Source of the DNA: Bacteroidota bacterium
GTDB taxonomy: Bacteria > Bacteroidota > Ignavibacteria > Tepidaquicellales > Tepidaquicellaceae
Assembly: GCA_018266875.1 (NCBI GenBank)
Contig: JAFDZR010000009.1
Span: forward strand, 1-64,000
Length of the DNA stretch: 64,000 nt
Reading direction: 5' to 3'
Shown here in pieces: positions 1 through 64,000 of the stretch; positions within the stretch are counted from its first letter, which is position 1; each line of letters begins with the position of its first letter. The notes beneath the pieces are model-generated. The model was not told where the DNA came from. It did not search any database and saw nothing but the letters and a program-made list of their open reading frames with translations. The position numbers and the translations under genes were made by a program.

Positions 1-331
1 AGGCAATTATTCATCCCGGGTTCTCGGGACGACTTTTCTTTGGTACTTTCGAGCCTGCCCTCGGGTGCTCTCGGGGGGGCATAAAAGAAAGTAAACAGAA
101 ATCAACGAAACTTGAATTTTAAGTAAAAATTTTGGACGGATATGATTAAAATTCTAAAACATAAGAATTTTCACTCATATAAAAATTATCTGTTTGTCTT
201 TAGCAGATCTCAATTAGTATTACATTCACTTTTGCAATTTTAATGCAATACACTGACACCAATTTGAATGAAATTAAGTTAAAAATAATATCTGAATTGT
301 AAGTTCATATCAATAAACTTATTTTTAATAA
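1..331. other. Intergenic stretch with a GC-rich patch
   Basis: No gene is visible. Bases 1-100 are much richer in G and C than the rest and hold repeated CTCGGG words, a short hairpin (TCCCG/CGGGA) and arms resembling CTTTTCTTT and AAAAGAAAGT that could pair. This looks like an intergenic repeat or the end of something cut by the window edge, but nothing identifies it. Bases 120-331 are AT-rich and presumably carry the promoter of the TPR gene; I found no convincing match to the TTTG-N20-TAnnTTTG pattern used elsewhere in the window. Confidence 0.3.
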
Positions 332-2041
332 ATGCATAAAAAATCTAATAAAAAAATATATTACTTGATATCTCTGCCGTTAATTGTCTTTTTCCTTAAT
401 TCTGGAAATTTGTATTCCCAGAATTTAAAGAACAGCAGTTCGGACAGCAGCAAAGCGCTCTTTTACTTTATTGAGGGAAAGACAATGGAACTGCAGAATA
501 ATTATATCGGCGCTGTTGAGAATTTCAGGAACGCGCTTAAATTCAATCAATCCTCCGGAATATATTTTGCTCTTTCTGAAGTATATTTTAAACTTGGCAA
601 ATATGATGAGTCGCTCAGCGAGGTAAAAAAAGCTCTCAGACTGAAGCCTGACGATGAGGATTTCCTTGAAATGCTTGCCAACAATTATATTGTAAAAAAA
701 GATTTCCTGAAAGCTGTTGATGCTTATGAACAGATTATACAAAACGACTCTAACTATACTTACGGACTTTACTCCCTTGCCAGACTTTATCAGGAACTGA
801 AATTGCCGGCTAACGCTCTTGCAGTTTATGAAAAGATCACAAATAAAATCGGTTATGATTTTGACGTGCTGAACAAGATGTATGAGATCTATATAAGTTA
901 TAAGGATTATGAAAAAGCTTCGGACGTACTTGAAAGCATGCTGAAAATAGACCCCTTCAATGCCAGTATTAAAAAGATCCTTGCCAATCTTTATCTGAAC
1001 AATAAAGAATATGAAAAGGCAAAGGTCATTTATGAAAGTATACTTTCTCTTGACCATAATGAAAAGGAAGTACAGAATGAGCTTGTAAAGATCTATTTTA
1101 AAATGAATGATAATGAAAAGGCATTCGAAAATTTCAGCAAGGTACTCGGGAAAGATTCCCTTAGCTTTCTTGAAAAAATTCAGATCGGCGAGCTTTATTT
1201 TAATATGATAGCGCAGGATGAATCCGCAAAGGATATTTCAAAAAGTATTTTCAGTGGTATAAACAAAAGTTATCCCGATGAATGGTTACCTTACTACTAT
1301 CTTGGTGTTTTTGATTTACTTGACAAGAATGAGCCAGGATATAAAGATTATTTTGAAACTGCTGTGAGCAGGGCTGATACAGCAAGAGATGTTTTCATTA
1401 ATATAGGATTTTCGCTTTATCAGGAAGGTCAAGCTGAACAGGCGGTTCCCTTTATTGATAAAGGTCTTTCTCTTTATCCGAAAGATTACAGACTTAATTT
1501 CATAAAAGCTCTTGTTCTGCAGGGTACCGGAAAAGAATCCGAGTCAGTAATTTATTATGAAACGGCTCTTGAGTCAAATCCGGATGATATTAATACTTTA
1601 TCAGCTCTCGGACTTATCTATGACAATCAGAAGAGGTATGATAAATCCGTTGATGCATATGAAAGAGCTCTGAAGATCGATCCGCAGAATGCGCTCATAC
1701 TTAACAACTACGCCTATAATCTTTCGGAGAGAGATACCGAACTGGACAAAGCTCTTAAAATGGCAAAGATAGCTGTTGAAAAGGAACCAGGAAACGCTTC
1801 CTATCTTGACACAATGGGATGGATATTTTTTAAAATGAAGAATTATAAGAAAGCCGAAGAATATATTGGCAAGTCGCTTCAGGTAAATCCAAACAGCGCG
1901 GTTGTCCTTGAACACATGGGTGATGTTTACAGTAAATTAAAAGATCAGACCAATGCTCTGAGGTACTGGAAAATGTCACTTGAAAAGAATCCGGAAAATG
2001 AAGGATTAAAGGGGAAGATCTCAGTTTCACAGATCGGCTGA
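332..2041 (+). CDS. Secreted tetratricopeptide-repeat protein
   Basis: This 569-residue protein begins with a basic and hydrophobic signal sequence (about residues 1-30). Nearly all of the rest is tandem TPR units: repeated 34-residue helical pairs with the W/L-G-Y-A-F-A-P spacing, for example around residues 38-70, 72-105, 400-470 and 500-560. TPR arrays are protein-interaction scaffolds, and with a signal peptide this one should act in the periplasm or at the outer membrane. No catalytic domain is visible. The start at 332 is supported by the signal peptide directly after it; there is no Shine-Dalgarno sequence, as for most genes here. trxB follows 68 bases later on the same strand, so co-transcription is possible. 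The specific partner cannot be inferred. Confidence 0.85.
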   Translation: MHKKSNKKIYYLISLPLIVFFLNSGNLYSQNLKNSSSDSSKALFYFIEGKTMELQNNYIGAVENFRNALKFNQSSGIYFALSEVYFKLGKYDESLSEVKKALRLKPDDEDFLEMLANNYIVKKDFLKAVDAYEQIIQNDSNYTYGLYSLARLYQELKLPANALAVYEKITNKIGYDFDVLNKMYEIYISYKDYEKASDVLESMLKIDPFNASIKKILANLYLNNKEYEKAKVIYESILSLDHNEKEVQNELVKIYFKMNDNEKAFENFSKVLGKDSLSFLEKIQIGELYFNMIAQDESAKDISKSIFSGINKSYPDEWLPYYYLGVFDLLDKNEPGYKDYFETAVSRADTARDVFINIGFSLYQEGQAEQAVPFIDKGLSLYPKDYRLNFIKALVLQGTGKESESVIYYETALESNPDDINTLSALGLIYDNQKRYDKSVDAYERALKIDPQNALILNNYAYNLSERDTELDKALKMAKIAVEKEPGNASYLDTMGWIFFKMKNYKKAEEYIGKSLQVNPNSAVVLEHMGDVYSKLKDQTNALRYWKMSLEKNPENEGLKGKISVSQIG

Positions 2042-2109
2042 TTTTTTTCTGATCAAACTGATATTCAGATTTTAATAAACAAACTTTAAATAATTATAAA
2101 TACAGAAAA

Positions 2110-3099
2110 ATGGAATTTTCATCAAACGGAAGTGAGTTAAATCACCATAAAGTTATCATTATTGGATCGGGTCCTGCAGGACTCACAGCGGCTTTATATT
2201 CGGGGAGGGCAAACTTAAATCCTCTCATTTTCGAAGGTCACCAGCCGGGTGGTCAGCTTACAATTACAACTGAAGTGGAAAATTATCCCGGGTTTGAACA
2301 TGGTATACAGGGACCTGAACTCATGGATATAATCAGGAAACAGGCATACAGGTTCGGGGCAAAATCAATTTTCAGAAACATTACAAAGGTTGACTTCAGC
2401 GCAAAACCATTCAGGCTGATCGATGAAGAGGACAAAGAATATACTGCCGATACGGTTATTGTATCTACAGGCGCATCAGCCAAATGGCTCGGACTTGAAT
2501 CTGAAAAAGTTTATATGGGTTACGGTGTTTCTTCCTGCGCCACATGCGACGGTTTCTTTTTCAGGGGAATGAAAGTTGTTGTCGTTGGAGGCGGAGATAC
2601 TGCTATGGAAGAAGCCAATTATCTTACCAGACATGCAAGTGAAGTAATTCTGATCCACAGACGCGAGGAATTCAGGGCATCAAAAATTATGCTTGACAGG
2701 GCAAAAGCTAATCCGAAAATAAAATTTATTCTCAATACTGTGGTTGAAGAGATAATGGGCAAGACCGAAGAGAATAAAAAATCTGTCACCGGTGTCAGGA
2801 TTAAGAATATTAATACCGGTAAAATATCTGAGATCGAATGTTCCGGATTCTTCACCGCAATAGGTCATGAACCTAATTCGAAAATATTCAAAGGAATTCT
2901 TGACATGGATGAAAACGGTTATCTTATTACAAAGAAAACTACAACTGAAACAAATATTGAGGGCGTGTTCGCATGCGGCGATGTCCAGGATAATTATTAC
3001 AGACAGGCGGTTACAGCTGCCGGTACAGGCTGCATGTCTGCTATAGATGCCGAAAGATATCTCGAAAAAGTTGAATATGAAAATCAAAAAAATGCATAA
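2110..3099 (+). CDS. trxB: Thioredoxin-disulfide reductase
   Basis: A flavoprotein that passes electrons from NADPH to thioredoxin in the cytoplasm. The 329 residues show an N-terminal FAD-binding GSGPAGL motif (residues 19-25), the redox-active CATC centre (Cys143 and Cys146), an NADPH-binding GGGDTA motif (about 160-165), the HRRxxxR motif that selects NADPH (183-189), and the C-terminal CGD FAD motif near residue 288. Length and domain order are typical of low-molecular-weight bacterial TrxB. It lies between the TPR gene and hmgA on the same strand, 38 bases before hmgA. No thioredoxin gene is adjacent. Ferredoxin/flavodoxin-NADP reductases have a related fold but lack the CxxC centre, so the assignment is firm. 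Confidence 0.95.
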   Translation: MEFSSNGSELNHHKVIIIGSGPAGLTAALYSGRANLNPLIFEGHQPGGQLTITTEVENYPGFEHGIQGPELMDIIRKQAYRFGAKSIFRNITKVDFSAKPFRLIDEEDKEYTADTVIVSTGASAKWLGLESEKVYMGYGVSSCATCDGFFFRGMKVVVVGGGDTAMEEANYLTRHASEVILIHRREEFRASKIMLDRAKANPKIKFILNTVVEEIMGKTEENKKSVTGVRIKNINTGKISEIECSGFFTAIGHEPNSKIFKGILDMDENGYLITKKTTTETNIEGVFACGDVQDNYYRQAVTAAGTGCMSAIDAERYLEKVEYENQKNA

Positions 3100-3137
3100 T
3101 AAATTAAATTTATTAACCATTAACTATTACTCTTAAA

Positions 3138-4328
3138 ATGCCATTTTATCATAAATCAGGAAAGATACCTCAGAAGAGGCATACTCAGTTCAGACAGCCG
3201 GACGGTTCCTTATATAAAGAGGAATTACTATCAACAATCGGATTCGACAGTATTTCGACCAATGCTTATCATATTAATTCACCTGCAAAGATCAAGGAAA
3301 TTTCTCCGGATGTGGAGATCATCAGAATAGAAGAATGGAAAGAATCATCTCTGAGACCTTATCATTTCAGGACAAAGCCAATGAAACCCGAAGGTGATGC
3401 ATTCACAGGAAGAAGACCTGTAATGTACAATAACGATGTTGTAATGAGCGTATGCAGAGTAAAGGATCAGATGGAATATTTTTATAAGAACGCATTGTGT
3501 GATGAGGTAATATTTGTTCATGAAGGAAAGGGAACGCTTCAGACAAATCTTGGATATCTGAAATTCCGCGAAGGTGATTATATCGTAATTCCAAGAGGAG
3601 TAATTTATAAACTTGTTCACGAAACAGAAAATGCAAGACTACTTGTCTTCGAATCAAGCGGTCCGATCACAACACCTTCAAGATACAGAAATGAACACGG
3701 ACAACTAATGGAGCATGCGCCATACTGCGAAAGGGACATCAAAGCTCCTGAAGAACTTGTAACCTTTGATGAAAAAGGTGATTTCATAATGAAGATTAAA
3801 AAGGGTGAAAAAGTCGTAACGTTTCATTATGAATTTCATCCTTTCGATATAGTCGGCTGGGACGGATATTATTTCCCGTGGATTTTCAACATTGAGGATT
3901 TCATGCCTATCACCGGAAAGATACATATGCCGCCTCCTATACATCAGACCTTCGCCGCTCCTGGTTTCGTTATCTGCTCGTTCTGTCCGAGACTGCTTGA
4001 TTATCATCCTCAGGCAGTTCCAATTCCTTATAATCACAGCAATCTTGACTCGGATGAAATGCTTTATTACGTTGACGGAAATTTCGCAAGCAGAAAGGGT
4101 ATTGATTTCGCTTCAATAAGTCTTCATCCGAACGGAATTCCTCACGGACCACATCCGGGAACGGTAGAAGCAAATCTCGGGAAAAAGGAAACGCTGGAAA
4201 CTGCAGTTATGATGGATACTTTCAGACCTTTGAAACTCGCTGAATTCGCTTCGGAAGTGAATGATCCGTCATATTATCTCAGCTGGAACAACGATGAGCC
4301 GGTAGAGCTTATCAATGAAGGTCAGTAA
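3138..4328 (+). CDS. hmgA: Homogentisate 1,2-dioxygenase
   Basis: Opens the aromatic ring of homogentisate to maleylacetoacetate, a step in tyrosine and phenylalanine breakdown. The 396-residue protein has the family's cupin layout. The expected non-haem iron ligands are visible as His300, Glu307 and His336, the last within an HPNGIPHGPHPG stretch that also holds a second-shell His330; these correspond to His335, Glu341 and His371 of the human enzyme. The N-terminus MPFYHKSGKIPQKRHTQFR is characteristic of bacterial members. None of the other pathway genes (4-hydroxyphenylpyruvate dioxygenase, fumarylacetoacetase) is in the window, so it looks isolated. The promoter of the first adhesin-like gene starts three bases after its stop codon. 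Confidence 0.93.
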   Translation: MPFYHKSGKIPQKRHTQFRQPDGSLYKEELLSTIGFDSISTNAYHINSPAKIKEISPDVEIIRIEEWKESSLRPYHFRTKPMKPEGDAFTGRRPVMYNNDVVMSVCRVKDQMEYFYKNALCDEVIFVHEGKGTLQTNLGYLKFREGDYIVIPRGVIYKLVHETENARLLVFESSGPITTPSRYRNEHGQLMEHAPYCERDIKAPEELVTFDEKGDFIMKIKKGEKVVTFHYEFHPFDIVGWDGYYFPWIFNIEDFMPITGKIHMPPPIHQTFAAPGFVICSFCPRLLDYHPQAVPIPYNHSNLDSDEMLYYVDGNFASRKGIDFASISLHPNGIPHGPHPGTVEANLGKKETLETAVMMDTFRPLKLAEFASEVNDPSYYLSWNNDEPVELINEGQ

Positions 4329-4331
4329 ATA

Positions 4332-4363
4332 TTTGACATTCTATTTTATTTTTTTTAATTTTA
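4332..4363 (+). promoter_or_regulatory. Bacteroidota-type promoter of adhesin paralogue 1
   Basis: TTTG at 4332-4335 and TAATTTTA at 4356-4363 are separated by exactly 20 bases, close to the Bacteroidota TTTG/TAnnTTTG consensus; a TTGACA is embedded at 4333-4338. The same TxTG-N20-TAnnTTT arrangement precedes all five paralogues. It places transcription start near 4370, upstream of the structured leader. Confidence 0.6.
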
Positions 4364-4394
4364 TCAAGCGAAAAAATAATAAAATAATAATGAC

Positions 4395-4465
4395 GAAATC
4401 CCTGCTGATTACTGAATTCGGTTTTCAGTAATAATATTACCCAAAAATATTACGGCAGGGATTTC
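4395..4465 (+). ncRNA. Structured leader of adhesin paralogue 1
   Basis: An 11-base outer stem (4395-4405 pairs perfectly with 4455-4465) encloses two hairpins. The first has arms 4408-4416 and 4424-4432 (9 bp). The second has arms AATATT 4433-4438 and 4446-4451 around the loop ACCCAAA (4439-4445). That loop recurs with a different stem sequence in the leaders of the other four paralogues. The element ends 8 bases before the GAAAGGAGAG ribosome-binding site at 4474-4483. It matches no riboswitch class I recognise; a DNA-level role is also possible. Confidence 0.55.
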
Positions 4466-4486
4466 AAATAAACGAAAGGAGAGAAA

Positions 4487-5869
4487 ATGAAAAAGCTTAT
4501 TTTTTCATTTTCAGTTCTTGTTATTTTCTTATTATCCTCCGCATCATACTCTCAATATGGTTTAAGCGATGCAATTGTAACAGGAACTGACAAAGGTAAA
4601 AATGTTACATTTACAGACCCCTACACAAACAATTCAAGAGATGTTTTCGCAGGACTTTTCATCGGCACAGTAGACGGTAATTCTGCAAAGTTTTACTGCG
4701 TGGATATTATGAGAACTATCAGTTTTCCGGATTCCTGCCATAAGGATTCCGCTGTTGCCGATCCGAAGATCGTTTACATTCTCAACAATTACTATCCTTA
4801 CAATCCTCATCCTGCAGGAGAGGAAAATGATCTGAACAAAGAGGTTGCCGCTACACAGCTTGCAATATGGCATTACTCAGACGGCGTTGACGCAAATACA
4901 ATAACCTCAAACTCCATCAAAAACCGGACTCTGGAAATTATCAGCGATGCAGATGCCAACGGTTCATTTACAGAAATTGTAACGACATTGTCAATTGAAC
5001 CTTCGATCAGTCCTGATGACTTTTTTGTCAGAACATTGGATCAGAACGGTGATCCGATCGGCGTGAACAACATTCAGCTTGCAATTTCAGAAGGAACTCT
5101 GAGCACATATTCTGTAAATACAAGTCCTTCCACAGGTGAATCGCCTGATGTTACAGTCAGCGGAACCGGCACAGGCACTATTACCGCTACGGCAGTGTGC
5201 ATTATTCCGCAGGGTGTTACATACACTTGTCCGGGAAGCCAGAGACTTGTAATAGCAGCTCCCGCCGAAGGAGATAAGCAGGCGACAGCGGACTGGGGAG
5301 CCTTGCCTGTGGAATTAACGTCATTTACTTATTCAGTAAACCAGAGAAATGTAACCTTAAGCTGGAGTACATCTTCTGAGACCAACAATTCCGGATTTGA
5401 CATTGAAAGAAACATCTCCGGATCGGAGACCTGGACGAAAGCAGGAAATGTATCAGGTAATGGTACTGTTTCAGAAACAAAGAATTATTCATTTACCGAC
5501 AGGGGTCTGAATACAGGTCAGTATAATTACAGACTGAAGCAGATAGATTATAACGGTAACTTCGAATATTTCAATCTCGGCAGCGAAGTAAACATTTCCT
5601 CGCCGGATAAATACAGCTTAAATCAGAATTATCCGAATCCGTTCAATCCTTCTACTAAGATCAGTTTCAGCATTCCGGTAAGCGGAGTGGTATCACTTAA
5701 GATATATGATATCAGCGGTAAGGAAGTGGCGGAACTGATAAACGGAGAACTCACTGCAGGATTCCACACAGTCAGTTTCAATGCAAACGGATTGACGAGC
5801 GGAATTTATTTCTACAGACTTACTTCGGGAAATTTCACGAAGGTAATGAAAATGTCTTTAATAAAGTAA
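4487..5869 (+). CDS. Thioester-domain (TED/TQXA-like) surface protein with T9SS sorting domain, paralogue 1
   Basis: Predicted cell-surface adhesin of 460 residues. A signal peptide (1-22) is followed by a domain (about 23-150) with FYCVD containing Cys71, an ILNNYYP segment (about 98-104), and ATQLAIWHYSDG containing Gln124. Known Cys-Gln internal thioester domains of Gram-positive adhesins (TED, TQXA) carry this Cys and TQxA-type pattern and bind targets covalently. Residues about 165-270 look like an Ig-like beta domain with a likely disulfide (Cys238, Cys248); 271-365 resemble Fn3; 377-460 are a T9SS type A sorting domain with NYPNPFNP. The start is fixed by the signal peptide and a strong GAAAGGAGAG site 3 bases upstream. 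Thioester formation is inferred, not shown. It is closest to paralogue 2. Confidence 0.8.
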   Translation: MKKLIFSFSVLVIFLLSSASYSQYGLSDAIVTGTDKGKNVTFTDPYTNNSRDVFAGLFIGTVDGNSAKFYCVDIMRTISFPDSCHKDSAVADPKIVYILNNYYPYNPHPAGEENDLNKEVAATQLAIWHYSDGVDANTITSNSIKNRTLEIISDADANGSFTEIVTTLSIEPSISPDDFFVRTLDQNGDPIGVNNIQLAISEGTLSTYSVNTSPSTGESPDVTVSGTGTGTITATAVCIIPQGVTYTCPGSQRLVIAAPAEGDKQATADWGALPVELTSFTYSVNQRNVTLSWSTSSETNNSGFDIERNISGSETWTKAGNVSGNGTVSETKNYSFTDRGLNTGQYNYRLKQIDYNGNFEYFNLGSEVNISSPDKYSLNQNYPNPFNPSTKISFSIPVSGVVSLKIYDISGKEVAELINGELTAGFHTVSFNANGLTSGIYFYRLTSGNFTKVMKMSLIK

Positions 5870-5900
5870 ATTAAAATAAGTTATAATAAACTTATTTATC

Positions 5901-5925
5901 AAAAGTCGGATACAGTCCGCCTTTT
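5901..5925 (+). terminator. Terminator after paralogue 1
   Basis: Arms 5901-5910 and 5916-5925 (AAAAGtCGGA / TCCGcCTTTT, one mismatch) form a hairpin ending in T residues. It is the slightly decayed equivalent of the perfect terminator after paralogue 2, which suggests the two gene cassettes duplicated with their terminators. Bases 5926-6121 beyond it are AT-rich and show nothing else. Confidence 0.65.
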
Positions 5926-6121
5926 GATTTTATAATTTCCATTTTACAAAGATAATTTAACAATGCTGATAATTTACAATGAAATTTCTTCAGAATTCAA
6001 TACTTCACTGTTTTTAATGATATTGCAGCATAAAAACCCAATTATATTGAAATTTTTCATTTTTTCCGGGTAGCCCTTACTATATTCAAACAGATTTACT
6101 TCACATAGTTAATATTGTTTA

Positions 6122-6153
6122 TTTGCAATTAAAATTCATATTTCATAATTTTA
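6122..6153 (+). promoter_or_regulatory. Bacteroidota-type promoter of paralogue 2
   Basis: TTTG at 6122-6125 and TAATTTTA at 6146-6153 with a 20-base spacer. The flanking sequence TAATTTTACACTTAT is shared with the paralogue 3 promoter. Confidence 0.6.
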
Positions 6154-6170
6154 CACTTATTCCCAACACA

Positions 6171-6195
6171 ACTAAACTAAACTAAACTAAACTAA
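6171..6195 (+). repeat. Pentanucleotide repeat (ACTAA)5 in the leader of paralogue 2
   Basis: Five perfect ACTAA copies, followed by degenerate copies up to about 6211. They lie between the promoter and the structured leader, so they should be transcribed. Short tandem repeats of this kind can change copy number by slippage. Confidence 0.85.
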
Positions 6196-6213
6196 ATTAA
6201 CTAACTAAACTTA

Positions 6214-6277
6214 AATCAATTTTTCTGTTTGTTATGATTACCCAAAGATCATTTCAATCTGATCAACAAAATTGATT
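6214..6277 (+). ncRNA. Structured leader of paralogue 2
   Basis: An outer stem of 10 bp (6214-6223 with 6268-6277) encloses the conserved hairpin with arms 6234-6239 and 6247-6252 around the loop ACCCAAA (6240-6246). A competing pairing (GATCA 6247-6251 with TGATC 6260-6264) is possible. Stem bases differ from paralogue 1 while the loop is identical. Confidence 0.5.
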
Positions 6278-6320
6278 AATGGAAGAATTGATTTTCTCAC
6301 TTGAAAGGAGAGAAAAAAAA

Positions 6321-7706
6321 ATGAAGAAGCTTATTCTTTGTTTGAGCATTATTTTTTTTGCAGCATTTCATTCAGTTTCATATTCCCAGTATGGACTGAG
6401 TGATGCAATTGTAACAAGCGTCGCACAGGGCGGTAACATTACAATTACCGATCCTCACACAAACAATTCCAGAACAGTATTTGCCGGATTAATAAACGGA
6501 ACAGTGGACGGAAATATTACAAGGTTCTACTGCATTGATATCGCAAGATATTTAAACTTCCCGGACTCCTGTCACAAGGATTCAGCTATTGCAAATGCAA
6601 GGATTGTTTATATCTTAAACAATTATTATCCCTACAATCCGAATCCGGCAGGAATGCTTGCCAACTTAAATGAGGAAGTATCAGCTACTCAGCTTGCCAT
6701 TTGGCATTACTCTGACGGTGTCGATGCAAACACCGAAACTTCAAATGCTACAATAAAAAGCAGAGCGCTCGCTATAATTGCTGATGCTGAGGCTAACGGA
6801 GGATTTACAAATGTTATAACTACATTTTCAATTGAGCCGTCATTAAACCCGGATGATTTTTATGTGAAGACTCTTGATCAGAACGGTAATCCGATAGCTG
6901 TTAATAACATTCAGCTGACAATAACAGAAGGTACATTAAGCACTTATACCGTAAGCACTTCCGCCGGCGGAATATCACCTGATGTTACAGTTTCCGGAAC
7001 CGGTACAGGCACTATTACTGCCACGGCAATGTGCATGATCCCGCAGGGAGTTACATATGCATGTCCACCGAATTCACAGAGACTGGTCATTGCAAGTCCG
7101 ACTATCGGTAGAAAACAGGCTATAGCCGACTGGGGAGCTTTACCGGTTGAACTGTCTGCTTTTACTTCAGTAATTAACGACAGAAGCGTTACTCTTAACT
7201 GGACAACTTCATCTGAGATCAACAATTCAGGATTTGATATAGAAAGAAAGATCTCCGGTTCAGAAAGCTGGTCCAGAGTCGGAAATGTTTCAGGCAACGG
7301 TACTACTTCCGAAGCAAAAAATTATTCTTTTACAGACAGGAATCTGAATGCAGGTCAGTATAATTACAGACTGAAGCAGATCGACTATAACGGTAATTAT
7401 GAATATTTCAATCTCGGCAGTGAAGTTAATATTGCTTCACCCGGGGAATACAGTTTAAATCAGAATTATCCGAATCCGTTCAATCCTTCTACTAAGATAA
7501 GTTTCAGTATTCCGGTAAGCGGCGAGGTATCCCTGAAGATATTTGATATCAGCGGAAAGGAAGTTGCTGAACTTATAAACGGTGAGCTCAATGCCGGTTT
7601 CCATACAGTCAGCTTTAATGCTAACGGACTGACAAGCGGAATTTATTTCTACAGACTTACTTCGGGAAATTTCACGAAGGTAATGAAAATGTCACTTATT
7701 AAATAA
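6321..7706 (+). CDS. Thioester-domain (TED/TQXA-like) surface protein with T9SS sorting domain, paralogue 2
   Basis: A 461-residue sister of paralogue 1 with the same domain order: signal peptide (1-22), thioester-type domain with Cys71 (FYCID) and Gln124 (ATQLAIWHY), Ig-like domain with a Cys pair (AMC and YAC), Fn3-like domain beginning GALPVELSAF, and T9SS sorting domain with NYPNPFNPSTKISFSIP. I chose the start at 6321 rather than the in-frame ATG at 6279: 6321 begins the MKKL signal peptide and is preceded by GAAAGGAGAG (6303-6312), whereas 6279 would add 14 residues and lies at the end of the leader stem. The sorting domain is almost identical to that of paralogue 1 (V/E, Y/F and T/N changes only). 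Covalent binding is inferred from the motif alone. Confidence 0.8.
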   Translation: MKKLILCLSIIFFAAFHSVSYSQYGLSDAIVTSVAQGGNITITDPHTNNSRTVFAGLINGTVDGNITRFYCIDIARYLNFPDSCHKDSAIANARIVYILNNYYPYNPNPAGMLANLNEEVSATQLAIWHYSDGVDANTETSNATIKSRALAIIADAEANGGFTNVITTFSIEPSLNPDDFYVKTLDQNGNPIAVNNIQLTITEGTLSTYTVSTSAGGISPDVTVSGTGTGTITATAMCMIPQGVTYACPPNSQRLVIASPTIGRKQAIADWGALPVELSAFTSVINDRSVTLNWTTSSEINNSGFDIERKISGSESWSRVGNVSGNGTTSEAKNYSFTDRNLNAGQYNYRLKQIDYNGNYEYFNLGSEVNIASPGEYSLNQNYPNPFNPSTKISFSIPVSGEVSLKIFDISGKEVAELINGELNAGFHTVSFNANGLTSGIYFYRLTSGNFTKVMKMSLIK

Positions 7707-7726
7707 AACGGTCAATCTTAAATTTC

Positions 7727-7753
7727 AAAAGGCGGATATATTCCGCCTTTTTT
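7727..7753 (+). terminator. Terminator after paralogue 2
   Basis: Perfect hairpin: AAAAGGCGGA (7727-7736) pairs with TCCGCCTTTT (from 7742), running into six T residues. Nothing further is visible from 7754 to 7923. Confidence 0.9.
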
Positions 7754-7923
7754 ATATATTATGTGTGTATTTACAGTTGTTACACGTTTATTTGCTATCT
7801 TTTAAACTTCACAATTTTTCTTTACAGGTTAAAATATTGTTTATTTTTAAAATGATTTGAAGCTTATCCGGCATCTTTAAAGAAAAAGCTTGTATTTTTA
7901 CTTCACAAAACTCAATTTATTTA

Positions 7924-7955
7924 TTTGCTGTTTTTTATTAAAACCATTAATTTTA
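7924..7955 (+). promoter_or_regulatory. Bacteroidota-type promoter of paralogue 3
   Basis: TTTG at 7924-7927, a 20-base spacer and TAATTTTA at 7948-7955, with the same ACACTTAT downstream flank as the paralogue 2 promoter. Confidence 0.6.
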
Positions 7956-7990
7956 CACTTATCAAAATAACTAAATATAAAATTTAAAAG

Positions 7991-8071
7991 GACCAATTTT
8001 TCTGATTGAAATTACTCTGAAAAGTAATACTCAAGCTGATCACCCCAAAAGATCAGAAAGAAAAATTGGTC
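7991..8071 (+). ncRNA. Structured leader of paralogue 3
   Basis: A 13-bp perfect outer stem (7991-8003 with 8059-8071) encloses two hairpins: arms 8011-8016 and 8023-8028, then arms CTGATC 8036-8041 and GATCAG 8051-8056 around the loop ACCCCAAAA (8042-8050). The two-hairpin layout matches paralogue 1 although the stem sequences differ, which is what a conserved RNA fold would give. The ribosome-binding site follows at 8086-8095. Confidence 0.55.
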
Positions 8072-8098
8072 TTAAATTTCTCAATGAAAGGAGAGACC

Positions 8099-9499
8099 AT
8101 GAAGAAGATCATTCTTCTGTTTGCTTTATTTTTTACAGTTCCAGCGGGCAGCTTGTTTGCCCAGTACACTCCAGCCTCAGTAGAAGGCATTTCACCAAAA
8201 AGAAACATTACGTTCATTGATCCAATTACAAATCAGTCAGAAACAAGAACGGTTGGTTTGTGTTACGGAAAGATCTACAATCCAAATTCCGGTCCTGATG
8301 TTTGTTTTTACAGTCTTGATGTCAGGAAAGCCGCTTCAAACTGCCTGCCTAATTATGATTATATAGATGATTCTGCAAGTGTTTTACCTTCAAGAGTCTG
8401 CTATATTCTTTACAATTATTATCCCGCAGCAACCGGTCCGGGACAACTTGGCAATCTTGCTAACGAATCCGGAGCTATCCAGGCGGTTATATGGCACTAC
8501 ATGAACGGTCTTGATCTTAACACTATTACAAGCACTACTGTAAGGAACAGAGCGCTTGCAATTCAAACATATGTGGACGCAAACGGAAATTTCTGTCTTG
8601 TGCCTGAAGTTTTAAAAATAAGTCCTGATCTCGACCCGGATTCGTTTATTATTGAAACAAAGACTGATGCAGGGCACGGTGTTGCTGTAAACGGAATCCA
8701 GTTATCGATCTCCGAAGGTTCCTTAAGCACTTACACTGTTAATACAAACTCTTCAGGATTTTCCGATCCGGTACAGGTAATAGGAACCGGTACGGGAACA
8801 ATTTCAGCATACTCAGACAACATTAATCTGCCTAAAGGAAGAATTTTCAAACACATTACAGATGAATGCCCTAAAGTTGTACTCGCATGCTCAGGTCCGG
8901 GCGCACTGAGAGTTTATTCAGACTGGGGAGCTCTTCCGGTAGAACTTTCTTCATTCACATCAGCTGTCAGCAGTAACAACGTAACGCTTAACTGGACTAC
9001 TGTTTCAGAGCTGAATAATTCCGGATTCAACATTGAAAGAAAATCCTCAACAGAAGCTGAATGGAAACTGGCCGGTAATGTCAGCGGAAACGGAACCACT
9101 ACAAATATTTCAGAATATTCTTTCACGGACAGAAACGTAGCTTCAGGCAGATACATTTACAGACTGAAGCAGATTGACTTTAACGGTAATTTTGAATATT
9201 TCAATCTGAATAACGAAATTGAAGTCGGAACACCTTCCAAATTCGCTCTGAGTCAGAATTATCCGAATCCGTTTAATCCTGAGACAAAGATTAAGTACGA
9301 ATTGCCGGTAAACGGTTATGTATCTATAAAAGTCTTTGACAATTCAGGCAAGGAAGTAGCTGTACTCGTTAACGGAAATGTACCAGCAGGTTATCATACT
9401 GTAAGTTTCAAGGCTTCGAATCTCTCAAGCGGTATTTATTTCTACAGACTTGAAACAGCCGGATTTGTTAAAGTCATGAAGATGGCTCTTGTAAAATAA
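8099..9499 (+). CDS. Thioester-domain-like surface protein with T9SS sorting domain, paralogue 3 (thioester Cys replaced by Ser)
   Basis: A 466-residue member of the array: signal peptide (1-22), degenerate thioester-type domain, Ig-like domain with Cys residues (DEC, LAC), Fn3-like domain and T9SS sorting domain. The glutamine is kept (Gln128 in GAIQAVIWHY), but the residue matching the thioester cysteine is Ser72 (FYSLD, codon AGT at 8312-8314), one base change from TGT. Cys69 lies three residues earlier, and Cys55, Cys82 and Cys101 are unique to this copy. It may have lost thioester chemistry, moved it to Cys69, or be stabilised by disulfides instead. The start at 8099 follows GAAAGGAGAG (8086-8095); the upstream in-frame ATG at 8066 lies inside the leader stem. 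Confidence 0.75.
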   Translation: MKKIILLFALFFTVPAGSLFAQYTPASVEGISPKRNITFIDPITNQSETRTVGLCYGKIYNPNSGPDVCFYSLDVRKAASNCLPNYDYIDDSASVLPSRVCYILYNYYPAATGPGQLGNLANESGAIQAVIWHYMNGLDLNTITSTTVRNRALAIQTYVDANGNFCLVPEVLKISPDLDPDSFIIETKTDAGHGVAVNGIQLSISEGSLSTYTVNTNSSGFSDPVQVIGTGTGTISAYSDNINLPKGRIFKHITDECPKVVLACSGPGALRVYSDWGALPVELSSFTSAVSSNNVTLNWTTVSELNNSGFNIERKSSTEAEWKLAGNVSGNGTTTNISEYSFTDRNVASGRYIYRLKQIDFNGNFEYFNLNNEIEVGTPSKFALSQNYPNPFNPETKIKYELPVNGYVSIKVFDNSGKEVAVLVNGNVPAGYHTVSFKASNLSSGIYFYRLETAGFVKVMKMALVK

Positions 9500-9523
9500 T
9501 TTTTTATTGTGTGTTATATTAAG

Positions 9524-9558
9524 CAGCCGGTTGCTGATGCAGCCGGCTGTTTTTTTTT
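9524..9558 (+). terminator. Terminator after paralogue 3
   Basis: CAGCCGG (9524-9530) pairs with CCGGCTG (9543-9549), followed by nine T residues. It is closely related to the terminator after paralogue 4. Bases 9559-9711 hold nothing recognisable. Confidence 0.9.
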
Positions 9559-9711
9559 AATCTTCATTTTATAAGCACAGTATAAAACATCTCTAATTCC
9601 TTGTCAGTAATTTGATAATTTATTTTTTTAGTAAATCAATTCAGAATTGATTTCTCAGCCCACAGCAAAGTCATTGTAACGTGTGCTGAGTTTTTAGAAC
9701 AAATATTTTTT

Positions 9712-9743
9712 GTTGCATTTGTAATAAAAAAGATTTAATTTTG
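9712..9743 (+). promoter_or_regulatory. Bacteroidota-type promoter of paralogue 4
   Basis: TAATTTTG (9736-9743) is a perfect TAnnTTTG element; GTTG at 9712-9715 sits exactly 20 bases upstream in the -33 position. Confidence 0.55.
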
Positions 9744-9764
9744 TAAAAAATCATTCCTGATTAA

Positions 9765-9827
9765 TATTATACCCCAAAGTAATTTTAATAAAGGAAATTA
9801 TATATTTGTTTTTAATGGGGTATAATA
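9765..9827 (+). ncRNA. Structured leader of paralogue 4
   Basis: A local hairpin has arms ATTAT 9766-9770 and GTAAT 9779-9783 (one G-T pair) and loop ACCCCAAA (9771-9778). The same CCCC can instead join an 11-bp long-range stem (9765-9775 with 9817-9827). The two pairings exclude each other. Bases 9771-9787 (ACCCCAAAGTAATTTTA) are identical in the paralogue 5 leader. It ends 141 bases before the start codon; the space between shows nothing else. Confidence 0.55.
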
Positions 9828-9968
9828 CAATTCAAATTCTCTCATTTTCGTTTAATTGCCCCGGTTAATTAATTTACACAAGATAGTATTCAGTACTCAA
9901 CATTTATTCCCATAATTATTTATACTTGATTTAAAACCTAACATATTAATTAACTTAAAATTAAAAAA

Positions 9969-11390
9969 ATGAAAAAACTTTTTCTCTCTTTATGTTTGAT
10001 TCTCACTTTATTTGCAAGTGAGTCTTTTTCACAGTTCGGCAACAGCAGGGCAATAGTAGAAAATTATTCTGCTTCTACATTTATCGGAAGATTCGCAACG
10101 TTTCCCAATGGAAACTGCGGGTCTATAGACTCTGGAGCTTACGTTGGGGTAATTCCATGTAACCTTGACGGTGTAGCAAATACTCCTTTTTATTGTCTCG
10201 ATCTGTGTACTCCCATCAGCATTGGTGATACAGTAAAGGATTCGGCTTCAACGATTCCACAGGCAATTTACATTACAGACAATTATTATCCGGAAAAAAC
10301 TTCTTATCCGGGAAAACTTGCCAACAACAATGATGAGGCATGTGCAGTACAATTTGCAATCTGGCATTTCAGAAACAATCTTGATCCTAATTCAATTATT
10401 ACAGTTGACGCTACAACGACTGCAACAATAATTGCAAGAGCCAATGCAATAATTGCGGATGTTAATCTGAACGGCGGTTCAAGTGTTCACGTAAGTACAA
10501 TTGAGATAAAACCTGCAGTTGACCCTGATAAATTCTACATAGAAACTAAGGATACCGCCAACAATCCAATTGCAGTCAGCAACATAACTCTTACTTTGTC
10601 GGGCAGCGGAAGTTTAAGCACATACAACGTAAGTACAAATGGCAGCGGTGTCTCTCCTGACGTAACTGTTACAGGAGCTTCAAACGGTGATGTAATAACC
10701 GCATCAGCAACCGTCCAGATCCCGGGAGGCGTGACTTACTCAGGATTATCTACTGTACTGCAGCTGCTTGTTCTTGGAAAAACAACTACAGGTATTAGAA
10801 CAGCCCAGACCACATGGGGAGCATTGCCAGTTGAATTAAGCAGCTTCACTGCAAGTATCTCCGGCAGAGATATTACATTAAACTGGTCTACTTCTAAAGA
10901 GATTAACAATTCAGGTTTTGAAATTGAAAGATATAAGAACGGAATTGATGTTTGGGAAAGAGTAGGATATGTAAGTGGTCATGGTAATACTTCAAGTCCG
11001 CAGAACTATTCGTTTACAAACAGAAATCTCACTTCCGGAATATATACTTACAGACTGAAACAGATAGATTACAATGGTAATTATGAATATCATAATCTCA
11101 ACGGTGAGGTTGTTGTTGGTGTTCCTAATGATTTTGAATTAAGTCAGAATTATCCTAATCCTTTCAATCCTGAAACAAAGATCAGTTATCAGATTCCCAG
11201 AGACGCTTATGTATCTTTGAAGGTATATAACAATTCAGGCAAGGAAGTGGCTACATTAGTAAACAACAGTGTATCCGCAGGATATTATACTGTAAACTTC
11301 AATGCAGCAAATCTTTCAAGCGGAATATATTTCTATAAACTTGAGACTGAAGGATTTACAAAAGTCATGAAAATGGCAGTTGTAAAATAA
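9969..11390 (+). CDS. Thioester-domain (TED/TQXA-like) surface protein with T9SS sorting domain, paralogue 4
   Basis: A 473-residue member of the array. A signal peptide (1-22) precedes a thioester-type domain with Cys76 (FYCLDLC) and Gln128 (CAVQFAIWHF). Extra cysteines at 50 and 80, spaced 30 apart, recur in paralogue 5 at 45 and 75 and may form a disulfide; Cys125 is three residues before the glutamine. An Ig-like domain without the Cys pair of paralogues 1-3 follows, then an Fn3-like domain starting GALPVELSSF and a T9SS sorting domain. The last 85 residues are identical to those of paralogue 5. There is no Shine-Dalgarno site, unlike paralogues 1-3. The start at 9969 directly precedes the signal peptide. 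Confidence 0.8.
   Translation: MKKLFLSLCLILTLFASESFSQFGNSRAIVENYSASTFIGRFATFPNGNCGSIDSGAYVGVIPCNLDGVANTPFYCLDLCTPISIGDTVKDSASTIPQAIYITDNYYPEKTSYPGKLANNNDEACAVQFAIWHFRNNLDPNSIITVDATTTATIIARANAIIADVNLNGGSSVHVSTIEIKPAVDPDKFYIETKDTANNPIAVSNITLTLSGSGSLSTYNVSTNGSGVSPDVTVTGASNGDVITASATVQIPGGVTYSGLSTVLQLLVLGKTTTGIRTAQTTWGALPVELSSFTASISGRDITLNWSTSKEINNSGFEIERYKNGIDVWERVGYVSGHGNTSSPQNYSFTNRNLTSGIYTYRLKQIDYNGNYEYHNLNGEVVVGVPNDFELSQNYPNPFNPETKISYQIPRDAYVSLKVYNNSGKEVATLVNNSVSAGYYTVNFNAANLSSGIYFYKLETEGFTKVMKMAVVK
11133..11390 (+). repeat. C-terminal coding repeat, copy in paralogue 4
   Basis: These 258 bases encode the same 85 residues as 12986-13243; the copies differ at 13 codons, all synonymous. They cover the T9SS sorting domain. 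Confidence 0.9.
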
Positions 11391-11414
11391 TTTCTTCAAT
11401 TTAAAAAAATTAAA

Positions 11415-11448
11415 CAGCCGGTTGCATCAGCAGCCGGCTTTTTTTTTC
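11415..11448 (+). terminator. Terminator after paralogue 4
   Basis: AGCCGG (11416-11421) pairs with CCGGCT (11434-11439), followed by a T run. It resembles the terminator after paralogue 3. Nothing else is visible from 11449 to 11608. Confidence 0.88.
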
Positions 11449-11608
11449 AACTTGTTTTGTATGTTTAGCTTACCTGAATCTCTAGGGTATGTATGCCAAT
11501 AATAATGATCTAATATTTTCCTGATAAATTTTTTTAAATAAACATTTCGGTTATTACAATATTCAGAAATTAAATATTCAAAAGTCTGAATGCATCAGTA
11601 ATTATTAA

Positions 11609-11640
11609 TTTGACATTGATATTAAATTACAATAGTTTTG
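11609..11640 (+). promoter_or_regulatory. Bacteroidota-type promoter of paralogue 5
   Basis: TTTG (11609-11612), a 20-base spacer and TAGTTTTG (11633-11640) match TTTG/TAnnTTTG perfectly. Confidence 0.65.
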
Positions 11641-11661
11641 AATAAATACTTTCCTCATAAG

Positions 11662-11730
11662 GTTATACCCCAAAGTAATTTTAGGAGTGAATATTAAATT
11701 ATTTTCTATAATTCAACAATAAGGGGTATA
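11662..11730 (+). ncRNA. Structured leader of paralogue 5
   Basis: A local hairpin has arms GTTAT 11662-11666 and GTAAT 11675-11679 around loop ACCCCAAA (11667-11674). The alternative long-range stem TATACCCC (11664-11671) with GGGGTATA (11723-11730) uses the same bases. This is the same two-state arrangement as paralogue 4. The element ends 124 bases before the start codon. Confidence 0.55.
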
Positions 11731-11854
11731 CTTTTAAAATTTCCAATAAATTTATATACGATACTGATTAAACTAATTATATAAAGTTTGATTTATATAA
11801 TTAAGTTTTATTTTAATATATAATAATATTTTTTCCACTAACTAAAAACAAAAA

Positions 11855-13243
11855 ATGAAAAAATTAATTTACCTTTCAGTTCTGTTTGTTCTATTCTTAA
11901 CCGGAAGAACATTCTCACAGGGAGACAGCAGATTATTATTTGATACTCCTCCCAGCACAACACTTATTTATACATTCTTCGATCCCTGTACAGCATCAAA
12001 TGTCAACGCTTACGTTGGACTTCTGCAGGGAACAGTTGACGGTGTCCCAAACAAACTCTTTTATTGTGTTGACCTCTGCACCGATGTTGCTCCGGGAGAC
12101 ACATTAAAGGATTCTGCATATTTAGCACCTAAGATATTGTATGTTCTGAATACTTATTATCCTAAAGTCCCGACCTATGCAGGAAGACTTGCAAACGAAT
12201 ATCAGGAAGCAGCTGCAATCCAGTTTGCATTATGGAATCTTGCTGACGGATTTGATCTGAGTTTATATGTACCTGATGTAACCATCAGAGACAGAGCCAT
12301 AGCCATAGCAAATGACGCCAACACAAACGGCGGAAGTTATGTTGTTGACGCTACATTTACAATTGAGCCGGGAATGAATCCGGATGACTTTTATATAAAA
12401 ACAATGGATGGTGATGGAAATCCGGAAGCCGTTGATTCAATATTCCTTTCAATATCCAACGGTACATTGAGTACATATCTTACAAGCACAGACGGTACGG
12501 GAGAATCTGCACCGATAACAGTATCGGGAGCTACCAGCGGAGCGGTGATTACAGCTCAAGGCACGGTATCTCTACCTTCTGGCGCAGCATACGTTGGTCT
12601 GACTGTCAGAAAACAGAGGCTTGGTGTTCCTGTTTCATTCAAAGCCTTTACTTCCACGAGCACCACATACGGAGCTTTACCGGTAGAATTGAGTTCATTC
12701 AATGCTACCGTAAATAATCAGGAAGTACTCCTGACATGGAGAACAACCTCTGAAACAAATAATGCCGGTTTTGACATTGAAAGAAAATCTACAGGAACTG
12801 AAGCATGGCAGAAAGTCGGATTCATGGCAGGAAACGGAACAACAAGCACTCCGAAAATATTTTTATACACCGATAAGAATGTACCAGCAGGAAATTACAA
12901 TTACAGACTGAAACAAATCGATTTCAACGGTAACTTTGAATATCACAATCTCAACAGTGAAGTTGTAGTTGGTATTCCGGGTAACTTTGAATTAAGTCAG
13001 AATTATCCGAATCCTTTCAACCCTGAAACAAAGATCAGTTACCAGATCCCGAGAGACGCTTATGTATCTCTTAAGGTATACAACAATTCAGGTAAGGAAG
13101 TGGCTACACTTGTAAACAACAGTGTATCTGCAGGATATTATACTGTAAACTTCAATGCAGCAAATCTTTCAAGTGGAATATATTTCTATAAACTTGAAAC
13201 AGAAGGATTTACAAAAGTCATGAAAATGGCAGTTGTAAAATAA
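11855..13243 (+). CDS. Thioester-domain (TED/TQXA-like) surface protein with T9SS sorting domain, paralogue 5
   Basis: The last member of the array, 462 residues. A signal peptide (1-22) is followed by a thioester-type domain with Cys71 (FYCVDLC), a YVLNTYYP segment and Gln123 (AAIQFALWNLADG). Cys45 and Cys75 mirror the pair in paralogue 4. Then come an Ig-like domain, an Fn3-like domain (YGALPVELSSF) and the T9SS sorting domain identical to that of paralogue 4. Its thioester-type domain differs strongly from that of paralogue 4 despite the identical C-terminus, so the binding end and the export end have evolved at different rates. No Shine-Dalgarno site is present; the start is set by the signal peptide. 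Confidence 0.8.
   Translation: MKKLIYLSVLFVLFLTGRTFSQGDSRLLFDTPPSTTLIYTFFDPCTASNVNAYVGLLQGTVDGVPNKLFYCVDLCTDVAPGDTLKDSAYLAPKILYVLNTYYPKVPTYAGRLANEYQEAAAIQFALWNLADGFDLSLYVPDVTIRDRAIAIANDANTNGGSYVVDATFTIEPGMNPDDFYIKTMDGDGNPEAVDSIFLSISNGTLSTYLTSTDGTGESAPITVSGATSGAVITAQGTVSLPSGAAYVGLTVRKQRLGVPVSFKAFTSTSTTYGALPVELSSFNATVNNQEVLLTWRTTSETNNAGFDIERKSTGTEAWQKVGFMAGNGTTSTPKIFLYTDKNVPAGNYNYRLKQIDFNGNFEYHNLNSEVVVGIPGNFELSQNYPNPFNPETKISYQIPRDAYVSLKVYNNSGKEVATLVNNSVSAGYYTVNFNAANLSSGIYFYKLETEGFTKVMKMAVVK
12986..13243 (+). repeat. C-terminal coding repeat, copy in paralogue 5
   Basis: Partner of 11133-11390: identical protein, 13 synonymous codon differences, no amino-acid change. Confidence 0.9.
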
Positions 13244-13261
13244 TCCTGTAACAGATATAAA

Positions 13262-13294
13262 AAAAAACGGGTCTTAAAAAGACCCGTTTTTTTT
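13262..13294. terminator. Bidirectional terminator between paralogue 5 and gpsA
   Basis: AAACGGGTCTT pairs with AAGACCCGTTT around a short A-rich loop, with T runs on both sides when read from either strand. It can end transcription of paralogue 5 (+) and of the gpsA operon (-). Confidence 0.92.
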
Positions 13295-13318
13295 ATTTCT
13301 GAATTTTAATAAAACAAA

Positions 13319-14317
13319 TCAAAACTCTTCTTTTAAATTCCTTGACATAAGTATCTCAGTTGCTTTACTCGGTTTCTTATTTCTGTAAAGAATATCATAG
13401 ACCTGATGAGTGATCGGTAATTCAATATTCAGTTTCTTTGAAAGTTCATAAGCCGCTTTTGTAGTCGCCACTCCTTCGGCAACCATCTTTGTTTCCGAAA
13501 GAATATCCTTGAGCTTTTTGCCTTCCCCGAGCTGAATGCCCACGCTCCTGTTCCTTGAATATCTGGAACCGCAGGTTACTATCAGATCCCCTATTCCCGC
13601 AAGCCCGAAAAATGTTTCCTTCTTTGAGTTCATTTTAAGTCCGAGCTTCATTATTTCGTTCATTCCTCTTGTCATAATTGCCGCTTTGGTATTATCGCCA
13701 TAACCTGTTCCGTCTGAAATTCCCGCAGCTATTGCAATTACATTTTTTAATGCGCCGCATACTTCGGTACCTATAAGGTCATCATTTGAATAAACCCTGA
13801 AATATTTATTTGAAAAAACTTTCTGAACGACGGATGATTTGGATTTATCATATGAAGAACATACAACGGCAGTAGGTATTTTTCTCGAGACTTCTTCTGC
13901 ATGGGAAGGTCCTGAAAGGCATAAAATATTTTCTTTCTTTACATTCTCAAAAATATCAGTAAGAATATCTGAGACAAGAAGATTTGTTTTCATTTCAATT
14001 CCTTTTGAAACGCTGACGATAAGTGAGTTTTTGAAGTCAAAATCTTTCAGTTCGGACAAACTGCTTCTGATGAACTGAGTCGGAGTTGCAATTACTATAA
14101 GAGCTTTATTCTTAACTGCGGAGCCAAGATCATTGGTGATTTTAATTTCATCAGGGATATTAATCTTAGGAAGGTAATAAAAATTCTCTCTGTGTTTTTC
14201 AAGGGTTGCGGCATATTCTGAATTGAACTCCCAGAGAGTTACATTATTCCTGTTTTCATTAAGAAGAATGGCAAGAGTTGTACCCCATCCGCCTGCGCCG
14301 AGGACAGCGATATTCAT
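13319..14317 (-). CDS. gpsA: NAD(P)-dependent glycerol-3-phosphate dehydrogenase
   Basis: Reduces dihydroxyacetone phosphate to sn-glycerol-3-phosphate for phospholipid synthesis. The 332 residues begin with a Rossmann dinucleotide-binding motif GAGGWGT (residues 7-13); the catalytic lysine is Lys191 in GALKNVIAIAAG, and the GDNTKAA segment (about 207-213) is conserved. Length is typical. plsY, which acylates the product, lies 12 bases upstream in the same operon, so the pair provides lysophosphatidate. The gene ends at the bidirectional terminator shared with the adhesin array. Confidence 0.95.
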   Translation of the reverse strand: MNIAVLGAGGWGTTLAILLNENRNNVTLWEFNSEYAATLEKHRENFYYLPKINIPDEIKITNDLGSAVKNKALIVIATPTQFIRSSLSELKDFDFKNSLIVSVSKGIEMKTNLLVSDILTDIFENVKKENILCLSGPSHAEEVSRKIPTAVVCSSYDKSKSSVVQKVFSNKYFRVYSNDDLIGTEVCGALKNVIAIAAGISDGTGYGDNTKAAIMTRGMNEIMKLGLKMNSKKETFFGLAGIGDLIVTCGSRYSRNRSVGIQLGEGKKLKDILSETKMVAEGVATTKAAYELSKKLNIELPITHQVYDILYRNKKPSKATEILMSRNLKEEF

Positions 14318-14329
14318 AACTAAAAATTA

Positions 14330-15022
14330 TTAAGAGAAAGGAGCTTTGATCTTAAAAATTCTGATAAGCCAGAGATTGTCAAATCTGTTTTCATTTCCGT
14401 AAAGCAGTCTTTTAATATTTTCTCTGTGATTGTAAATCAGAAGAACTGAAATACCTATACTGAAAAAGATCAGGGTATTATATCCGTAAATTTCCACTTT
14501 AAAAATATTCTCTCTTATAAACATGATAACCGGGAAAAAGAATGAAGCTACGATCGATCCGAGCGATACATATCCGGATGATAGAAGAGTAACGATAAAG
14601 AATGCAACGCTGATACCCACTTCAACGGGAGCCAGTGAAATCAGCATCCCCAGAGCTGTATTGATTCCCTTTCCGCCCTTGAAACTGACGAACACCGAGA
14701 AAGTATGTCCCAGAACAGCGCTTAAGCCTGAAATGATCTTTAGAACAGTAATATCCTCGAACGGAGTGTAATTTTCAAAAGGAAGATTCGGGTAGAAAAT
14801 TTTTGTAATAACAAGAACTGCAATAAGTCCTTTGGAAATATCTAGGATCTGCACAAGTATTCCGAGAGGAATTCCAAGCACTCTGAATGCATTTGTGGAT
14901 CCGAGATTTCCGCTTCCGTAATTCCGAATGTCGATCTTCTTGAATAACTTACCTACAATAAGCGCTACAGGAATTGATCCAATAAGATAACTCGACAAAA
15001 TGATTCCGATCAGATTCAGCAT
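14330..15022 (-). CDS. plsY: Glycerol-3-phosphate acyltransferase PlsY
   Basis: Inner-membrane enzyme that transfers an acyl group from acyl-phosphate to glycerol-3-phosphate. The 230-residue protein has several membrane segments and the conserved family loops GSIPVA (about 16-21), GNLGSTNAFR (about 38-47) and GHTFSVFVSFKGGKG (about 105-119). It is somewhat longer at the C-terminus than the usual 195-215 residues. It is followed by gpsA, which makes its substrate. PlsX is not in the window. Confidence 0.94.
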   Translation of the reverse strand: MLNLIGIILSSYLIGSIPVALIVGKLFKKIDIRNYGSGNLGSTNAFRVLGIPLGILVQILDISKGLIAVLVITKIFYPNLPFENYTPFEDITVLKIISGLSAVLGHTFSVFVSFKGGKGINTALGMLISLAPVEVGISVAFFIVTLLSSGYVSLGSIVASFFFPVIMFIRENIFKVEIYGYNTLIFFSIGISVLLIYNHRENIKRLLYGNENRFDNLWLIRIFKIKAPFS

Positions 15023-15080
15023 ATATTAAATTAGCAGTAAATTATGTTAAAAGATATTCAAGATTTTAAAAAATGAACAG

Positions 15081-15986
15081 TTACTGTAAAAGATCTTTTT
15101 TTGATTTCAAAAGATTCTTTGCATAGTTTTCCTCAAGTTCATATATCTGCTTATCACCCGGTATCATAAGAAGATAAGTTGCCGGGGACTTGTCTGTTTT
15201 AAGTAAATCCAGCTCGGTTTTTGTTCCCCAGTCTATAATGATTTTGTCAGTGAATTTTGTATCCCCGGATAAAGTGGTATCACTGAATCCTGTGGTCTGA
15301 AGCCTTTCAAGCAGATTCAGGAAGCCGTCGAAATTCTTGCCTGTTGAATCGCTTCCAATCACAAAATTGCCGGCAGGAGATTTCTCGGCTTTAAATGTTT
15401 CATCAGGCATTATGAATTCAACTGAAGTCACTGACTGTTTCGGAATTGAGACAATACTTTTATCGAGCCAGTCTTCCAGTTTAGGTCTGACGAAATTATT
15501 CCTGTCCATGTTTTCTGCAATATAAATGAAATCATTATCCGGTTTCTTGACAAAGGAACCCGCAGCAGAAGATGAATTTCCAAGGATAAACTCTGCTTTT
15601 TTATTTCCGGATTCATAGACTGTGATATCAGCTTTATTTGTTTCATCAAAGCCGTAAGAGTCTTTCTTTTCCGGATTCTTTGAGACAATGCTTTCGAGTT
15701 TCATATTTGAAAGATTTGATACGGCATTTTCAACCAGAGCGGATACGACCCTGTAATTTTTCGGCTCTTCCATTCTCCATTCGCCGCTGGATTTTGTCAG
15801 GACGATCTTTGAGCCGTTATTGACAATCTCGATACGGTCGGCTTTTACCGAATCCAGTTCAAAGAATTTTTTTTCCGTCAGCTTATAGCTAGATGTCTTT
15901 TCTCCCCTGTCTGCGGTAATAAAATATGCGGCGATAAGCAGTACCGCAAAGACTGCAAGATAAATATATGTTTTACTGCTTTTCAT
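15081..15986 (-). CDS. DUF4340-domain membrane-anchored protein
   Basis: The 301-residue protein has one N-terminal membrane helix (about residues 7-24) and a soluble, probably periplasmic part. It carries features of DUF4340: a repeated pattern of a beta strand with ADRIEIVNNGSKIVLTK followed by GEWRMEEP, then a GFDETNKADITVYE segment. In many bacteria DUF4340 proteins sit at the end of a cluster encoding a GldA/F-like ABC transporter and a GldG-like protein, exactly as here (28 bases after the GldG-like gene). The molecular role is unknown; a periplasmic partner of that transporter is inferred from position. Confidence 0.8.
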   Translation of the reverse strand: MKSSKTYIYLAVFAVLLIAAYFITADRGEKTSSYKLTEKKFFELDSVKADRIEIVNNGSKIVLTKSSGEWRMEEPKNYRVVSALVENAVSNLSNMKLESIVSKNPEKKDSYGFDETNKADITVYESGNKKAEFILGNSSSAAGSFVKKPDNDFIYIAENMDRNNFVRPKLEDWLDKSIVSIPKQSVTSVEFIMPDETFKAEKSPAGNFVIGSDSTGKNFDGFLNLLERLQTTGFSDTTLSGDTKFTDKIIIDWGTKTELDLLKTDKSPATYLLMIPGDKQIYELEENYAKNLLKSKKDLLQ

Positions 15987-16014
15987 TAAGATTAAAAATT
16001 TAAAATATTTTAAA

Positions 16015-17625
16015 TTAAGCTTTCTGTAAATTCTTCTTTTTCAGTTTTCTCTGATTCCATTTGTATAATCCAATCAGCAGAATAAGAGCAGGCGGAAAAA
16101 TAAGATTGAAATATTTCAGAAATTTCTTTGTCTCTTCCGATGTATCCTGGATAGGAGCTTCGGATGACATCTTTGTCCTTATCTCCGCAAGTCCTACATC
16201 ATCCATCAGGTAATCAACAAGATTGATAAAGAATACTACGTTCTCTCTCGGAGGTCTGTTTTCTTCATTGGCAAAATCCCCGTCACCTATTGCAATTATC
16301 TTACTGTCGGAAACGCTTGCATCAAGTTTCGGATTTGAAATCGGAACCCAGCCTGAAGCTGTATCCGTCGGAACTTCCTTACCTGCATAAAAACTTCTGA
16401 ACTTACCTGAATATGTTGCGCCGACTGTATATCCCTTTTTATTAAACAGAGTATCAACAGCTTTTTTTGTAAGATTCTGGAACTGTTCAAGGTTGAGGAA
16501 AAAGAAATCAACAACCAGTCCTGATTTATCTGATGTTACAAGAAGCGGACTGATCTTTAAATTCTTTCCCGCTGCAATATTGGTATCTATTGTACTTGCA
16601 TAGGTTAATGTCACACTCTTAATATTTTTAAAAGCAGGATTATCCCTTGCTATATCCGTAATCACGGGAAAGAAAGGATAATTCATTGAGATCGGGAATC
16701 CGATCGCAGACTGAACCTGCACTGCAGAGCACTGAAGGTCTCTGACCAGATCAGTATTGATCCTGATACCGTAATCAAAAAGCAGATCATCAAGATTATT
16801 CTTTACTTCATTCCCGATCACCATCTGCTGCTGCTGGAAATTCGGGGTTATTCTGTCGAGAAGGAATGCAACATTTCCTCCGTTCATTATGAACTGATCA
16901 ATTTTATATTTTTCGCTTTCGCTGAATGCCGTTTTTGGAGCCATAATAACAAGTACTTTCATGCTTGAATCCAGTCTTGCCGTGGTTTTAAGATCAACAG
17001 TTGTAACTTCATACTGCTGGCTGAGAGTATTGTTTATCTGTGTCAATTTGCTCAGATCAACTTCTCCCTGACCTGTTACGAACCCGATTTTCTTTTTTTC
17101 CTTTGTGATCATTTTCTTGATAAGACTGGTAAGGTCATATTCAAGATTGTCAGAATTCTGAATTACGGGGATGACTTCCTGCTTTCCGCCGTAAAGAAGC
17201 ACCAGACCCAGATAAGCTCTTTTGACTTCGAGTTTATCATTATCCATTGCCTGGATCTGCACCGGCTGGATGCCGAATTTCTGAGCTTCCTGATCAAGTT
17301 CGTTTCCTTCTCCTTCGCCGCTTGAGGTTGGATTCAGGAATTCATAATTCACATTGCCTTTTGAATATGATCTGTAATCATCAAGAATATCCTGAACCTG
17401 TCTCCTTAAATTATTGTAAGGCGCAGGCAGATTTTCGCTGAAATATGCTTTTATGAGAAGATTATCATCAAGGTTTGACACGATCTGTTTGCTGATAGGA
17501 GAAAGTGTATAACTTTTATTCTTAGTCAGGTCTACCCTTGTAAATACTCTTTTGGCAATTACGTTAACAACCACAATAATTCCGATTATTACCGCAAGCT
17601 TTATTAAAATATCTTTTTTATTCAT
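16015..17625 (-). CDS. GldG-like ABC transporter auxiliary protein
   Basis: The 536-residue protein has a membrane helix near each end (about 9-24 and 510-527) and a large periplasmic portion of the GldG/ABC_transp_aux type. Recognisable stretches are the N-terminal VFTRVDLTKNKSYTLSP, the KAYFSENLPAPYNNLRRQ segment and the GKQEVIPVI strand. In Flavobacterium, GldA, GldF and GldG form an ABC transporter needed for gliding; related sets occur in many non-gliding bacteria, so gliding cannot be assumed. It lies between the permease (36 bases upstream) and the DUF4340 gene. Confidence 0.85.
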   Translation of the reverse strand: MNKKDILIKLAVIIGIIVVVNVIAKRVFTRVDLTKNKSYTLSPISKQIVSNLDDNLLIKAYFSENLPAPYNNLRRQVQDILDDYRSYSKGNVNYEFLNPTSSGEGEGNELDQEAQKFGIQPVQIQAMDNDKLEVKRAYLGLVLLYGGKQEVIPVIQNSDNLEYDLTSLIKKMITKEKKKIGFVTGQGEVDLSKLTQINNTLSQQYEVTTVDLKTTARLDSSMKVLVIMAPKTAFSESEKYKIDQFIMNGGNVAFLLDRITPNFQQQQMVIGNEVKNNLDDLLFDYGIRINTDLVRDLQCSAVQVQSAIGFPISMNYPFFPVITDIARDNPAFKNIKSVTLTYASTIDTNIAAGKNLKISPLLVTSDKSGLVVDFFFLNLEQFQNLTKKAVDTLFNKKGYTVGATYSGKFRSFYAGKEVPTDTASGWVPISNPKLDASVSDSKIIAIGDGDFANEENRPPRENVVFFINLVDYLMDDVGLAEIRTKMSSEAPIQDTSEETKKFLKYFNLIFPPALILLIGLYKWNQRKLKKKNLQKA

Positions 17626-17661
17626 TTTGAAAAAACAAAATTAAATTTAAACTTAAGTTAA

Positions 17662-18372
17662 TTAAGACCATCTTCTGCTTTCGAGAGAAGTCCTTGTCAG
17701 TAAGAGGAATATTGTAATTCCGCTCAGGTAATAAATGATATCTCTTGAATCAATAACGCCTCTTGCAATATTGCTGAAATGATAATCAACACTGATGTAT
17801 TCAAGAATTGAAGCAAGCTCTGTAGGCAGAAACACAAGAACTTTATTCAGGAGGAACAGTCCGAATACGATCAGAAAACTTATAATGAAAGCTACTACCT
17901 GATTCTCAGTCAGCGATGAAGCAAAGATGCCTATACCGATGTAAACCCCGCTCATAAGAAGAAGTCCTATGTAAGCTCCGATTATTGATCCGGTATCAAT
18001 CGGACCGAGGAAAGTCAGACTGACAACATAAAACAGCGTAAATGCAATCGCTATTGCCGTCAGAGTCAGTGTAGAGAAAAATTTTCCCAGGACGATATCC
18101 ATGTCGGATATGGGTTTGGTCAGCAGCAGTTCGATAGTTCCCGATTTCTTCTCTTCAGAAAAAGTTCTCATTGATATCGCCGGAATGAAGAACAGAAATA
18201 TAAACGGTATTATATCAAACACATTTCTCATTGTCACTACACCTCCGATAAAAAGGTTACTTGTAAAAAACCAACCCGTGATTATCAGGAAAACTACTAT
18301 AACAATGTATGCAACCGGAGAATTGAAATAAGATCTTAATTCTTTTTTGAATATTGTTAATATGTTTTTCAT
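17662..18372 (-). CDS. ABC-2 type permease, GldF-like
   Basis: Integral membrane subunit of an ABC transporter, 236 residues with about six hydrophobic segments. The N-terminus (IFKKELRSYFNSPVAYI) and the MRTFSEEKKSGTIELLLTKP loop (about 69-88) are characteristic of the ABC-2/GldF family. It is encoded 13 bases after the ATPase gene and before the GldG-like gene, so the three proteins probably form one complex. The substrate cannot be deduced. Confidence 0.88.
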   Translation of the reverse strand: MKNILTIFKKELRSYFNSPVAYIVIVVFLIITGWFFTSNLFIGGVVTMRNVFDIIPFIFLFFIPAISMRTFSEEKKSGTIELLLTKPISDMDIVLGKFFSTLTLTAIAIAFTLFYVVSLTFLGPIDTGSIIGAYIGLLLMSGVYIGIGIFASSLTENQVVAFIISFLIVFGLFLLNKVLVFLPTELASILEYISVDYHFSNIARGVIDSRDIIYYLSGITIFLLLTRTSLESRRWS

Positions 18373-18385
18373 TTATTATAAATTC

Positions 18386-19327
18386 TTAATTTGATGTTAA
18401 TTGTCTGAAAATATCTTCAAGAGAAGTTTCTTCCTGATGAAGTCCGAGCATTATCATATTCATGGAAACTATCTTTCTGAATATCTCTTCTCTTACATCA
18501 GTTCCTTTGTTGCCGGTAAGACTGAAATGAATAGAATTTTCATCTTCTTTCAGGATCCTTGCTTTTTCAATATTCCTGATTGAGGAAACGGCTTTCAGAA
18601 TCAGATCCTTGTCATTGGAATCTTTTTTCAGAATGAGAGTAATGTCCAGCTGGCCTTTGAATTTGGTCTGCAGCGAATCAGGAGTCCCGTCAGCAACAAT
18701 TTCTCCGTTATTAATGATCAGAACCCTGTCACAGGTTGCCTCGACTTCCTGCATGATATGGGTTGAAAGGACAAGAGTTTTTTCCTTACCGAGCTTTTTG
18801 ATTAGATTTCTTATTTCAATTATCTGATTCGGATCAAGACCTGATGTAGGTTCATCGAGTATAAGAACTTCAGGATCGTGAATCATCGCCTGCGCAAGTC
18901 CGACTCTCTGCCTGTATCCCTTTGAGAGCTCTCCGATGTCCTTATGCTGCACCTCTGAGAGTCCGCATACATCCACCATTTTCTTTACCGCTTTTGGAAT
19001 ATCAGCGGAGGGAACCGATTCAAGATCAGCCGCATATTCAAGATAATCAAGAACGTTCATATCAAGATATAGCGGATTCTGTTCGGGAAGATATCCGATC
19101 TTTCTTCTGACTTCCATTGAATCAACCGAAGTATCAATATCATTGACAAATATCTTTCCGTTATTCGGAGTAAGATAAGTCGTGATCATTTTCATAGTGG
19201 TTGATTTTCCGGCGCCGTTTGGTCCTAAAAACCCGACAATTTCGCCGGTGTTTATTTCAAAAGATATATTATTGACAGCAGCCTGCTGTCCGTAATACTT
19301 TGATAGGTTTTCTACTTTTATTGACAT
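18386..19327 (-). CDS. ABC transporter ATP-binding protein, GldA-like
   Basis: ATPase subunit of 313 residues. Walker A is GPNGAGKST (35-43), the signature loop is LSKGYRQR (about 134-141), and Walker B is LILDEPTSGLDP (about 160-171). A C-terminal extension of about 90 residues follows the nucleotide-binding domain, as in GldA and other ABC-2 ATPases. First gene of the transporter cluster; the permease, GldG-like and DUF4340 genes follow at short spacing. A role in surface functions is suggested by homology to GldA only. Confidence 0.9.
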   Translation of the reverse strand: MSIKVENLSKYYGQQAAVNNISFEINTGEIVGFLGPNGAGKSTTMKMITTYLTPNNGKIFVNDIDTSVDSMEVRRKIGYLPEQNPLYLDMNVLDYLEYAADLESVPSADIPKAVKKMVDVCGLSEVQHKDIGELSKGYRQRVGLAQAMIHDPEVLILDEPTSGLDPNQIIEIRNLIKKLGKEKTLVLSTHIMQEVEATCDRVLIINNGEIVADGTPDSLQTKFKGQLDITLILKKDSNDKDLILKAVSSIRNIEKARILKEDENSIHFSLTGNKGTDVREEIFRKIVSMNMIMLGLHQEETSLEDIFRQLTSN

Positions 19328-19438
19328 AAAATGTTTAAAATATCGTTAAAATTAATTCATATTAAAAATAAATTCAAACCATTAATAAATTCTCATGTGA
19401 TATTGAATTTTGCGAATTGATTATTGCGTGGTGAGTTT

Positions 19439-20464
19439 TCAGGATACTTTGTTTCCGTAATTTTCGGAATAGTATTTCAGATATTCGCCGCTCATTACTT
19501 TTTTCCACCAGTCTTCATTTTTCACATACCAGTCGACTGTAAGTGAAATCCCTTTCTCAAAATCATAAGCGGGAGCCCAGCCGAGTTCATTCATGATCTT
19601 TGAGGAATCAATAGCGTATCTTCTGTCATGACCGGGTCTGTCCTTTACATACTGTATCATATCTTCGGATTTTCCGAGTTTTCTCAGAATAAGTTTTACA
19701 ATGTCGATGTTATACCATTCATTATTTCCTCCTATGTTGTAAACACTGCCGTTTTTTCCTTTGCTCAGGACTTTCAGGATAGCAGAGCAGTGATCTTCCA
19801 CATAGAGCCAGTCCCGGACATTTTTTCCGTCGCCGTAAACCGGGAGTTTTTCGCCGTTAAGTGTTTTGGCGATCATAAGAGGAATAAGTTTTTCCGGAAA
19901 CTGATATGGTCCGTAATTATTGGAGCATCTGGTAATGAGAACTGGCAGTCCGAATGTATGATGGAAAGCATTGCATAAAAGATCAGCAGAAGCTTTGCTT
20001 GCAGAGTAAGGACTGTTGGTTGTGATCGGCGTTGATTCAGTAAAAAGTAATTCCTTTTTATCTTCAGGAAGAGAACCGTAAACTTCGTCGGTGGACACCT
20101 GCAGATATTTTTCAAGCTTATGGTCCTTGAGAATTTCAAGCAGAACGTGTGTTCCCATTACATTTGTATTGATAAATTCCTTTGCTCCGAGAATACTTCT
20201 GTCAACGTGCGATTCCGCTGCAAAATTTATTATCGTATCAATTTGGTTTTCTGTCACTGTTTTTTCAACCTCATCTTTGTTACATATGTCACCCTTAACG
20301 AATTTATATCTTTCATTGAATTCAATATCAGTTAAATTCTCCAGATTTCCCGCGTAAGTGAGTTTATCAAAATTTACCAGATTAAAATCAGTATTAAGAA
20401 TTGCATACTTTAAAAAATTGCTGCCAATAAAACCGGCTCCGCCGGTAACCAAGATATTTTTCAT
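19439..20464 (-). CDS. rfbB: dTDP-glucose 4,6-dehydratase
   Basis: Converts dTDP-glucose to dTDP-4-keto-6-deoxyglucose, an early step to dTDP-rhamnose and related surface sugars. The 341-residue SDR protein shows the NAD-binding GGAGFIGSNF (8-17), the STDEVYG motif (124-130) that holds the catalytic Asp-Glu, and the YSASK catalytic pair Tyr153/Lys157. Its partners (rfbA, rfbC, rfbD) are not in the window. It starts 4 bases after the stop of the outer-membrane protein gene, which suggests co-transcription, although no functional link is obvious. Confidence 0.94.
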   Translation of the reverse strand: MKNILVTGGAGFIGSNFLKYAILNTDFNLVNFDKLTYAGNLENLTDIEFNERYKFVKGDICNKDEVEKTVTENQIDTIINFAAESHVDRSILGAKEFINTNVMGTHVLLEILKDHKLEKYLQVSTDEVYGSLPEDKKELLFTESTPITTNSPYSASKASADLLCNAFHHTFGLPVLITRCSNNYGPYQFPEKLIPLMIAKTLNGEKLPVYGDGKNVRDWLYVEDHCSAILKVLSKGKNGSVYNIGGNNEWYNIDIVKLILRKLGKSEDMIQYVKDRPGHDRRYAIDSSKIMNELGWAPAYDFEKGISLTVDWYVKNEDWWKKVMSGEYLKYYSENYGNKVS

Positions 20465-20468
20465 GAAT

Positions 20469-21203
20469 TTATTTTGTGAATAATCCGAAGTTTAAACCGA
20501 AGTTAATGTTAAAACCGTCTGCTTTAATACCTTCAGGCGCATTTGTCACGGGGATATCATTATCAGCTTTCCATTCATTGTTAACGCTGAAAAGATATCC
20601 GGCATTGATCTTTGCATAAAGATATTTTGTAACGAAATAACCAATACCGATCTGCGGCTGAGCGGAATAGAACCTGACGCTTAATTTTCTTGAAATATTA
20701 TTTGACGATGAACCGCTTCCAATTTCTCCGAATATAGTATTCCAGTTTCCGTATCCCGGAGCATTCTGATACATCTGAATAGTAAGTTTACCGGTTGAGA
20801 GAAACGCACCGAGAGTAAGATCAAAATGTTTGCTCAATGGTTTTACATAATCAAAGGAAACTCCGCCGGCACCATAGGAATAGAATACTGTTTTGGTAAG
20901 ATTATTCTGGTCTGTCACATTTCTTTCGTATGTGAATCCCGTTCCGTATCCGCCAATACGCAGCCAGTCAAAACCCTTGACAGGGAGTTCAATAAATCCT
21001 CCGCCGCCGAGCGTAAGGAAACCGTCCTTTGGAAATTCGGGGATTCCGATTTTTCTCATTTCAGCATTGATATCATCCGTATTCTGAAACTGCCAGCCGA
21101 CTGTAGGTCCGCCGGCAAGTGAAAATCTCGGAAAGAACTGTGCCTGAACGTTATCAGATATTAAAAATGCGGCAATTATCAGAAGTACTATCTTTAATTT
21201 CAC
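20469..21203 (-). CDS. Predicted outer-membrane beta-barrel protein
   Basis: The 244-residue protein has a signal peptide (about 1-21, ending VQA) and then alternating aromatic and polar strands rich in glycine, ending with a phenylalanine near the C-terminus (GLNFGLFTK). This composition is typical of small OmpA-like or OprF-like barrels in the Bacteroidota. No specific family is recognised and no peptidoglycan-binding domain is present. Encoded just upstream of rfbB. Confidence 0.7.
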   Translation of the reverse strand: MKLKIVLLIIAAFLISDNVQAQFFPRFSLAGGPTVGWQFQNTDDINAEMRKIGIPEFPKDGFLTLGGGGFIELPVKGFDWLRIGGYGTGFTYERNVTDQNNLTKTVFYSYGAGGVSFDYVKPLSKHFDLTLGAFLSTGKLTIQMYQNAPGYGNWNTIFGEIGSGSSSNNISRKLSVRFYSAQPQIGIGYFVTKYLYAKINAGYLFSVNNEWKADNDIPVTNAPEGIKADGFNINFGLNFGLFTK

Positions 21204-21365
21204 ATTAAATCATTAAAATTTTAAAATCGGGAAACTTAACATTATACTATGAAGAATTCAATTTAAACATTTTGCATTTTTAATGAAAGGATTTAATATA
21301 AACTCTGCAGAGAATACACGGGATCAAAAAGAAAATATTCAGAAGGTACAATATCCAGCCGGCAG

Positions 21366-23663
21366 TCAGAACATAATGTTTATGCCGATCGAAGGTAAAA
21401 TCCCTATGCTTTCATTATTCTCGATCATCCGGGTATATTTATTCCAGTCGACGGAAGTTATATTTTTCCTGTTCAGTATATTCTGAATATCTATGTAGGT
21501 TATCAAAGTCCAGTTCCTGAAATTCCAGTTTTTGTCAACTCTGAGATCAAGTCTGCTGTAATCAGGCAGCCGCGCAGTGTTATATTCGGATACTTTTCTT
21601 GTTCCGTCAGCAGGATTGATCGGAGTATACGGTCTTCCTCCGGCGAGTCTGAATTTGGATGCAATTTCCCATTCGTCCCCGAATTTATAACCGCCTGTTA
21701 GCGTGAATATATATCTGTTGTCAAAGTCACTGTTTCTTTCAATTCCGTCAAGCGCTTTATACTTAGATTCAAATAAGGAAAAATTCAGTGTTCCGTATAA
21801 ATTTTTTGTGAGCGATTTCTGAATGAAAAGTTCAATTCCTCTTGCGAAGCCGGTACCTGCAGATCTCAGAGGTTCAAGTCCGAAGCCGTCCTGCTGTTCG
21901 AAATCACCGCCGTTATTAGCCAGGATAAGATAAGGACGGAGTTCGCTCACCGGATAGTCAGAATAATTTTTGTAATAAGCTTCAACAGTCATTCTGAGAT
22001 CAGCAGAAAATAAATATTCAATTCCCGCAATATAATGATCAGCTCTTATATCTTTCAGGTTCCGGTTTGAAGTATTTGCAACGAGCCAGACATAAGACGG
22101 TGACTGGTAGAAAATCCCGTAAGCAAAACTGATATTTAATTTTGATGAAAACGGAAATGTAAAGGAAGCCCTTGGAGAAATATAATTTTTATCTGATATG
22201 AATCCAAAGTAATCGTATCTCAGACCGGCATTGATTTTAACTTTTCCGAATAAAGTCTGAGTGATCTGTGCATAAGCAAAAGCTTTATTGGTATTGTTGT
22301 CATCATTCAGGGAAAGAGCAGGAAGTACATATCTTTGATTAGTATTCGGATCAATGAAATAAGAAGTATCAGCATCCTGAAGGATATCATTTTTAAATTT
22401 TACAAATCTCCATGCACCTCCGAATTCAAGCTGTGTATCAGGATCCGGAGCGAGGAAATAATCCGCTTTCAGAGTTGTTTCTCCTTCAATGGATTTGTTT
22501 CTGAAGATTTCATTAAAAGATGAATCTCTTCCTTTATAACTGAAATTATTATATGTCCTGCCGATATTAAACAGGGCAAAGGATTTTTTGGAAATGAGTG
22601 TTTTCAGTCCGAATGAATTTACATAACCCTTCTGGTCATTATCGAGAATGCTTTCATTGTCCTGTCTGTTTTCTTCAGTATCATTATTGAAGCTCACATT
22701 GTCGAGATTTCCGTATGCGTTAACGATCAGAGAATTTTTTTCATTCAGGTCATAAACGACTTTAAGCTGAGCAGAAGAATAGGCAGGAACAAACCCGAAC
22801 CCTGAAGCATTGAAGATAAGATCCAGATAACTTCTTCTAGCGGAAAAAAGCCACGAACCTTTTTTTTCTTTTCCGAGCGGACCTTCAAACACGGCTCCGA
22901 ATCCCGTAGCGCTTAGATTTATATCGGAAAGGAATCTATCCCTGCTGCCTTCACGGAGTTTGAGTTCAAGAACTGAAGATAATTTATCACCGTATTTAGC
23001 CGGGAAACCACCTGTAATAAAGCTCACATCCCTGATAAATTCAAGATTGATAATACTGACAGGACCGCCGGTAGAACCCTGTGAACCGAAGTGATTTATA
23101 TTTGGCACTGATGAATTGTCTACGATGAAAAGATTTTCACTCGGCGCGCCTCCTCTGACTATTAAATCATTTCTTCCGTCATTGACAAACGAGACACCCG
23201 GAAGAGACTGCACTACTCTGCCGATGTCTTCAAAACCACCGGGTGCTCTCCGGATCTCTTCATATGTAAGATTTTTAAAGGAGTTTGAAATGTCATTGGG
23301 ATTCCTGAATCTTTCCTCTGTTACAATAATTTCTTCAGTGGAAATAACATTTAATTCAGCGAGAACATCCGCCGGCGCGCCGCTGTTAACGACTATATTA
23401 TCTTTAATAAGAGGATTATATCCTATCAGACTGAACTTTAAGGAATATTCTCCAACAGGTACATTCTTAATTTCGAAAAAACCATTTCCGTCTGAAACTG
23501 ACCCTGCAATGACCGAATTATCCTTTATAACTGAAACAGAGACGTCAGCAACAGACTGTTTATTTAATCTGTCAATAACCCTCCCCGTAATTTCACCGGT
23601 AATCTGTGAGAATGCCTTTGAAGAGAAAAGAAATAAAAAAGCGATAAGTATAATTTTCATCAA
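21366..23663 (-). CDS. TonB-dependent receptor with carboxypeptidase-like regulatory domain
   Basis: Outer-membrane receptor of 765 residues. A signal peptide (1-19) is followed by a carboxypeptidase-regulatory-like beta domain (about 20-105, starting ITGEITGRVIDRLNKQSV), a plug domain (about 110-240, with VVQSLPGVSFVNDGRNDLIVRGG split around residue 155) and a 22-strand-type barrel to the C-terminus. Such receptors import large or scarce ligands using TonB energy. The substrate is unknown: there is no SusD partner and no neighbouring iron or cobalamin gene cluster, though metH, a cobalamin enzyme, lies two genes away. It ends GINIMF, with a terminal aromatic residue as expected for barrel insertion. 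Confidence 0.88.
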   Translation of the reverse strand: MMKIILIAFLFLFSSKAFSQITGEITGRVIDRLNKQSVADVSVSVIKDNSVIAGSVSDGNGFFEIKNVPVGEYSLKFSLIGYNPLIKDNIVVNSGAPADVLAELNVISTEEIIVTEERFRNPNDISNSFKNLTYEEIRRAPGGFEDIGRVVQSLPGVSFVNDGRNDLIVRGGAPSENLFIVDNSSVPNINHFGSQGSTGGPVSIINLEFIRDVSFITGGFPAKYGDKLSSVLELKLREGSRDRFLSDINLSATGFGAVFEGPLGKEKKGSWLFSARRSYLDLIFNASGFGFVPAYSSAQLKVVYDLNEKNSLIVNAYGNLDNVSFNNDTEENRQDNESILDNDQKGYVNSFGLKTLISKKSFALFNIGRTYNNFSYKGRDSSFNEIFRNKSIEGETTLKADYFLAPDPDTQLEFGGAWRFVKFKNDILQDADTSYFIDPNTNQRYVLPALSLNDDNNTNKAFAYAQITQTLFGKVKINAGLRYDYFGFISDKNYISPRASFTFPFSSKLNISFAYGIFYQSPSYVWLVANTSNRNLKDIRADHYIAGIEYLFSADLRMTVEAYYKNYSDYPVSELRPYLILANNGGDFEQQDGFGLEPLRSAGTGFARGIELFIQKSLTKNLYGTLNFSLFESKYKALDGIERNSDFDNRYIFTLTGGYKFGDEWEIASKFRLAGGRPYTPINPADGTRKVSEYNTARLPDYSRLDLRVDKNWNFRNWTLITYIDIQNILNRKNITSVDWNKYTRMIENNESIGILPSIGINIMF

Positions 23664-23761
23664 ATGATTTAATAATTATTTTAATAGATAATCAATACAA
23701 CTTGGGAAATAGTTCCATGATTAAATAATTTCAGTGTTTTGGAAAAGTACGGTCATACAGT

Positions 23762-25285
23762 TTATTTTCTTTTAACAAACTGTTCAAGTTCCCTTAGTTT
23801 TATGAGATACCAGTCTTTATCTGCAATAAAATAAAATCTGTCAAGGTCTTTTCTTAATTCAGCTATATCAAATTTAGAATAATTTTCAGGCATCACTTTT
23901 ATTTTGAAGAGCCTCAGAAAAACGTTATATCTCAATGTATAAAGATATTTTTTCTCAGGGGACAATTTTTTTTCTTTTTTAATATAATGTATATAAGAAT
24001 CCAGAATTGAGAAGGCTTCTTCGGAATACCCCATTTCGAAATAAGCCCTTAGAAATAAATTCTTGAGAAGTATTTTCATGGAGCCATTAACTGGTTTCAG
24101 ACCTGACATTAGCTGAAGAGCTTTTTCAGTTTCACCGTATTCAAGATTAAGATATGCTTTAGTAAAACCTGTTTCAAATTCAGAAACTTCCTTGTTCAGA
24201 TAACTTTTATAATTTTCAATAAAATTTTCCGCAAACTGATAATCCTTTTTATAAATACTAAGCATAACTACTTCCGTAAAAATTTCACCTACAAACCATT
24301 TGATGGTATTAGAGGAATAATTCACCTTTTCAATAAGCAGCTTGCTGACTTCATACATTTCACTGATAAAATGTGGTCTCATTAACCTCATTCTGATTAT
24401 ACAGTAACTCCTCAGGCTTTTTAGGATATTGTAAATGTCAAAATTAGAAAAATAATGTAAGTTCTTAAGAAATGACTTTTTGATTTCATGATAATATTCC
24501 TCGCTGTGTTCTTCGGATTCTTCAAGTGTAAGAAGAATGAGATTAGAATAAATAGAAATAAAAAATGATTCTTCAGACTCATCAGATTTGACTGATTTTA
24601 AAAAGGATTTAATGTCAAGCTCTTTAACGAATCTTATCATCAGACTGTCATCCGGTTTTCCGCCGAGTATCTCGGCAGAATGGACGAGCATATTTGTAAG
24701 AAGGTAAAGAGAATGGAAATTCCTGCAGAGGTCAAGCGAAGATCTTTTCAGAAAGCCGTTCCATATCAGGCTGTTATGTCTGTGATTATTCAGATAGAGC
24801 TGATAATTCAGTATCTCCAGTTTATTTGCCTGAGTAAAATATTCTGAATTCTCAATAGATCTTTTACCCAAAAAGGACTGAAATTTTTTGCTTCTGCTTT
24901 TAAACAGATTATCCAGTTTTCTTTCTCGGAATTCCGAGAGAAGTTCTATAGAATTTCCCTCTTTCAGATTCAGTTCCTTATTCAGTCTGTCATGAACAAG
25001 AAATTTCTCGCAGAGCAAAATCAGTTCTGACATAAGATTTTTCATGGCGCTGTAGCTGAATTTTCCTTTTCCGTAGACTTTTTCATACAAATAATTTTCC
25101 GTAAGGGAATGTGAGTCAAATGCAGGGTAAAAATTTTTCAGTTCATCGGCAAGCCGGACAATGCTTTTAGCACTGCTGAAATAGGGAGATTTAACAAAGT
25201 TCAAAAATCTTTTAAATTCTTCCGGAGAAAAAGTTTTAATAATATCAATTGCTTTACTTTTCAGCATAATAATCTTTGGTATCAA
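23762..25285 (-). CDS. Conserved-looking helical protein of unknown function
   Basis: I do not recognise this 507-residue protein. It has no signal peptide or membrane helix. It is rich in leucine, lysine, serine, tyrosine and phenylalanine, and appears almost entirely helical, with pairs of helices resembling divergent TPR-like repeats in its second half (for example AYLNLEYGETEKALQLMSG near residue 380). The N-terminal FSPEEFKRFLNFVKSPYF is a distinctive stretch. It stands alone between metH and the TonB receptor. A cytoplasmic helical-repeat scaffold is the most that can be said. Confidence 0.65.
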   Translation of the reverse strand: MIPKIIMLKSKAIDIIKTFSPEEFKRFLNFVKSPYFSSAKSIVRLADELKNFYPAFDSHSLTENYLYEKVYGKGKFSYSAMKNLMSELILLCEKFLVHDRLNKELNLKEGNSIELLSEFRERKLDNLFKSRSKKFQSFLGKRSIENSEYFTQANKLEILNYQLYLNNHRHNSLIWNGFLKRSSLDLCRNFHSLYLLTNMLVHSAEILGGKPDDSLMIRFVKELDIKSFLKSVKSDESEESFFISIYSNLILLTLEESEEHSEEYYHEIKKSFLKNLHYFSNFDIYNILKSLRSYCIIRMRLMRPHFISEMYEVSKLLIEKVNYSSNTIKWFVGEIFTEVVMLSIYKKDYQFAENFIENYKSYLNKEVSEFETGFTKAYLNLEYGETEKALQLMSGLKPVNGSMKILLKNLFLRAYFEMGYSEEAFSILDSYIHYIKKEKKLSPEKKYLYTLRYNVFLRLFKIKVMPENYSKFDIAELRKDLDRFYFIADKDWYLIKLRELEQFVKRK

Positions 25286-25585
25286 TAATTAAAATGACAT
25301 AATGATATATTACTAATTATTTAATTCAAGTAAAACAGAAAATATTAATTCTGAACTTTATAAAAGGAGATGTTGGGTTTTTGCAAAAAATCCAAATACG
25401 GATAAATATAAATCCGGTTTTTACGTTTACTGATATGCGGGTGGTAATGTGTGGCGGTAAATTTTCTATTTTGGGGGCGGGGAAAAAGCATTAAACCGTT
25501 TATCCCGCCTGTGTCCGTTAATCCAGCTTTGCCACTCTCCGCCCCACGAGTTCCGCCGGGTATCGGCAGCTGTAAATCCATAATT
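25286..25585. other. Intergenic region downstream of metH
   Basis: No convincing gene. A small hairpin (CGGAT/ATCCG at about 25395-25414) followed on the - strand by a T-rich stretch may end metH transcription. Bases 25470-25580 are unusually GC-rich for the window and read through in one - strand frame of 78 codons (25345-25581), but the product resembles no protein and its composition is unlike its neighbours; I regard it as non-coding or a remnant. Confidence 0.3.
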
Positions 25586-28500
25586 CTATTCGTAATTCAA
25601 TACTGGAGACAGCCATTTCTCAGTCTCCTCCACACTCATTCCCTTCCTTTTTGCATAATCCTCTATCTGGTCCCTGCTGATCTTTCCAAGTCCGAAATAT
25701 CTGGATTGCGGATGGGCAAAATAAAACCCGCTTACCGATGAAGCAGGATACATTGCAAGACTTTCAGTAAGCTTTATCCCGGTATTTTTTTCCGCTTGAA
25801 GTAATTCAAATAGTGTCCATTTCTCTGTATGATCAGGACATGCCGGATATCCCGGAGCAGGTCTGATGCCTCTGTATTTTTCAGAGATCAGATCATCATT
25901 TTCAAGCTTTTCATTTTTATCATATCCCCAGTATTCGGTTCTTACTCTCTTATGCAGAAGTTCAGCAAATGCTTCAGCCAGTCTGTCAGCCAGCGCCTGC
26001 GTCATTATTTTATTGTAATCATCATGCTCTTCATTATATTTTTTGATCCATTTCTCGATACCAATACCTGCAGTTACTGCAAAACCTCCTATATAATCTT
26101 TTAATCCGGATTCTTTCGGAGCAATATAATCTGATAATGCAAAATTCGGCTGTCCGGCGCTTTTCTCATTCTGCTGCCTGAGTGTATGAAGAGTTTTAAG
26201 TACTTTAGTTCTGCTTTCATCAGTATAAACTTCAATATCATCTCCAGTAGAATTAGCATGCCATATTCCAATTACAGCTTTTGCTTTCAGTCTTTTTTCT
26301 CTGATAATATCTTTTAACAGATTCTTTGCATCCAGAAATAAATTTGTCGCCTGTTCGCCAACCACTTTGTCCTGTAAAATATCAGGATATTTTCCCGCCA
26401 TTTCCCAGGTTCTGAAAAACGGTGACCAGTCTATGTATTCGGCAATCTCTTCAATTGAATAATCATCAAATACTTTTATACCTGTGAATTCAGGAACTGC
26501 AATATCCTCTTTCTTAAATTCTATTGCAAATTTATTTTTCTTTGCATCTTCATATTTCAGATAATTTTTCTGGACTTTATTTTTCAAATGATGCTCGCGC
26601 AGTTTTGAATATTCCTCTTTAATTTCCGCTTCAAATGTTCCTTTATTTTCATTCAACAGATTTCCAACGACAGGAACTGACCTTGATGCGTCCAGTACAT
26701 GAATGGTCTGACCTCTTTTGTAATTCTGTTCGATCTTTACCGCCGTATGAACTTTGGAAGTAGTTGCGCCTCCTATAAGCAGCGGTATATCAAATCCTTC
26801 ACGCTCCATTTCCTTTGCAACATGAACCATCTCGTCAAGTGAAGGAGTTATGAGTCCGCTTAATCCAATTACATCCGCTTTTTCGTTTCTTGCCGCTTCA
26901 AGTATCTTTTCACAGGGAACCATCACACCCAGATCAACTACATCATAATTATTACATCCCAGTACAACACCGACTATGTTCTTACCGATATCATGCACAT
27001 CTCCCTTTACTGTAGCAAGCAGGATTTTCCCTTTGGGCTTTGAATCTACAGTCTTCTCTGCCTCTATATAGGGAAGCAGATACGCAACTGCTTTTTTCAT
27101 TACGCGCGCGCTCTTTACAACCTGCGGAAGGAACATTTTTCCCTCTCCGAAAAGATCACCAACCACATTCATTCCGTCCATCAGAGGACCTTCGATAACC
27201 TGTATCGGTTTGTCAAACATCTTTCTCGCCTCTTCTGTATCTTCATCAATGTAATCAACAATTCCTTTCACTAACGAATGTGTCAGTCTTTCTTTAACTC
27301 CCATCTTTCTCCATGTCTCATCCTTTACCTGTACTTTTCCCTTATGCTTTATATTCTCTGCAAACTCAACCAGTCTTTCAGTTGCATCAGGTCTTCTGTT
27401 GAGCAGAACGTCTTCAACTCTTTCAAGCAGATCTTTAGGAATTTCCTCATATACTTCTATCATTCCCGGATTTACAATTCCCATATCCATCCCGGCTTTA
27501 ATTGCATGATAAAGAAATGCGGAATGCATAGCTTCCCTTACTACATTATTTCCTCTGAATGAAAACGAAATGTTGCTCACTCCTCCGCTTACCTGGGCTC
27601 CGGGCAGATTTTCCTTTATCCACTTTGTTGCTCTCATATAATCAACTGCATAATTATTATGCTCTTCTATTCCCGTAGCGACTGTCAATATATTCGGATC
27701 GAAGATAATATCTTCCGGTTTGAAACCAACTTTTTTTGTAAGAATGTCATATGCTCTCCGGCAGATCTCTATCTTTCGTTCATAGGTATCCGCCTGTCCT
27801 TTTTCATCAAATGCCATAACGATCACCGCAGCTCCGTACATTTTTACTTTCCTTGCGCTTTCAATGAATTTATCTTCGCCTTCCTTCATTGAAATGGAAT
27901 TCACAATTGCTTTTCCCTGTACGCACTTCAATCCGGCTTCTATTACTGACCATTTGGATGAATCTATCATTATCGGAAGCTTTGAAATATCAGGTTCTGA
28001 CCCGATCAGGTTTAAAAATTTTGTCATTACCTCTTCCGAGTCCAGCATCCCCTCATCCATGTTAACGTCAATTATCTGGGCTCCACCTTCTACCTGATGT
28101 CTTGCGATGGAAAGCGCGTCTTCATATTTTTCCTCAACTATAAGTTTTTTGAACTGCGCCGACCCTGTTACGTTTGTTCTCTCGCCTACGTTTACAAAGT
28201 TACTTCCAATGTATACTTCAAGCGGTTCAAGTCCGCTGAATCTGGGAAATGATGGAATTACAGGCGGTACTCTCGGTTTATATTTTTTTACAACACCGGA
28301 AATGGCTTTGATATGCTCGGGCGTTGTCCCGCAGCAGCCGCCTACAATATTCAGAAGTCCTTCCTTTAGGAATTCCTCGATCTGAAATGCGGTGGAATCA
28401 GGTGTCTCGTCGTACTCTCCGAATTCATTCGGAAGTCCGGCATTAGGATGCGCGCTGATCAGCAGATCAGACTTTTCGGATATAGTAGAAATGTGCGGTC

Positions 28501-29251
28501 TGAGCTGTTTCGCGCCGAGTGCGCAGTTGAATCCGATGCTCAGAAGTTCAAGATGATTTACTGAATATAAAAAAGCTTCCACGGTCTGACCTGACAGCGT
28601 CCTGCCGCTTGCATCAGTTATTGTTCCAGATACCATTACCGGAATTCTCTTTCCGGTTTCATAAAACAATTTCTCTATCGCGAATAACGCTGCTTTGGCA
28701 TTCAGCGTATCAAATATTGTTTCAACTAATAATATATCCGCGCCTCCGTCCATAAGACCTCTTGACTGTTCATAATATGCATTTACGAGTTCATCAAACG
28801 TTACAGCCCTGTAACCCGGATCATTTACATCCGGCGAGAGTGATGCTGTTTTATTAGTTGGTCCGAGGGAACCTGCTACAAACCTTGGTTTATCAGGATC
28901 TCTTTCCGTATACTCCGCGGCTACTTCCTTAGCGATCTTTGCAGACTGAACGTTCATTTCATATACCAGATGCTCCAGTTTATAATCCGCCTGCGCTATG
29001 GAAGTTGAACTGAAAGTGTTGGTCTCGGCTATGTCAGCTCCCGCCTCAAAATATTTCGAATGAATTTCTCTAATAATATCTGGACGTGTAATTGACAACA
29101 GGTCATTGTTACCCTTCAGAGGATGTTTATGATCCTTAAATCTTTCTCCCCTGAAATCTTCTTCCTCCAGTTTGTATCTTTGTATCATTGTTCCCATAGC
29201 TCCGTCCAGAACAAGAATACGGCTTTTCAATAATTCCTTAATGTCTGTCAT
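25586..29251 (-). CDS. metH: Cobalamin-dependent methionine synthase
   Basis: Transfers a methyl group from 5-methyltetrahydrofolate to homocysteine through cobalamin. The 1221-residue protein holds all four modules. First is the homocysteine-binding barrel (about 1-320), with zinc cysteines in GFNCALG and GGCCGTTP. Second is the pterin-binding barrel (about 345-620, starting [10 protein letters not shown]). Third is the cobalamin module (about 650-900), with DVHDIGKN including axial ligand His753. Fourth is the C-terminal S-adenosylmethionine-binding activation domain, with [12 protein letters not shown] near 1130. The length is full for the family. Expression is likely governed by the SAM-I riboswitch upstream. 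No separate metF is in the window. Confidence 0.97.
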
Positions 29252-29326
29252 TTGGTTACTTTATTTTTAAATGTGTTTCGTTCGTATCTGAACTGATTTT
29301 GATCAGCTGTACTGCACCCTGAAAAT

Positions 29327-29360
29327 AAAAAATCCCTTACGGATGAGCCGGAAGAGATTT
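29327..29360 (-). terminator. Riboswitch-controlled terminator before metH
   Basis: On the - strand an imperfect hairpin (AAATCTCTTCCGG ... CCGTAAGGGATTT around CTCAT) runs into a T-rich tract. It lies between the SAM aptamer and the metH start, where the expression platform of a SAM-I riboswitch is expected. Confidence 0.7.
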
Positions 29361-29401
29361 CAAAATTTATACTGATATATAATGTTTGCAATCTTCCAAC
29401 T

Positions 29402-29514
29402 CATCTCTTCTCTGAATTCAATCAGAGTAGGAATTGGCACCTTTCAATCCTGAATTCAGAATGACGGTTGCCAAGGTTTCTCAGGGCCTAATCCCTCCAC
29501 CTTTCTCCATAAGT
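29402..29514 (-). promoter_or_regulatory. SAM-I (S-box) riboswitch upstream of metH
   Basis: Read on the - strand, the leader contains the S-box core in order: CTTATGGAGAAAGGTGGAGG, then GGCCCTGAGAAACC, then TTGGCAACC, and further on AGGTGCCAATTCC. These are the conserved aptamer segments of the SAM-I class, including the kink-turn and the internal loops that bind S-adenosylmethionine. The position, in front of methionine synthase and followed by a terminator hairpin, fits repression of metH when SAM is abundant. Confidence 0.93.
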
Positions 29515-29542
29515 CAGAAATACTAAGAACAAAATTTGTCTA

Positions 29543-29574
29543 CAAATATAATTCTTGATAACCTTAATTACAAT
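29543..29574 (-). promoter_or_regulatory. Promoter of the metH riboswitch transcript
   Basis: On the - strand ATTG (29571-29574) and TATATTTG (29543-29550) are separated by 20 bases, matching the TTTG-N20-TAnnTTTG arrangement; it also reads TTGTAA-N17-TATATT. It lies about 30 bases upstream of the aptamer. Confidence 0.6.
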
Positions 29575-29634
29575 TTAGAATAAAATATCAGTCCGGATTG
29601 CTGACGGTTGTTAAAATCTGAATTTTATTTTTCA

Positions 29635-29672
29635 CAAAAAAACCGGAACAGGAGTATTACTCCTGTTCCGGT
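29635..29672 (-). terminator. Strong terminator after ftsZ
   Basis: A 13-bp perfect stem (ACCGGAACAGGAG with CTCCTGTTCCGGT) with a 5-base loop, followed on the - strand by a run of seven T residues. It closes the division and cell wall cluster. Confidence 0.95.
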
Positions 29673-29710
29673 AAAGGGAATTTTTAAAATGGCATGTTTA
29701 ATGTGAAAAT

Positions 29711-30964
29711 TTAATCAGCTGATCTTCTTAGAAATGCCGGTTTTTCAAAATCATCGCTCAGACTTATCTCATTGAAATCAAAATCATCTTCCGCTTCAAA
29801 AACGGGTTTCTTCCTGATTTCACTCAGATCATCGGATAAATTTACCTGACGTCTCTTGTAAGCAGGGTTGTCATATACAGGAAGCTCTTCGTGATTAGGA
29901 AGAGTTGTGATCTTTCCTGCATTACTGTACCCTTTGTAAGATTCATCAATTTCGGGAATTCTACCTTCGGTAATCTCATCCTGAATACCGTTATTATGTG
30001 TATTTGAAACCTTGTTGAATCCAGTCGCTATTAATGTTACCATAACCTGATCTTCCATTGATTCATCTTCAACCCATCCCATAATGTATTTTGCATCTTC
30101 TCCTGCTGCTTTCTGAATGATCTGATTTATGATTTCTATCTCTCCTACTTTCAGATCTTTCGCGCAAATGTTTGTCAGTACGCATTTTGATCCTGAGATA
30201 TTTATTTCATCAAGAAGCGGATTCAGCAGAGCATCTCCGACAGCTTTTTCTGCTCTGTCCTTTCCTGCCGCAATACCGGTTCCGATCATAGCATCTCCCA
30301 TGTCCTTCATAATTGTCTTCACGTCAGCAAAATCAACGTTGATATCACCTGTCTCGGTGATTATCTTTGAAATTCCGTTGACGGCATTGTATAAAACCCT
30401 GTCAGCAAGTTCAAATGCCTGTCTGTTTGTTGTTTCTTTACTTACCAGTCCCAGTATGTTCTCGTTTGGAATAACAATCAGACTGTCAACTTCATTTTTG
30501 AGTTTTTCAATTCCTCTGTTGGCAAGTTCCATTCTGAGTTTACTTTCGAATAAGAACGGAGTTGTCACAATTGAAACTACAAGGGAACCGAGACTTTTTG
30601 CAATTCTGGCTACGGCAGGAGCGCCGCCGGTACCGGTTCCGCCTCCCATACCTGCAGTGACAAATACCATGTCGCTGCCTTTCAAAGCGGATTCAATTTC
30701 CTCTCTGCTTTCCTCTACTGCTTTAAAACCGATCTCTTCCACCATGCCTGCTCCCAGTCCTTTGGTAAGATTTCTTCCGATCTGAATTTTAACTTCGGAT
30801 TTGTTCTTTGCAAGTACCTGCGCATCGGTGTTTATGGCGATAAATTCCACGCCTTCGATACCTTTGTTTACCATTGAGTTCAGAGCGTTTCCGCCTCCGC
30901 CGCCGACGCCTACTACTCTTATCTTTGCGCCAGAGGCGCTTTTATCTGATATTTTTATTGCCAT
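29711..30964 (-). CDS. ftsZ: Cell division GTPase FtsZ
   Basis: Tubulin homologue that forms the division ring. The 417 residues include the nucleotide-binding GGGGGNA loop (20-27), the tubulin signature GGGTGTG (107-113) and the catalytic T7-loop region NVDFADVKTIM (about 208-218). A variable linker (about 330-400) leads to the C-terminal tail ending EKPAFLRRSAD, the peptide that docks on FtsA and other partners in this lineage. Last gene of the cluster, 65 bases after ftsA and followed by a strong terminator. Confidence 0.97.
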   Translation of the reverse strand: MAIKISDKSASGAKIRVVGVGGGGGNALNSMVNKGIEGVEFIAINTDAQVLAKNKSEVKIQIGRNLTKGLGAGMVEEIGFKAVEESREEIESALKGSDMVFVTAGMGGGTGTGGAPAVARIAKSLGSLVVSIVTTPFLFESKLRMELANRGIEKLKNEVDSLIVIPNENILGLVSKETTNRQAFELADRVLYNAVNGISKIITETGDINVDFADVKTIMKDMGDAMIGTGIAAGKDRAEKAVGDALLNPLLDEINISGSKCVLTNICAKDLKVGEIEIINQIIQKAAGEDAKYIMGWVEDESMEDQVMVTLIATGFNKVSNTHNNGIQDEITEGRIPEIDESYKGYSNAGKITTLPNHEELPVYDNPAYKRRQVNLSDDLSEIRKKPVFEAEDDFDFNEISLSDDFEKPAFLRRSAD

Positions 30965-31029
30965 TTTATTTTTCCCTTTCTTATTTATTTAATAAGATGT
31001 TTATATTTATAAATTTTTATTTTTTTTTA

Positions 31030-32310
31030 TTAAAGCTCATCAAACCACGCCTTTACCTTGTTGAATATTCCTTTCATTGTAAGCTCTTTGTTCCTTCTTG
31101 TGTTTCTGAATTCCGTCATTTTATTCTTGTCATTCATTGTTTTTAATCTGTGCAGCACCAGTCCGACACCAGTTGCGAAGATAGGATTTTCTACTTCCCT
31201 TATCAGACCTCCGGTCAGTCCGGTCGGTATCCCGAGGTTTACATCCATTCCTAAAATTTTCTCGGCAAGTTCCTTTGTGCCCTTTACCAGCGAACCTCCC
31301 CCTGTTATTACTACTCCCGCGTGAAGCTCTTTTGATATCTGCGAATTCTGTATCTCTATTGCCGAGAGTTCAAATATATCCTGCATCCTTGCCTGGATTA
31401 TTCTTGCCAGAATGCTTTTGCTTGTCTTTTTCGGAATGTCCCTTATTGACTGTACCATGATCTCTTCATCGTTCAGTATCTCAGAAACAGTTGCATATCC
31501 GTATTCACGCTTAATCCTTTCTGCTTCCTCATCTGAAATTCCGAGAGCCTCGACTATATCATTTGTTACTAAATTTCCTGCAATGCCTATTCCGGCTGTA
31601 TATTTCAGTACTCCTTTTTTGAATACGGCAATATCCGATGTCCCTCCTCCTATATCTATCATAGCAACTCCCACTTTTTTTTCGGTCTCGTCTAAAACTG
31701 AATAGGATGAAGCGATTGGTTCGAGTACAATGTCATCTATGTCCACGTCACAGCTCATTACGCATTTTGACAGGTCATCTATTGATGATACCAGTCCTGT
31801 TATGATATTTACCTTAGCTTCAAGCCTGGTTCCGAACATTCCCACAGGTGTTTCAAAAATTCCGTCCTTTCCGTCAATAATATATTCCTGAGGAATTACA
31901 TCTATTATTGTTGTATCACTCGGAAGCTTTATTATTTTTGCCTGCTCTATAAGCCGCTGTACATCCTGTTCCTGTATCACTCTGTCAGAATTGTTGATTC
32001 CGATTGCGCTGTTTGACTGGATGCATCTGATATAATGTCCGGCTATTCCTACAGAGACAGAACTGATCTCTATCCCTGATTTCATTTCGGCTTCCGAAAT
32101 TGCCTCCCTTATTGACTCGGATGTTTTGGTGGGATTGACGACTATTCCCCTGTGAAGTCCGAATGACGGCGCTTTACCGATTCCAAGTATGTCAATGTTA
32201 CTCTCATCCTTTACCCTTGCAACTATTACGCAGATCTTTGTTGTGCCTACGTCTAGTCCTACAATGATGTCATCCTCTGTTTTCTTTTTATTTTTCCTTT
32301 TCCCTGCCAT
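31030..32310 (-). CDS. ftsA: Cell division protein FtsA
   Basis: Actin-like ATPase that tethers FtsZ to the membrane. The 426-residue protein begins with a basic stretch followed by the phosphate-1 motif VGLDVGTTKI (about 17-26); the DIGGGTSDIAVF phosphate-2 motif lies near 216-227, and VVITGGGSLVKGTKEL (about 329-344) forms the adenosine motif. The C-terminal amphipathic tail (GIFNKVKAWFDEL) is the membrane anchor. Its start codon overlaps the ftsQ stop by one base. Confidence 0.96.
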   Translation of the reverse strand: MAGKRKNKKKTEDDIIVGLDVGTTKICVIVARVKDESNIDILGIGKAPSFGLHRGIVVNPTKTSESIREAISEAEMKSGIEISSVSVGIAGHYIRCIQSNSAIGINNSDRVIQEQDVQRLIEQAKIIKLPSDTTIIDVIPQEYIIDGKDGIFETPVGMFGTRLEAKVNIITGLVSSIDDLSKCVMSCDVDIDDIVLEPIASSYSVLDETEKKVGVAMIDIGGGTSDIAVFKKGVLKYTAGIGIAGNLVTNDIVEALGISDEEAERIKREYGYATVSEILNDEEIMVQSIRDIPKKTSKSILARIIQARMQDIFELSAIEIQNSQISKELHAGVVITGGGSLVKGTKELAEKILGMDVNLGIPTGLTGGLIREVENPIFATGVGLVLHRLKTMNDKNKMTEFRNTRRNKELTMKGIFNKVKAWFDEL

Positions 32311-33083
32311 TATTGGTTTATTGAATTTACGATAATCTGATTCCTGAACCGCAGATCTATATAATTAACCTTCGTCTTTAACTGCTCCGCCAGATATTGA
32401 TTTAAATAATTCTTTAATATCCTGAGTTTTACATTTAACTCATTCTGATATTCCTTGTCTGCAATTTTTTTGTCATTATGCCTGGGGAAATAAATCGGTG
32501 TCGAATCTTCAGATAAATAAACAATTATTTTTGAAGTATCGGACATTCTAACCTCCGAAATATTATTGTATAGTGATTTACTCTGTTTATAGGAATTAAG
32601 GATTACAAACAATGCCGTCCTTAGATCTTCCGTGTTGAATTTATTTCTGCTTTTCGGATTTGTCTCTTTTCTTACTCCGCTTATTACAGGCAGATCATAC
32701 ATTTTTGAGAAATTTTTATAAGGGAAAACGTCAAGCCCGTCGTCAAGCAGATACATTTCATTATCACCGTTGAGTATTGCAACAGGTCTTTTCTCCACAA
32801 CTTCAATTTTGATCTCAGACGGCGGAACCCTGCTCACAAAAACACTCTTGATTTCAGGATGCTTTGAAATTCTGTCCTGAATTACTTCTATTCCTGTCTC
32901 ATTTATGTTTGTCATCGAATCATTTAAATGAGCAGCATTCAGGATCTCTTCCCTTGAAATAGTATAATTTCCGCTTACTGTTATTTTTTCGATTTTGTCT
33001 TCGCTTCTCCAGTTGAGAGACAATACTGCGAGCGCTCCCAGAGAAATAACCGTAAATATCATAATAGCTTTTTTAATATTCAT
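32310..33083 (-). CDS. ftsQ: Cell division protein FtsQ/DivIB
   Basis: Bitopic divisome protein of 257 residues. One membrane helix (about 5-23) is followed by a POTRA domain (about 32-105, starting IEKITVSGNYTISREEIL) and the FtsQ beta domain. Sequence conservation in this family is low, so the call rests on topology, the POTRA pattern and its place between murC and ftsA. It overlaps murC by 4 bases (ATGA) and ftsA by 1, indicating translational coupling. Confidence 0.9.
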   Translation of the reverse strand: MNIKKAIMIFTVISLGALAVLSLNWRSEDKIEKITVSGNYTISREEILNAAHLNDSMTNINETGIEVIQDRISKHPEIKSVFVSRVPPSEIKIEVVEKRPVAILNGDNEMYLLDDGLDVFPYKNFSKMYDLPVISGVRKETNPKSRNKFNTEDLRTALFVILNSYKQSKSLYNNISEVRMSDTSKIIVYLSEDSTPIYFPRHNDKKIADKEYQNELNVKLRILKNYLNQYLAEQLKTKVNYIDLRFRNQIIVNSINQ

Positions 33084-34474
33084 AACGGCACTGTCCAGTT
33101 AGATTTTACCTTCATTCTCTTTATAAATTTCTTACAGTAATCCGTAATATCTCCTGCGCCCTGAAATATAAATACATCTCCGTTCCTGTGTATCTCTGCA
33201 AGCTTATCTAGAAGCTTATCTGCATTTTCAAAATAATAGCCTTCCTTTCCCGTTTTCAGATATTCCTTCAGAATGATTTCGCTCGTAATGCCGGGAATGC
33301 TCTCTTCCCTAGCCGGATAGATCCTCGCAAGAAAAAGTATGTCCGTATCCGCAAATGAATCTGCAAATTCCCTGTAAAAATCTCTTGTCCTTGTATAAAG
33401 ATGCGGCTGAAAAACAGTTATGATCCTGCCTTCATGCATTCTTCTCATTGCTTCAAGCGTCACCTTTACCTCTGTTGGATGATGGGCATAATCATCATAT
33501 ACTTTAATTCCGTTATTATATTTAAGCTCCATCCTTCTTTTTACTCCGGTAAAAGTCTTCATGCTTTCATTGAATCCGTCCGCCTTTATCCCGAACTTGT
33601 TACCGGTGATGAATGCTGCTGCGGAATTCAGCACGTTGTGATTTCCGAATACTTTTATTCTCAGAATTTCATTGTCAATATGATATGTAATGCTTGATTT
33701 CTCATATCCGGGATTCTCTATCACTACATCATTTGATTTTTCAAAACCGTACCTGACCGTTCCGGAGAGATCCTTTATTATATCATTTACATTTTCATCA
33801 TCACCGAATGCAATTATCTTCAGATCTTCTTTTCCGTTCATTATGAATTTCCTGAATGAATCTTTTATCTCATTGATGTCCTTGTATATGTCAAGGTGAT
33901 CTTCCTCAATATTGGTGATTACAATTATATCAGGTCTCAGCTGCAGAAAACTCCTGTCGTATTCATCAGCTTCAACTACAGCCAGATTGCTCTTTCCGGT
34001 TCTTGATGTGCTTCCGTCCAGAAATTCCATGTTCCCACCTACAAATATTGTCGGATCCAGTTTATTGTCAAGCAGCACTTTCGCTATCATGGAAGAAGTT
34101 GTTGTCTTTCCGTGAGTTCCGCAGACAGCTATCATATACATTTCATTCACAATGTTTCCAAGCGCTTCCGCCCTTTTTACAGATCTTATATTTAATTCGA
34201 TTGTCTTTTTTAGTTCTGCATTATCTTCTTTTACTGCAGATGTATATATCACCAGTTCCGTATCATCCGGAAGATTCGAAGCTTTATGACCTTCAAAGAC
34301 TTTCACTCCGAGGATTTCAAGTTTCCTTCCCGCCGCTCCCGGATTAAGATCGCTTCCGGTTACTATAAAATTCTTTTTCGCAAGGTATTCGGCAATTCCG
34401 CTCATCCCTATTCCGCAGATTCCTATCAGATGAACCCTGCTGATACCGCTGAATATGTTTTCCGGTGCTTCCAT
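33080..34474 (-). CDS. murC: UDP-N-acetylmuramate-L-alanine ligase
   Basis: Adds the first amino acid of the peptidoglycan stem peptide. The 464-residue Mur ligase shows the N-terminal nucleotide-sugar loop GICGIGMSGIAE (18-29), the ATP-binding GTHGKTT (119-125) and, further on, the central EADEYDRSF motif and HPTEV of the C-terminal domain. It is preceded, with a 1-base overlap, by the 155-residue membrane protein gene and overlaps ftsQ by 4 bases. murB and ddl, often neighbours of murC, are absent. Confidence 0.96.
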   Translation of the reverse strand: MEAPENIFSGISRVHLIGICGIGMSGIAEYLAKKNFIVTGSDLNPGAAGRKLEILGVKVFEGHKASNLPDDTELVIYTSAVKEDNAELKKTIELNIRSVKRAEALGNIVNEMYMIAVCGTHGKTTTSSMIAKVLLDNKLDPTIFVGGNMEFLDGSTSRTGKSNLAVVEADEYDRSFLQLRPDIIVITNIEEDHLDIYKDINEIKDSFRKFIMNGKEDLKIIAFGDDENVNDIIKDLSGTVRYGFEKSNDVVIENPGYEKSSITYHIDNEILRIKVFGNHNVLNSAAAFITGNKFGIKADGFNESMKTFTGVKRRMELKYNNGIKVYDDYAHHPTEVKVTLEAMRRMHEGRIITVFQPHLYTRTRDFYREFADSFADTDILFLARIYPAREESIPGITSEIILKEYLKTGKEGYYFENADKLLDKLAEIHRNGDVFIFQGAGDITDYCKKFIKRMKVKSNWTVPL

Positions 34475-34941
34475 TATTTGAATGAAATTTTTTTTGAAAT
34501 ATTTTTGAATTCCGTCATCAGTCCCTTTTCATTGTTGAAATCGTTTAGTTTTATCCGCAGCAGTCTTCTCCTGTTTATCAGTTTTAATTTTACTATTCTG
34601 GATTCACTCTTTTCTTCTTTAACTCTTCTCTTCTCTCTTGAAAATCTTACATGAAGGATCTCATTTAAAAATATTTCCCTGTGTCCGAACCTGTTTCTGA
34701 AAATTATTTTATCATCTTCAAATATCAGCTCTCTGCCTCTCAGTGCATTTAACAGAAGCATTATCAGATAGAAAAAAATGAAAATCAAAATTATGTATAT
34801 TATCGGATCCTTTACAACCAGCTCAAATCTCTCCTGAAAGAATTTTCCTTTGAGCAGCATATATATTATCAGCGTTATCAGATATATCACAAGGGATTTA
34901 TAATAAAAATCAAGATTATATTTATATATCCTTTTGTTCAA
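34474..34941 (-). CDS. Small membrane protein with PH-like C-terminal domain, inserted in the division cluster
   Basis: The 155-residue protein has two hydrophobic segments (about 15-31 and 44-66) and then a basic, beta-rich soluble region (about 67-155). The latter, with ELIFEDDKIIFRNRFGHREI and later strands, resembles bacterial PH-like (YdbS/bPH) domains. I do not recognise it as a named protein. It overlaps murG by 4 bases and murC by 1, so it is translated with the cluster and probably serves envelope growth or division, though that is inference from position. ftsL is assigned elsewhere, so it is not a missing FtsL. Confidence 0.7.
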   Translation of the reverse strand: MNKRIYKYNLDFYYKSLVIYLITLIIYMLLKGKFFQERFELVVKDPIIYIILIFIFFYLIMLLLNALRGRELIFEDDKIIFRNRFGHREIFLNEILHVRFSREKRRVKEEKSESRIVKLKLINRRRLLRIKLNDFNNEKGLMTEFKNISKKISFK

Positions 34942-36029
34942 TTTCTTCCCGCCAGTTTAATTACTTCTTCCGCAATCTTCTTCGCTGCATCCCTGTCTCC
35001 GATCCCGCTAATATTTTTCTGTAATTCTGACAATCTCCCGATATCACTCAGCAGTCTGAGTATTTCATTAAGTAAATTTTCTCCTGCGTCTTGCTGCAGT
35101 ATCACTTCAGCTGCTCCGAGTTTCTTTAAGCTCAATGCATTCTTTACCTGATGTTCCTCTGCTGAACCCGGCAGAGGAATTAATATTGAAGCCTTTTTTA
35201 ATAAACCTAATTCCATGATACTCGTAATTCCGGCTCTGCATATCACAAGATCCGCAGCAGAATAAGCTTCATCCATTTTGTCAATAAACTTAAGTATCTT
35301 CACTCCACTTGCATATTGTCCGAAGCTGTCTTTGGTCTTTTCATATTCTGGACTTCCTGTCTGCCATATCACATTAATTTCATTAATAAATATTTCAGGA
35401 AGTATCCTGGCAATGACTTCGTTTATTCCTCTAGCCCCCTGGCTTCCGCCGAATATCAATACTGTTTTATTCACAGGGTCAAGTCCGAAATTCCTAATTG
35501 ATGCATCTCTGTCTTTTATCTCAAGCGTGGATCTTACCGGATGCGGTATTTTTATTACATTATCATTTCTCTTAAGATATTTCCTTGTTTCGTCAAAATT
35601 TATCACTACCCTGTCAGCTCTTTCGGAAAGCATTTTTATTGTCTTTCCGGCAAATGAATTTCCTTCCTGTATTAATACTGGAATTCCCATTTTGAAAGCC
35701 GAATGTATCACAGGTCCGCACACAAATCCGCCGGTTCCGACAGCAGCGTCGGGTTTAAATCCTCTGATGATCTCTTTGCTTCGTGTGATGGATCTCATTA
35801 CTTTCAATGGGAGTAAAATATTTTTAAAAAAATTCTTTCTGTCAATTCCCGATATCCTTATTGTTTTAAGCTTGTATCCGTTCTGCGGAACTATCTTTTC
35901 CTCGATCCTGCCTTCAGCGCCTATGAATAATATTGACGCATCGCTGTCAAGCTTCCTTATCTCATCCGCAATTGCAATTGCGGGAAAAATGTGCCCTCCG
36001 GTCCCGCCTCCTGCAAATAAATATTTCAT
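34938..36029 (-). CDS. murG: Lipid II synthase MurG
   Basis: Membrane-associated GT-B glycosyltransferase that adds GlcNAc to lipid I. The 363-residue protein has the G-loop GGGTGGHIFPA (7-17), the second glycine-rich loop GGSQGARGIN (about 194-203), and the donor-binding CRAGITSIMEL segment (about 262-272). It sits between ftsW (1-base overlap) and the small membrane protein (4-base overlap). Confidence 0.96.
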   Translation of the reverse strand: MKYLFAGGGTGGHIFPAIAIADEIRKLDSDASILFIGAEGRIEEKIVPQNGYKLKTIRISGIDRKNFFKNILLPLKVMRSITRSKEIIRGFKPDAAVGTGGFVCGPVIHSAFKMGIPVLIQEGNSFAGKTIKMLSERADRVVINFDETRKYLKRNDNVIKIPHPVRSTLEIKDRDASIRNFGLDPVNKTVLIFGGSQGARGINEVIARILPEIFINEINVIWQTGSPEYEKTKDSFGQYASGVKILKFIDKMDEAYSAADLVICRAGITSIMELGLLKKASILIPLPGSAEEHQVKNALSLKKLGAAEVILQQDAGENLLNEILRLLSDIGRLSELQKNISGIGDRDAAKKIAEEVIKLAGRN

Positions 36030-37141
36030 TATTCAAGCGTAATTCCCTCATCAATTTCATTTCTGTATGAGGAAATATTTAATAAAATACCGACTGCCAG
36101 AGCGCTGAATAAAATGGAAGTTCCGCCGTAACTTACAAAGGGCAGTGTAACTCCAGTCGTCGGGAATACTCCGCTCGCTACTGACATATTTACCGCTGCA
36201 TTCAGAACTATCATTGTAGTTATTCCGAATGCCATGTATTTCCCGAAATCATCATTGGTATCTTTTGCAATCCGGTATCCCCGCAGAAGAATTACAAAAA
36301 ATAAAGTCAGTATCAGGAATGTTCCTATAAATCCGTACTCTTCACCAATTATTGAAAAAATAAAATCACCGTGCGCTTCGGGAAGAAAATAATCCCTCTG
36401 ATTTGAATTTCCCGGTCCTATGCCTATCAGTCCTCCGTTACCGAATCCTATAAGCGCCTGCTGAAGCTGGTAACTTGATTCTCCGCCCGAACTGTATTCC
36501 GAATAAGACACTATTCTTTTTATTATGTAATCTTTTGACAGTATAAAAATTATCACAAACGGAAACAAAGACAACAGCGTGAAAAATATATGCTTCAGTT
36601 TGGCGTTTGAAAGAAACAGCATCGCAAGACATGTTGTGAAAATTATCAGCGCAACTGACAGATTCGGCTGAAGCAGGATAAGTCCTGATATCAGCAGCAC
36701 ATAGAATATAACAGGAAGATATCCCCTGTAAAGCAGATCCAGATAATCTTTCTTCTTTGCAAGCAGCAGTGAAACATAAATAACTATTGCATACCTCGCT
36801 AATTCTGACGGCTGAAAACTGAACGGTCCGAGATAAATCCATCTGCTCGCTCCCTTTAGTTCGCTGCCGTGAAACAAAGTTAAAATTAAAAGAACAATAA
36901 TTGTCCATAACAGGTATTTTGCAACGGACATGTAACTCCTGTAATCAATCTTTGCTGTTATAAAAATTAACGTCACGGCTATAATCACTTTTATCAGATG
37001 CTGCTTTATCAGATAATTGCTGTCCTGAAATTTGTCCAGTGCGAAAGTGGAACTTGCGCTGTAAACAGCCACTATACTGATTCCCATCAGAAGAAGTACT
37101 GGCAGTAATATCCAGATGTCTATTTTATATTTATGAGTCAA
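36029..37141 (-). CDS. ftsW: Septal peptidoglycan polymerase FtsW
   Basis: SEDS-family membrane glycosyltransferase of 370 residues with about ten membrane segments. Family motifs are AVYSASS (about 25-31), GASRWIYLGPFSFQPSE (about 97-113, the region with the catalytic residues) and PTTGVTLPFVSYGGTS (about 326-341). It works with FtsI, encoded in the same cluster. RodA is the alternative, but cluster position favours FtsW. It overlaps murD by 11 bases and murG by 1. Confidence 0.94.
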   Translation of the reverse strand: MTHKYKIDIWILLPVLLLMGISIVAVYSASSTFALDKFQDSNYLIKQHLIKVIIAVTLIFITAKIDYRSYMSVAKYLLWTIIVLLILTLFHGSELKGASRWIYLGPFSFQPSELARYAIVIYVSLLLAKKKDYLDLLYRGYLPVIFYVLLISGLILLQPNLSVALIIFTTCLAMLFLSNAKLKHIFFTLLSLFPFVIIFILSKDYIIKRIVSYSEYSSGGESSYQLQQALIGFGNGGLIGIGPGNSNQRDYFLPEAHGDFIFSIIGEEYGFIGTFLILTLFFVILLRGYRIAKDTNDDFGKYMAFGITTMIVLNAAVNMSVASGVFPTTGVTLPFVSYGGTSILFSALAVGILLNISSYRNEIDEGITLE

Positions 37142-38516
37142 GTTCCTGTAAATTATTTACAAACTTTTTAAATTCTTTTCCTCTGTGCTCGTAGCTGTCA
37201 AACATGTCAAAACTCTTGCATGCCGGAGACAGCAGTACAGTGTCGCCTTCCGAAGAATTCTCAAATGACAGTAATACCGCCTGCTCCATTGTATCCGCGC
37301 TCAGACACTTTACCCTTTTTGAAAAATATTCTGTGATCCTGTCTTTTGATTCTCCGATCGCTATTAGTAGTTTTACTTTTTCATTTATAAGTTTTTCAAC
37401 TGAGGAATAGTCATTTCCCTTCTCTCTTCCTCCCATAATCAGTATAAGATTATCTTCAAATGATTCAAGCGCTACAATGAGCGATTCTGTGTTTGTTGCT
37501 TTTGAATCATTGTAAAATCTGACTCCCTTCAGTTCTCTCACAAATTCTATCCTGTGCTCAACTCCTTTGAAATTTTTCAGAGTCTCTCTTATAATTTCTT
37601 TTTTTATGTCAAATGCTTTTGCCGCAATTACGGCCGCAAGCGAGTTGTAAAGATTATGGTTTCCCCTTATGTTGATTTCTCCTGTTTCCATTATTGCTTC
37701 ATTTATGTTTTTTGATTTGTCAAAGTAAATCACTGTATTTTCTTTTATCATGCATCCTGTTTCAATTCCTTCTGCCGTAAGGTCTTTCTTGATGCTGAAG
37801 TAAGCCTGTTTCGCTTTGGTCGACAGCAGATCATTTCTCAGGATCTCGTCATCAAAATTCACCGCTGCGACTTCGTCCTTTCCCTGATTTTTCCTTATCT
37901 TTTCTTTTGCATTCAGATAATTCTTAAAGCTCTTGTGCCAGTCCAGATGATCCGGAGTTATGTTCAGTATTACAGATACAACCGGTCTGAAATCCTCAGT
38001 ATTTTCCAGCTGAAAACTGCTGACTTCAAGCACTGCTACAGAATCTTCCTTCAGTCCGTCTGCAACTTCTGAAAAAGCCAGACCCACATTGCCGCAGACT
38101 TTTGTATCATATCCGGCGTTTCTGAATATCTCTCCTGTCAGAACTGTGGTAGTCGTCTTGCCGTTTGTTCCCGTGATCGCTATCACCGGACATCTGCAGA
38201 AGCTGAATGCGATCTCTATTTCCGAGCAGATCTTTTTACCGAGTTCAGATGCCTTCAGTATCACTCTGCTGTCGGGATGAATTCCCGGACTTACGATGAA
38301 AATATCATTTTCATATATTCTGTCCGAATGCCCGCCGGTTTCAAATTCTATATTCTGATCCAGAAGCAGTTTTCTGTTAAAGAACTTGAGAGTCTCTTCC
38401 GGATTCTCTTCGCTTAAAAATACTTTATATCCGTTTCTCTTAAGCATTGAAGCCGCTGCGACCCCGCTTCTGCCGGCGCCGAGTATTGTAAAAGAACGGT
38501 TTTTAAGATCCATCAT
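37131..38516 (-). CDS. murD: UDP-N-acetylmuramoylalanine-D-glutamate ligase
   Basis: Adds D-glutamate to the stem peptide. The 461-residue Mur ligase has LGAGRSGVAAA at 12-22, the ATP loop GTNGKTT (116-122) and the HRIEFV and NDSKATN segments (about 326 and 340) of MurD. The order of the preceding and following genes (mraY, ftsW) is the usual one. It overlaps mraY by 4 bases. Confidence 0.96.
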   Translation of the reverse strand: MMDLKNRSFTILGAGRSGVAAASMLKRNGYKVFLSEENPEETLKFFNRKLLLDQNIEFETGGHSDRIYENDIFIVSPGIHPDSRVILKASELGKKICSEIEIAFSFCRCPVIAITGTNGKTTTTVLTGEIFRNAGYDTKVCGNVGLAFSEVADGLKEDSVAVLEVSSFQLENTEDFRPVVSVILNITPDHLDWHKSFKNYLNAKEKIRKNQGKDEVAAVNFDDEILRNDLLSTKAKQAYFSIKKDLTAEGIETGCMIKENTVIYFDKSKNINEAIMETGEINIRGNHNLYNSLAAVIAAKAFDIKKEIIRETLKNFKGVEHRIEFVRELKGVRFYNDSKATNTESLIVALESFEDNLILIMGGREKGNDYSSVEKLINEKVKLLIAIGESKDRITEYFSKRVKCLSADTMEQAVLLSFENSSEGDTVLLSPACKSFDMFDSYEHRGKEFKKFVNNLQELDS

Positions 38517-39622
38517 CTTACCTTTAAAGAAGCAAGTGTCATAATAGCAAGGATCACGGCTATTATGTAAAATCTGATTACTATCTTAGGTTCGGGAATA
38601 CCCTTCATCTCAAAATGATGATGTATCGGAGCCATTCTGAATATTCTTCTGCCTTCGCCGTATTTTATTCTTGTATACTTAAAATAATATCTCTGCAAAA
38701 TTACTGACAATGCCTCAACAAAAAATATCCCGCCGAGAATGGGAAGCATAAATTCTTTTTTCACAAGAACGCATAATGTTCCGACCGCTCCTCCCAGAGC
38801 AAGCGATCCCGTATCTCCCATGAATACCTGCGCCGGATAGAAATTATACCAGAGAAATCCAAGCGCGGCTCCAACAAGTGCCGTGCAGTAAATTGCCAGT
38901 TCTCCGTTGCCTCTTAAATAAATGATGTTAAGATATTTTGATGTTTCAATATTTCCGGAAACGTAAGCTATTATTCCCAGTGTCAGAGCAACTATTCCTA
39001 CCGTTCCGACTGCCAGTCCGTCAAGACCGTCTGTAAAGTTCACGGCATTTGAAGTCGCCGTTACAATAAAAACAATTATCGGTATGTATGCATATGAAAA
39101 ATCGAATTCATATCCTTTCAGAAATGGTATTGTAGTTACCGAATGTATGCCGTCAAACTGCGGAAGATAAAAAACAGCAAGTCCGACTATCAGTCCAACG
39201 GTTAACTGTCCTAGCATCTTGTATCTTTCGGCAAGTCCCTTCTTGTATTTTTTAATTACTTTAAGATAATCATCAATGAATCCTACTGCGCCGAGCGCAA
39301 CAGTTACAAATAAAATTATCTGAACATAAATATTTCCAAGGTCGCCCCAGAGCAGAACCGGTATCAGCACAGAGATCAGTATTATGAATCCGCCCATGGT
39401 CGGCGTGCCTGCCTTTGACCAGTGGAACTGAGGACCGTCCTCCTTCCTTGCTTCGCCAATCTGCTTCTTCTGCAGTATCTTTATTATTCTCGGTCCTAAA
39501 ATAAAACTGATGAACAAAGCTGTAATAGCAGACAGAGCGGACCTGAATGTTATAAATCTGAATATATCAAATCCCGGAGGATTGAAATTCGCGTTTATGT
39601 ATTCTGCTAATTTATACAGCAT
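38513..39622 (-). CDS. mraY: Phospho-N-acetylmuramoyl-pentapeptide transferase
   Basis: Makes lipid I by moving phospho-MurNAc-pentapeptide onto undecaprenyl phosphate. The 369-residue integral membrane protein carries the catalytic FIDDYLK (about 115-121), NFTDGLDGLA (about 196-205) and the MAPIHHHFE motif (about 331-339) typical of MraY. About ten membrane segments. It lies 3 bases after murF. Confidence 0.97.
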   Translation of the reverse strand: MLYKLAEYINANFNPPGFDIFRFITFRSALSAITALFISFILGPRIIKILQKKQIGEARKEDGPQFHWSKAGTPTMGGFIILISVLIPVLLWGDLGNIYVQIILFVTVALGAVGFIDDYLKVIKKYKKGLAERYKMLGQLTVGLIVGLAVFYLPQFDGIHSVTTIPFLKGYEFDFSYAYIPIIVFIVTATSNAVNFTDGLDGLAVGTVGIVALTLGIIAYVSGNIETSKYLNIIYLRGNGELAIYCTALVGAALGFLWYNFYPAQVFMGDTGSLALGGAVGTLCVLVKKEFMLPILGGIFFVEALSVILQRYYFKYTRIKYGEGRRIFRMAPIHHHFEMKGIPEPKIVIRFYIIAVILAIMTLASLKVR

Positions 39623-39625
39623 AGT

Positions 39626-41017
39626 TTATTTTATTCCTGTTATTTTGTTAATTACCTCTTCCATCTTCATGCCTCTTGAACCTTTCACATAGATCACATC
39701 GCCGGGTCTTAAATTTCTCATCAGCATTTCAGACAGATCATTTTTGTCTTCAAAGTAAAAATTGTTCTTTATTTTTCCCGCTGCCTTAAATGTGTTGAAA
39801 GAAAATTTTCCGTATGTGTAAAGATTTTTAATTCCGGTTTTCACCGCAAACTTTCCTATCTCTGCATGCTCCGCTGCGCTGTTCTTCCCAAGCTCAAGCA
39901 TATCGGAAAGGACTGCGTACTTCTCACCTTTGTTACTGAATCCCGCCAGCGTTTCCAGCCCCATCCTTACCGATTCCGGATTGCTGTTGTAAGCATCATT
40001 GATGATCTTTACTCCTTTATGATCCGATACTTCCATTCTTTTTGATGAACTCTGTTTGAAATTCATCAGCGCTTCCCTGATCTGTTTCGGTTTTATGTCA
40101 AATGCCAGACCGGCTGCTGTTGCCGCCAGCCCGTTGTAAATTGAATGTTTGCCGAATGTTGAAACTGTTACTTTAAAATCTTCCGATCCGGATTTTATTT
40201 TAATCACCGGCTGATATTTTTTATTGTATCCTTCGAATGTTCCTGAAACATCGGATTTAAAATTATATGAATAAGAAATCACATCTGCATTCCTGATCTT
40301 TTTCGCCCTGTCTCTGATGTATTTATCATCAAAATTCATAAACACCTTTCCGGAGTTTTTATCCAGGTAATCGTATAATTCAAATTCAGCTCTGGCAACA
40401 CCGTCGAGGTCTTTGAAAAACTCGAGGTGTTCCTTTCCAATGTTTGTCACCATTCCGTGATCCGGTTTTGCAATTTCCATCAGATATTCCACTTCTTTAA
40501 AATGACTGCATCCCACTTCTAACACCGCCGCCTGATGAGACCTCTTAAGTTTCAAAAGAGTCAGAGGCAGACCGATATGATTGTTAAAATTTTCCGCTGT
40601 CTTCAGGACTTTGTATTTCTTTGAAAGCACTTCGGCTACAAGATCCTTTGTCGTCGTTTTTCCGTTGCTTCCGCCGATACAGAATACCGGTATGTTATAT
40701 TTACTCCTGTGAACGGCTGCAAACTGACCAAGCGCTTTTATTGTATCATTAACTGCCACCAGAGATATTCCCCTGAGTTTATTTTTATTTTTATTGTACC
40801 AGCTCCTGTTTACAACAGCCAGCCTGACTCCTTTACTGATCACTTCCTTCAGAAAATCATGAGCATCGTAGTTCTCTCCTTTTATCGCAAAAAAAATCTC
40901 ATTCTTTTTTACTTCTCTTGAATCTATTGAAACTCCAGCGAATCTGTTCAGTTGTTCTTTACCTGACTTGATCAGTACAGCCGAATTAACATTCAACAGA
41001 TCTTTTAATTCAGGCAT
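39626..41017 (-). CDS. murF: UDP-N-acetylmuramoyl-tripeptide-D-alanyl-D-alanine ligase
   Basis: Adds the D-Ala-D-Ala dipeptide to complete the pentapeptide precursor. The 463-residue protein has the MurF form of the ATP loop, GGSNGKTTTK (about 115-124), and the INDAYNSNPESV motif (about 335-346) that is diagnostic for MurF. It overlaps the end of murE by 8 bases. The D-Ala-D-Ala ligase gene is not in the window. Confidence 0.96.
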   Translation of the reverse strand: MPELKDLLNVNSAVLIKSGKEQLNRFAGVSIDSREVKKNEIFFAIKGENYDAHDFLKEVISKGVRLAVVNRSWYNKNKNKLRGISLVAVNDTIKALGQFAAVHRSKYNIPVFCIGGSNGKTTTKDLVAEVLSKKYKVLKTAENFNNHIGLPLTLLKLKRSHQAAVLEVGCSHFKEVEYLMEIAKPDHGMVTNIGKEHLEFFKDLDGVARAEFELYDYLDKNSGKVFMNFDDKYIRDRAKKIRNADVISYSYNFKSDVSGTFEGYNKKYQPVIKIKSGSEDFKVTVSTFGKHSIYNGLAATAAGLAFDIKPKQIREALMNFKQSSSKRMEVSDHKGVKIINDAYNSNPESVRMGLETLAGFSNKGEKYAVLSDMLELGKNSAAEHAEIGKFAVKTGIKNLYTYGKFSFNTFKAAGKIKNNFYFEDKNDLSEMLMRNLRPGDVIYVKGSRGMKMEEVINKITGIK

Positions 41018-42500
41018 TCTGTCCTGCTTTGTTTAAATATTTCATTACCATTTCTTTGTCATCAAAATGCGTCCGTACTCCCTTTACTTCCTGATATGTT
41101 TCATGACCTTTACCGCAAATCAGTATCAGATCGCCTTCACGGGAAATTCCAATTCCCTTTTTAATGGCTTCTTCACGGTTTTCAATGACTTCATATTCCG
41201 CCTCACCGCTTATTCCGTTTTTTATCTCGTCTATTATTTCCATGGGATCTTCAAATCTCGGATTATCTGAAGTCAATATGGAATAATCCGATAGCTCAGT
41301 TGCAAACTTTCCCATCACAGGTCTTTTCGTTCTGTCCCTGTTTCCGCCGCATCCGAATATTGTTATCAGATTTCCGTTTTTCCCTTCGCTGTTTAAAATT
41401 TCTCTTGCGGCTTCAATTGCATTTTTTAAGGAATCCGATGTATGCGAATAATCAATTACAGCAAGCGCTCCGTTGGGAAGGGGGATTCTGCTGAATCTTC
41501 CCGGAACTCCTTCGAATACTCTTACGGCTGACCGGATCTCATCAACGCTTACTCCGTAATTCAAGGCAACTCCTGCGGCGGCAAGAATATTATAAACATT
41601 GAACTTTCCGCCCAGATCAGATCTTATCTCCGTATTCTCTCCGTTTATTTTCATGTCAAAGCTAACTCCGCTCATGCTGAGCTTTACATTCCCAGCCTTT
41701 ATGTCACTTTCCGAATCTATTGCGTAAAATTTTTTCTCAGCAGCTGTATCTTCAAGAATTCTCTCTCCGTACTCATCATCCCTGTTTGAAAATGCAATGT
41801 TATTTTCATCCAGTGAATCGAACAGTATTTTTTTTGCTTCGAAATAATTATTCATGTCTTTATGAAAATCAAGATGCTCGCTTGTTAAATTCGTGAATAC
41901 CGCCGCATCATATTTCAGTCCGTAAACTCTGTCCATTGATAATGCAATCGATGAAACCTCCATTACACAGTATTCAATATTTTTTTTTACCATTTTATCA
42001 AGTATCATATTCATTTCAACAGAGTCAGGTGTCGTTAGTTTTGATTCATATTTCTCATCCCCGATCCTGTACTCAATGGTTCCTATCAGACCTGTATTAA
42101 ATCCGGCTTCTTTCAGCATCGACATGATCAGATAACTTGTTGTGGTCTTTCCGTTGGTTCCAGTTACTCCGATCAGTTTAAGCCCTGATGAAGGATCTCC
42201 GTAAAAAATCCCGCTCACCTCAGCCATGAACTTTCTGATGTTCTCAATTTTTTTCACAGGTACAGTTGTTTCAGCTCCGTATTCTTCCTCGCTGAAGATC
42301 AAAACCGCGCCTTTATCAATGGCTTCTTTGATGAATTTATTCCCGTCGCTTTTCATACCCCTGATCGCAAAGAAGATATTTCCCTGTACTACATTTCTGG
42401 AATCATAGCAAATCCCGGTGATCTCCCTGTCTTCATCAAAATGTAATTCATATTTCAAAGAACCGCTCCGGAGCTTACCGGATATTTCTGACAATTTCAT
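41010..42500 (-). CDS. murE: UDP-N-acetylmuramoyl-tripeptide synthetase (meso-diaminopimelate type)
   Basis: Adds the third residue of the stem peptide. The 496-residue Mur ligase has the ATP loop GTNGKTT (114-120), the GCGGNRDRTKRP motif (about 386-397) and DNPRFEDP (about 418-425). The DNPR form of that last motif is associated with meso-diaminopimelate as substrate, giving a Gram-negative type peptidoglycan. It starts 1 base after ftsI. Confidence 0.95.
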   Translation of the reverse strand: MKLSEISGKLRSGSLKYELHFDEDREITGICYDSRNVVQGNIFFAIRGMKSDGNKFIKEAIDKGAVLIFSEEEYGAETTVPVKKIENIRKFMAEVSGIFYGDPSSGLKLIGVTGTNGKTTTSYLIMSMLKEAGFNTGLIGTIEYRIGDEKYESKLTTPDSVEMNMILDKMVKKNIEYCVMEVSSIALSMDRVYGLKYDAAVFTNLTSEHLDFHKDMNNYFEAKKILFDSLDENNIAFSNRDDEYGERILEDTAAEKKFYAIDSESDIKAGNVKLSMSGVSFDMKINGENTEIRSDLGGKFNVYNILAAAGVALNYGVSVDEIRSAVRVFEGVPGRFSRIPLPNGALAVIDYSHTSDSLKNAIEAAREILNSEGKNGNLITIFGCGGNRDRTKRPVMGKFATELSDYSILTSDNPRFEDPMEIIDEIKNGISGEAEYEVIENREEAIKKGIGISREGDLILICGKGHETYQEVKGVRTHFDDKEMVMKYLNKAGQNA

Positions 42501-42501
42501 T

Positions 42502-44694
42502 TTAATCCTTACAGTATAATATTACTCTGGACTTAGGCAGTATCTTGTTCCCGTTATCCGGAGACTGACCTGTAACCTTTCCGCTTCCTATTATTTCAAC
42601 ATCAAGTCCTTCTGACAAAAGCAGATTGATTGCTTTTCTCAGACTAAGATTTTTCACGTCAGGGACAACAACAAGTCTGTCATCAGTGATCTTTGCGTCC
42701 TTTACTACAAGCTTTATCATGAGATCTTTACTGTTTTTTACATTCTGATTTGCTTCAGGAAACTGAGACTCTATTATCTTTGATTTGCTGCCCGGATTTA
42801 TTTCGGATTCATTTTCTATTACTTCATATTTCAGATTATTTTCAAAAAGGATATCCTTGGCATCTTCAAGTTTCAGATTTACAAAATTCGGGATGAAAAT
42901 ATTCCCAGCTGAATTTCCGTCGGCTGATGTTCTGCCAGGATCGTTTGATACATTTGAGACGGTTGAACTGCCTTCTTCGGGCGGTGCGGAGAAGCTGGAC
43001 AGATTGGAAAGACTCAATATTTTCGAAGCAATGTTTTTAAATACAGGCGCTGCGACCTTTCCGCCGTAATACTCTCCCGATTTCGGATTGTTCATAATAA
43101 CTGTGACAATGATCTTTGGATCATCGGCGGGAAAATATCCTACAAAAGATGAATTATGTGAATTGCTTTTATATTCGCCGTTTACAAGTCTCTGTGATGT
43201 TCCCGTCTTTCCCGCAATCTTTACGCCTTCAATCTTTGCGTCAGTTCCGGTTCCTCTTTCCACAACGCCGGTCAGCAGAGATGAAAGTGTTCTGGCTGTG
43301 TTTTCCGATATGATCTGTCTTAAGACCGTCGCTTTATTTTCAAACAAAGTGCCGCCGTTTGAAGCCGTTTCCTTTTTTATGATGAATGGTTTCATCATTA
43401 ATCCGTTATTTGCTACGGCTGAATACGCGTCTGTGATCTGCATTGCATTGACCATGACTTCGTATCCGATCGACATGTAAGGCAGCGTGAATCCTGAAAA
43501 CTCTACGGGTTTTTTCAAGAGACCTTTATTCTCTCCGGGAAGCTCGATCCCAGAACTTATTCCAAAGCCAAAATCCCTGGCATATTTATAAAATTTTTCA
43601 GATCCGATTTTCAAAGCTATTTTACTGAATCCGACATTGCTCGACTGCTCAAGCACCTGCTGAAAAGTCATGCTTGACGATCCGTGCACATCGCTGATCT
43701 TCATTCCCTTTATTTCATTGACGCTTTCGGTTGCAATTATGGAATTCTTGTCTTCAATCTTTTCTTCCAGCGCAGATGCAGCAGCTACAATTTTAAATGT
43801 GGAACCGGGCTCATAGATATCAGAGATGACAGCATTCTTCATGCCTATTGTATCTGCCGTTGAAATCCTGTTAGGATCAAAAGAAGGATAGGAGCTCATT
43901 GCAAGAATTTCCCCGGTCTTCACTGACATTACAATAACTTTCCCGCCGTCCGCATTGTTTTTCTTTACGCCTTCTGCAAGTTCTTCTTCTGCAATTCTCT
44001 GAATATTGATATCAATTGTCAGCACAAGATTATTACCGTTCTCCGGTTCTTTTCTCGGGAATTCAAGCGAAGGTCTGTTGTTTCCCTTGCCGTCCCGCTG
44101 CATTATTACAAAACCCTCTTTGCCGGCAAGTTCTTTTTCCATTGAAAGCTCAATCCCCATCTGACCCGTATTGTCAATATTTGTAAAGCCGAGTATCTGA
44201 GATGCGAGACTTCCGTAATTGTAAACTCTTTTTGGCTCTTTGAGAATTATTATTCCGTTCATGTTCAAAGTGTCAAGACCTGCTGTTTTGCCGTCGTCAA
44301 TTCTCCTTTCAAGATAAATGAAAGATGTGTTTGGCGCTTTAAGTTTTGCCAGATATTCATCACTGCTTTTACCGAATTTTTTCGAGAAGAAACCTGCAGC
44401 CATTTCCGGATCGTCAACCATATTGGGATCTGCTGCCACAGAATACTGATAAGAGTTAGATACCATGACATTCATATTTCTGTCAAAGATCAAACCTCTG
44501 TAAGGAGAAAGAACCACTTTGTTTTCATACTGCTTTTTTGCGGCTATCTTATACTTTTCAGATTCAAGGATCTGAACATTCACAAGCTTCAGCAGTATGG
44601 CAATAAATAACCCGAAGAATAAAAGAAAAATGAGATTGATCTTCCTTCTCTGTATAAGTTCTTTACCGGGTGATTTATAATTTTTAAACTGCAA
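42502..44694 (-). CDS. ftsI: Septal transpeptidase (class B PBP, FtsI) with two PASTA domains
   Basis: Cross-links septal peptidoglycan. The 730-residue protein has one membrane helix (about 20-41), a PBP dimerisation domain, and a transpeptidase domain with catalytic Ser298 (STFK, 298-301), the SSN motif (351-353) and KTGT (496-499). After a serine-rich linker (about 565-598), two PASTA domains follow (about 599-665 and 668-730, the second starting VVVPDVKNLSLRKA). PASTA domains bind muropeptides and are best known in Gram-positive PBPs and kinases, but occur on PBPs of this lineage too. Partner of FtsW. Confidence 0.95.
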   Translation of the reverse strand: MQFKNYKSPGKELIQRRKINLIFLLFFGLFIAILLKLVNVQILESEKYKIAAKKQYENKVVLSPYRGLIFDRNMNVMVSNSYQYSVAADPNMVDDPEMAAGFFSKKFGKSSDEYLAKLKAPNTSFIYLERRIDDGKTAGLDTLNMNGIIILKEPKRVYNYGSLASQILGFTNIDNTGQMGIELSMEKELAGKEGFVIMQRDGKGNNRPSLEFPRKEPENGNNLVLTIDINIQRIAEEELAEGVKKNNADGGKVIVMSVKTGEILAMSSYPSFDPNRISTADTIGMKNAVISDIYEPGSTFKIVAAASALEEKIEDKNSIIATESVNEIKGMKISDVHGSSSMTFQQVLEQSSNVGFSKIALKIGSEKFYKYARDFGFGISSGIELPGENKGLLKKPVEFSGFTLPYMSIGYEVMVNAMQITDAYSAVANNGLMMKPFIIKKETASNGGTLFENKATVLRQIISENTARTLSSLLTGVVERGTGTDAKIEGVKIAGKTGTSQRLVNGEYKSNSHNSSFVGYFPADDPKIIVTVIMNNPKSGEYYGGKVAAPVFKNIASKILSLSNLSSFSAPPEEGSSTVSNVSNDPGRTSADGNSAGNIFIPNFVNLKLEDAKDILFENNLKYEVIENESEINPGSKSKIIESQFPEANQNVKNSKDLMIKLVVKDAKITDDRLVVVPDVKNLSLRKAINLLLSEGLDVEIIGSGKVTGQSPDNGNKILPKSRVILYCKD

Positions 44695-44710
44695 TATATT
44701 AACGTAAAAT

Positions 44711-45019
44711 TTATTTCAAATCGGATTCTTTTATTGTTATGTTTTTAACTTCAGCTCCTGAATTGTCTTTATAGCTCAGCTCGAGTTTTTCATTCGCCAG
44801 TGAACTTACTCTGTCAAACGAAGACAGTTTCTCGGCTTCAGTAAGAAGCTGATCATTTTTCTGAACTGCTTTTCTCAGCTCTTCCCTGAGTTCATTGTTT
44901 CTTACCATTATCTGATTTACCTGGATAATGTTGTTAATGTAAATAACCAGAATTACGGATCCGATTATCAGACAGATCAGGAAATAAAAGATGGAAATTT
45001 TCTTCTTGGCTTTTTTCAT
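44711..45019 (-). CDS. ftsL: FtsL-like divisome protein
   Basis: The 102-residue bitopic protein has a basic N-terminus, one membrane helix (about 8-28) and a short coiled-coil (about 32-70, MVRNNELREELRKAVQKN). This architecture and the place between rsmH and ftsI match FtsL, which forms a complex with FtsQ and FtsB and activates FtsWI. FtsL sequences are poorly conserved, so the name rests on topology and position. Confidence 0.8.
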   Translation of the reverse strand: MKKAKKKISIFYFLICLIIGSVILVIYINNIIQVNQIMVRNNELREELRKAVQKNDQLLTEAEKLSSFDRVSSLANEKLELSYKDNSGAEVKNITIKESDLK

Positions 45020-45034
45020 TTTTTATTTTTTAAG

Positions 45035-45973
45035 TTAAATTTTTTCCGCTGCTCTTAGTTTTGCGCTTCTTGATCTGGGATTCGATCTTATCTCTTCCCT
45101 TTCAGGTACTATCGGCTTCTTTGTGAGAATTTTCAGAACCGGCTCGATCTCTTTGTCAAAGAACGGGTCATCGGTTTTTTCAAATTTTTTAACGCTGTCT
45201 CTGAAATAATTTTTTACAATCCTGTCTTCAAGCGAATGATATGAAACTATTACTATTCTACCTCCCGGTACAAGCGACTCCGTAGCATCAATCAGGACTC
45301 TCTCAAGATTCTTCAGCTCATTGTTAACTTCTATTCTCAGCGACTGAAAGATCTTTGCAAGAAAATCTATCAGATTCTTTTTCCCAATCTCGTATTCTTC
45401 TTTTACTGTATTCACCATATCAAAAGTGGTTTTGTATTTCTGTGATTTCCTTCTTTTATATACTGCCTCTGATAATCTTTCAGCATTACCGATGTCACCG
45501 AACTTCTCAAACAAAACTGAAAGATCTTCTTTGCTGTATGAATTAAGAATATCAGCTGCTGTTGCAGTATCACCTTTGTAAGCTCTCATATCAAGCGGAG
45601 TATCATTCATGAAACTGAATCCGTCCTCGGCATTAAGCTGATATGACGAAAGTCCGAGATCCAGTACGATCCCGCTGATTCTCTCATATCCCGAATCACT
45701 TATTATCTGTTTCAAATCGGCGAAATTTCCGTTAACAAATTCAATCCTGTCACTGTATGCAGAAAGTCTCTCCCGGGAAAAATCCAGAGCGTTTTCATCC
45801 TTGTCTACCGCAATCACTTTTCCTTTGAATGAAGGAATCTCACATATGAGTTTTGTGTATCCTCCGCCTCCGAGAGTTCCGTCAACTAAGACCTGTTCCG
45901 GAATCTTTTCGTTGATAAGATATTCAATTGCCTTATTTGAAAGAACGGGTATATGAAAGTTTTCATCTGCCAT
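45035..45973 (-). CDS. rsmH: 16S rRNA (cytosine-1402 N4)-methyltransferase
   Basis: Methylates C1402 of 16S rRNA. The 312-residue enzyme shows the SAM-binding DGTLGGGGYTK (about 31-41), the GIVLDLGLSSYQL motif (about 100-112), and the C-terminal SYHSLEDRIVKNYF (about 233-246), all diagnostic of RsmH/MraW. Second gene of the cluster, 50 bases after mraZ. Confidence 0.96.
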   Translation of the reverse strand: MADENFHIPVLSNKAIEYLINEKIPEQVLVDGTLGGGGYTKLICEIPSFKGKVIAVDKDENALDFSRERLSAYSDRIEFVNGNFADLKQIISDSGYERISGIVLDLGLSSYQLNAEDGFSFMNDTPLDMRAYKGDTATAADILNSYSKEDLSVLFEKFGDIGNAERLSEAVYKRRKSQKYKTTFDMVNTVKEEYEIGKKNLIDFLAKIFQSLRIEVNNELKNLERVLIDATESLVPGGRIVIVSYHSLEDRIVKNYFRDSVKKFEKTDDPFFDKEIEPVLKILTKKPIVPEREEIRSNPRSRSAKLRAAEKI

Positions 45974-46023
45974 TTCAAAAAATTCTTTACATATACTTTT
46001 TAAAAATCATCCGGCGTATTTTT

Positions 46024-46485
46024 TTAAGAATCTCTTCCGTTTGTGTTTATGTTCTGTGAAACTTTCTGCGCTATCTCCTCATATGTGCTCGGCATTGACT
46101 TGTCATATCTGCTCTTTCTTTCAGGATCCCAGATCTCGATTTTATCAAGCACACCAAGAACTATCACTTCCTTTTTCAGTCCGCTGATTTCAATGAGCTG
46201 CTGCGGGATAAGGATTCTGTTCTGTGAATCCAGCTCACATTCATTTGCAAATTCAAGAAATATTCTGAGGAAATATCTGTCTTCGGCGTTGAACTGATTA
46301 AAGCGGAGCATTGAGCTCTTCAGCTTTTCCCATTCGTCCTGTGGATATGCAACAATACATTCATCCATGCCTTTCGTAAGTACAAGTTTATTGCCCGCCT
46401 CCGGCTTTATATATTTCCTGAATTTTGCAGGAAGTATAAGCCTTGATTTGGCATCTAAACTACATATCGAATGTCCTTGAAACAT
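46024..46485 (-). CDS. mraZ: Transcriptional regulator MraZ
   Basis: DNA-binding regulator of the division and cell wall cluster. The 153 residues hold two SpoVT/AbrB-like halves, each with a DxxxR motif: SLDAKSRLILPAKFR (about 9-23) and ELDSQNRILIPQQL (about 80-93). MraZ forms rings that bind direct repeats in its own promoter region, and three such repeats are present upstream (46607-46632). First gene of the cluster. Confidence 0.96.
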   Translation of the reverse strand: MFQGHSICSLDAKSRLILPAKFRKYIKPEAGNKLVLTKGMDECIVAYPQDEWEKLKSSMLRFNQFNAEDRYFLRIFLEFANECELDSQNRILIPQQLIEISGLKKEVIVLGVLDKIEIWDPERKSRYDKSMPSTYEEIAQKVSQNINTNGRDS

Positions 46486-46606
46486 TGGCGGATAATTATA
46501 TTTTTGTTGAGCTGCTTTTTTCTAAAGTGAAAAGATTAATGATTAAAGATTAATGATTATTTAACATTATTCAAAAACCGGGGAAATTTAAGCGAATTAA
46601 AATTCA

Positions 46607-46632
46607 CCACTTCCCCCCACTTTACTCCACTT
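46607..46632 (-). promoter_or_regulatory. MraZ box: three direct repeats at 10-base spacing
   Basis: AAGTGG occurs three times on the - strand (CCACTT at 46607, 46617 and 46627 on the +), each start exactly 10 bases from the next, directly downstream of the mraZ -7 element. Known MraZ operators are AAAGTG- or TGGG-type direct repeats with this one-turn period, so autoregulation is likely. Confidence 0.75.
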
Positions 46633-46637
46633 ATATA

Positions 46638-46668
46638 CAAAAATACGTAAAATAATATTAATGTCAAA
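46638..46668 (-). promoter_or_regulatory. Promoter of the mraZ (division and cell wall) cluster
   Basis: On the - strand TTTG (46665-46668) and TATTTTTG (46638-46645) are separated by 19 bases, a perfect TTTG/TAnnTTTG match. The transcript would begin near 46630 with a leader of about 145 bases. The sequence from 46669 to 46846, up to the rpoC terminator, shows nothing else. Confidence 0.7.
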
Positions 46669-46846
46669 TCAATATTTATTGGGAAAGTTATGTTTTTGAA
46701 AAGAATTTTAAAGAATTTACAGGTGGGGGGAGAAACGGTAAAATGGATAATAAATTAATAATCTCAACGCGGGCTTTTTACTGACTGAATCTTCTGTCTT
46801 TTCTGATTCGGATAAAAATTTTTACAAATATTTTTACGGAATTCAA

Positions 46847-46882
46847 ATAAAAAAACCACTCTTCATTTCTAAAGAGTGGTTT
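46847..46882 (-). terminator. Terminator after rpoC
   Basis: An 11-bp perfect stem (AAACCACTCTT with AAGAGTGGTTT) around an 8-base loop, followed by T residues on the - strand. It separates the rpoBC cluster from the mraZ promoter. Confidence 0.92.
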
Positions 46883-46907
46883 CTTTTTATTCAAATTAAC
46901 TTTCAGT

Positions 46908-49900
46908 TTATGATTCTACTTCTTCTTTCTTTTTCTTTTTTGCCTTTGATTTCGTCGGCTTAGGAGCTTCTTCCGCTTCTACATATTCACCCTTTTCAGT
47001 TACCAGTATTTCTTTGTATTTCCTTAAACCGGTACCTGCAGGGATGAGCTGACCGATGATTACATTTTCCTTTAGTCCAAGCAGATTATCCACTTTTCCT
47101 CTTATTGCCGCATCTGTCAGAACCTTAGTGGTTTCCTGGAATGAAGCCGCTGAAATAAAGCTCTCAGTTGTCAGTGATGTCTGTGTAATTCCTAACAATA
47201 CCGGTTCTGCGGTAGCTGGAACAGCATCCCTAACTTTTATCAGCTGCTTGTCTTTTTTCTTGAGAGCAGCATTCATTTCTTTTATTTCTTTTTTATTGTA
47301 GACCTGACCTTCGGTTACTTTGTCATTACCGTTTGTTTCGGTAACTACAACCATTCCCTTGAGCTCTTCATTTTTCTCTGCAAACAAAATCTTGTTTACA
47401 ACATCTCCTTCAAGGAATTGAGTATCTCCGGTATCAGTGACTTTAACCTTTTGAAGCATTTGTCTGACGATTACTTCAATGTGCTTGTCGTTGATCTTTA
47501 CACCCTGAATTCTGTAAACTTCCTGAATTTCATTCACAAGATATTCCTGAACTTCAGCAACACCTTTGATCTTAAGAATGTCAACAGGATCATATGCTCC
47601 GCCGGTTAATGGCTCTCCGGATTTAACAATATCACCGTGTCTTACAAGTATGTGTTTCCCGATAGGTATCTTGTAGTCAATTACTTTGCTTCCGTCTTTA
47701 CTGATGATTCTTACTTCCCTGCTTCCTCTGGAAATTTTCCCGATCTCCACAGTTCCGTCAATCTCTGCGACTTTAGCCGGATCACTCGGACTTCTCGCTT
47801 CGAAAAGTTCTGTAACTCTCGGCAGACCTCCCGTGATATCCCTTGTCTTTCCGGACTCTCTCGGGATCTTGACGATAATTGTTCCCGCCTTTACTTCAGC
47901 TCCGTTGTCGACAAGAAGCGAAGCTTTGGCTGGTATGAGATAAGAACTCAGCAGTTTTTCATTCTTCGGATTCAGGATCTGAATTGTCGGGGATTTCGTT
48001 TTATCCCTTGATTCAATTACGATCTTCTGTAAAAATCCTGTCTGTTCATCTTTGGAAATATCATACTGCTTTCCTTCTTCCATATCCATGTAATTGATTA
48101 TTCCGTCATCCTCGGCAACGATAACTGAGTTGTAAGGATCCCACTCGTAAAGTATGGCATTCTTTTCAACTTTCTCGTTGTTCTTCACCTTCAGATGTGT
48201 ACCGTAAGGCACTGTATATCTTGCAAGCTGAGAACCGTTTTCATCTATGATATTTATCAGTCCGTTTCTGCTCAGCGATACGAATTCATTTCCGGCTCCG
48301 CCTTTGTATTCAACTATTTTAATGTTCTCAAATTTTACTTTACCGTCGAACTTGGTCGTGATCTGTGACTGGGAAATGATCTTACTTGCAGTACCTCCGA
48401 TGTGGAATGTTCTGAGTGTAAGCTGTGTTCCCGGTTCACCGATTGACTGCGCAGCGACAATTCCGACTGCTTCGCCGACCTCCACCATCTTTGCAGTGGC
48501 AAGATTTTTTCCGTAACATTTTGCGCAGACTCCTCTTTTCAGTTCACATGTCAATACTGATCTTATTTCAACCTGTGTGATCGGAGTTTCAGCTATTAAA
48601 TCAGCAAGCTCCTCGGTGATAAGTTCTCCGCTTTTTATTATGACTTTTTTTGTCAAAGGATTAACAACATCATGCACGACTACTCTTCCCAGAATTCTCT
48701 CGGAAAGTGTTTCTTTCACATCTTCACCTTCTTTGAGAGCTTCTGTCATGACGCCTCTGATTGTTCCGCAGTCAATATCCGTAATGATCACATCCTGCGC
48801 CACGTCAACGAGTCTTCTTGTCAGGTATCCTGCATCAGCAGTTTTCAAAGCTGTGTCAGCAAGACCTTTTCTCGCTCCGTGAGTTGAAATGAAGTATTCG
48901 AGAATTGATAATCCTTCTTTGAAATTTGCAATGATCGGGTTTTCAATGATCTCTCCCGCCTGACCTGTCATGGATTTCTGCGGCTTCTGCATAAGACCTC
49001 TCATTCCCGCAAGCTGACTGACCTGCTCGGCTGAACCTCTTGCGCCGGAGTCTATCATCATGTGAAGCGAATTGAATCCCTGCTTTGATCTGGTCAGATT
49101 CAGCATCAGATCTCTCTTTACTTCATCGCGGACATGAGTCCAGATATCAATAACTTTATTGTATCTTTCATTTTCTGAAATAATACCTTTTGCTTTTGAT
49201 TTTTCAATTTTGTCCACTCTGATAAATGCTTCTTCGATTATCTTGTCTTTTGTCTTCGGAACTTCTATGTCATCAATATTTACTGACAGTCCGCCAAGTG
49301 TAGCAAATTTAAAACCAAGTTCCTTCAGATTATCAAGGAATACCGAGGTCTCGAGATTTCCCACTTTGTTGTAAATCATATTTATGATTTCAATGATCTT
49401 CTTCTTTTTCAGAAGTTCATTGATGAATGGCAGTTTTTCAGGGACGATCCTGTTGAATATTACCCTTCCAACTGTTGTTTCTACCATTTCACCTCTGTAT
49501 CTGACTTTTATTCTTGCATGAAGTCCGACTTTCTTATTGTCAAATGCAAGCATTACTTCGTCTGAGGAGGAGAATATTTTTCCTTCACCTTTATCACCCG
49601 GTAATTCCTTCGTGAGATAATAGCATCCAAGTATAAGCTCCTGGTTCGGAATGGTAATAGGAGCTCCGTTCTGAGGAGAAAGAATATTGTGTGATGAAAG
49701 CATCATTATCTGAGCTTCGAGCTGAGCTTCATATGAAAGCGGAACGTGAACTGCCATCTGATCACCGTCGAAGTCTGCGTTGAATGCAATACATACAAAA
49801 GGATGAAGCGTAATTGCTTTACCTTCTATAAGCACCGGCTGAAACGCCTGAATACTCAGTCTGTGAAGAGTCGGAGCTCTGTTCAGCAGTACCGGATGTC

Positions 49901-51179
49901 CGTCAATAACGTTTTCCAGAATATCCCATACCTCCGGTGTTCTCTTGTCAATTAATTTCTTTGCGCTCTTTACAGTCTTTACATAATCCCTGTCAATCAG
50001 TCTCCTTATTACAAACGGCTTGAACAGTTCAAGAGCCATGTCTTTCGGCAGTCCGCACTGATGGAGTTTCAGTTCAGGCCCGACAACGATAACTGTTCTA
50101 CCTGAATAGTCAACTCTCTTGCCAAGCAGATTCTGTCTGAATCTTCCCTGCTTTCCTTTTAAAATATCGGAAAGGGATTTCAGCGCTCTGTTCTCGGCTT
50201 TTACTGCGGTTACTCTTCTTGAATTGTCAAGCAGAGCATCCACCGCTTCCTGAAGCATTCTTTTTTCATTTCTTAAAATTACTTCAGGCGCTTTAATATC
50301 TATGAGTCTCTTTAATCTGTTGTTTCTTATAATCACTCTTCTGTACAGATCATTAAGATCACTGGTTGCAAATCTTCCGCCTTCAAGCGGCACAAGAGGT
50401 CTGAGCTCAGGCGGTATAACAGGAACAACATCCAGCACCATCCATTCAGGTTTATTTGGTCTGCCGCCCGGCTTTATTCTGAAAGCTTCAAGCACTCTGA
50501 GTCTCTTAATGTTCTCCATCTTCTTCAGGGCAGAAGGATCATTCTTAAGTTCGGTTCTGAGTCTTATGATCTCTTCTTCTGTGTTTATTCTTCTGAGAAG
50601 TTCTTTTACGGCTTCACCGCCCTGCCCTGCAATAAACTTCTTCGGATCATCATCATCCAGGTTCTGCTCTTCCTCTGTCATAGCATCAACCACTTCATTG
50701 TATTCATCTTCTGTTATTAGCTGAAGCTTTTTATAATTTGTCTTTCCCGGATTTATAACTACATAAGTTTCATAGTATATTATCCTCTCAAGTTCTTTGG
50801 AGGAAATTCCCAGCACATACCCGATCTTTGTCGGAAGTGATCTGAAATACCAGATATGAACGACAGGAACGCTTAATGTAATATGTCCCATTCTTTCTCT
50901 TCTTACATTCTTCAGATTGATTTCCACACCGCATCTGTCGCAGACAATACCTTTATATCTGATTCCTTTGTATTTTCCGCAGTGACATTCCCAGTCTCTG
51001 ACTGGACCGAATATCTTCTCGCAGAACAAACCGTCTTTATCCGGTTTGAATGTTCTGTAGTTTATCGTTTCAGGTTTTAATACTTCTCCGAAAGACCTCG
51101 AAATTATCGCATCGGTTGAAGCAAGGTTGATGGTAATCTTTGAGAATCTCTTTCTTCTGTGCTCTGTTTTAAAAGCCAT
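46908..51179 (-). CDS. rpoC: DNA-directed RNA polymerase subunit beta'
   Basis: Catalytic clamp subunit of RNA polymerase, 1423 residues. The N-terminal zinc site is seen in [20 protein letters not shown] (about 62-81). The metal-binding active site NADFDGDQM has Asp469, Asp471 and Asp473. The second zinc motif is split across [11 protein letters not shown] near residue 880. A lysine-rich tail ends the protein. Encoded 85 bases after rpoB and closed by a terminator. Confidence 0.98.
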
Positions 51180-51264
51180 TATAACCCCTTAGTTTTTAAT
51201 TTTAAAATTTATTTTAAGAATCTTATCAGGACATCAATTGATGTCTTAATTATAAATTCTTTAT

Positions 51265-54200
51265 TTATTCCTCAAGATTTATATCCAGACACAATCCCTG
51301 CAGCTCTTTCAGCAGTACATTGAAAGATTCCGGTATTCCCGGCTCAGGTAAATTATCGCCTTTGATTATGGCTTCATATACCTTACTTCTTCCTGTCACA
51401 TCGTCACTCTTATAAGTTAGCATCTCCTGCAGAATGTTTGCTGCACCGTAACCCTGTAATGCCCAGCATTCCATCTCTCCGAATCTCTGTCCGCCGAACT
51501 GCGCTTTTCCTCCGAGCGGCTGCTGAGTGATAAGTGAGTAAGGTCCGATTGACCTTGCGTGGATCTTATCATCTACTAAGTGAGAAAGTTTCATCATATA
51601 AATGAATCCGCATGTTACACGCTGATCGAATTTCTCTCCTGTCATTCCGTCATAAAGTTCTGTTCTGGAATTTTCATCAAGTCCCGCTTTCTTTAGCATC
51701 TCTACTATCTCAGGTACAGTTGCTCCGTCAAATATAGGCGTTGCAAATTTTACTCCCATTAATTTAGCAGCCCATCCAAGCGCTGTCTCATACAACTGTC
51801 CGAGATTCATTCTCGAAGGTACGCCAAGCGGATTAAGTACTATATCCACCGGTGTTCCGTCCGGTAAGAATGGCATGTCTTCCTGCGGTACAAGCTTGGC
51901 AACGACCCCCTTATTTCCGTGTCTTCCTGCCATCTTGTCACCTACTGATAATTTTCTTTTTTTCGCTACATATACTTTCGCAAGCTTTACAACGCCTGTC
52001 GGAAGTTCATCTCCGAGCTTTACTTTATCTTTTAATCTTTTGTACCGCTCTTCGATCTCATTCTGCTTGAATGTATAATTTCTGTAAATGTCCGGTATCA
52101 GAGAATTCGCTCTGTTATAATCCGACCATTCGTTTTCATAATCAAATTCAGCAAGAGTATATCCTTCATTTTCTATAAGATTTACCATTGCGCCTTTTTT
52201 GAAAGCAGCACCGTTCTTTACAAGAATGTTGCCTTTTTTATCCTTAAGACCTTTTGAAGTCCTTCCTTCCAGGAGGATGTCAAATTTCTCAGCGATCTTC
52301 TGATTCAGATCTTTTATTTCCTTCTTTCTTTCAGCTTCGAATTTATCAATTCTTCTTTTCTCATCTCTTTTGCTTTCAGTGTCCCGTGTCTTTCTCGAGA
52401 AGAGTTTGTTGTTTATCACAATTCCCTTTAATCCCGGTGTTGCCTTCAGCGAGGCGTCTTTTACGTCACCGGCTTTATCTCCGAATATTGCTCTGAGAAG
52501 TTTCTCTTCCGGTGTCGGCTCTGTCTCTCCCTTTGGAGTTACTTTACCGATCAGAATGTCATTCTCTTTTACCTCAGCTCCGACTCTTACAATTCCGTTT
52601 TCATCCAGATCCTTTGTCGCTTCTTCGCTTACATTCGGAATTTCCTTTGTAAGTTCTTCTTCGCCTCTTTTGGTGTCTCTTACTTCAAGACTGAATTCTT
52701 CAATGTGTATAGAAGTGTAAACATCATCAGCGACAAGCTTTTCACTGATCACGATAGCATCTTCAAAGTTGTAACCTCTCCACGGCATGAATGCAACAAG
52801 TACATTCCTTCCGAGTGCAAGTTCACCGTTTTCCGTTGATGATCCATCTGCAAGTATATCACCTTTTTTTACTTTCTGACCTTCTTTTACGATTGGTCTC
52901 TGATTGATCGAGGTGTCCTGATTTGTTCTCAGGAATTTTATCAGATTATATACTACTAATTTTCTGTCATCGAAACTTAAAAGACTGTCATCGGAATCTT
53001 CCTTAACATTGTATTTGACTATTATCTTGTCACCTGCTACATATTCAACTGTTCCGTCAGCTTCGGCTGTAAGAAGAGTTCTCGAATCTCTGGCGATGAT
53101 CTCTTCAAATCCGGTTCCGACTACTGGGGACTCTGGTCTTAAAAGAGGAACAGCCTGTCTCTGCATATTACTTCCCATCAGCGCTCTGTTAGCGTCATCA
53201 TGCTCAAGGAAAGGAATAAGTGCAGCCGCGGCGCTCACGATCTGATTCGTCGCAACATCCATGTAATCAACCTCACTCGGATGCAGCAGCGGGAAGTCGC
53301 CTTTGAATCTTCCTTTTACTTTGTCATTAAGGAAATTTCCCTTATCATCGATCGGCGCATTTGCCTGCGCAATTTTATAGAAATTCTCGATCTCCGCTGA
53401 AAGATATTCAATCTTGTCAGTTACTCTTCCGTCTGTTACTTTTCTGTAAGGTGTCTCTATGAATCCAAGTTCGTTTATCCTTGAATGAATACACAGCGAG
53501 GATATCAGTCCGATATTCGGACCCTCAGGTGTTTCGATAGGACATAACCTTCCGTAATGTGTATAGTGAACGTCCCTTACTTCAAATCCCGCGCGTTCTC
53601 TTGAAAGTCCGCCCGGTCCGAGTGCGCTGATCCTTCTCTTGTGTGTCATCTCTGCAAGAGGATTGGTCTGATCCATGAACTGCGACAGCTGACTCGTTCC
53701 GAAGAAAGAAGCCAGCGCGCTGGTTATTGGTCTTGCGCTGATCAGTTTAGAAGGAGTAAGATTCTCTTCGTCATGTATGCTCATCTTGTCTCTGATAGTT
53801 CTTGACATTCTTGAAAGTCCGAGCGAGAACTGAGCCGATAACTGCTCATTTACAGTTCTTACTCTTCTGTTTCCAAGATGGTCAATGTCATCCACATCTT
53901 TGTTTCCGTCTACAAGATCTCTGATATAATTTATAATGTTGACAAGATCCTCCTGGGTTAAGATCGTAATGTGAGGATCAATGTTTGTTCCGAGTTTATA
54001 ATTGATTTTATATCTTCCTACTTCACCGAGATCATATTTCTTTGTATTGAAAAATAATTTTTCAATGTAACTTCTGGCGCTTTCAGCTTCAGATTCAACA
54101 AGAGCTGCAGCGGCTTTTCTTTCCTTTGAAGTCGTCTCGGCAGGAAGTTTCTCAAGCAGTACATCAGTTTCATCTTCATCATTGATGATTGTCGTATAAA

Positions 54201-55110
54201 TAACCATCTCACCGTCAGTCGGATCCTTCTTGAGGAGTTTCAGTTCTTTTATCTTTGCATTTACGATTGATACAAGCTGTTCATCTGATAACACGCTGTT
54301 TGCATTGATTCCGATATCATCACCTGTGTCTTTGTTTACGACATTCTCAAGCACGATCCTTCCTGCATAGTCAAGATAATTCTTGTCATTTACTTTTACA
54401 GTTTCTACAATATCAAAGAGCTCAAGCATGTTCACATGTTCTGTAAAACCAAGAGCTTTGAGAAGTGTCGAGAAATAGAATTTCTTTTTTCTGTCAACGT
54501 AAGCGTAAAGCAGATTATTAATGTCGGTTGTGAACTCTACCCAGGAACCTCTGAAAGGGATTACCCTTGCTGAATAAAGTTTAGTACCGTTTGCATGAGT
54601 GGATTCCCCGAATACTACTCCCGGCGATCTGTGCAGCTGACTTACTATAGCTCTTTCGGCGCCGTTAATAATGAAACTTCCTCTTGGAGTCATGTATGGA
54701 AGATTTCCAAGATACACGTCATTTTCAATCGTGTAATTATACTCTTTCGCAGCGGCATTCGGTTTGGTGGATAATCTCAATCTTGCTTTTACCTGAACTG
54801 CATATGTTAATCCCTGCTCCTGACATTCAATTACCGAATAATGCGGTTTTTCCAGATAATAATCTACGAACTCCAGTAATGCGGTCTCTCTTGAATCGCT
54901 GATAGGAAAATTATCCTCGAAGACTTTTTGAAGTCCCTGAGATTTTCTTTTACTTGCCGGCACATCTTCCTGAAGGAAATCTTTATAGGACTGCACCTGC
55001 ACGTTCAAAAGATCCGGCGGATCATGAGTGATCGATGTTTTCGCAAACGTCAACCTGTCATTCTTGTTGTTTAATTTACTTAATTTCAGATTTAAATCTG
55101 TAATTTCCAA
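51265..55110 (-). CDS. rpoB: DNA-directed RNA polymerase subunit beta
   Basis: Beta subunit of RNA polymerase, 1281 residues. The rifampicin-pocket region reads FFGTSQLSQFMDQTNPLAE with HKRRISALGPGG following (about 460-500). GDKMAGRHGNKGV (about 1046-1058) and the C-terminal GGKAQFGGQRFGEMECWAL segment are also diagnostic. The rifampicin-pocket residues match the usual sensitive form. It is 107 bases after rplL. Confidence 0.98.
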   Translation of the reverse strand: MEITDLNLKLSKLNNKNDRLTFAKTSITHDPPDLLNVQVQSYKDFLQEDVPASKRKSQGLQKVFEDNFPISDSRETALLEFVDYYLEKPHYSVIECQEQGLTYAVQVKARLRLSTKPNAAAKEYNYTIENDVYLGNLPYMTPRGSFIINGAERAIVSQLHRSPGVVFGESTHANGTKLYSARVIPFRGSWVEFTTDINNLLYAYVDRKKKFYFSTLLKALGFTEHVNMLELFDIVETVKVNDKNYLDYAGRIVLENVVNKDTGDDIGINANSVLSDEQLVSIVNAKIKELKLLKKDPTDGEMVIYTTIINDEDETDVLLEKLPAETTSKERKAAAALVESEAESARSYIEKLFFNTKKYDLGEVGRYKINYKLGTNIDPHITILTQEDLVNIINYIRDLVDGNKDVDDIDHLGNRRVRTVNEQLSAQFSLGLSRMSRTIRDKMSIHDEENLTPSKLISARPITSALASFFGTSQLSQFMDQTNPLAEMTHKRRISALGPGGLSRERAGFEVRDVHYTHYGRLCPIETPEGPNIGLISSLCIHSRINELGFIETPYRKVTDGRVTDKIEYLSAEIENFYKIAQANAPIDDKGNFLNDKVKGRFKGDFPLLHPSEVDYMDVATNQIVSAAAALIPFLEHDDANRALMGSNMQRQAVPLLRPESPVVGTGFEEIIARDSRTLLTAEADGTVEYVAGDKIIVKYNVKEDSDDSLLSFDDRKLVVYNLIKFLRTNQDTSINQRPIVKEGQKVKKGDILADGSSTENGELALGRNVLVAFMPWRGYNFEDAIVISEKLVADDVYTSIHIEEFSLEVRDTKRGEEELTKEIPNVSEEATKDLDENGIVRVGAEVKENDILIGKVTPKGETEPTPEEKLLRAIFGDKAGDVKDASLKATPGLKGIVINNKLFSRKTRDTESKRDEKRRIDKFEAERKKEIKDLNQKIAEKFDILLEGRTSKGLKDKKGNILVKNGAAFKKGAMVNLIENEGYTLAEFDYENEWSDYNRANSLIPDIYRNYTFKQNEIEERYKRLKDKVKLGDELPTGVVKLAKVYVAKKRKLSVGDKMAGRHGNKGVVAKLVPQEDMPFLPDGTPVDIVLNPLGVPSRMNLGQLYETALGWAAKLMGVKFATPIFDGATVPEIVEMLKKAGLDENSRTELYDGMTGEKFDQRVTCGFIYMMKLSHLVDDKIHARSIGPYSLITQQPLGGKAQFGGQRFGEMECWALQGYGAANILQEMLTYKSDDVTGRSKVYEAIIKGDNLPEPGIPESFNVLLKELQGLCLDINLEE

Positions 55111-55141
55111 ATTTTTACCCCCGGAATTTTTTAATAAATAA

Positions 55142-55164
55142 TCCCGGCATGTATATTGCCGGGA
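55142..55164 (-). terminator. Hairpin between rplL and rpoB (possible partial terminator or processing site)
   Basis: An 8-bp stem (TCCCGGCA with TGCCGGGA, loop of 7) lies in the rplL-rpoB gap. On the - strand it is followed by an AT-rich stretch without a clean T run. In other bacteria this gap holds an attenuator or RNase III site that lowers rpoBC expression relative to the ribosomal genes; the same role is inferred. Confidence 0.45.
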
Positions 55165-55217
55165 CTATTATGTTTTTTAAATTAATTTTTTGACGAACTT
55201 TTTCTGTTAAAAAAGAA

Positions 55218-55589
55218 TTACTTTATTTCCACTTTTGCACCGGCAGCTTCAAGTTCAGCTTTCAGTTTGTCTGCATCTGCTTTGGAAATATTTTCTTTTA
55301 TCGGCTTCGGAGCGCTTTCCACGAGAGATTTTGCTTCCGTTAGTCCGAGTCCTGTTGCATTCTTAACAGCTTTGATAACGTTGATCTTCTGTGAACCTGC
55401 TTCTGCAAGTATCACTGTGAATTCGGTCTGTTCTTCTGCTGCCGGAGCTGTTCCAGCTGCAGGTGCACCCGCCATCATCATTGGAGCTGCTGCTGTTACT
55501 CCGAATCTATCTTCCAGAATTTTCTTTAATTCTGAAGCCTGAGTTAAAGTTAACTCACCTATTTTGTCTGCTAATTCTTCTACTGACAT
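55218..55589 (-). CDS. rplL: 50S ribosomal protein L7/L12
   Basis: Stalk protein of the large subunit that recruits translation factors. The 123 residues show an N-terminal dimerisation helix (to about 33), an alanine- and proline-rich hinge (about 36-52, [18 protein letters not shown]) and the globular C-terminal domain with [20 protein letters not shown] split around residue 78. It follows rplJ by 40 bases. Confidence 0.97.
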
Positions 55590-55629
55590 TTTATTTTACC
55601 TTTTTGATTTAATTTTTAAAAATAATTTT

Positions 55630-56163
55630 TTAAGCGGCTTTTTTTCTGCCGACTTCCTCAATAACACTGAAAAGATCTCTCATTACGGCATTTACCGATC
55701 CGACTATTCCGGATGCAGGTGAATTCAATGAACCGAGTATTGATGCGATCACTTCCTGTTTTGTCGGAAGAGCTGCAAGTGTGTTGAGCTGCTTTGAACC
55801 GTAAGATTCATTCTCTACTATGGCAATCTTGAGCTTTGGTCTCTCAAGCTTGTCAAAAAATTTCTTCAGGATCTTTGCCGGTGCTACAGGATCATCCTGT
55901 GCAAATACAATTCCAGTAGGACCGTTAAGAATTTCATTGAGTTTATCGAAGTGTGTTGAATATTTTTCGGTCTCCTTCAAAGCCCTAACCGTCAAAGTGT
56001 TTTTTACGACTTTGTACTTGAGTCCGGCTTTGTAGTACTCCTTTCTTAATTCATTCACTTCCTCGACAGTCAATCCTGTGAAATCAGTAAAGTATAAAGC
56101 ATCAGAGGAATCAAGCATTTCCCTGATCTCCCTGACTGACTCTACTTTCTGTTCTTTTTTCAT
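55630..56163 (-). CDS. rplJ: 50S ribosomal protein L10
   Basis: Base of the ribosomal stalk, binding L7/L12 dimers through its C-terminal helix. The 177 residues contain the RREL-type opening VRELREMLDSSDALYFTDF-like region (about 9-29) and KVVKNTLTVRAL (about 52-63). The 92-base leader upstream probably carries the usual L10 autoregulatory site, but I could not identify its fold with confidence. Confidence 0.95.
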   Translation of the reverse strand: MKKEQKVESVREIREMLDSSDALYFTDFTGLTVEEVNELRKEYYKAGLKYKVVKNTLTVRALKETEKYSTHFDKLNEILNGPTGIVFAQDDPVAPAKILKKFFDKLERPKLKIAIVENESYGSKQLNTLAALPTKQEVIASILGSLNSPASGIVGSVNAVMRDLFSVIEEVGRKKAA

Positions 56164-56255
56164 AATTTAACTTTATTAAAGTAATAAATTGGAACTTGAT
56201 GCTTACCCGAAGCTGATAAGCAGATTATATGTATTGTTGAGTGCGTAAATTCTAA

Positions 56256-56957
56256 TTATGCTGCGGCTTTAGACGAATGACTTCTGTCAATCTTTATACC
56301 GGGACCCATTGTCGTTGATAAAGTTATGCTCTTTACATATGTACCTTTAGACGCGGCCGGTTTAAGCTTTATTATTGTATCTAAAAATGCAGTGATATTT
56401 TCCGTAAGTTTATTTTCGTCAAATGAGATTTTTCCGACAATTGAATGAACAATGCCCGACTTGTCAACTCTGAAATCGATCTTACCCGCTTTTACATCCT
56501 TTACCGCCTGACCGATGTTCGGTGTGACTGTTCCGCTTTTCGGATTAGGCATGAGTCCTCTCGGTCCAAGTATCTTTCCGATCTTTCCAAGCTCGCTCAT
56601 AGTGTCAGGAGCGGCAATGATAACATCAATGTCCGTCCATCCTTCCTGTATCTTCTTCACATAATCTTCAAAGCCGACATGATCAGCTCCGGCTTCCCTG
56701 GCTTCATCCTGTTTGTCCGGCTTTGCTATCACAAGAACCCTTACGGTTTTACCCGTTCCGTGAGGAAGTGAGACAGTTCCCCTCACCACCTGATCAGCGT
56801 GCTTGGGATCCACTCCGAGTCTTACAGCTACGTCAACCGATTCATCGAATTTCGCCTTTGCGGCTTTTTTAAGCTCGCTCACGCCGGTTTTAAGATCGTA
56901 TTCTTTGGTTACGTCGATTTTCTTTAATGTTTCTTTTTGCCTCTTGGTTAATTTCAT
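56256..56957 (-). CDS. rplA: 50S ribosomal protein L1
   Basis: rRNA-binding protein of the L1 stalk, also a translational repressor of its operon in many bacteria. The 233 residues include [20 protein letters not shown] (about 38-57), [14 protein letters not shown] (about 132-145) and [11 protein letters not shown] (about 61-71), all characteristic. It follows rplK by 41 bases. Confidence 0.97.
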
Positions 56958-56998
56958 TTTGAAAATAAATTAAAAATTTTTTTTGGAAATAATAAATT

Positions 56999-57424
56999 TT
57001 ATTTCTCTACAGTTAAACCCATGCTTCTTGCCGTTCCCGCTATCATTCTCATTGCGGCTTCAACATCATGAACATTAAGATCTGTCATTTTTGTCTCGGC
57101 AATTTCCCTGAGCTGCTGCTGTGTTACTTTGCCGACCTTGTTCTTGTTGGGAACTCCCGAACCTTTTTCTATGCCGAGCGCTTTCAGCAAAAGCACTGCA
57201 GCAGGCGGAGTCTTTGTAATGAACGTAAATGATTTATCGGAAAAAACAGTGATCACCACCGGGATCAGATATCCTTTTTTATCCTGTGTTCTAGCGTTGA
57301 ACTGCTTGCAGAATTCCATTCCGTTAACGCCTCTCTGTCCGAGCGCAGGACCCACAGGCGGAGCCATTGTTGCAGCGCCGGCGGGGATCTGAAGCTTTAT
57401 AAAACCTGTTATCTTTTTTGCCAT
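56999..57424 (-). CDS. rplK: 50S ribosomal protein L11
   Basis: Binds the GTPase-associated centre of 23S rRNA. The 141-residue protein has [20 protein letters not shown] (about 10-29) and the C-terminal rRNA-binding GTARSMGL (about 129-136). Nineteen bases after nusG, in the standard nusG-rplK-rplA order. Confidence 0.97.
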
Positions 57425-57443
57425 TTTATTTAAGTATTAAAAT

Positions 57444-58121
57444 TTATTTTTCTTTTTCTATTTGTGTCAGCTCAAGCTCAATCGGGGTCTTTCTTCCGAA
57501 TATACTGACCATCACTTTTACTTTGAATTTTTCCAGATTGACTTCGAGTATGTTGCCGCTGAAATTGTTGAACGGTCCGCTTGTGACTTTTACCGGATCG
57601 CCTACATTAAGCTGAATGTCAAGTTTCTCTTTTTCACCTTCGTCATTCAGTATCGCTTTGATTCTCTTTACTTCTTCCCTTTTAAGAGGAATCGGCTCAA
57701 GCTTTACTCCCTTGACGCTCTTTGATCCTACCATGTTTATAATGGAAGGAGTCTTGGAAATAAAATCCCTGATCTTATCATCAAGGTCTGCTTCTATTAG
57801 TATGTAACCGGGTAAAAAATTCTTGAACTTCACTTTCTTCTTTCCGCCCTTTACCTCAAATACTTTTTCCAGCGGGATCAATACATGATTGATTCTGTCG
57901 CCAAGCTTTTCATTTCTTATTTCATTGTCAAGATATGCCTTTACTTTGTTTTCATGTCCGGAAATTATCCTTACCGCATACCATTTAAAAAACTCAGATT
58001 CTTCCTCCGGGATTTCTTCCTGTTCTTTTTCCGGATCCTGTATTTCTTCAGATGATTTTACTTCTGCGCTTTCCTCAGCTTTTTCTTCCACAGAACCGTC
58101 TAACTTTTTTTCCTCTGTCAT
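57444..58121 (-). CDS. nusG: Transcription elongation factor NusG with acidic N-terminal extension
   Basis: Binds RNA polymerase and couples transcription to termination or translation. The 225 residues begin with about 43 residues made largely of Glu, Asp, Ser and Lys, before the NGN domain (about 45-160, starting FKWYAVRIISGHENKV) and the KOW domain (about 170-225, GDPVKVTSGPFNNFSG). The acidic extension is not in the E. coli protein (181 residues). It follows secE by 13 bases. Confidence 0.95.
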   Translation of the reverse strand: MTEEKKLDGSVEEKAEESAEVKSSEEIQDPEKEQEEIPEEESEFFKWYAVRIISGHENKVKAYLDNEIRNEKLGDRINHVLIPLEKVFEVKGGKKKVKFKNFLPGYILIEADLDDKIRDFISKTPSIINMVGSKSVKGVKLEPIPLKREEVKRIKAILNDEGEKEKLDIQLNVGDPVKVTSGPFNNFSGNILEVNLEKFKVKVMVSIFGRKTPIELELTQIEKEK

Positions 58122-58134
58122 TTAAATATAATTT

Positions 58135-58317
58135 TTATAATATCGCCTTAAGCAGTTCACTAATACCTTTGTCTATAACATATACAAGAGCAGCGGAAAT
58201 CAGCATGGTAATAACTACAACTTTGGTGGAATCAATCAGCTCATCTTTTTTCGGCCATGAAACCTTTTTCATTTCCTTGTAAATATCCAGGAAAAAATTA
58301 ATTATCTTATCTTTCAT
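58135..58317 (-). CDS. secE: Preprotein translocase subunit SecE
   Basis: Essential clamp of the SecY channel. The 60-residue single-span form has the conserved amphipathic helix EMKKVSWPKKDEL (about 15-27) followed by one membrane helix (about 32-50). Position between tRNA-Trp and nusG is canonical. Confidence 0.95.
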   Translation of the reverse strand: MKDKIINFFLDIYKEMKKVSWPKKDELIDSTKVVVITMLISAALVYVIDKGISELLKAIL

Positions 58318-58348
58318 TTTTTTAATAAAATTTTATGACAACCATTTG

Positions 58349-58421
58349 CACGGGAGGAGGGACTCGAACCCCCAACCAACGGTTTTGGAGACCGCTACTC
58401 TACCAATTGAGCTACACCCGC
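58349..58421 (-). tRNA. tRNA-Trp (anticodon CCA)
   Basis: Cloverleaf with anticodon loop CTCCAAA between the stems GCGGT and ACCGT, and T loop TTCGAGT. The acceptor stem GCGGGTG/CTCCCGT has a G-T pair at 1-72 and a T-T mismatch at 6-67. CCA is not encoded. It lies between rpmG and secE. Confidence 0.95.
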
Positions 58422-58442
58422 AGTTCGCTTCAGCAGATTTAC

Positions 58443-58616
58443 TCATTTCGATTCTCTGTGAAGAATATGCTGCCTGGTCCATCTGCAATATTTCTTAAGC
58501 TCAATTCTTTCTTTGGTGTTGACTCTGTTTTTGTAGGTAACATAAACGGACTTTCCTTTGTGCGGTCCTTCTATGCTGACCAGTTTAATCTTAACTCTTG
58601 ATCCTTCTTTTGCCAT
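58443..58616 (-). CDS. rpmG: 50S ribosomal protein L33
   Basis: A 57-residue protein starting MAKEGSRVKIKLVSIEG and ending KKYCRWTRQHILHRESK, the L33 C-terminal signature. Of the four zinc-ligand cysteines of the C+ form only one cysteine remains (Cys44), so this is a C- type that does not bind zinc. It contains a GPHKGK insertion-like turn at 18-23. The gene lies between tRNA-Thr and tRNA-Trp, in the usual neighbourhood of secE. Confidence 0.93.
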   Translation of the reverse strand: MAKEGSRVKIKLVSIEGPHKGKSVYVTYKNRVNTKERIELKKYCRWTRQHILHRESK

Positions 58617-58722
58617 TGTAATATTTTTCTAATATTATTGATATTTTTTACAGGTATTCAATTGAAACTTACTTATCAGGAAAGAATAAATATAAAAATT
58701 CAGTTATTTTTTTTGTTTTAAG

Positions 58723-58795
<73 letters not shown>

Positions 58796-58948
58796 TTTTC
58801 AGTTTTCCTTTTTTTAGCGGGAGACAATGTTTCCCTGGTTTTCATTCTGAGCAATCCATGGTATAATCAACTCCATGCCTGTTATTGCTATTTTAAAAAA
58901 GAACCGGTATTAAATTTCCCGTTGCTTTTCAAAGACCGTTTATTCCTG

Positions 58949-59021
58949 AGCGGGAGACGAGACTCGAACTCGCGACCAACAGCTTGGAAGGCTGTGACTC
59001 TACCAACTGAGTTACTCCCGC
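58949..59021 (-). tRNA. tRNA-Gly (anticodon TCC)
   Basis: Acceptor GCGGGAG/CTCCCGC; anticodon stem ACAGC/GCTGT around CTTCCAA, giving TCC; T loop TTCGAGT. CCA is not encoded. Confidence 0.96.
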
Positions 59022-59034
59022 ATTGATTCCTTTG

Positions 59035-59117
59035 TGGGTAGGGAAGGATTCGAACCTCCGAAGACCTGAGTCGACAGATTTACAGTCTGTTGCGTTTAAC
59101 CACTTCGCTACCTACCC
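59035..59117 (-). tRNA. tRNA-Tyr (anticodon GTA)
   Basis: A class II tRNA of 83 bases with a long variable arm. Acceptor GGGTAGG/CCTACCC, anticodon stem ACAGA/TCTGT around CTGTAAA, giving GTA; discriminator A. CCA is not encoded. First gene of the tRNA-rpmG-secE transcript, 13 bases before tRNA-Gly. Confidence 0.96.
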
Positions 59118-59141
59118 GAAATTACCCATAAGATTTCTTAC

Positions 59142-59170
59142 TATATAGCAAAGGACTTTAAAAATATCAA
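59142..59170 (-). promoter_or_regulatory. Promoter of the tRNA-Tyr to rpoC cluster
   Basis: On the - strand TTGATA (59165-59170) and TATATA (59142-59147) are separated by 17 bases; counted the Bacteroidota way it is TTTG-N20-TATATAGT. It lies about 25 bases upstream of tRNA-Tyr. Confidence 0.6.
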
Positions 59171-59269
59171 AATTAAGATATTAAATCAACACATATTTTG
59201 ATATTGTATAAGCTAATTTCGCTGACCTGGCTGTTTTAGTCAGGCGCAGTATTATGAAAAAAAAGAGTA

Positions 59270-60754
59270 TTAAAGTAGGTTTAATTTGAAAAGGCTGTCA
59301 ATTTTGAGTTTCTGATCTTTAAGATTATTGATCCTTTCAAGAATAGACTGTTTCTCTTCATTCGTGAATGTCCTGCCCCCTGTATCTCCCGGTATTACTT
59401 TATAAAATGCGAGTTCAATGTCCTTTCCGAAATCCCTGTATTTATAATCGCCTGTCCTCTCGCAGTTCACCAGTATCGCCTGACCTGTTGTATAATTCTC
59501 ATTCTCATCTTTGATGGCAATTATGGTTCTGTTGTCAGGCTCTTTGCATAAATATATTCCGTCCTCCCTTTTTTCAGTGACCCTTGCGGAAATGATTTTC
59601 GTGATTGCGCTGGAGTTTCCCGAAGAGGTAAGGTTTATCAGCAGTTTGTCCTGCTCCCTTAACTCTCTTTCTAGATCGTTGTATTTTACTATCGATGCGA
59701 TCTTCTTGCTCAGAAGACTTATGTTTGCCTCAAGTATATTCAGGTCCCTGTACATTGCAGTTTCAGGAAACACCGTGAGGATGAGCTTTGCATTGTTGAG
59801 CTCGTTCAGTGATTCGCTGTATTTTCCTGATGCGTTAAGTTTTTTTGCGCCGGATATTTTCTGACCGTACTCGGCAAAAGCGACATTGTATATATTGTTG
59901 AATAGCGTTTTGGCATCATCAGGATCTATGCTGCCTTTTATTTTATTGTAATATTTCAGAGCAAGCTTCCAGTCATCCTTGTAATAAATGCTCGAGATCT
60001 GATATGAATAATTCTTTATTCTGTCAAGCGCCCTGTTCTTGTTCTTACCGTCTGAATAATTTCTTAGAAATGTCTCATACTTGCCTATCATTTTCTCCAT
60101 CGAATTAAGATCATTCGCCTTGTCTGACTTTACAAGTTCTGTATAATCCCTGTCTTCCTTTAAGATGAATGTATAATAACCTAGATAACCAAGAGCTGAA
60201 AGTATCGCTATTATTATCACTATAATAAGGATGTTTGTATAAAGCCTTCTTCTTTTCTGTTCCGGGGTCTTCTCCCTTATTACGTCCAGTCTTGTGTTAA
60301 CAAAATTTGTTTCCGTCTCATCTGTGTACTTCAGGACATTTTTATAATATATCTCAGCCGCCTTGTAATCCTTGTTCCCGAATGCCTCATCACCGCTTGT
60401 CATCAGATTTATCTTGTTGTTGATAAGGGCAACCGCCTTGTTGTAAAGATTTTTTAATTCGTTGTTTCTGCGGTCCAGCTTAAGATACTGCTTGCCTTCG
60501 AATATTGCTTCCGAGAACTGATTTCTGTTAATCAGATATTCAATGTTAATTATTGCTTCTCTTATCGAGACTTCCTCATTCTCATCCCTTATCTTTTCAC
60601 CGCAGCCGTATACTGCGCATCCCTTGTTCTCAGTCCAGCAGTCCTTATGATACGGGGAACTGCAGGAGTTGCAGAAGATCGCCTCCGAATCATTCTTTAT
60701 AGGCATCTGACAGAATGTACAGATATTCTTAACCGGTTTTAAAAGTTCATCCAT
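59270..60754 (-). CDS. Membrane protein with prokaryotic RING-like zinc domain and helical repeats
   Basis: A 494-residue protein of unknown function. The N-terminus holds a cross-brace zinc pattern: Cys12, Cys15, Cys28, Cys31, His36, Cys39, Cys46 and Cys51, as in the Prok-RING group of RING-like domains. A helical TPR-like segment (about 67-155) follows, then one membrane helix (about 173-195, ILIIVIIIAILSALGYLGYY) and a large second soluble part with coiled, TPR-like helices (about 205-370) and a beta-rich end (about 385-470). No signal peptide, so the RING-like domain is probably cytoplasmic and the C-terminal part outside. Stand-alone, 153 bases from tRNA-Tyr. Eukaryotic-type E3 ligase activity should not be assumed. 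Confidence 0.75.
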   Translation of the reverse strand: MDELLKPVKNICTFCQMPIKNDSEAIFCNSCSSPYHKDCWTENKGCAVYGCGEKIRDENEEVSIREAIINIEYLINRNQFSEAIFEGKQYLKLDRRNNELKNLYNKAVALINNKINLMTSGDEAFGNKDYKAAEIYYKNVLKYTDETETNFVNTRLDVIREKTPEQKRRRLYTNILIIVIIIAILSALGYLGYYTFILKEDRDYTELVKSDKANDLNSMEKMIGKYETFLRNYSDGKNKNRALDRIKNYSYQISSIYYKDDWKLALKYYNKIKGSIDPDDAKTLFNNIYNVAFAEYGQKISGAKKLNASGKYSESLNELNNAKLILTVFPETAMYRDLNILEANISLLSKKIASIVKYNDLERELREQDKLLINLTSSGNSSAITKIISARVTEKREDGIYLCKEPDNRTIIAIKDENENYTTGQAILVNCERTGDYKYRDFGKDIELAFYKVIPGDTGGRTFTNEEKQSILERINNLKDQKLKIDSLFKLNLL

Positions 60755-60837
60755 TCAGCCGGATTTTTTTTTAATTCTGAAACAAAACTTTTTTAAATGG
60801 TATTTAAAATTTCCGTTATTATTTTTTACAAATGTAA

Positions 60838-61614
60838 TCAAAACTTATAGAGATATAAATTTATTAATATTACTACACCGATACCGATCAGCACCAGCCC
60901 CATAAAATTGCTCAGCTTCTGCAGCAGTGAAGGATTTATTTTCACTGAATTTTTTGAAACGAAATTAACCATCAGATAAAACCATGCTGTCGTTCCCAGG
61001 AAAACTCCCAGCGCCAGGAATACTCCGGAAAATAAATTTGAATTTATCAGTCCGTAACTTTTCAGATATCCCACTATTGCAAACCAGGACGCGGGTAGAG
61101 TCGGCGAGGAAAGACAGGAAACCACCCCGGTTATAAAACTTAATGTGACTCCGCTGTGATGTTTTTCAAGAACTTCGGTTTTGAACATTTTATCAAGCCC
61201 GGCTTCAGTTTTTTTCAGAACATTTTCCACCTTATCATATCTCTGTTTGAATTTTTCCTTTACTTCATGTTCCTCAATATGATGTGAAAAATCCTGCTTG
61301 GTAATTAAAATCTTAATCCCGTAGATTATTACAAATAAACTTCCGCATAATGCAAGTATCAGCTTCAGATTAACTGAATTCTCCGAAAAATAATCCTGAA
61401 TATTCTCCGGTATAAGACTTGAGATCAATGAAACTCCGCCGAAAGCAACAAGGATATAAAACATATCCATGAATCCCGCGCCTGCACCGATCGCAATTCC
61501 GTTCTTTGTCTGGTTTCTTAAACCCTGCTGTATTATCTGAAAATATGTCGGTCCCAAAGGAGGTATCGTAAAAATAAATCCTATCAAAATTCCGACTATC
61601 AGTCCTGTTATCAA
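60838..61614 (-). CDS. LysE/RhtB-family transporter
   Basis: The 258-residue protein has about six membrane segments. The N-terminal FTIPPLGPTYFQIIQQGLRN (about 15-34) followed by KNGIAIGAGAGFMD (about 37-50) is the LysE-family signature for exporters of amino acids and related compounds. A charged cytoplasmic loop rich in Lys, Glu and His (about 108-148, including HHIEEHEVKEKFKQRYDK) splits the two halves and is longer than usual. The substrate is unknown. Confidence 0.85.
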   Translation of the reverse strand: MITGLIVGILIGFIFTIPPLGPTYFQIIQQGLRNQTKNGIAIGAGAGFMDMFYILVAFGGVSLISSLIPENIQDYFSENSVNLKLILALCGSLFVIIYGIKILITKQDFSHHIEEHEVKEKFKQRYDKVENVLKKTEAGLDKMFKTEVLEKHHSGVTLSFITGVVSCLSSPTLPASWFAIVGYLKSYGLINSNLFSGVFLALGVFLGTTAWFYLMVNFVSKNSVKINPSLLQKLSNFMGLVLIGIGVVILINLYLYKF

Positions 61615-61718
61615 TTATAGATTTTAATTAAATTAGCTAATCGCAATTTCATTTTCAATTTATTTGAATTAATTCACCTGTGAATTGAATAATCAATTCT
61701 GTTTAGTTAGTTTAATAC

Positions 61719-61961
61719 ATGCAAATTAAAAAATACATTGCTGCAGTCTTTATAGTATTTTCACTTACATTCTCATATTCCAGCGTGAGCTTTTCAGCAG
61801 ACCCGAAACAGGCTATTGTTTATATCATCGGATCTGAAAACGACTCTGTTACAGGCAGCTTTCTTAATCAGAATAAGAACAGGAAAGATTATATTCTTAC
61901 TTCTCTTTCAATAAAAATATTTCTCATAAATTCAGAAACAGTATATTTCAATACTTCCTGA
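61719..61961 (+). CDS. Small putative secreted protein
   Basis: An 80-residue reading frame with a clear signal peptide (about 1-27, ending SFSA), then AIVYIIGSENDSVTGSF and a short polar region ending YFNTS. I do not recognise it. It is the only + strand gene in this part of the window and converges on the LEA-type gene, with stops 11 bases apart. The signal peptide supports translation; the short mature part could mean a small secreted protein or a truncated gene. Spurious coding remains possible. Confidence 0.45.
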   Translation: MQIKKYIAAVFIVFSLTFSYSSVSFSADPKQAIVYIIGSENDSVTGSFLNQNKNRKDYILTSLSIKIFLINSETVYFNTS

Positions 61962-61972
61962 GATTCCTCTTT

Positions 61973-62584
61973 CTATCTGAACTCTTTGTCAATTACATCT
62001 ATCTCCCCCGGATATGTAATACCGCCGAGAAATGTATCAATAGTAGGTTTGATCTTTAAAGTCAGCCTTGAACTTGTTCCTGACTTCCCGCCGATCGCCA
62101 GTGCCAGATTCATTATGTTTTCATAACCCTTGTTCTCAAATAATTTTAAAAGATCAACTGAAATTGGAATTGGTATGGTAACGGATTTTCCGACTCCCGG
62201 AACTTCAATCGGCTTGTCAATATCCCCGGTAATAATTTCCTTGTCATCAATAAGAAGTCTCCATCCGAGACCCTTTATCAGGGAAGAAGTTTCTGCTGAT
62301 CCGCCGGGATATGTATCGGGATTTTTTGCAATCAGATTGACAGTGAAAGTGGTGGGTAGTTTGCCGGAAGCAAAGCTCGCGAGCAGATTGCCGGCATCCA
62401 GGATATTAAGGTCTTTCACGGAATTTATATTATTTAGTTTTACGCCGGAAATTTTCAGCCCGTCGACTTTTCCTAGTTTGAACTGAAGTCTCTGCGCATT
62501 TTCTATGGTTTGCTTTACGCCTGAGCAGCCGGCGATAATCAATGCGGCCAGCATAACGATAAAATGTAAACTGAATTTTTTCAT
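61973..62584 (-). CDS. LEA type 2 family lipoprotein
   Basis: The 203-residue protein has a lipoprotein signal peptide with lipobox IIAGCSG (Cys20 would be lipidated). The mature part contains a WHy/LEA14-like beta domain (about 45-160) with VNLIAKNPDTYPGGS and GDIDKPIEVPGVGKSVTIPI. Such domains occur in desiccation-associated plant proteins and in many bacterial envelope lipoproteins; the bacterial function is largely unknown. Monocistronic here. Confidence 0.8.
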   Translation of the reverse strand: MKKFSLHFIVMLAALIIAGCSGVKQTIENAQRLQFKLGKVDGLKISGVKLNNINSVKDLNILDAGNLLASFASGKLPTTFTVNLIAKNPDTYPGGSAETSSLIKGLGWRLLIDDKEIITGDIDKPIEVPGVGKSVTIPIPISVDLLKLFENKGYENIMNLALAIGGKSGTSSRLTLKIKPTIDTFLGGITYPGEIDVIDKEFR

Positions 62585-62703
62585 AATATTATTCTTTTAT
62601 GTTTAATTGTATAAAATAAAAAGTCCGCTGCGGATTTGGAATTCCTTAACGGACTCAAAATATCTATTTTAAATATAATTTAAAATTAAGACAGTTTTAA
62701 TTG

Positions 62704-62790
62704 CAGAGAGAGAGGGATTCGAACCCCCGGTGACCGTGAGGCCACAACGGTTTTCAAGACCGCCGCTTTCAACCGCTCAGCCATCTCTCT
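62704..62790 (-). tRNA. tRNA-Ser (anticodon TGA)
   Basis: Class II tRNA of 87 bases with a long variable arm. Acceptor AGAGAGA/TCTCTCT; anticodon TGA in loop CTTGAAAA between CGGT and ACCG-type stems; T loop TTCGAAT; discriminator G. CCA is not encoded. Confidence 0.95.
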
Positions 62791-62866
62791 GTACAGTTAT
62801 TTAAAACTTTACAAAATTACGAAATTGGATTTACAAATTAAAGAATTAAAATTCGTGATTTGCATT

Positions 62867-63556
62867 TTAAAGCAATCTGTATTTTATTCCGTTTAATTCA
62901 TTGTCAAGGTCCCTAAGCTCAAAGTTTCCAATTCTCAGCCTCCGAAGCGTTTTCAGATATCCGCCCGTCCCGAGCCTTTCCCCGAGATCGTTCGCTATTA
63001 CCCTGATGTAAGTTCCCTTGCTGCTGCAGATCCTGAAGTATAATTCGGTTTTACTGAGCCGGCTTAACTCGAATTCCGAAATTAAGATCTTCCTCGGTTC
63101 ACGCTTAATGACTTTGCCTTTGCGTGCAAGCTTGTACAGTGGTTTTCCCTTGTGCTTTAACGCCGAATACATCGGAGGAGTCTGCTCAGTCTCGCCCAGG
63201 AAACTTGATCTAGCTTTTTCAATTTCCTGATCTGATACGCTGATCTCATCTTTTATTTCCTCTTCCTCGGTTTCGGTATCAAAGCTCTTTGTTCTTGCTC
63301 CGATCCTGATAATTCCCTCATATTCCTTGTCCAGGTCAATTATTTCATTTATTTCTTTGGTCATCTTGTCCGTGCATAAAATCAGCAGACCGGTTGCCCT
63401 CGGATCCAGCGTCCCCGAATGACCAACTTTTTTGAGGGAGAAATTTCTTTTGAATATCCTCACTACATCTGCGCTGGTCAGATCCAGCGGCTTGTCAGTC
63501 AATATTATCCTGTTTGAATATTCCGGGAATGAACTTTCTGTTAGATCAGAATTCAT
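62867..63556 (-). CDS. truB: tRNA pseudouridine(55) synthase
   Basis: Makes pseudouridine 55 in the T loop of tRNAs. The 229-residue enzyme has the catalytic GHSGTLDPRATGLL (45-58, nucleophile Asp51), the GTKSFDTE-like segment (RTKSFDTE, about 92-99) and CSSKGTYIRVIANDLG (about 179-194). The C-terminal PUA-type extension of longer TruB forms is missing. It follows rbfA by 8 bases in the common infB-rbfA-truB order. Confidence 0.95.
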   Translation of the reverse strand: MNSDLTESSFPEYSNRIILTDKPLDLTSADVVRIFKRNFSLKKVGHSGTLDPRATGLLILCTDKMTKEINEIIDLDKEYEGIIRIGARTKSFDTETEEEEIKDEISVSDQEIEKARSSFLGETEQTPPMYSALKHKGKPLYKLARKGKVIKREPRKILISEFELSRLSKTELYFRICSSKGTYIRVIANDLGERLGTGGYLKTLRRLRIGNFELRDLDNELNGIKYRLL

Positions 63557-63564
63557 TTATAAAT

Positions 63565-63930
63565 TTATTGTGGGTCATGCTCACTGTCCTTTTCATGTAT
63601 CTCATTGATCAGCTTCTGTATCCTGTCTGCGTATTCGATAGTATCATCGTGATAGAATTGCAGTTCCGGCATATACTTGAGTATTATAAGCTTTGCCAGC
63701 AGAAACCTGATGTGCTTCTTTCTCGCTTCCAGCTTTTCAAGGCATTCTTCAACGGGAATTTTATTGCCGAGAAAACTAAGATATATTTTTGCTATCTTCA
63801 GATCCGGCGTGGTTGTTACTTTTGAAACAGTCACAAGTCCGAGCCCGCTTATTTCAGAGAGATCTTTTGACATTGCCTGATTAAGCTTATTCTTTATTTC
63901 CTGCGCTACCTTTTCAGTTCTTACCGACAT
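63565..63930 (-). CDS. rbfA: Ribosome-binding factor A
   Basis: Late 30S maturation factor with a single KH-like domain. The 121 residues begin MSVRTEKVAQEIKNKLNQAM and include VTVSKVTTTPDLKIAKIYLS (about 33-52) and the PELQFYHDDTIEYADRI motif (about 91-107), typical of RbfA. Between the end of the putative infB and truB. Confidence 0.95.
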   Translation of the reverse strand: MSVRTEKVAQEIKNKLNQAMSKDLSEISGLGLVTVSKVTTTPDLKIAKIYLSFLGNKIPVEECLEKLEARKKHIRFLLAKLIILKYMPELQFYHDDTIEYADRIQKLINEIHEKDSEHDPQ

Positions 63931-63955
63931 TTTTAATAAAATTTTACTTTTCTGA

Positions 63956-64000
63956 TTACTGAGGCGTTACAAGTTTTCTTTTCGTTTCAACGATCTTGTA
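63956..64000 (-). CDS. infB: Probable translation initiation factor IF-2, C-terminal end only
   Basis: The last 14 codons of a gene entering from beyond the window: YKIVETKRKLVTPQ then TAA. Ending with a short charged strand containing KRKL, 25 bases before rbfA, fits the C-terminus of IF-2, which normally precedes rbfA. Too short to prove. Confidence 0.5.
   Translation of the reverse strand, partial: YKIVETKRKLVTPQ

What the first reader, a model, noticed from the sequence alone, without database searches (positions are those of the whole stretch)
4487..13243. Tandem array of five thioester-type (TED/TQXA) adhesin paralogues carrying T9SS sorting domains
Seen directly: five adjacent genes with the same architecture (signal peptide, domain with FYC[VIL]D and a [TIV]QxA-type IW glutamine motif 52-56 residues later, Ig-like, Fn3-like, NYPNPFNP sorting domain). 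Known: the Cys...TQxA pattern with a VLNxxYP segment between is characteristic of internal Cys-Gln thioester domains of Gram-positive surface proteins, which attach covalently to host or surface amines. Inferred: a Gram-negative lineage has joined this warhead to T9SS export, giving a multi-copy covalent adhesion system. To my knowledge thioester adhesins as T9SS cargo are not an established system.
Basis: partly seen in the sequence, partly recalled or inferred. Interest (0 to 1): 0.87.

Follow-up and report, generated by a model that had tools for sequence, protein, structure and literature searches.

The report
Thioester adhesins exported by T9SS
A Gram-negative bacterium carries a row of five related surface proteins whose heads match the 'chemical harpoon' domains that Gram-positive bacteria use to bond covalently to surfaces, here joined to a different export tail; one of the five belongs to an old lineage that has lost the reactive pair of residues and gained new cysteines.

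Summary
Five adjacent genes (4487-13243) encode signal peptide, Pfam thioester domain (TED, PF08341, all five above cut-off), Fn3-like segment and type A T9SS tail; the genome has SprA, PorV and PorU. Corrections: (1) the TQxA glutamine (Gln124) is not the bond partner. Published TEDs bond through a later strand-Q glutamine; here that is Gln252 in gene 1, 181 residues after Cys71 and beyond an inserted Ig domain, the class II layout. A confident AlphaFold model matches solved class II TEDs first. (2) Gene 3 is not intact: Cys is Ser and the later Gln is Pro. Among 93 related TEDs, 85 of 86 with the Cys keep this Gln and none of 7 without it do; all 93 keep the TQxA Gln. The 7 form one clade; 6 share five cysteines seen in no intact TED. 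The array is a conserved locus in its family; TED occurs in 83 of 391 genomes of the class, and 48 of 56 complete proteins scanned pair it with a T9SS tail. Best reading: surface-displayed covalent adhesins, four armed and one repurposed. No paper found describes TEDs as T9SS cargo; reactivity and target are untested.

The parts
4487..5869 (+). Gene 1 (460 aa): signal peptide to Ser22, class II TED 23-270, Fn3-like segment, T9SS type A tail. Predicted bond Cys71 (4697-4699) with Gln252 (5240-5242)
   Evidence: Pfam TED E 2.5e-12 and Por_Secre_tail E 8.1e-10; model pLDDT 91.8, best PDB match 6fwv; codons
6321..7706 (+). Gene 2 (461 aa from ATG 6321): same build. Predicted bond Cys71 (6531-6533) with Gln253 (7077-7079)
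   Evidence: Pfam TED E 3.3e-12; codons
8099..9499 (+). Gene 3 (466 aa from ATG 8099): TED without the bond residues, Ser72 (8312-8314) and Pro258 (8870-8872); seven cysteines (55, 69, 82, 101, 166, 257, 264)
   Evidence: Pfam TED E 1.5e-5; cysteine census; model pLDDT 96.0, best PDB matches 6fwy and 6fwv
9969..11390 (+). Gene 4 (473 aa): predicted bond Cys76 (10194-10196) with Gln265 (10761-10763)
   Evidence: Pfam TED E 4.6e-8; codons
11855..13243 (+). Gene 5 (462 aa): predicted bond Cys71 (12065-12067) with Gln254 (12614-12616)
   Evidence: Pfam TED E 2.1e-7; codons
5907..5919 (+). Terminator-like hairpin after gene 1 (weak: 5 pairs)
7727..7751 (+). Terminator-like hairpin after gene 2
9521..9552 (+). 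Terminator-like hairpin after gene 3
11416..11439 (+). Terminator-like hairpin after gene 4
13260..13294 (.). Symmetric terminator-like hairpin between gene 5 and gpsA (listed on the - strand; A and T runs on both sides)

Best explanation
The five genes encode surface-displayed class II thioester-domain adhesins that use the type IX secretion system where Gram-positive TED adhesins use a sortase anchor. Sec exports each protein; the TED folds and (inferred) forms a Cys-Gln thioester between the strand-C Cys (71/71/76/71) and the strand-Q Gln (252/253/265/254) in genes 1, 2, 4 and 5; the C-terminal domain directs the protein through SprA with PorV, and PorU (inferred) cuts the tail and fixes the protein to the outer surface; the exposed thioester (inferred) bonds to an amine on a target surface, giving irreversible attachment. 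Gene 3 belongs to an old paralogous lineage that lost both bond residues together and gained cysteines, probably a disulfide-stabilised binder that does not bond covalently. Heads diverge while export tails are partly homogenised.
For: TED and T9SS-tail profiles over cut-off in all five. AlphaFold model of gene 1 (pLDDT 91.8) has class II TED protein 6fwv as first PDB match and 6fwy sixth; the gene 3 TED alone has only class II TED chains under E 1e-3 and class I TEDs next. N-lobe profile aligns our YC with that of Cpa and 6fwv. 85 of 86 TEDs with the Cys keep the late Gln; 0 of 7 without it do; the TQxA Gln is kept in all 93. Cys-to-Gln spacing 179-202, near 188 in pLS20 p34, 171 in SaTIE and 204 in EfmTIE86. 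SprA, PorV and PorU present. Long relatives combine TED with stalk domains and a further adhesive domain.
Against: No reactivity, localisation or binding data. The joint loss of Cys and Gln is one event on the tree, so it is one observation, not seven. TM-scores to solved TEDs are modest (0.3-0.5). Only 13 of 29 genomes of the family have TEDs, so the function is dispensable for the lineage.
Confidence: 0.75

Rival explanations
1. One reading: a thioester between Cys71 and the TQxA glutamine (Gln124).
For: TQxA is the motif named in the NCBIfam domain TIGR03934, matched by genes 1 and 2; its Gln is invariant.
Against: In studied TEDs the partner is a late-strand Gln, and mutating the TQxA Gln does not stop bond formation (PMC4450167, PMC6194298). 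All seven TEDs without the Cys keep the TQxA Gln and lack the late one.
Confidence: 0.02
2. TED fold kept as a plain binding head: the Cys and Gln are present but the bond is not formed or is quenched before the protein reaches the surface, so adhesion is not covalent.
For: No chemistry is shown; the protein must pass the periplasm and SprA, where amines could consume a thioester; the gene 3 lineage shows that the fold persists without the pair.
Against: 85 of 86 TEDs with the Cys keep the matching late Gln across Ignavibacteria and in aligned Arthrobacter and Polyangiaceae TEDs.
Confidence: 0.15
3. Same chemistry, but the target is the community's own material (matrix polymers or neighbouring cells), so this is a biofilm cross-linker rather than an adhesin for hosts or foreign surfaces.
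For: A class II TED adhesin of B. subtilis plasmid pLS20 serves contact between bacteria (PMC8092201); relatives are largely metagenome-assembled genomes, several with isolate names that suggest groundwater, sludge or fen; copy number at the locus varies from two to seven.
Against: No data on the partner; equally compatible with binding particles or other species.
Confidence: 0.35
4. Gene 3 and its clade are decaying copies rather than a lineage with a function.
For: Both bond residues are gone.
Against: The clade spans five or more genomes with intact frames, keeps the fold and the T9SS tail, and six members share five cysteines absent from all 86 intact TEDs.
Confidence: 0.08

Closest known systems
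Class II TED (TIE) proteins of Gram-positives: BaTIE (6fwv), SaTIE, EfmTIE86 (6fwy), pLS20 p34
   Same: Fold match, Cys in YC motif, TQxxPhiW motif, inserted Ig domain before the bond-forming Gln strand, N-terminal placement, similar Cys-Gln spacing
   Different: T9SS tail instead of LPXTG; diderm host; short Fn3-like stem instead of CnaB stalks; inserted Ig domain resembles Big_1/invasin domains by sequence; one paralogue lineage lacks the bond residues
Class I TEDs: SfbI/FbaB, Cpa (5a0l, 5dcq, 4c0z)
   Same: Shared N-lobe motifs and weaker fold matches
   Different: Class I lacks the inserted beta-sandwich (PMC6194298)
TED adhesins of Actinobacteria (Arthrobacter, Microbacterium LPXTG proteins)
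   Same: Cys, TQxA and late Gln align in Arthrobacter
   Different: LPXTG-type C-termini; very distant branch in the tree
T9SS adhesins RemA and SprB of Flavobacterium
   Same: T9SS export to the cell surface; RemA carries a type A tail (PMC10202324)
   Different: Gliding adhesins; no thioester domain is mentioned for them in the review read

Membership tests
Thioester domain, Pfam PF08341 | Profile match over gathering score | tested here: met
   All five, 25.8-47.5 bits against 22
Thioester domain, Pfam PF08341 | Bond-forming Cys in [YFL]C-Phi-zeta | tested here: met
   Genes 1, 2, 4, 5 FYC[VIL]D; gene 3 FYSLD fails
Thioester domain, Pfam PF08341 | Bond-forming late-strand Gln | tested here: met
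   Genes 1, 2, 4, 5; gene 3 has Pro in its place
Thioester domain, Pfam PF08341 | Covalent Cys-Gln thioester (17 Da loss, amine adducts) | not testable with these tools
   Needs protein chemistry
Class II TED | Ig-type insertion between helical lobe and strand Q | tested here: met
   Helices then a beta-rich insertion before the Gln strand in both models; solved class II TEDs rank above class I; the inserted stretch matches intimin/invasin domains
Sortase-anchored TIE protein | C-terminal LPXTG anchor | tested here: not met
   Tails are Por_Secre_tail/TIGR04183; no LPXTG in the sequences
T9SS cargo, type A tail | TIGR04183 / PF18962 at the C-terminus over cut-off | tested here: met
   All five
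T9SS cargo, type A tail | T9SS machinery in the genome | tested here: met
   SprA 923.7 bits joined, PorV family six over cut-off, PorU 926 bits; GldK/L/M/N not searched
T9SS cargo, type A tail | Secretion, tail removal and surface attachment | not testable with these tools
   Needs cells

The most novel reading that the evidence does not exclude
Ignavibacteria have a surface system that is covalent at both ends: a PorU-type transpeptidase bonds the tail to the outer membrane and a thioester bonds the head to the target, reaching by another route the sortase-plus-thioester bridge of Gram-positives; within it, one subfamily has exchanged the reactive thioester for a new cysteine set and so turned a one-shot harpoon into a non-covalent binder.
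Probability: 0.4. Interest if true: 0.8.

Novelty: new variant of a known kind. Interest (0 to 1): 0.62.

Why it matters
The 2015 survey that defined bacterial TEDs found them only in Gram-positives (PMC4450167). A widespread T9SS-exported version would extend covalent adhesion to double-membraned bacteria of the environment, raise the question of how a reactive thioester survives the periplasm and passage through SprA, and offer short heads for study. The lineage that lost Cys and Gln together is a natural control for what the bond contributes, and supports the late Gln, not the TQxA Gln, as the partner.

Tried and rejected
Model coordinates were not among the files, so no distance was measured. 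The viral fold search gave only Fn3/Ig-type matches. The independence test for joint loss of Cys and Gln had one pair and no power. Recent transfer from Actinobacteria: not supported, since the Arthrobacter proteins sit on a branch of length 2.4. A shared upstream block: none clear beyond the Shine-Dalgarno of genes 1-3. Chance resemblance: rejected by curated cut-offs, 0 of 14 control genomes and the fold matches. One alignment put the late Gln of gene 5 and one relative two columns off; in another it is in register, so both were counted as having it.

Full report
OBSERVATION. Five genes in tandem on the + strand, between a homogentisate-dioxygenase-like gene (3138-4328) and gpsA (13319-14317, minus strand), encode proteins of 460-473 aa with 48-79% identity to the first. 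Start codons of genes 2 and 3 are better placed at 6321 and 8099, behind GAAAGGAGAGA. All five match Pfam TED and the T9SS sorting domain over curated cut-offs, and the assembly holds no other TED. Each gene is followed within 17-38 bases by a terminator-like hairpin; nine are found in the stretch against about five expected by chance, so it is their placement that speaks. They look like five separate units, not an operon (inference).

CORRECTION 1, THE BOND PARTNER. [quoted passage not shown] the Gln and Trp of TQxxPhiW are not essential (PMC4450167, PMC6194298). In class II TEDs an Ig beta-sandwich is inserted before that strand. The window proteins show this layout: after the helical lobe comes a segment that matches intimin/invasin Ig domains by sequence, then a strand with SQRLVI (genes 1, 2), LQLLVL (gene 4) or KQRLGV (gene 5). 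The spacing is 181-189 residues in the window's four intact genes and 179-202 in relatives, close to 188 in pLS20 p34 (PMC8092201), 171 in SaTIE and 204 in EfmTIE86 (from residue numbers). So the predicted bond in gene 1 is Cys71-Gln252, not Cys71-Gln124.

CORRECTION 2, GENE 3. Gene 3 has Ser in place of the Cys and Pro in place of the late Gln. Among 93 non-redundant TEDs from related genomes, 86 have the Cys; 85 of these have the late Gln (two of them shifted by two columns in one automatic alignment, in register in another) and one has Lys. Seven lack the Cys and none has the Gln there. The TQxA Gln is present in all 93. A plain Fisher test gives 8e-10, but the seven form one clade (SH-aLRT 99), so this is one joint loss that has been kept. 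Six of the seven share five cysteines found at those columns in none of the 86: at -20, -3 and +10 alignment columns from the lost Cys and at -1 and +6 around the lost Gln. The gene 3 domain is still predicted as a class II TED (pLDDT 96, pTM 0.90; only 6fwy and 6fwv chains under E 1e-3). Reading: an old paralogue repurposed, probably held by disulfides near where others have the thioester. The pairing is inference; five is an odd number, so at least one of them is free or paired otherwise.

STRUCTURE. The model of mature gene 1 has mean pLDDT 91.8. Its first PDB matches are two chains of 6fwv (E 1.8e-10, 4.2e-10); 6fwy is sixth. TM-scores are modest (0.3-0.5) and rmsd is high, which may reflect a different hinge between lobes (inference). 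A profile of the N-terminal lobe aligns our YC with that of Cpa and of 6fwv and our QxAIW with their TQ motif.

EXPORT. SprA, six PorV-family proteins and PorU are in the genome over cut-off. SprA is in all 29 genomes of the family, TED in 13 of them. GldK/L/M/N were not searched.

DISTRIBUTION AND LOCUS. A scan of species genomes gave about 50 Ignavibacteria-group loci, plus one Anaerolineae, one Polyangiaceae and several Arthrobacter/Microbacterium loci. TED occurs in 83 of 391 genomes of the class (53 of 188 genera); in a draw of 395 genomes from the phylum, 33 of the 34 with a match belong to the class and one weak match lies outside it. Of 56 complete proteins scanned, 48 have TED plus Por_Secre_tail; the eight without it equal in number the Actinobacteria, Anaerolineae and Polyangiaceae entries in that set, whose C-termini are LPXTG-type or otherwise not T9SS tails. 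Outside the window's family the proteins are mostly long (about 490-2260 aa) and one to three per genome; the four long ones examined carry DUF11, an ice-binding-like adhesive domain and in two cases SdrD_B. Within the family, short copies sit in arrays of two to seven, and in five other genomes these lie next to the same hmgA-like gene, in four of them with trxB. The tree separates the gene 1/2, gene 4, gene 5 and gene 3 lineages across genomes, so the array is older than these genera (inference). Genes 4 and 5 are 92-97% identical in the last 85 codons and 51-57% over the head, which suggests conversion of tails with diverging heads.

MECHANISM. Shown by computation: domain make-up, class II fold, residue pair, export tail and machinery. 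Inferred: bond formation, surface exposure, PorU processing and anchoring, bonding to amines on a target, loss of that ability in gene 3. The target is unknown.

KNOWN AND NEW. TED adhesins are known from Gram-positives; the 2015 search found them there only, and the fibrillar-adhesin survey names Firmicutes and Actinobacteria for TED. Paper searches found no account of TEDs as T9SS cargo; the library holds open-licence papers only, and automatic database annotation may already list such proteins. I file this as a new variant of a known kind.

Noticed in passing
window 9969-13243: Genes 4 and 5 are 92-97% identical at the nucleotide level in the last 85 codons but 51-57% over the head; genes 1 and 2 show the same trend (83-89% against 63-73%). 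This suggests gene conversion of the export tail.
   Followed up: partly
L007:5475-6872: A TED that keeps the Cys but has Lys in place of the late Gln (KKRLVIA), the only such case among 93; it could not form the usual thioester.
   Followed up: no
L117:3971-7020: Two adjacent TED genes of the Cys-less clade on one 13 kb contig, one of them (also L087:559-2046) with Phe instead of Ser and without the extra shared cysteines.
   Followed up: partly
L043:3734-5485: A contig labelled Anaerolineae encodes a TED protein with Big_1 and GEVED domains and a membrane-anchor-like C-terminus ending in RRR, not a T9SS tail.
   Followed up: no
L060:3647-5962: A Polyangiaceae contig encodes a TED with Cys and late Gln followed by DUF4215 repeats, another case outside Gram-positives and without a T9SS tail.
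   Followed up: no
L024:3836-8647, L025:3869-8440, L021:3875-7156, L048:3932-6202: Long relatives join TED, DUF11 (and SdrD_B in two), an ice-binding-like adhesive domain (pAdhesive_15) and a T9SS tail, so two different adhesive heads on one protein.
   Followed up: partly
window 4553, 6387, 8162, 10032, 11918: All five proteins would begin with Gln after signal peptide cleavage, in line with the Bacteroidetes Q-rule (pyroglutamate), for which a high value is also reported in Ignavibacterium album (PMC5837995).
   Followed up: partly

Follow-up and report, generated by a model that had tools for sequence, protein, structure and literature searches.

The window analyzed here, a stretch of 64,000 nucleotides from a genome of the Ignavibacteria, encodes a membrane protein with an N-terminal RING-like domain that, judging by sequence comparisons, probably serves as an E3-type adaptor, anchored in the membrane, in a bacterial pathway of ubiquitin-like conjugation. 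The other components of this pathway, namely a ubiquitin-like protein (Ubl), an E1, an E2, a JAMM protease (JAB), and a second, shorter RING protein, are encoded in two operons elsewhere in the same genome (Table 1). A glycine of the RING, Gly50, tracks the presence of the E1 and the E2 across the family; genomes with neither of these two enzymes are termed system-less below.

Table 1. Features of the window, numbered from its first nucleotide, and the two pathway loci of the same genome
Feature	Location	Strand	Basis or remark
RING membrane protein gene, 494 aa	59270..60754	-	open reading frame, stop codon included
Prok-RING_1 domain, residues 8-53	60596..60733	-	PF14446 match
Codon of Gly50, just before the eighth ligand	60605..60607	-	kept in system-bearing, replaced in system-less genomes
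Cytoplasmic helical, weakly TPR-like part, residues 62-165	60260..60571	-	helices in the model, block pLDDT 73-95
Membrane span, residues about 173-197	60164..60238	-	hydropathy, K/R counts
Outer helical part, residues 200-376	59627..60157	-	model; Foldseek matches to TPR proteins and BamD
Outer beta domain, residues 384-455	59390..59605	-	five strands in the model
tRNA-Trp, -Thr, -Gly, and -Tyr	58348..59117	-	between the RING gene and the nusG/rplK block, same strand
JAB protease, HPN-type E2, and hexapeptide-repeat gene in a row	contig C39, L085:6996-9279		own genome
YukD-type Ubl, UBA3-like E1, and second RING membrane protein	contig C44:19955-22527 (L032:7956-10528)		operon-like order

A prokaryotic RING domain at the head of a membrane protein

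The coordinates given for the gene in the preliminary description are correct; it lies on the minus strand, the plus-strand reading containing 17 stops. The N terminus of its product displays the potential zinc ligands C12-x2-C15-x12-C28-x2-C31-x4-H36-x2-C39-x6-C46-x4-C51, i.e., the C4HC3 order, and matches the Prok-RING_1 model (PF14446) with 35.9 bits against a curated cut-off of 29.1 (E = 7.3e-9), a match that recurred at the same site in the whole-genome scan with 39.7 bits. All eight ligands are invariant in 17/17 aligned orthologs, as are Y35, W40, and G45. The earlier recognition of a full C4HC3 pattern within the first 51 residues, belonging to a prokaryotic RING-like domain on a membrane protein, is thus borne out, as is the rarity that it ascribed to such domains: of the 197 class genomes surveyed, 21 have a PF14446 match above the cut-off, and all of these belong to the window's own family. 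As a member of the established family Prok-RING_1, the domain by itself is no novelty. Working from the sequence alone, the preliminary description did not bring out the strand, the second RING protein of the genome, or the ubiquitin-like pathway encoded at other loci.

An ordinary zinc ribbon, the outcome that was to count against the RING assignment, is absent at the sequence level, the double-zinc-ribbon model (DZR) falling far under its cut-off (12.1 bits versus 27.3). The E value of the PF14446 match makes the pattern more than chance, and the ligands are complete in all 17 orthologs. Hence, a chance cysteine pattern or a zinc ribbon is ruled out at this level, and we accord it a vanishingly small probability.

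The sequence matches of the RING among solved structures are all weak. The best are PHD fingers, such as those of MTF2 and KDM5A, below which rank the RINGs of NOT4 and EL5. PHD fingers are likewise C4HC3 modules, with a tryptophan two residues before the seventh ligand; here this tryptophan is absent, as K44 and G45 precede C46, and the conserved tryptophan, W40, lies six residues before C46. The RING-CH model gave no match among the 16 Pfam families listed up to an E value of 10. The structure model, which contains no zinc (block pLDDT of 74-82 over residues 11-50), predicts a short hairpin and helix at the positions that a treble clef requires. The PHD matches lend themselves to a different account, namely, that the domain is a structural treble clef of the PHD/RING kind with no role beyond protein contact, that the protein is an envelope sensor or membrane scaffold with no link to the Ubl system, and that both have simply long resided in the family. 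We regard this account as unlikely but deserving of serious weight, and the findings on either side of it are given below.

Helical regions, membrane span, and outer domains

In the structure model of the whole protein (17 rows; mean pLDDT of 83.6, pTM of 0.43), the RING leads into helices, one long helix containing the membrane span, a second set of helices, and a beta domain, and the chain closes with a single helix. The TPR-like nature suggested for the first set of helices holds weakly: TPR_2 matches with an E value of 0.4, the Foldseek matches are largely TPR proteins (best E = 4.2e-4), and the VIA-align matches, with Z scores up to 10.2, mostly have very large rmsd values across the bent model. 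One compact VIA-align match, to the TPR domain of FKBP38 (Z = 9.2; 2.8 Å over 90 residues), falls on residues 199-290.

The protein has a single membrane span, as previously described, whose N-terminal side is richer in K/R in 22/22 orthologs; this excess places the RING inside the cell and the C terminus outside. What had been taken for a second large domain beyond the span is really a helical part followed by a poorly conserved beta domain, the latter having low identity between genera and being missing from the proteins of two system-less genomes (L018 and L019; 373 and 372 aa). As the fold searches with the whole model were filled by helical matches, none of which placed the beta domain, we do not claim it as a new fold.

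Phyletic distribution and gene neighborhood

At E ≤ 1e-5, the window protein finds matches in 21 of the 197 genomes in the class survey, all in the window's family. The long, window-type protein is present in 19 of these, with 15 copies of full length, two without the beta domain, one cut by a contig end, and one split, and the remaining two (G167 and G181) match solely via the shorter RING protein. Eight further genomes of the family add five long proteins, bringing the total to 24, and Prok-RING_1 is above its cut-off in 28 of the 29 family genomes. A survey of 395 genomes from the phylum recovered the long RING protein (E ≤ 1e-10) and the E2 (E ≤ 1e-12) in two genomes each, in both cases members of the window's family; beyond the phylum, coverage consisted of one peptide-pattern scan, which detects close relatives and gave one locus. 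The architecture, which the preliminary description had not recognized from elsewhere, is accordingly seen in a single family of Ignavibacteria among the genomes searched. The closest named relative, 82% identical, is from the record Ignavibacteria bacterium UBA2330.

Downstream of the RING gene and on the same strand are four tRNA genes, followed by frames that, from their sequences, we take to be nusG and rplK. Of the 24 genomes with the long RING gene, 18 have rplK in the same orientation on the same contig; in the other six, the two genes are on different contigs or rplK was not found. This shared placement speaks for vertical inheritance. The window gene adjoins no pathway gene and lies outside both operons; its conserved place beside rplK, rather than beside the pathway genes, is a point in favor of the treble clef serving protein contact alone. 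Viral contigs and plasmids were searched for relatives of the window protein and none was found, on which basis a mobile element was rejected.

A predicted ubiquitin-like conjugation system encoded in two operons

The shorter RING protein (304 aa) has a Prok-RING_1 domain (56.7 bits), a zinc ribbon, and a single membrane span, on the outer side of which it bears a weak NTF2-like resemblance (E = 0.018-0.02), and the NTF2-like model Cds6_C is above its cut-off in one relative (L034). Directly before its gene are a ThiF/E1 gene and a gene for an 89-aa YukD-type protein, the Ubl, whose single YukD match has 48.9 bits against a cut-off of 27. On contig C44, a gene that we presume to be UbiA-like adjoins this row. 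The surroundings of 15 short RING genes were fetched: the E1 gene adjoins in 13 (all but those of G142 and G181), the UbiA-like gene is near in 13, and the Ubl gene is listed in 11, to which an all-frame scan adds the Ubl at L035; in G175 the Ubl is on another contig. Four short RINGs (L119, L120, L118, and L036, from G070, G097, G202, and G116) have no ATG, GTG, or TTG ahead of the RING in the open frame, which leaves a start at a rare codon or read-on from upstream.

At E ≤ 1e-50, 16 of the 197 class genomes, all from the window's family, yield the E1. These 16 also yield the Ubl at E ≤ 1e-5, a threshold that further admits one remote match from a different family of the class (G068:C365:3150-3410; 31% identity, E = 2.6e-9); the search of that genome for the E1 at E ≤ 1e-50 gave no match. 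The E1 profile recovers eukaryotic ubiquitin E1s best (E = 1.3e-37) and UBA3 next, with ThiF and MoeB ranking behind. The best Foldseek match of the predicted structure (pTM of 0.85) is likewise UBA3 (E = 3.0e-21). In VIA-align, MoeB, UBA3, and ThiF are tied at a Z score of about 29 over the adenylation domain, and 15 of 50 rows extend to residues 378-381, in the region of the ubiquitin-fold domain (UFD), including the SUMO E1 (308 residues, 3.6 Å) and UBA3 in 2nvu (302 residues, 7.4 Å). C182, which is invariant in 13/13 sequences, is a candidate for the catalytic cysteine, in the segment of residues 177-198 that has low confidence in the model and would be the expected cysteine loop.

The Ubl contains the sequence EITAG at its end in 19/19 genomes, and in 10 of these a tail of 1 to 23 residues follows, which varies between genera and sometimes within one. 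From this fixed glycine end and loose tail, reminiscent of ubiquitin precursors, we infer that the Ubl is cut before use, and the JAB protein would be its natural cutter. Across the family genomes the Ubl is 83-100% identical to the own-genome copy. The protein that we take from its sequence to be ribosomal protein L11 (rplK) is 74-98% identical over the 26 other genomes where it was found and 79-98% in the 14 other genomes measured for both, with the Ubl being higher in 10 of the 14. Conservation about equal to that of L11 suggests that the Ubl has many binding partners, as does ubiquitin.

An E2 (PF00179) was found at E ≤ 1e-3 in 20 of the 29 family genomes and above the cut-off in 15, the own-genome copy on contig C39 having 28.5-28.6 bits against a cut-off of 27. 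It adjoins the JAB gene in 15/15 fetched loci, the JAB being split in one, and a hexapeptide-repeat gene flanks its other side in the same 15/15. Its C104 and HPN motif (residues 92-94) are invariant in 15/15 sequences and align with eukaryotic E2s, which also constitute most and the best of the 58 solved-structure matches of the profile (E = 4e-4); some chains of ribosomal protein S3Ae are among these matches as well. The JAB protein passes PF01398 in both copies tested, and the JAMM motif is complete in 14/14 unsplit copies. The motif precedes a membrane span, after which the two tested copies have a LysM match, one of 39.8 bits and the other, at 20.8, just below the cut-off of 20.9; some JABs, with lengths of 293-295 aa, are shorter and may not contain it. 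The K/R distribution favors the N-terminal side in only 8/14 JABs, so that the outside placing of the C terminus comes from the LysM domains of the two proteins.

Both RING proteins and the JAB protein have a single span of strong hydrophobicity. This common feature would also suit a RING that belongs to the pathway as a substrate or regulator rather than as an E3, with the anchor itself being modified or positioning the E1 or E2, a reading that we consider improbable in light of the position of Gly50 discussed below.

In a PADLOC search (E ≤ 0.01), no match was obtained for the window protein, the Ubl, or the E2; the E1 matches the model E1-E2 (best E = 2.6e-14), the JAB protein the model JAB (best E = 1.6e-12), and the short RING protein weakly matches LmuB (E = 0.0011). 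Given the conserved gene places, we do not favor a role of the system in anti-phage defense.

Loss of the system and persistence of the RING

Co-occurrence was assessed over the 29 family genomes with thresholds of E ≤ 1e-40 for the E1 and E ≤ 1e-3 for the E2. Each is present in 20 genomes, both in 19, and neither in eight (G090, G127, G142, G147, G181, G198, G199, and G204), so that the two agree in 27/29; G201 has only the E1 and G203 only the E2, both being broken assemblies (about 350 and 630 contigs). On a tree of residues 60-376 of the long protein (22 rows), the system must have been lost on two separate occasions; a single loss is obtained in 0% of 200 bootstrap trees. The system-less stems, 0.68 and 0.50, are no longer than two system-bearing ones (0.69 and 0.56).

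The long RING protein is found in 18 of the 20 E1-bearing genomes, the two in which it was not found being G167 (92% complete) and G202 (67%), and also in six of the eight system-less ones. Counting both types, RING proteins persist with intact ligands in seven of these eight (six long, five short). RINGs that survive with their ligands where no E1 or E2 was found thus do something for which the system is not needed, and this is the strongest result against a purely E3 role. It is to be expected of a treble clef kept for protein contact alone, and a RING that is not strictly tied to the system would also be compatible with a substrate or regulator. The long RINGs of system-less G127 and G199 fall under the Prok-RING_1 cut-off. 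The scores of the long protein overlap between system-bearing (35.3-48.7 bits) and system-less (26.0-43.1 bits) genomes, such that the score alone cannot separate the two groups.

Correlated change at Gly50

Both RING types in system-bearing genomes end in the signature G-C-x-x-Y/F-G-C, of which the second glycine corresponds to Gly50. It is kept in 18/18 long and 21/21 short RINGs of these genomes (39/39), the short ones including three with an unclear start codon and that of G203, which has an E2 and no E1 match. In system-less genomes it is replaced in 6/6 long RINGs (by D, I, S, S, S, and S) and its counterpart in 5/5 short ones (by E, D, D, D, and D), so that 0/11 keep the glycine; the five short cases are all from one genus and therefore belong to one of the two losses. 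K20 and E42 follow the same pattern (18 versus 6) in the long protein only. That three residues invariant in all 18 system-bearing proteins are changed in six system-less ones on two branches, with the counterpart of Gly50 changing in the short RING of the Ubl-E1 operon too, argues against a domain that has nothing to do with the Ubl system.

In eukaryotic RINGs, the loop between the seventh and eighth ligands and the helix after the sixth ligand touch the E2. Gly50 and E42 presumably sit at these E2-contacting positions, and the place of Gly50 in the loop between ligands 7 and 8 speaks for an E3 rather than for a mere substrate or regulator of the pathway.

Among 487 scored alignment columns, there are six in which one group is invariant and every scored member of the other differs; the RING, with 45 columns, has three of them, and the 442 columns elsewhere have three, two of which were scored on one clade alone. 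There is hence a modest excess of such columns in the RING, with a Fisher p of 0.012 over all columns, 0.28 among the columns invariant in system-bearing genomes, and 0.059 when, among these invariant columns, the ligands are excluded in addition; because Gly50 was noticed before counting, these p values are only guides, and the number of independent losses is two. In system-less pairs, the identities of the RING and the cytoplasmic helices are 76/82, 67/88, 75/76, and 59/70, with the RING lower in 4/4, whereas in 10 of 12 system-bearing pairs the RING identity is equal or higher; mixed pairs give 64/61, 60/56, 38/38, 41/40, and 38/45. These pairs, which are hand-chosen and non-independent, hint that the constraint on the RING has loosened in system-less genomes. 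The simplest account of these patterns would be a RING with a double task, in which a structural role conserves the ligands and the docking of an E2 conserves Gly50 and its neighbors only where an E2 exists.

Proposed function

Taking the window protein as an E3-type adaptor, we propose that the pathway might proceed as follows. The JAMM protease would trim the YukD-type Ubl to its ..ITAG end, whereupon the UBA3-like E1 would adenylate the Ubl, take it over on a cysteine, and hand it via the UFD to the E2 with its HPN motif and active cysteine. The charged E2 might then dock on the cytoplasmic RINGs, that of the window protein and that of the short protein from the operon, through a groove that would include Gly50. 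The TPR-like helices could hold membrane or envelope substrates, and the outer helical and beta domains could place or switch the ligase according to the state of the envelope. In this scheme the domain, the charge-based topology, the pathway genes with their co-occurrence, and the correlated loss of Gly50 come from the computations, and we infer the binding of the E2 by the RING, the transfer of the Ubl, the tagged targets, and the role of the outer part.

More tentatively, and as a possibility in which we place limited confidence, the family might have a complete ubiquitin-type pathway at the inner membrane. It would comprise two single-span RING ligases with their own outer domains, a single-span JAMM protease with an outer LysM domain in some members of the family, and one highly conserved Ubl. 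In response to envelope conditions sensed by the outer domains, the RINGs inside would tag proteins of the membrane or cytosol, making the ligases transmembrane E3 receptors.

Relationship to known systems

Eukaryotic membrane RING ligases, such as the RING-CH/MARCH proteins and Doa10, have the C4HC3 order and a cytoplasmic RING on a membrane protein; the likeness of the window protein to them is one of arrangement only. Burroughs et al. (2011, Mol BioSyst) reportedly treated RING and YukD-Ubl systems, RING proteins included. In titles and abstract openings, a scope in which that study did not fall, we encountered no paper on the present Ignavibacteria system, and we make no claim of its absence from print.

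The window protein shares with Prok-RING_1 the above-cut-off match, the C4HC3 order, and the longer gap between the last two ligands, which are given as marks of prokaryotic RINGs in a 2024 review (PMC11354881), and it differs in its additional regions: the TPR-like helices, the membrane span, and the helical and beta domains outside. Bacterial operons with Ubl, E1, E2, and JAB genes were predicted in 2006 by Iyer et al. (PMC1779556), in whose account YukD is tied to ESAT-6 export and not to an E1. The Ignavibacteria system resembles them in uniting these four genes in one genome and differs in its two operons and separate window gene, its HPN-type E2, and the membrane spans of its RINGs and protease. 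BilABCD similarly has a Ubl, E1, E2, and JAB, with a cut exposing the terminal glycine; its description in PMC11354881 names no RING. By the same account, BilB has a CEHH motif as against HPN and C104 here, BilA has two Ubl domains as against one, and BilD is a pseudodimer of two adenylation domains as against a single one with a UFD. The operon of Caldiarchaeum subterraneum (PMC11354881) likewise brings together a Ubl, E1, E2, RING, and protease in one prokaryote; however, it is archaeal and described with a C3H2C3 RING, in contrast to the C4HC3 RINGs on membrane proteins found here. According to the same review, a search with human E2 domains yielded single bacterial examples in each of four phyla that it names, and the phylum of the Ignavibacteria is not one of them (PMC11354881). 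What sets the present system apart, at the level of sequence, is the two-operon pathway with its predicted membrane-bound ligases and protease and the further, separate RING gene in the window.

Implications

If this reading is true, the bacterium would run an inherited Ubl-E1-E2-RING-JAMM cascade as a house system, with ligases and protease bound to the membrane. It would constitute a rare bacterial counterpart of the eukaryotic membrane ubiquitin ligases and could serve as a bacterial model of the route by which RING ligases became membrane proteins. The family would further offer a built-in natural control, in the form of sister lineages without E1, E2, and Ubl in which the same RING glycine is changed.
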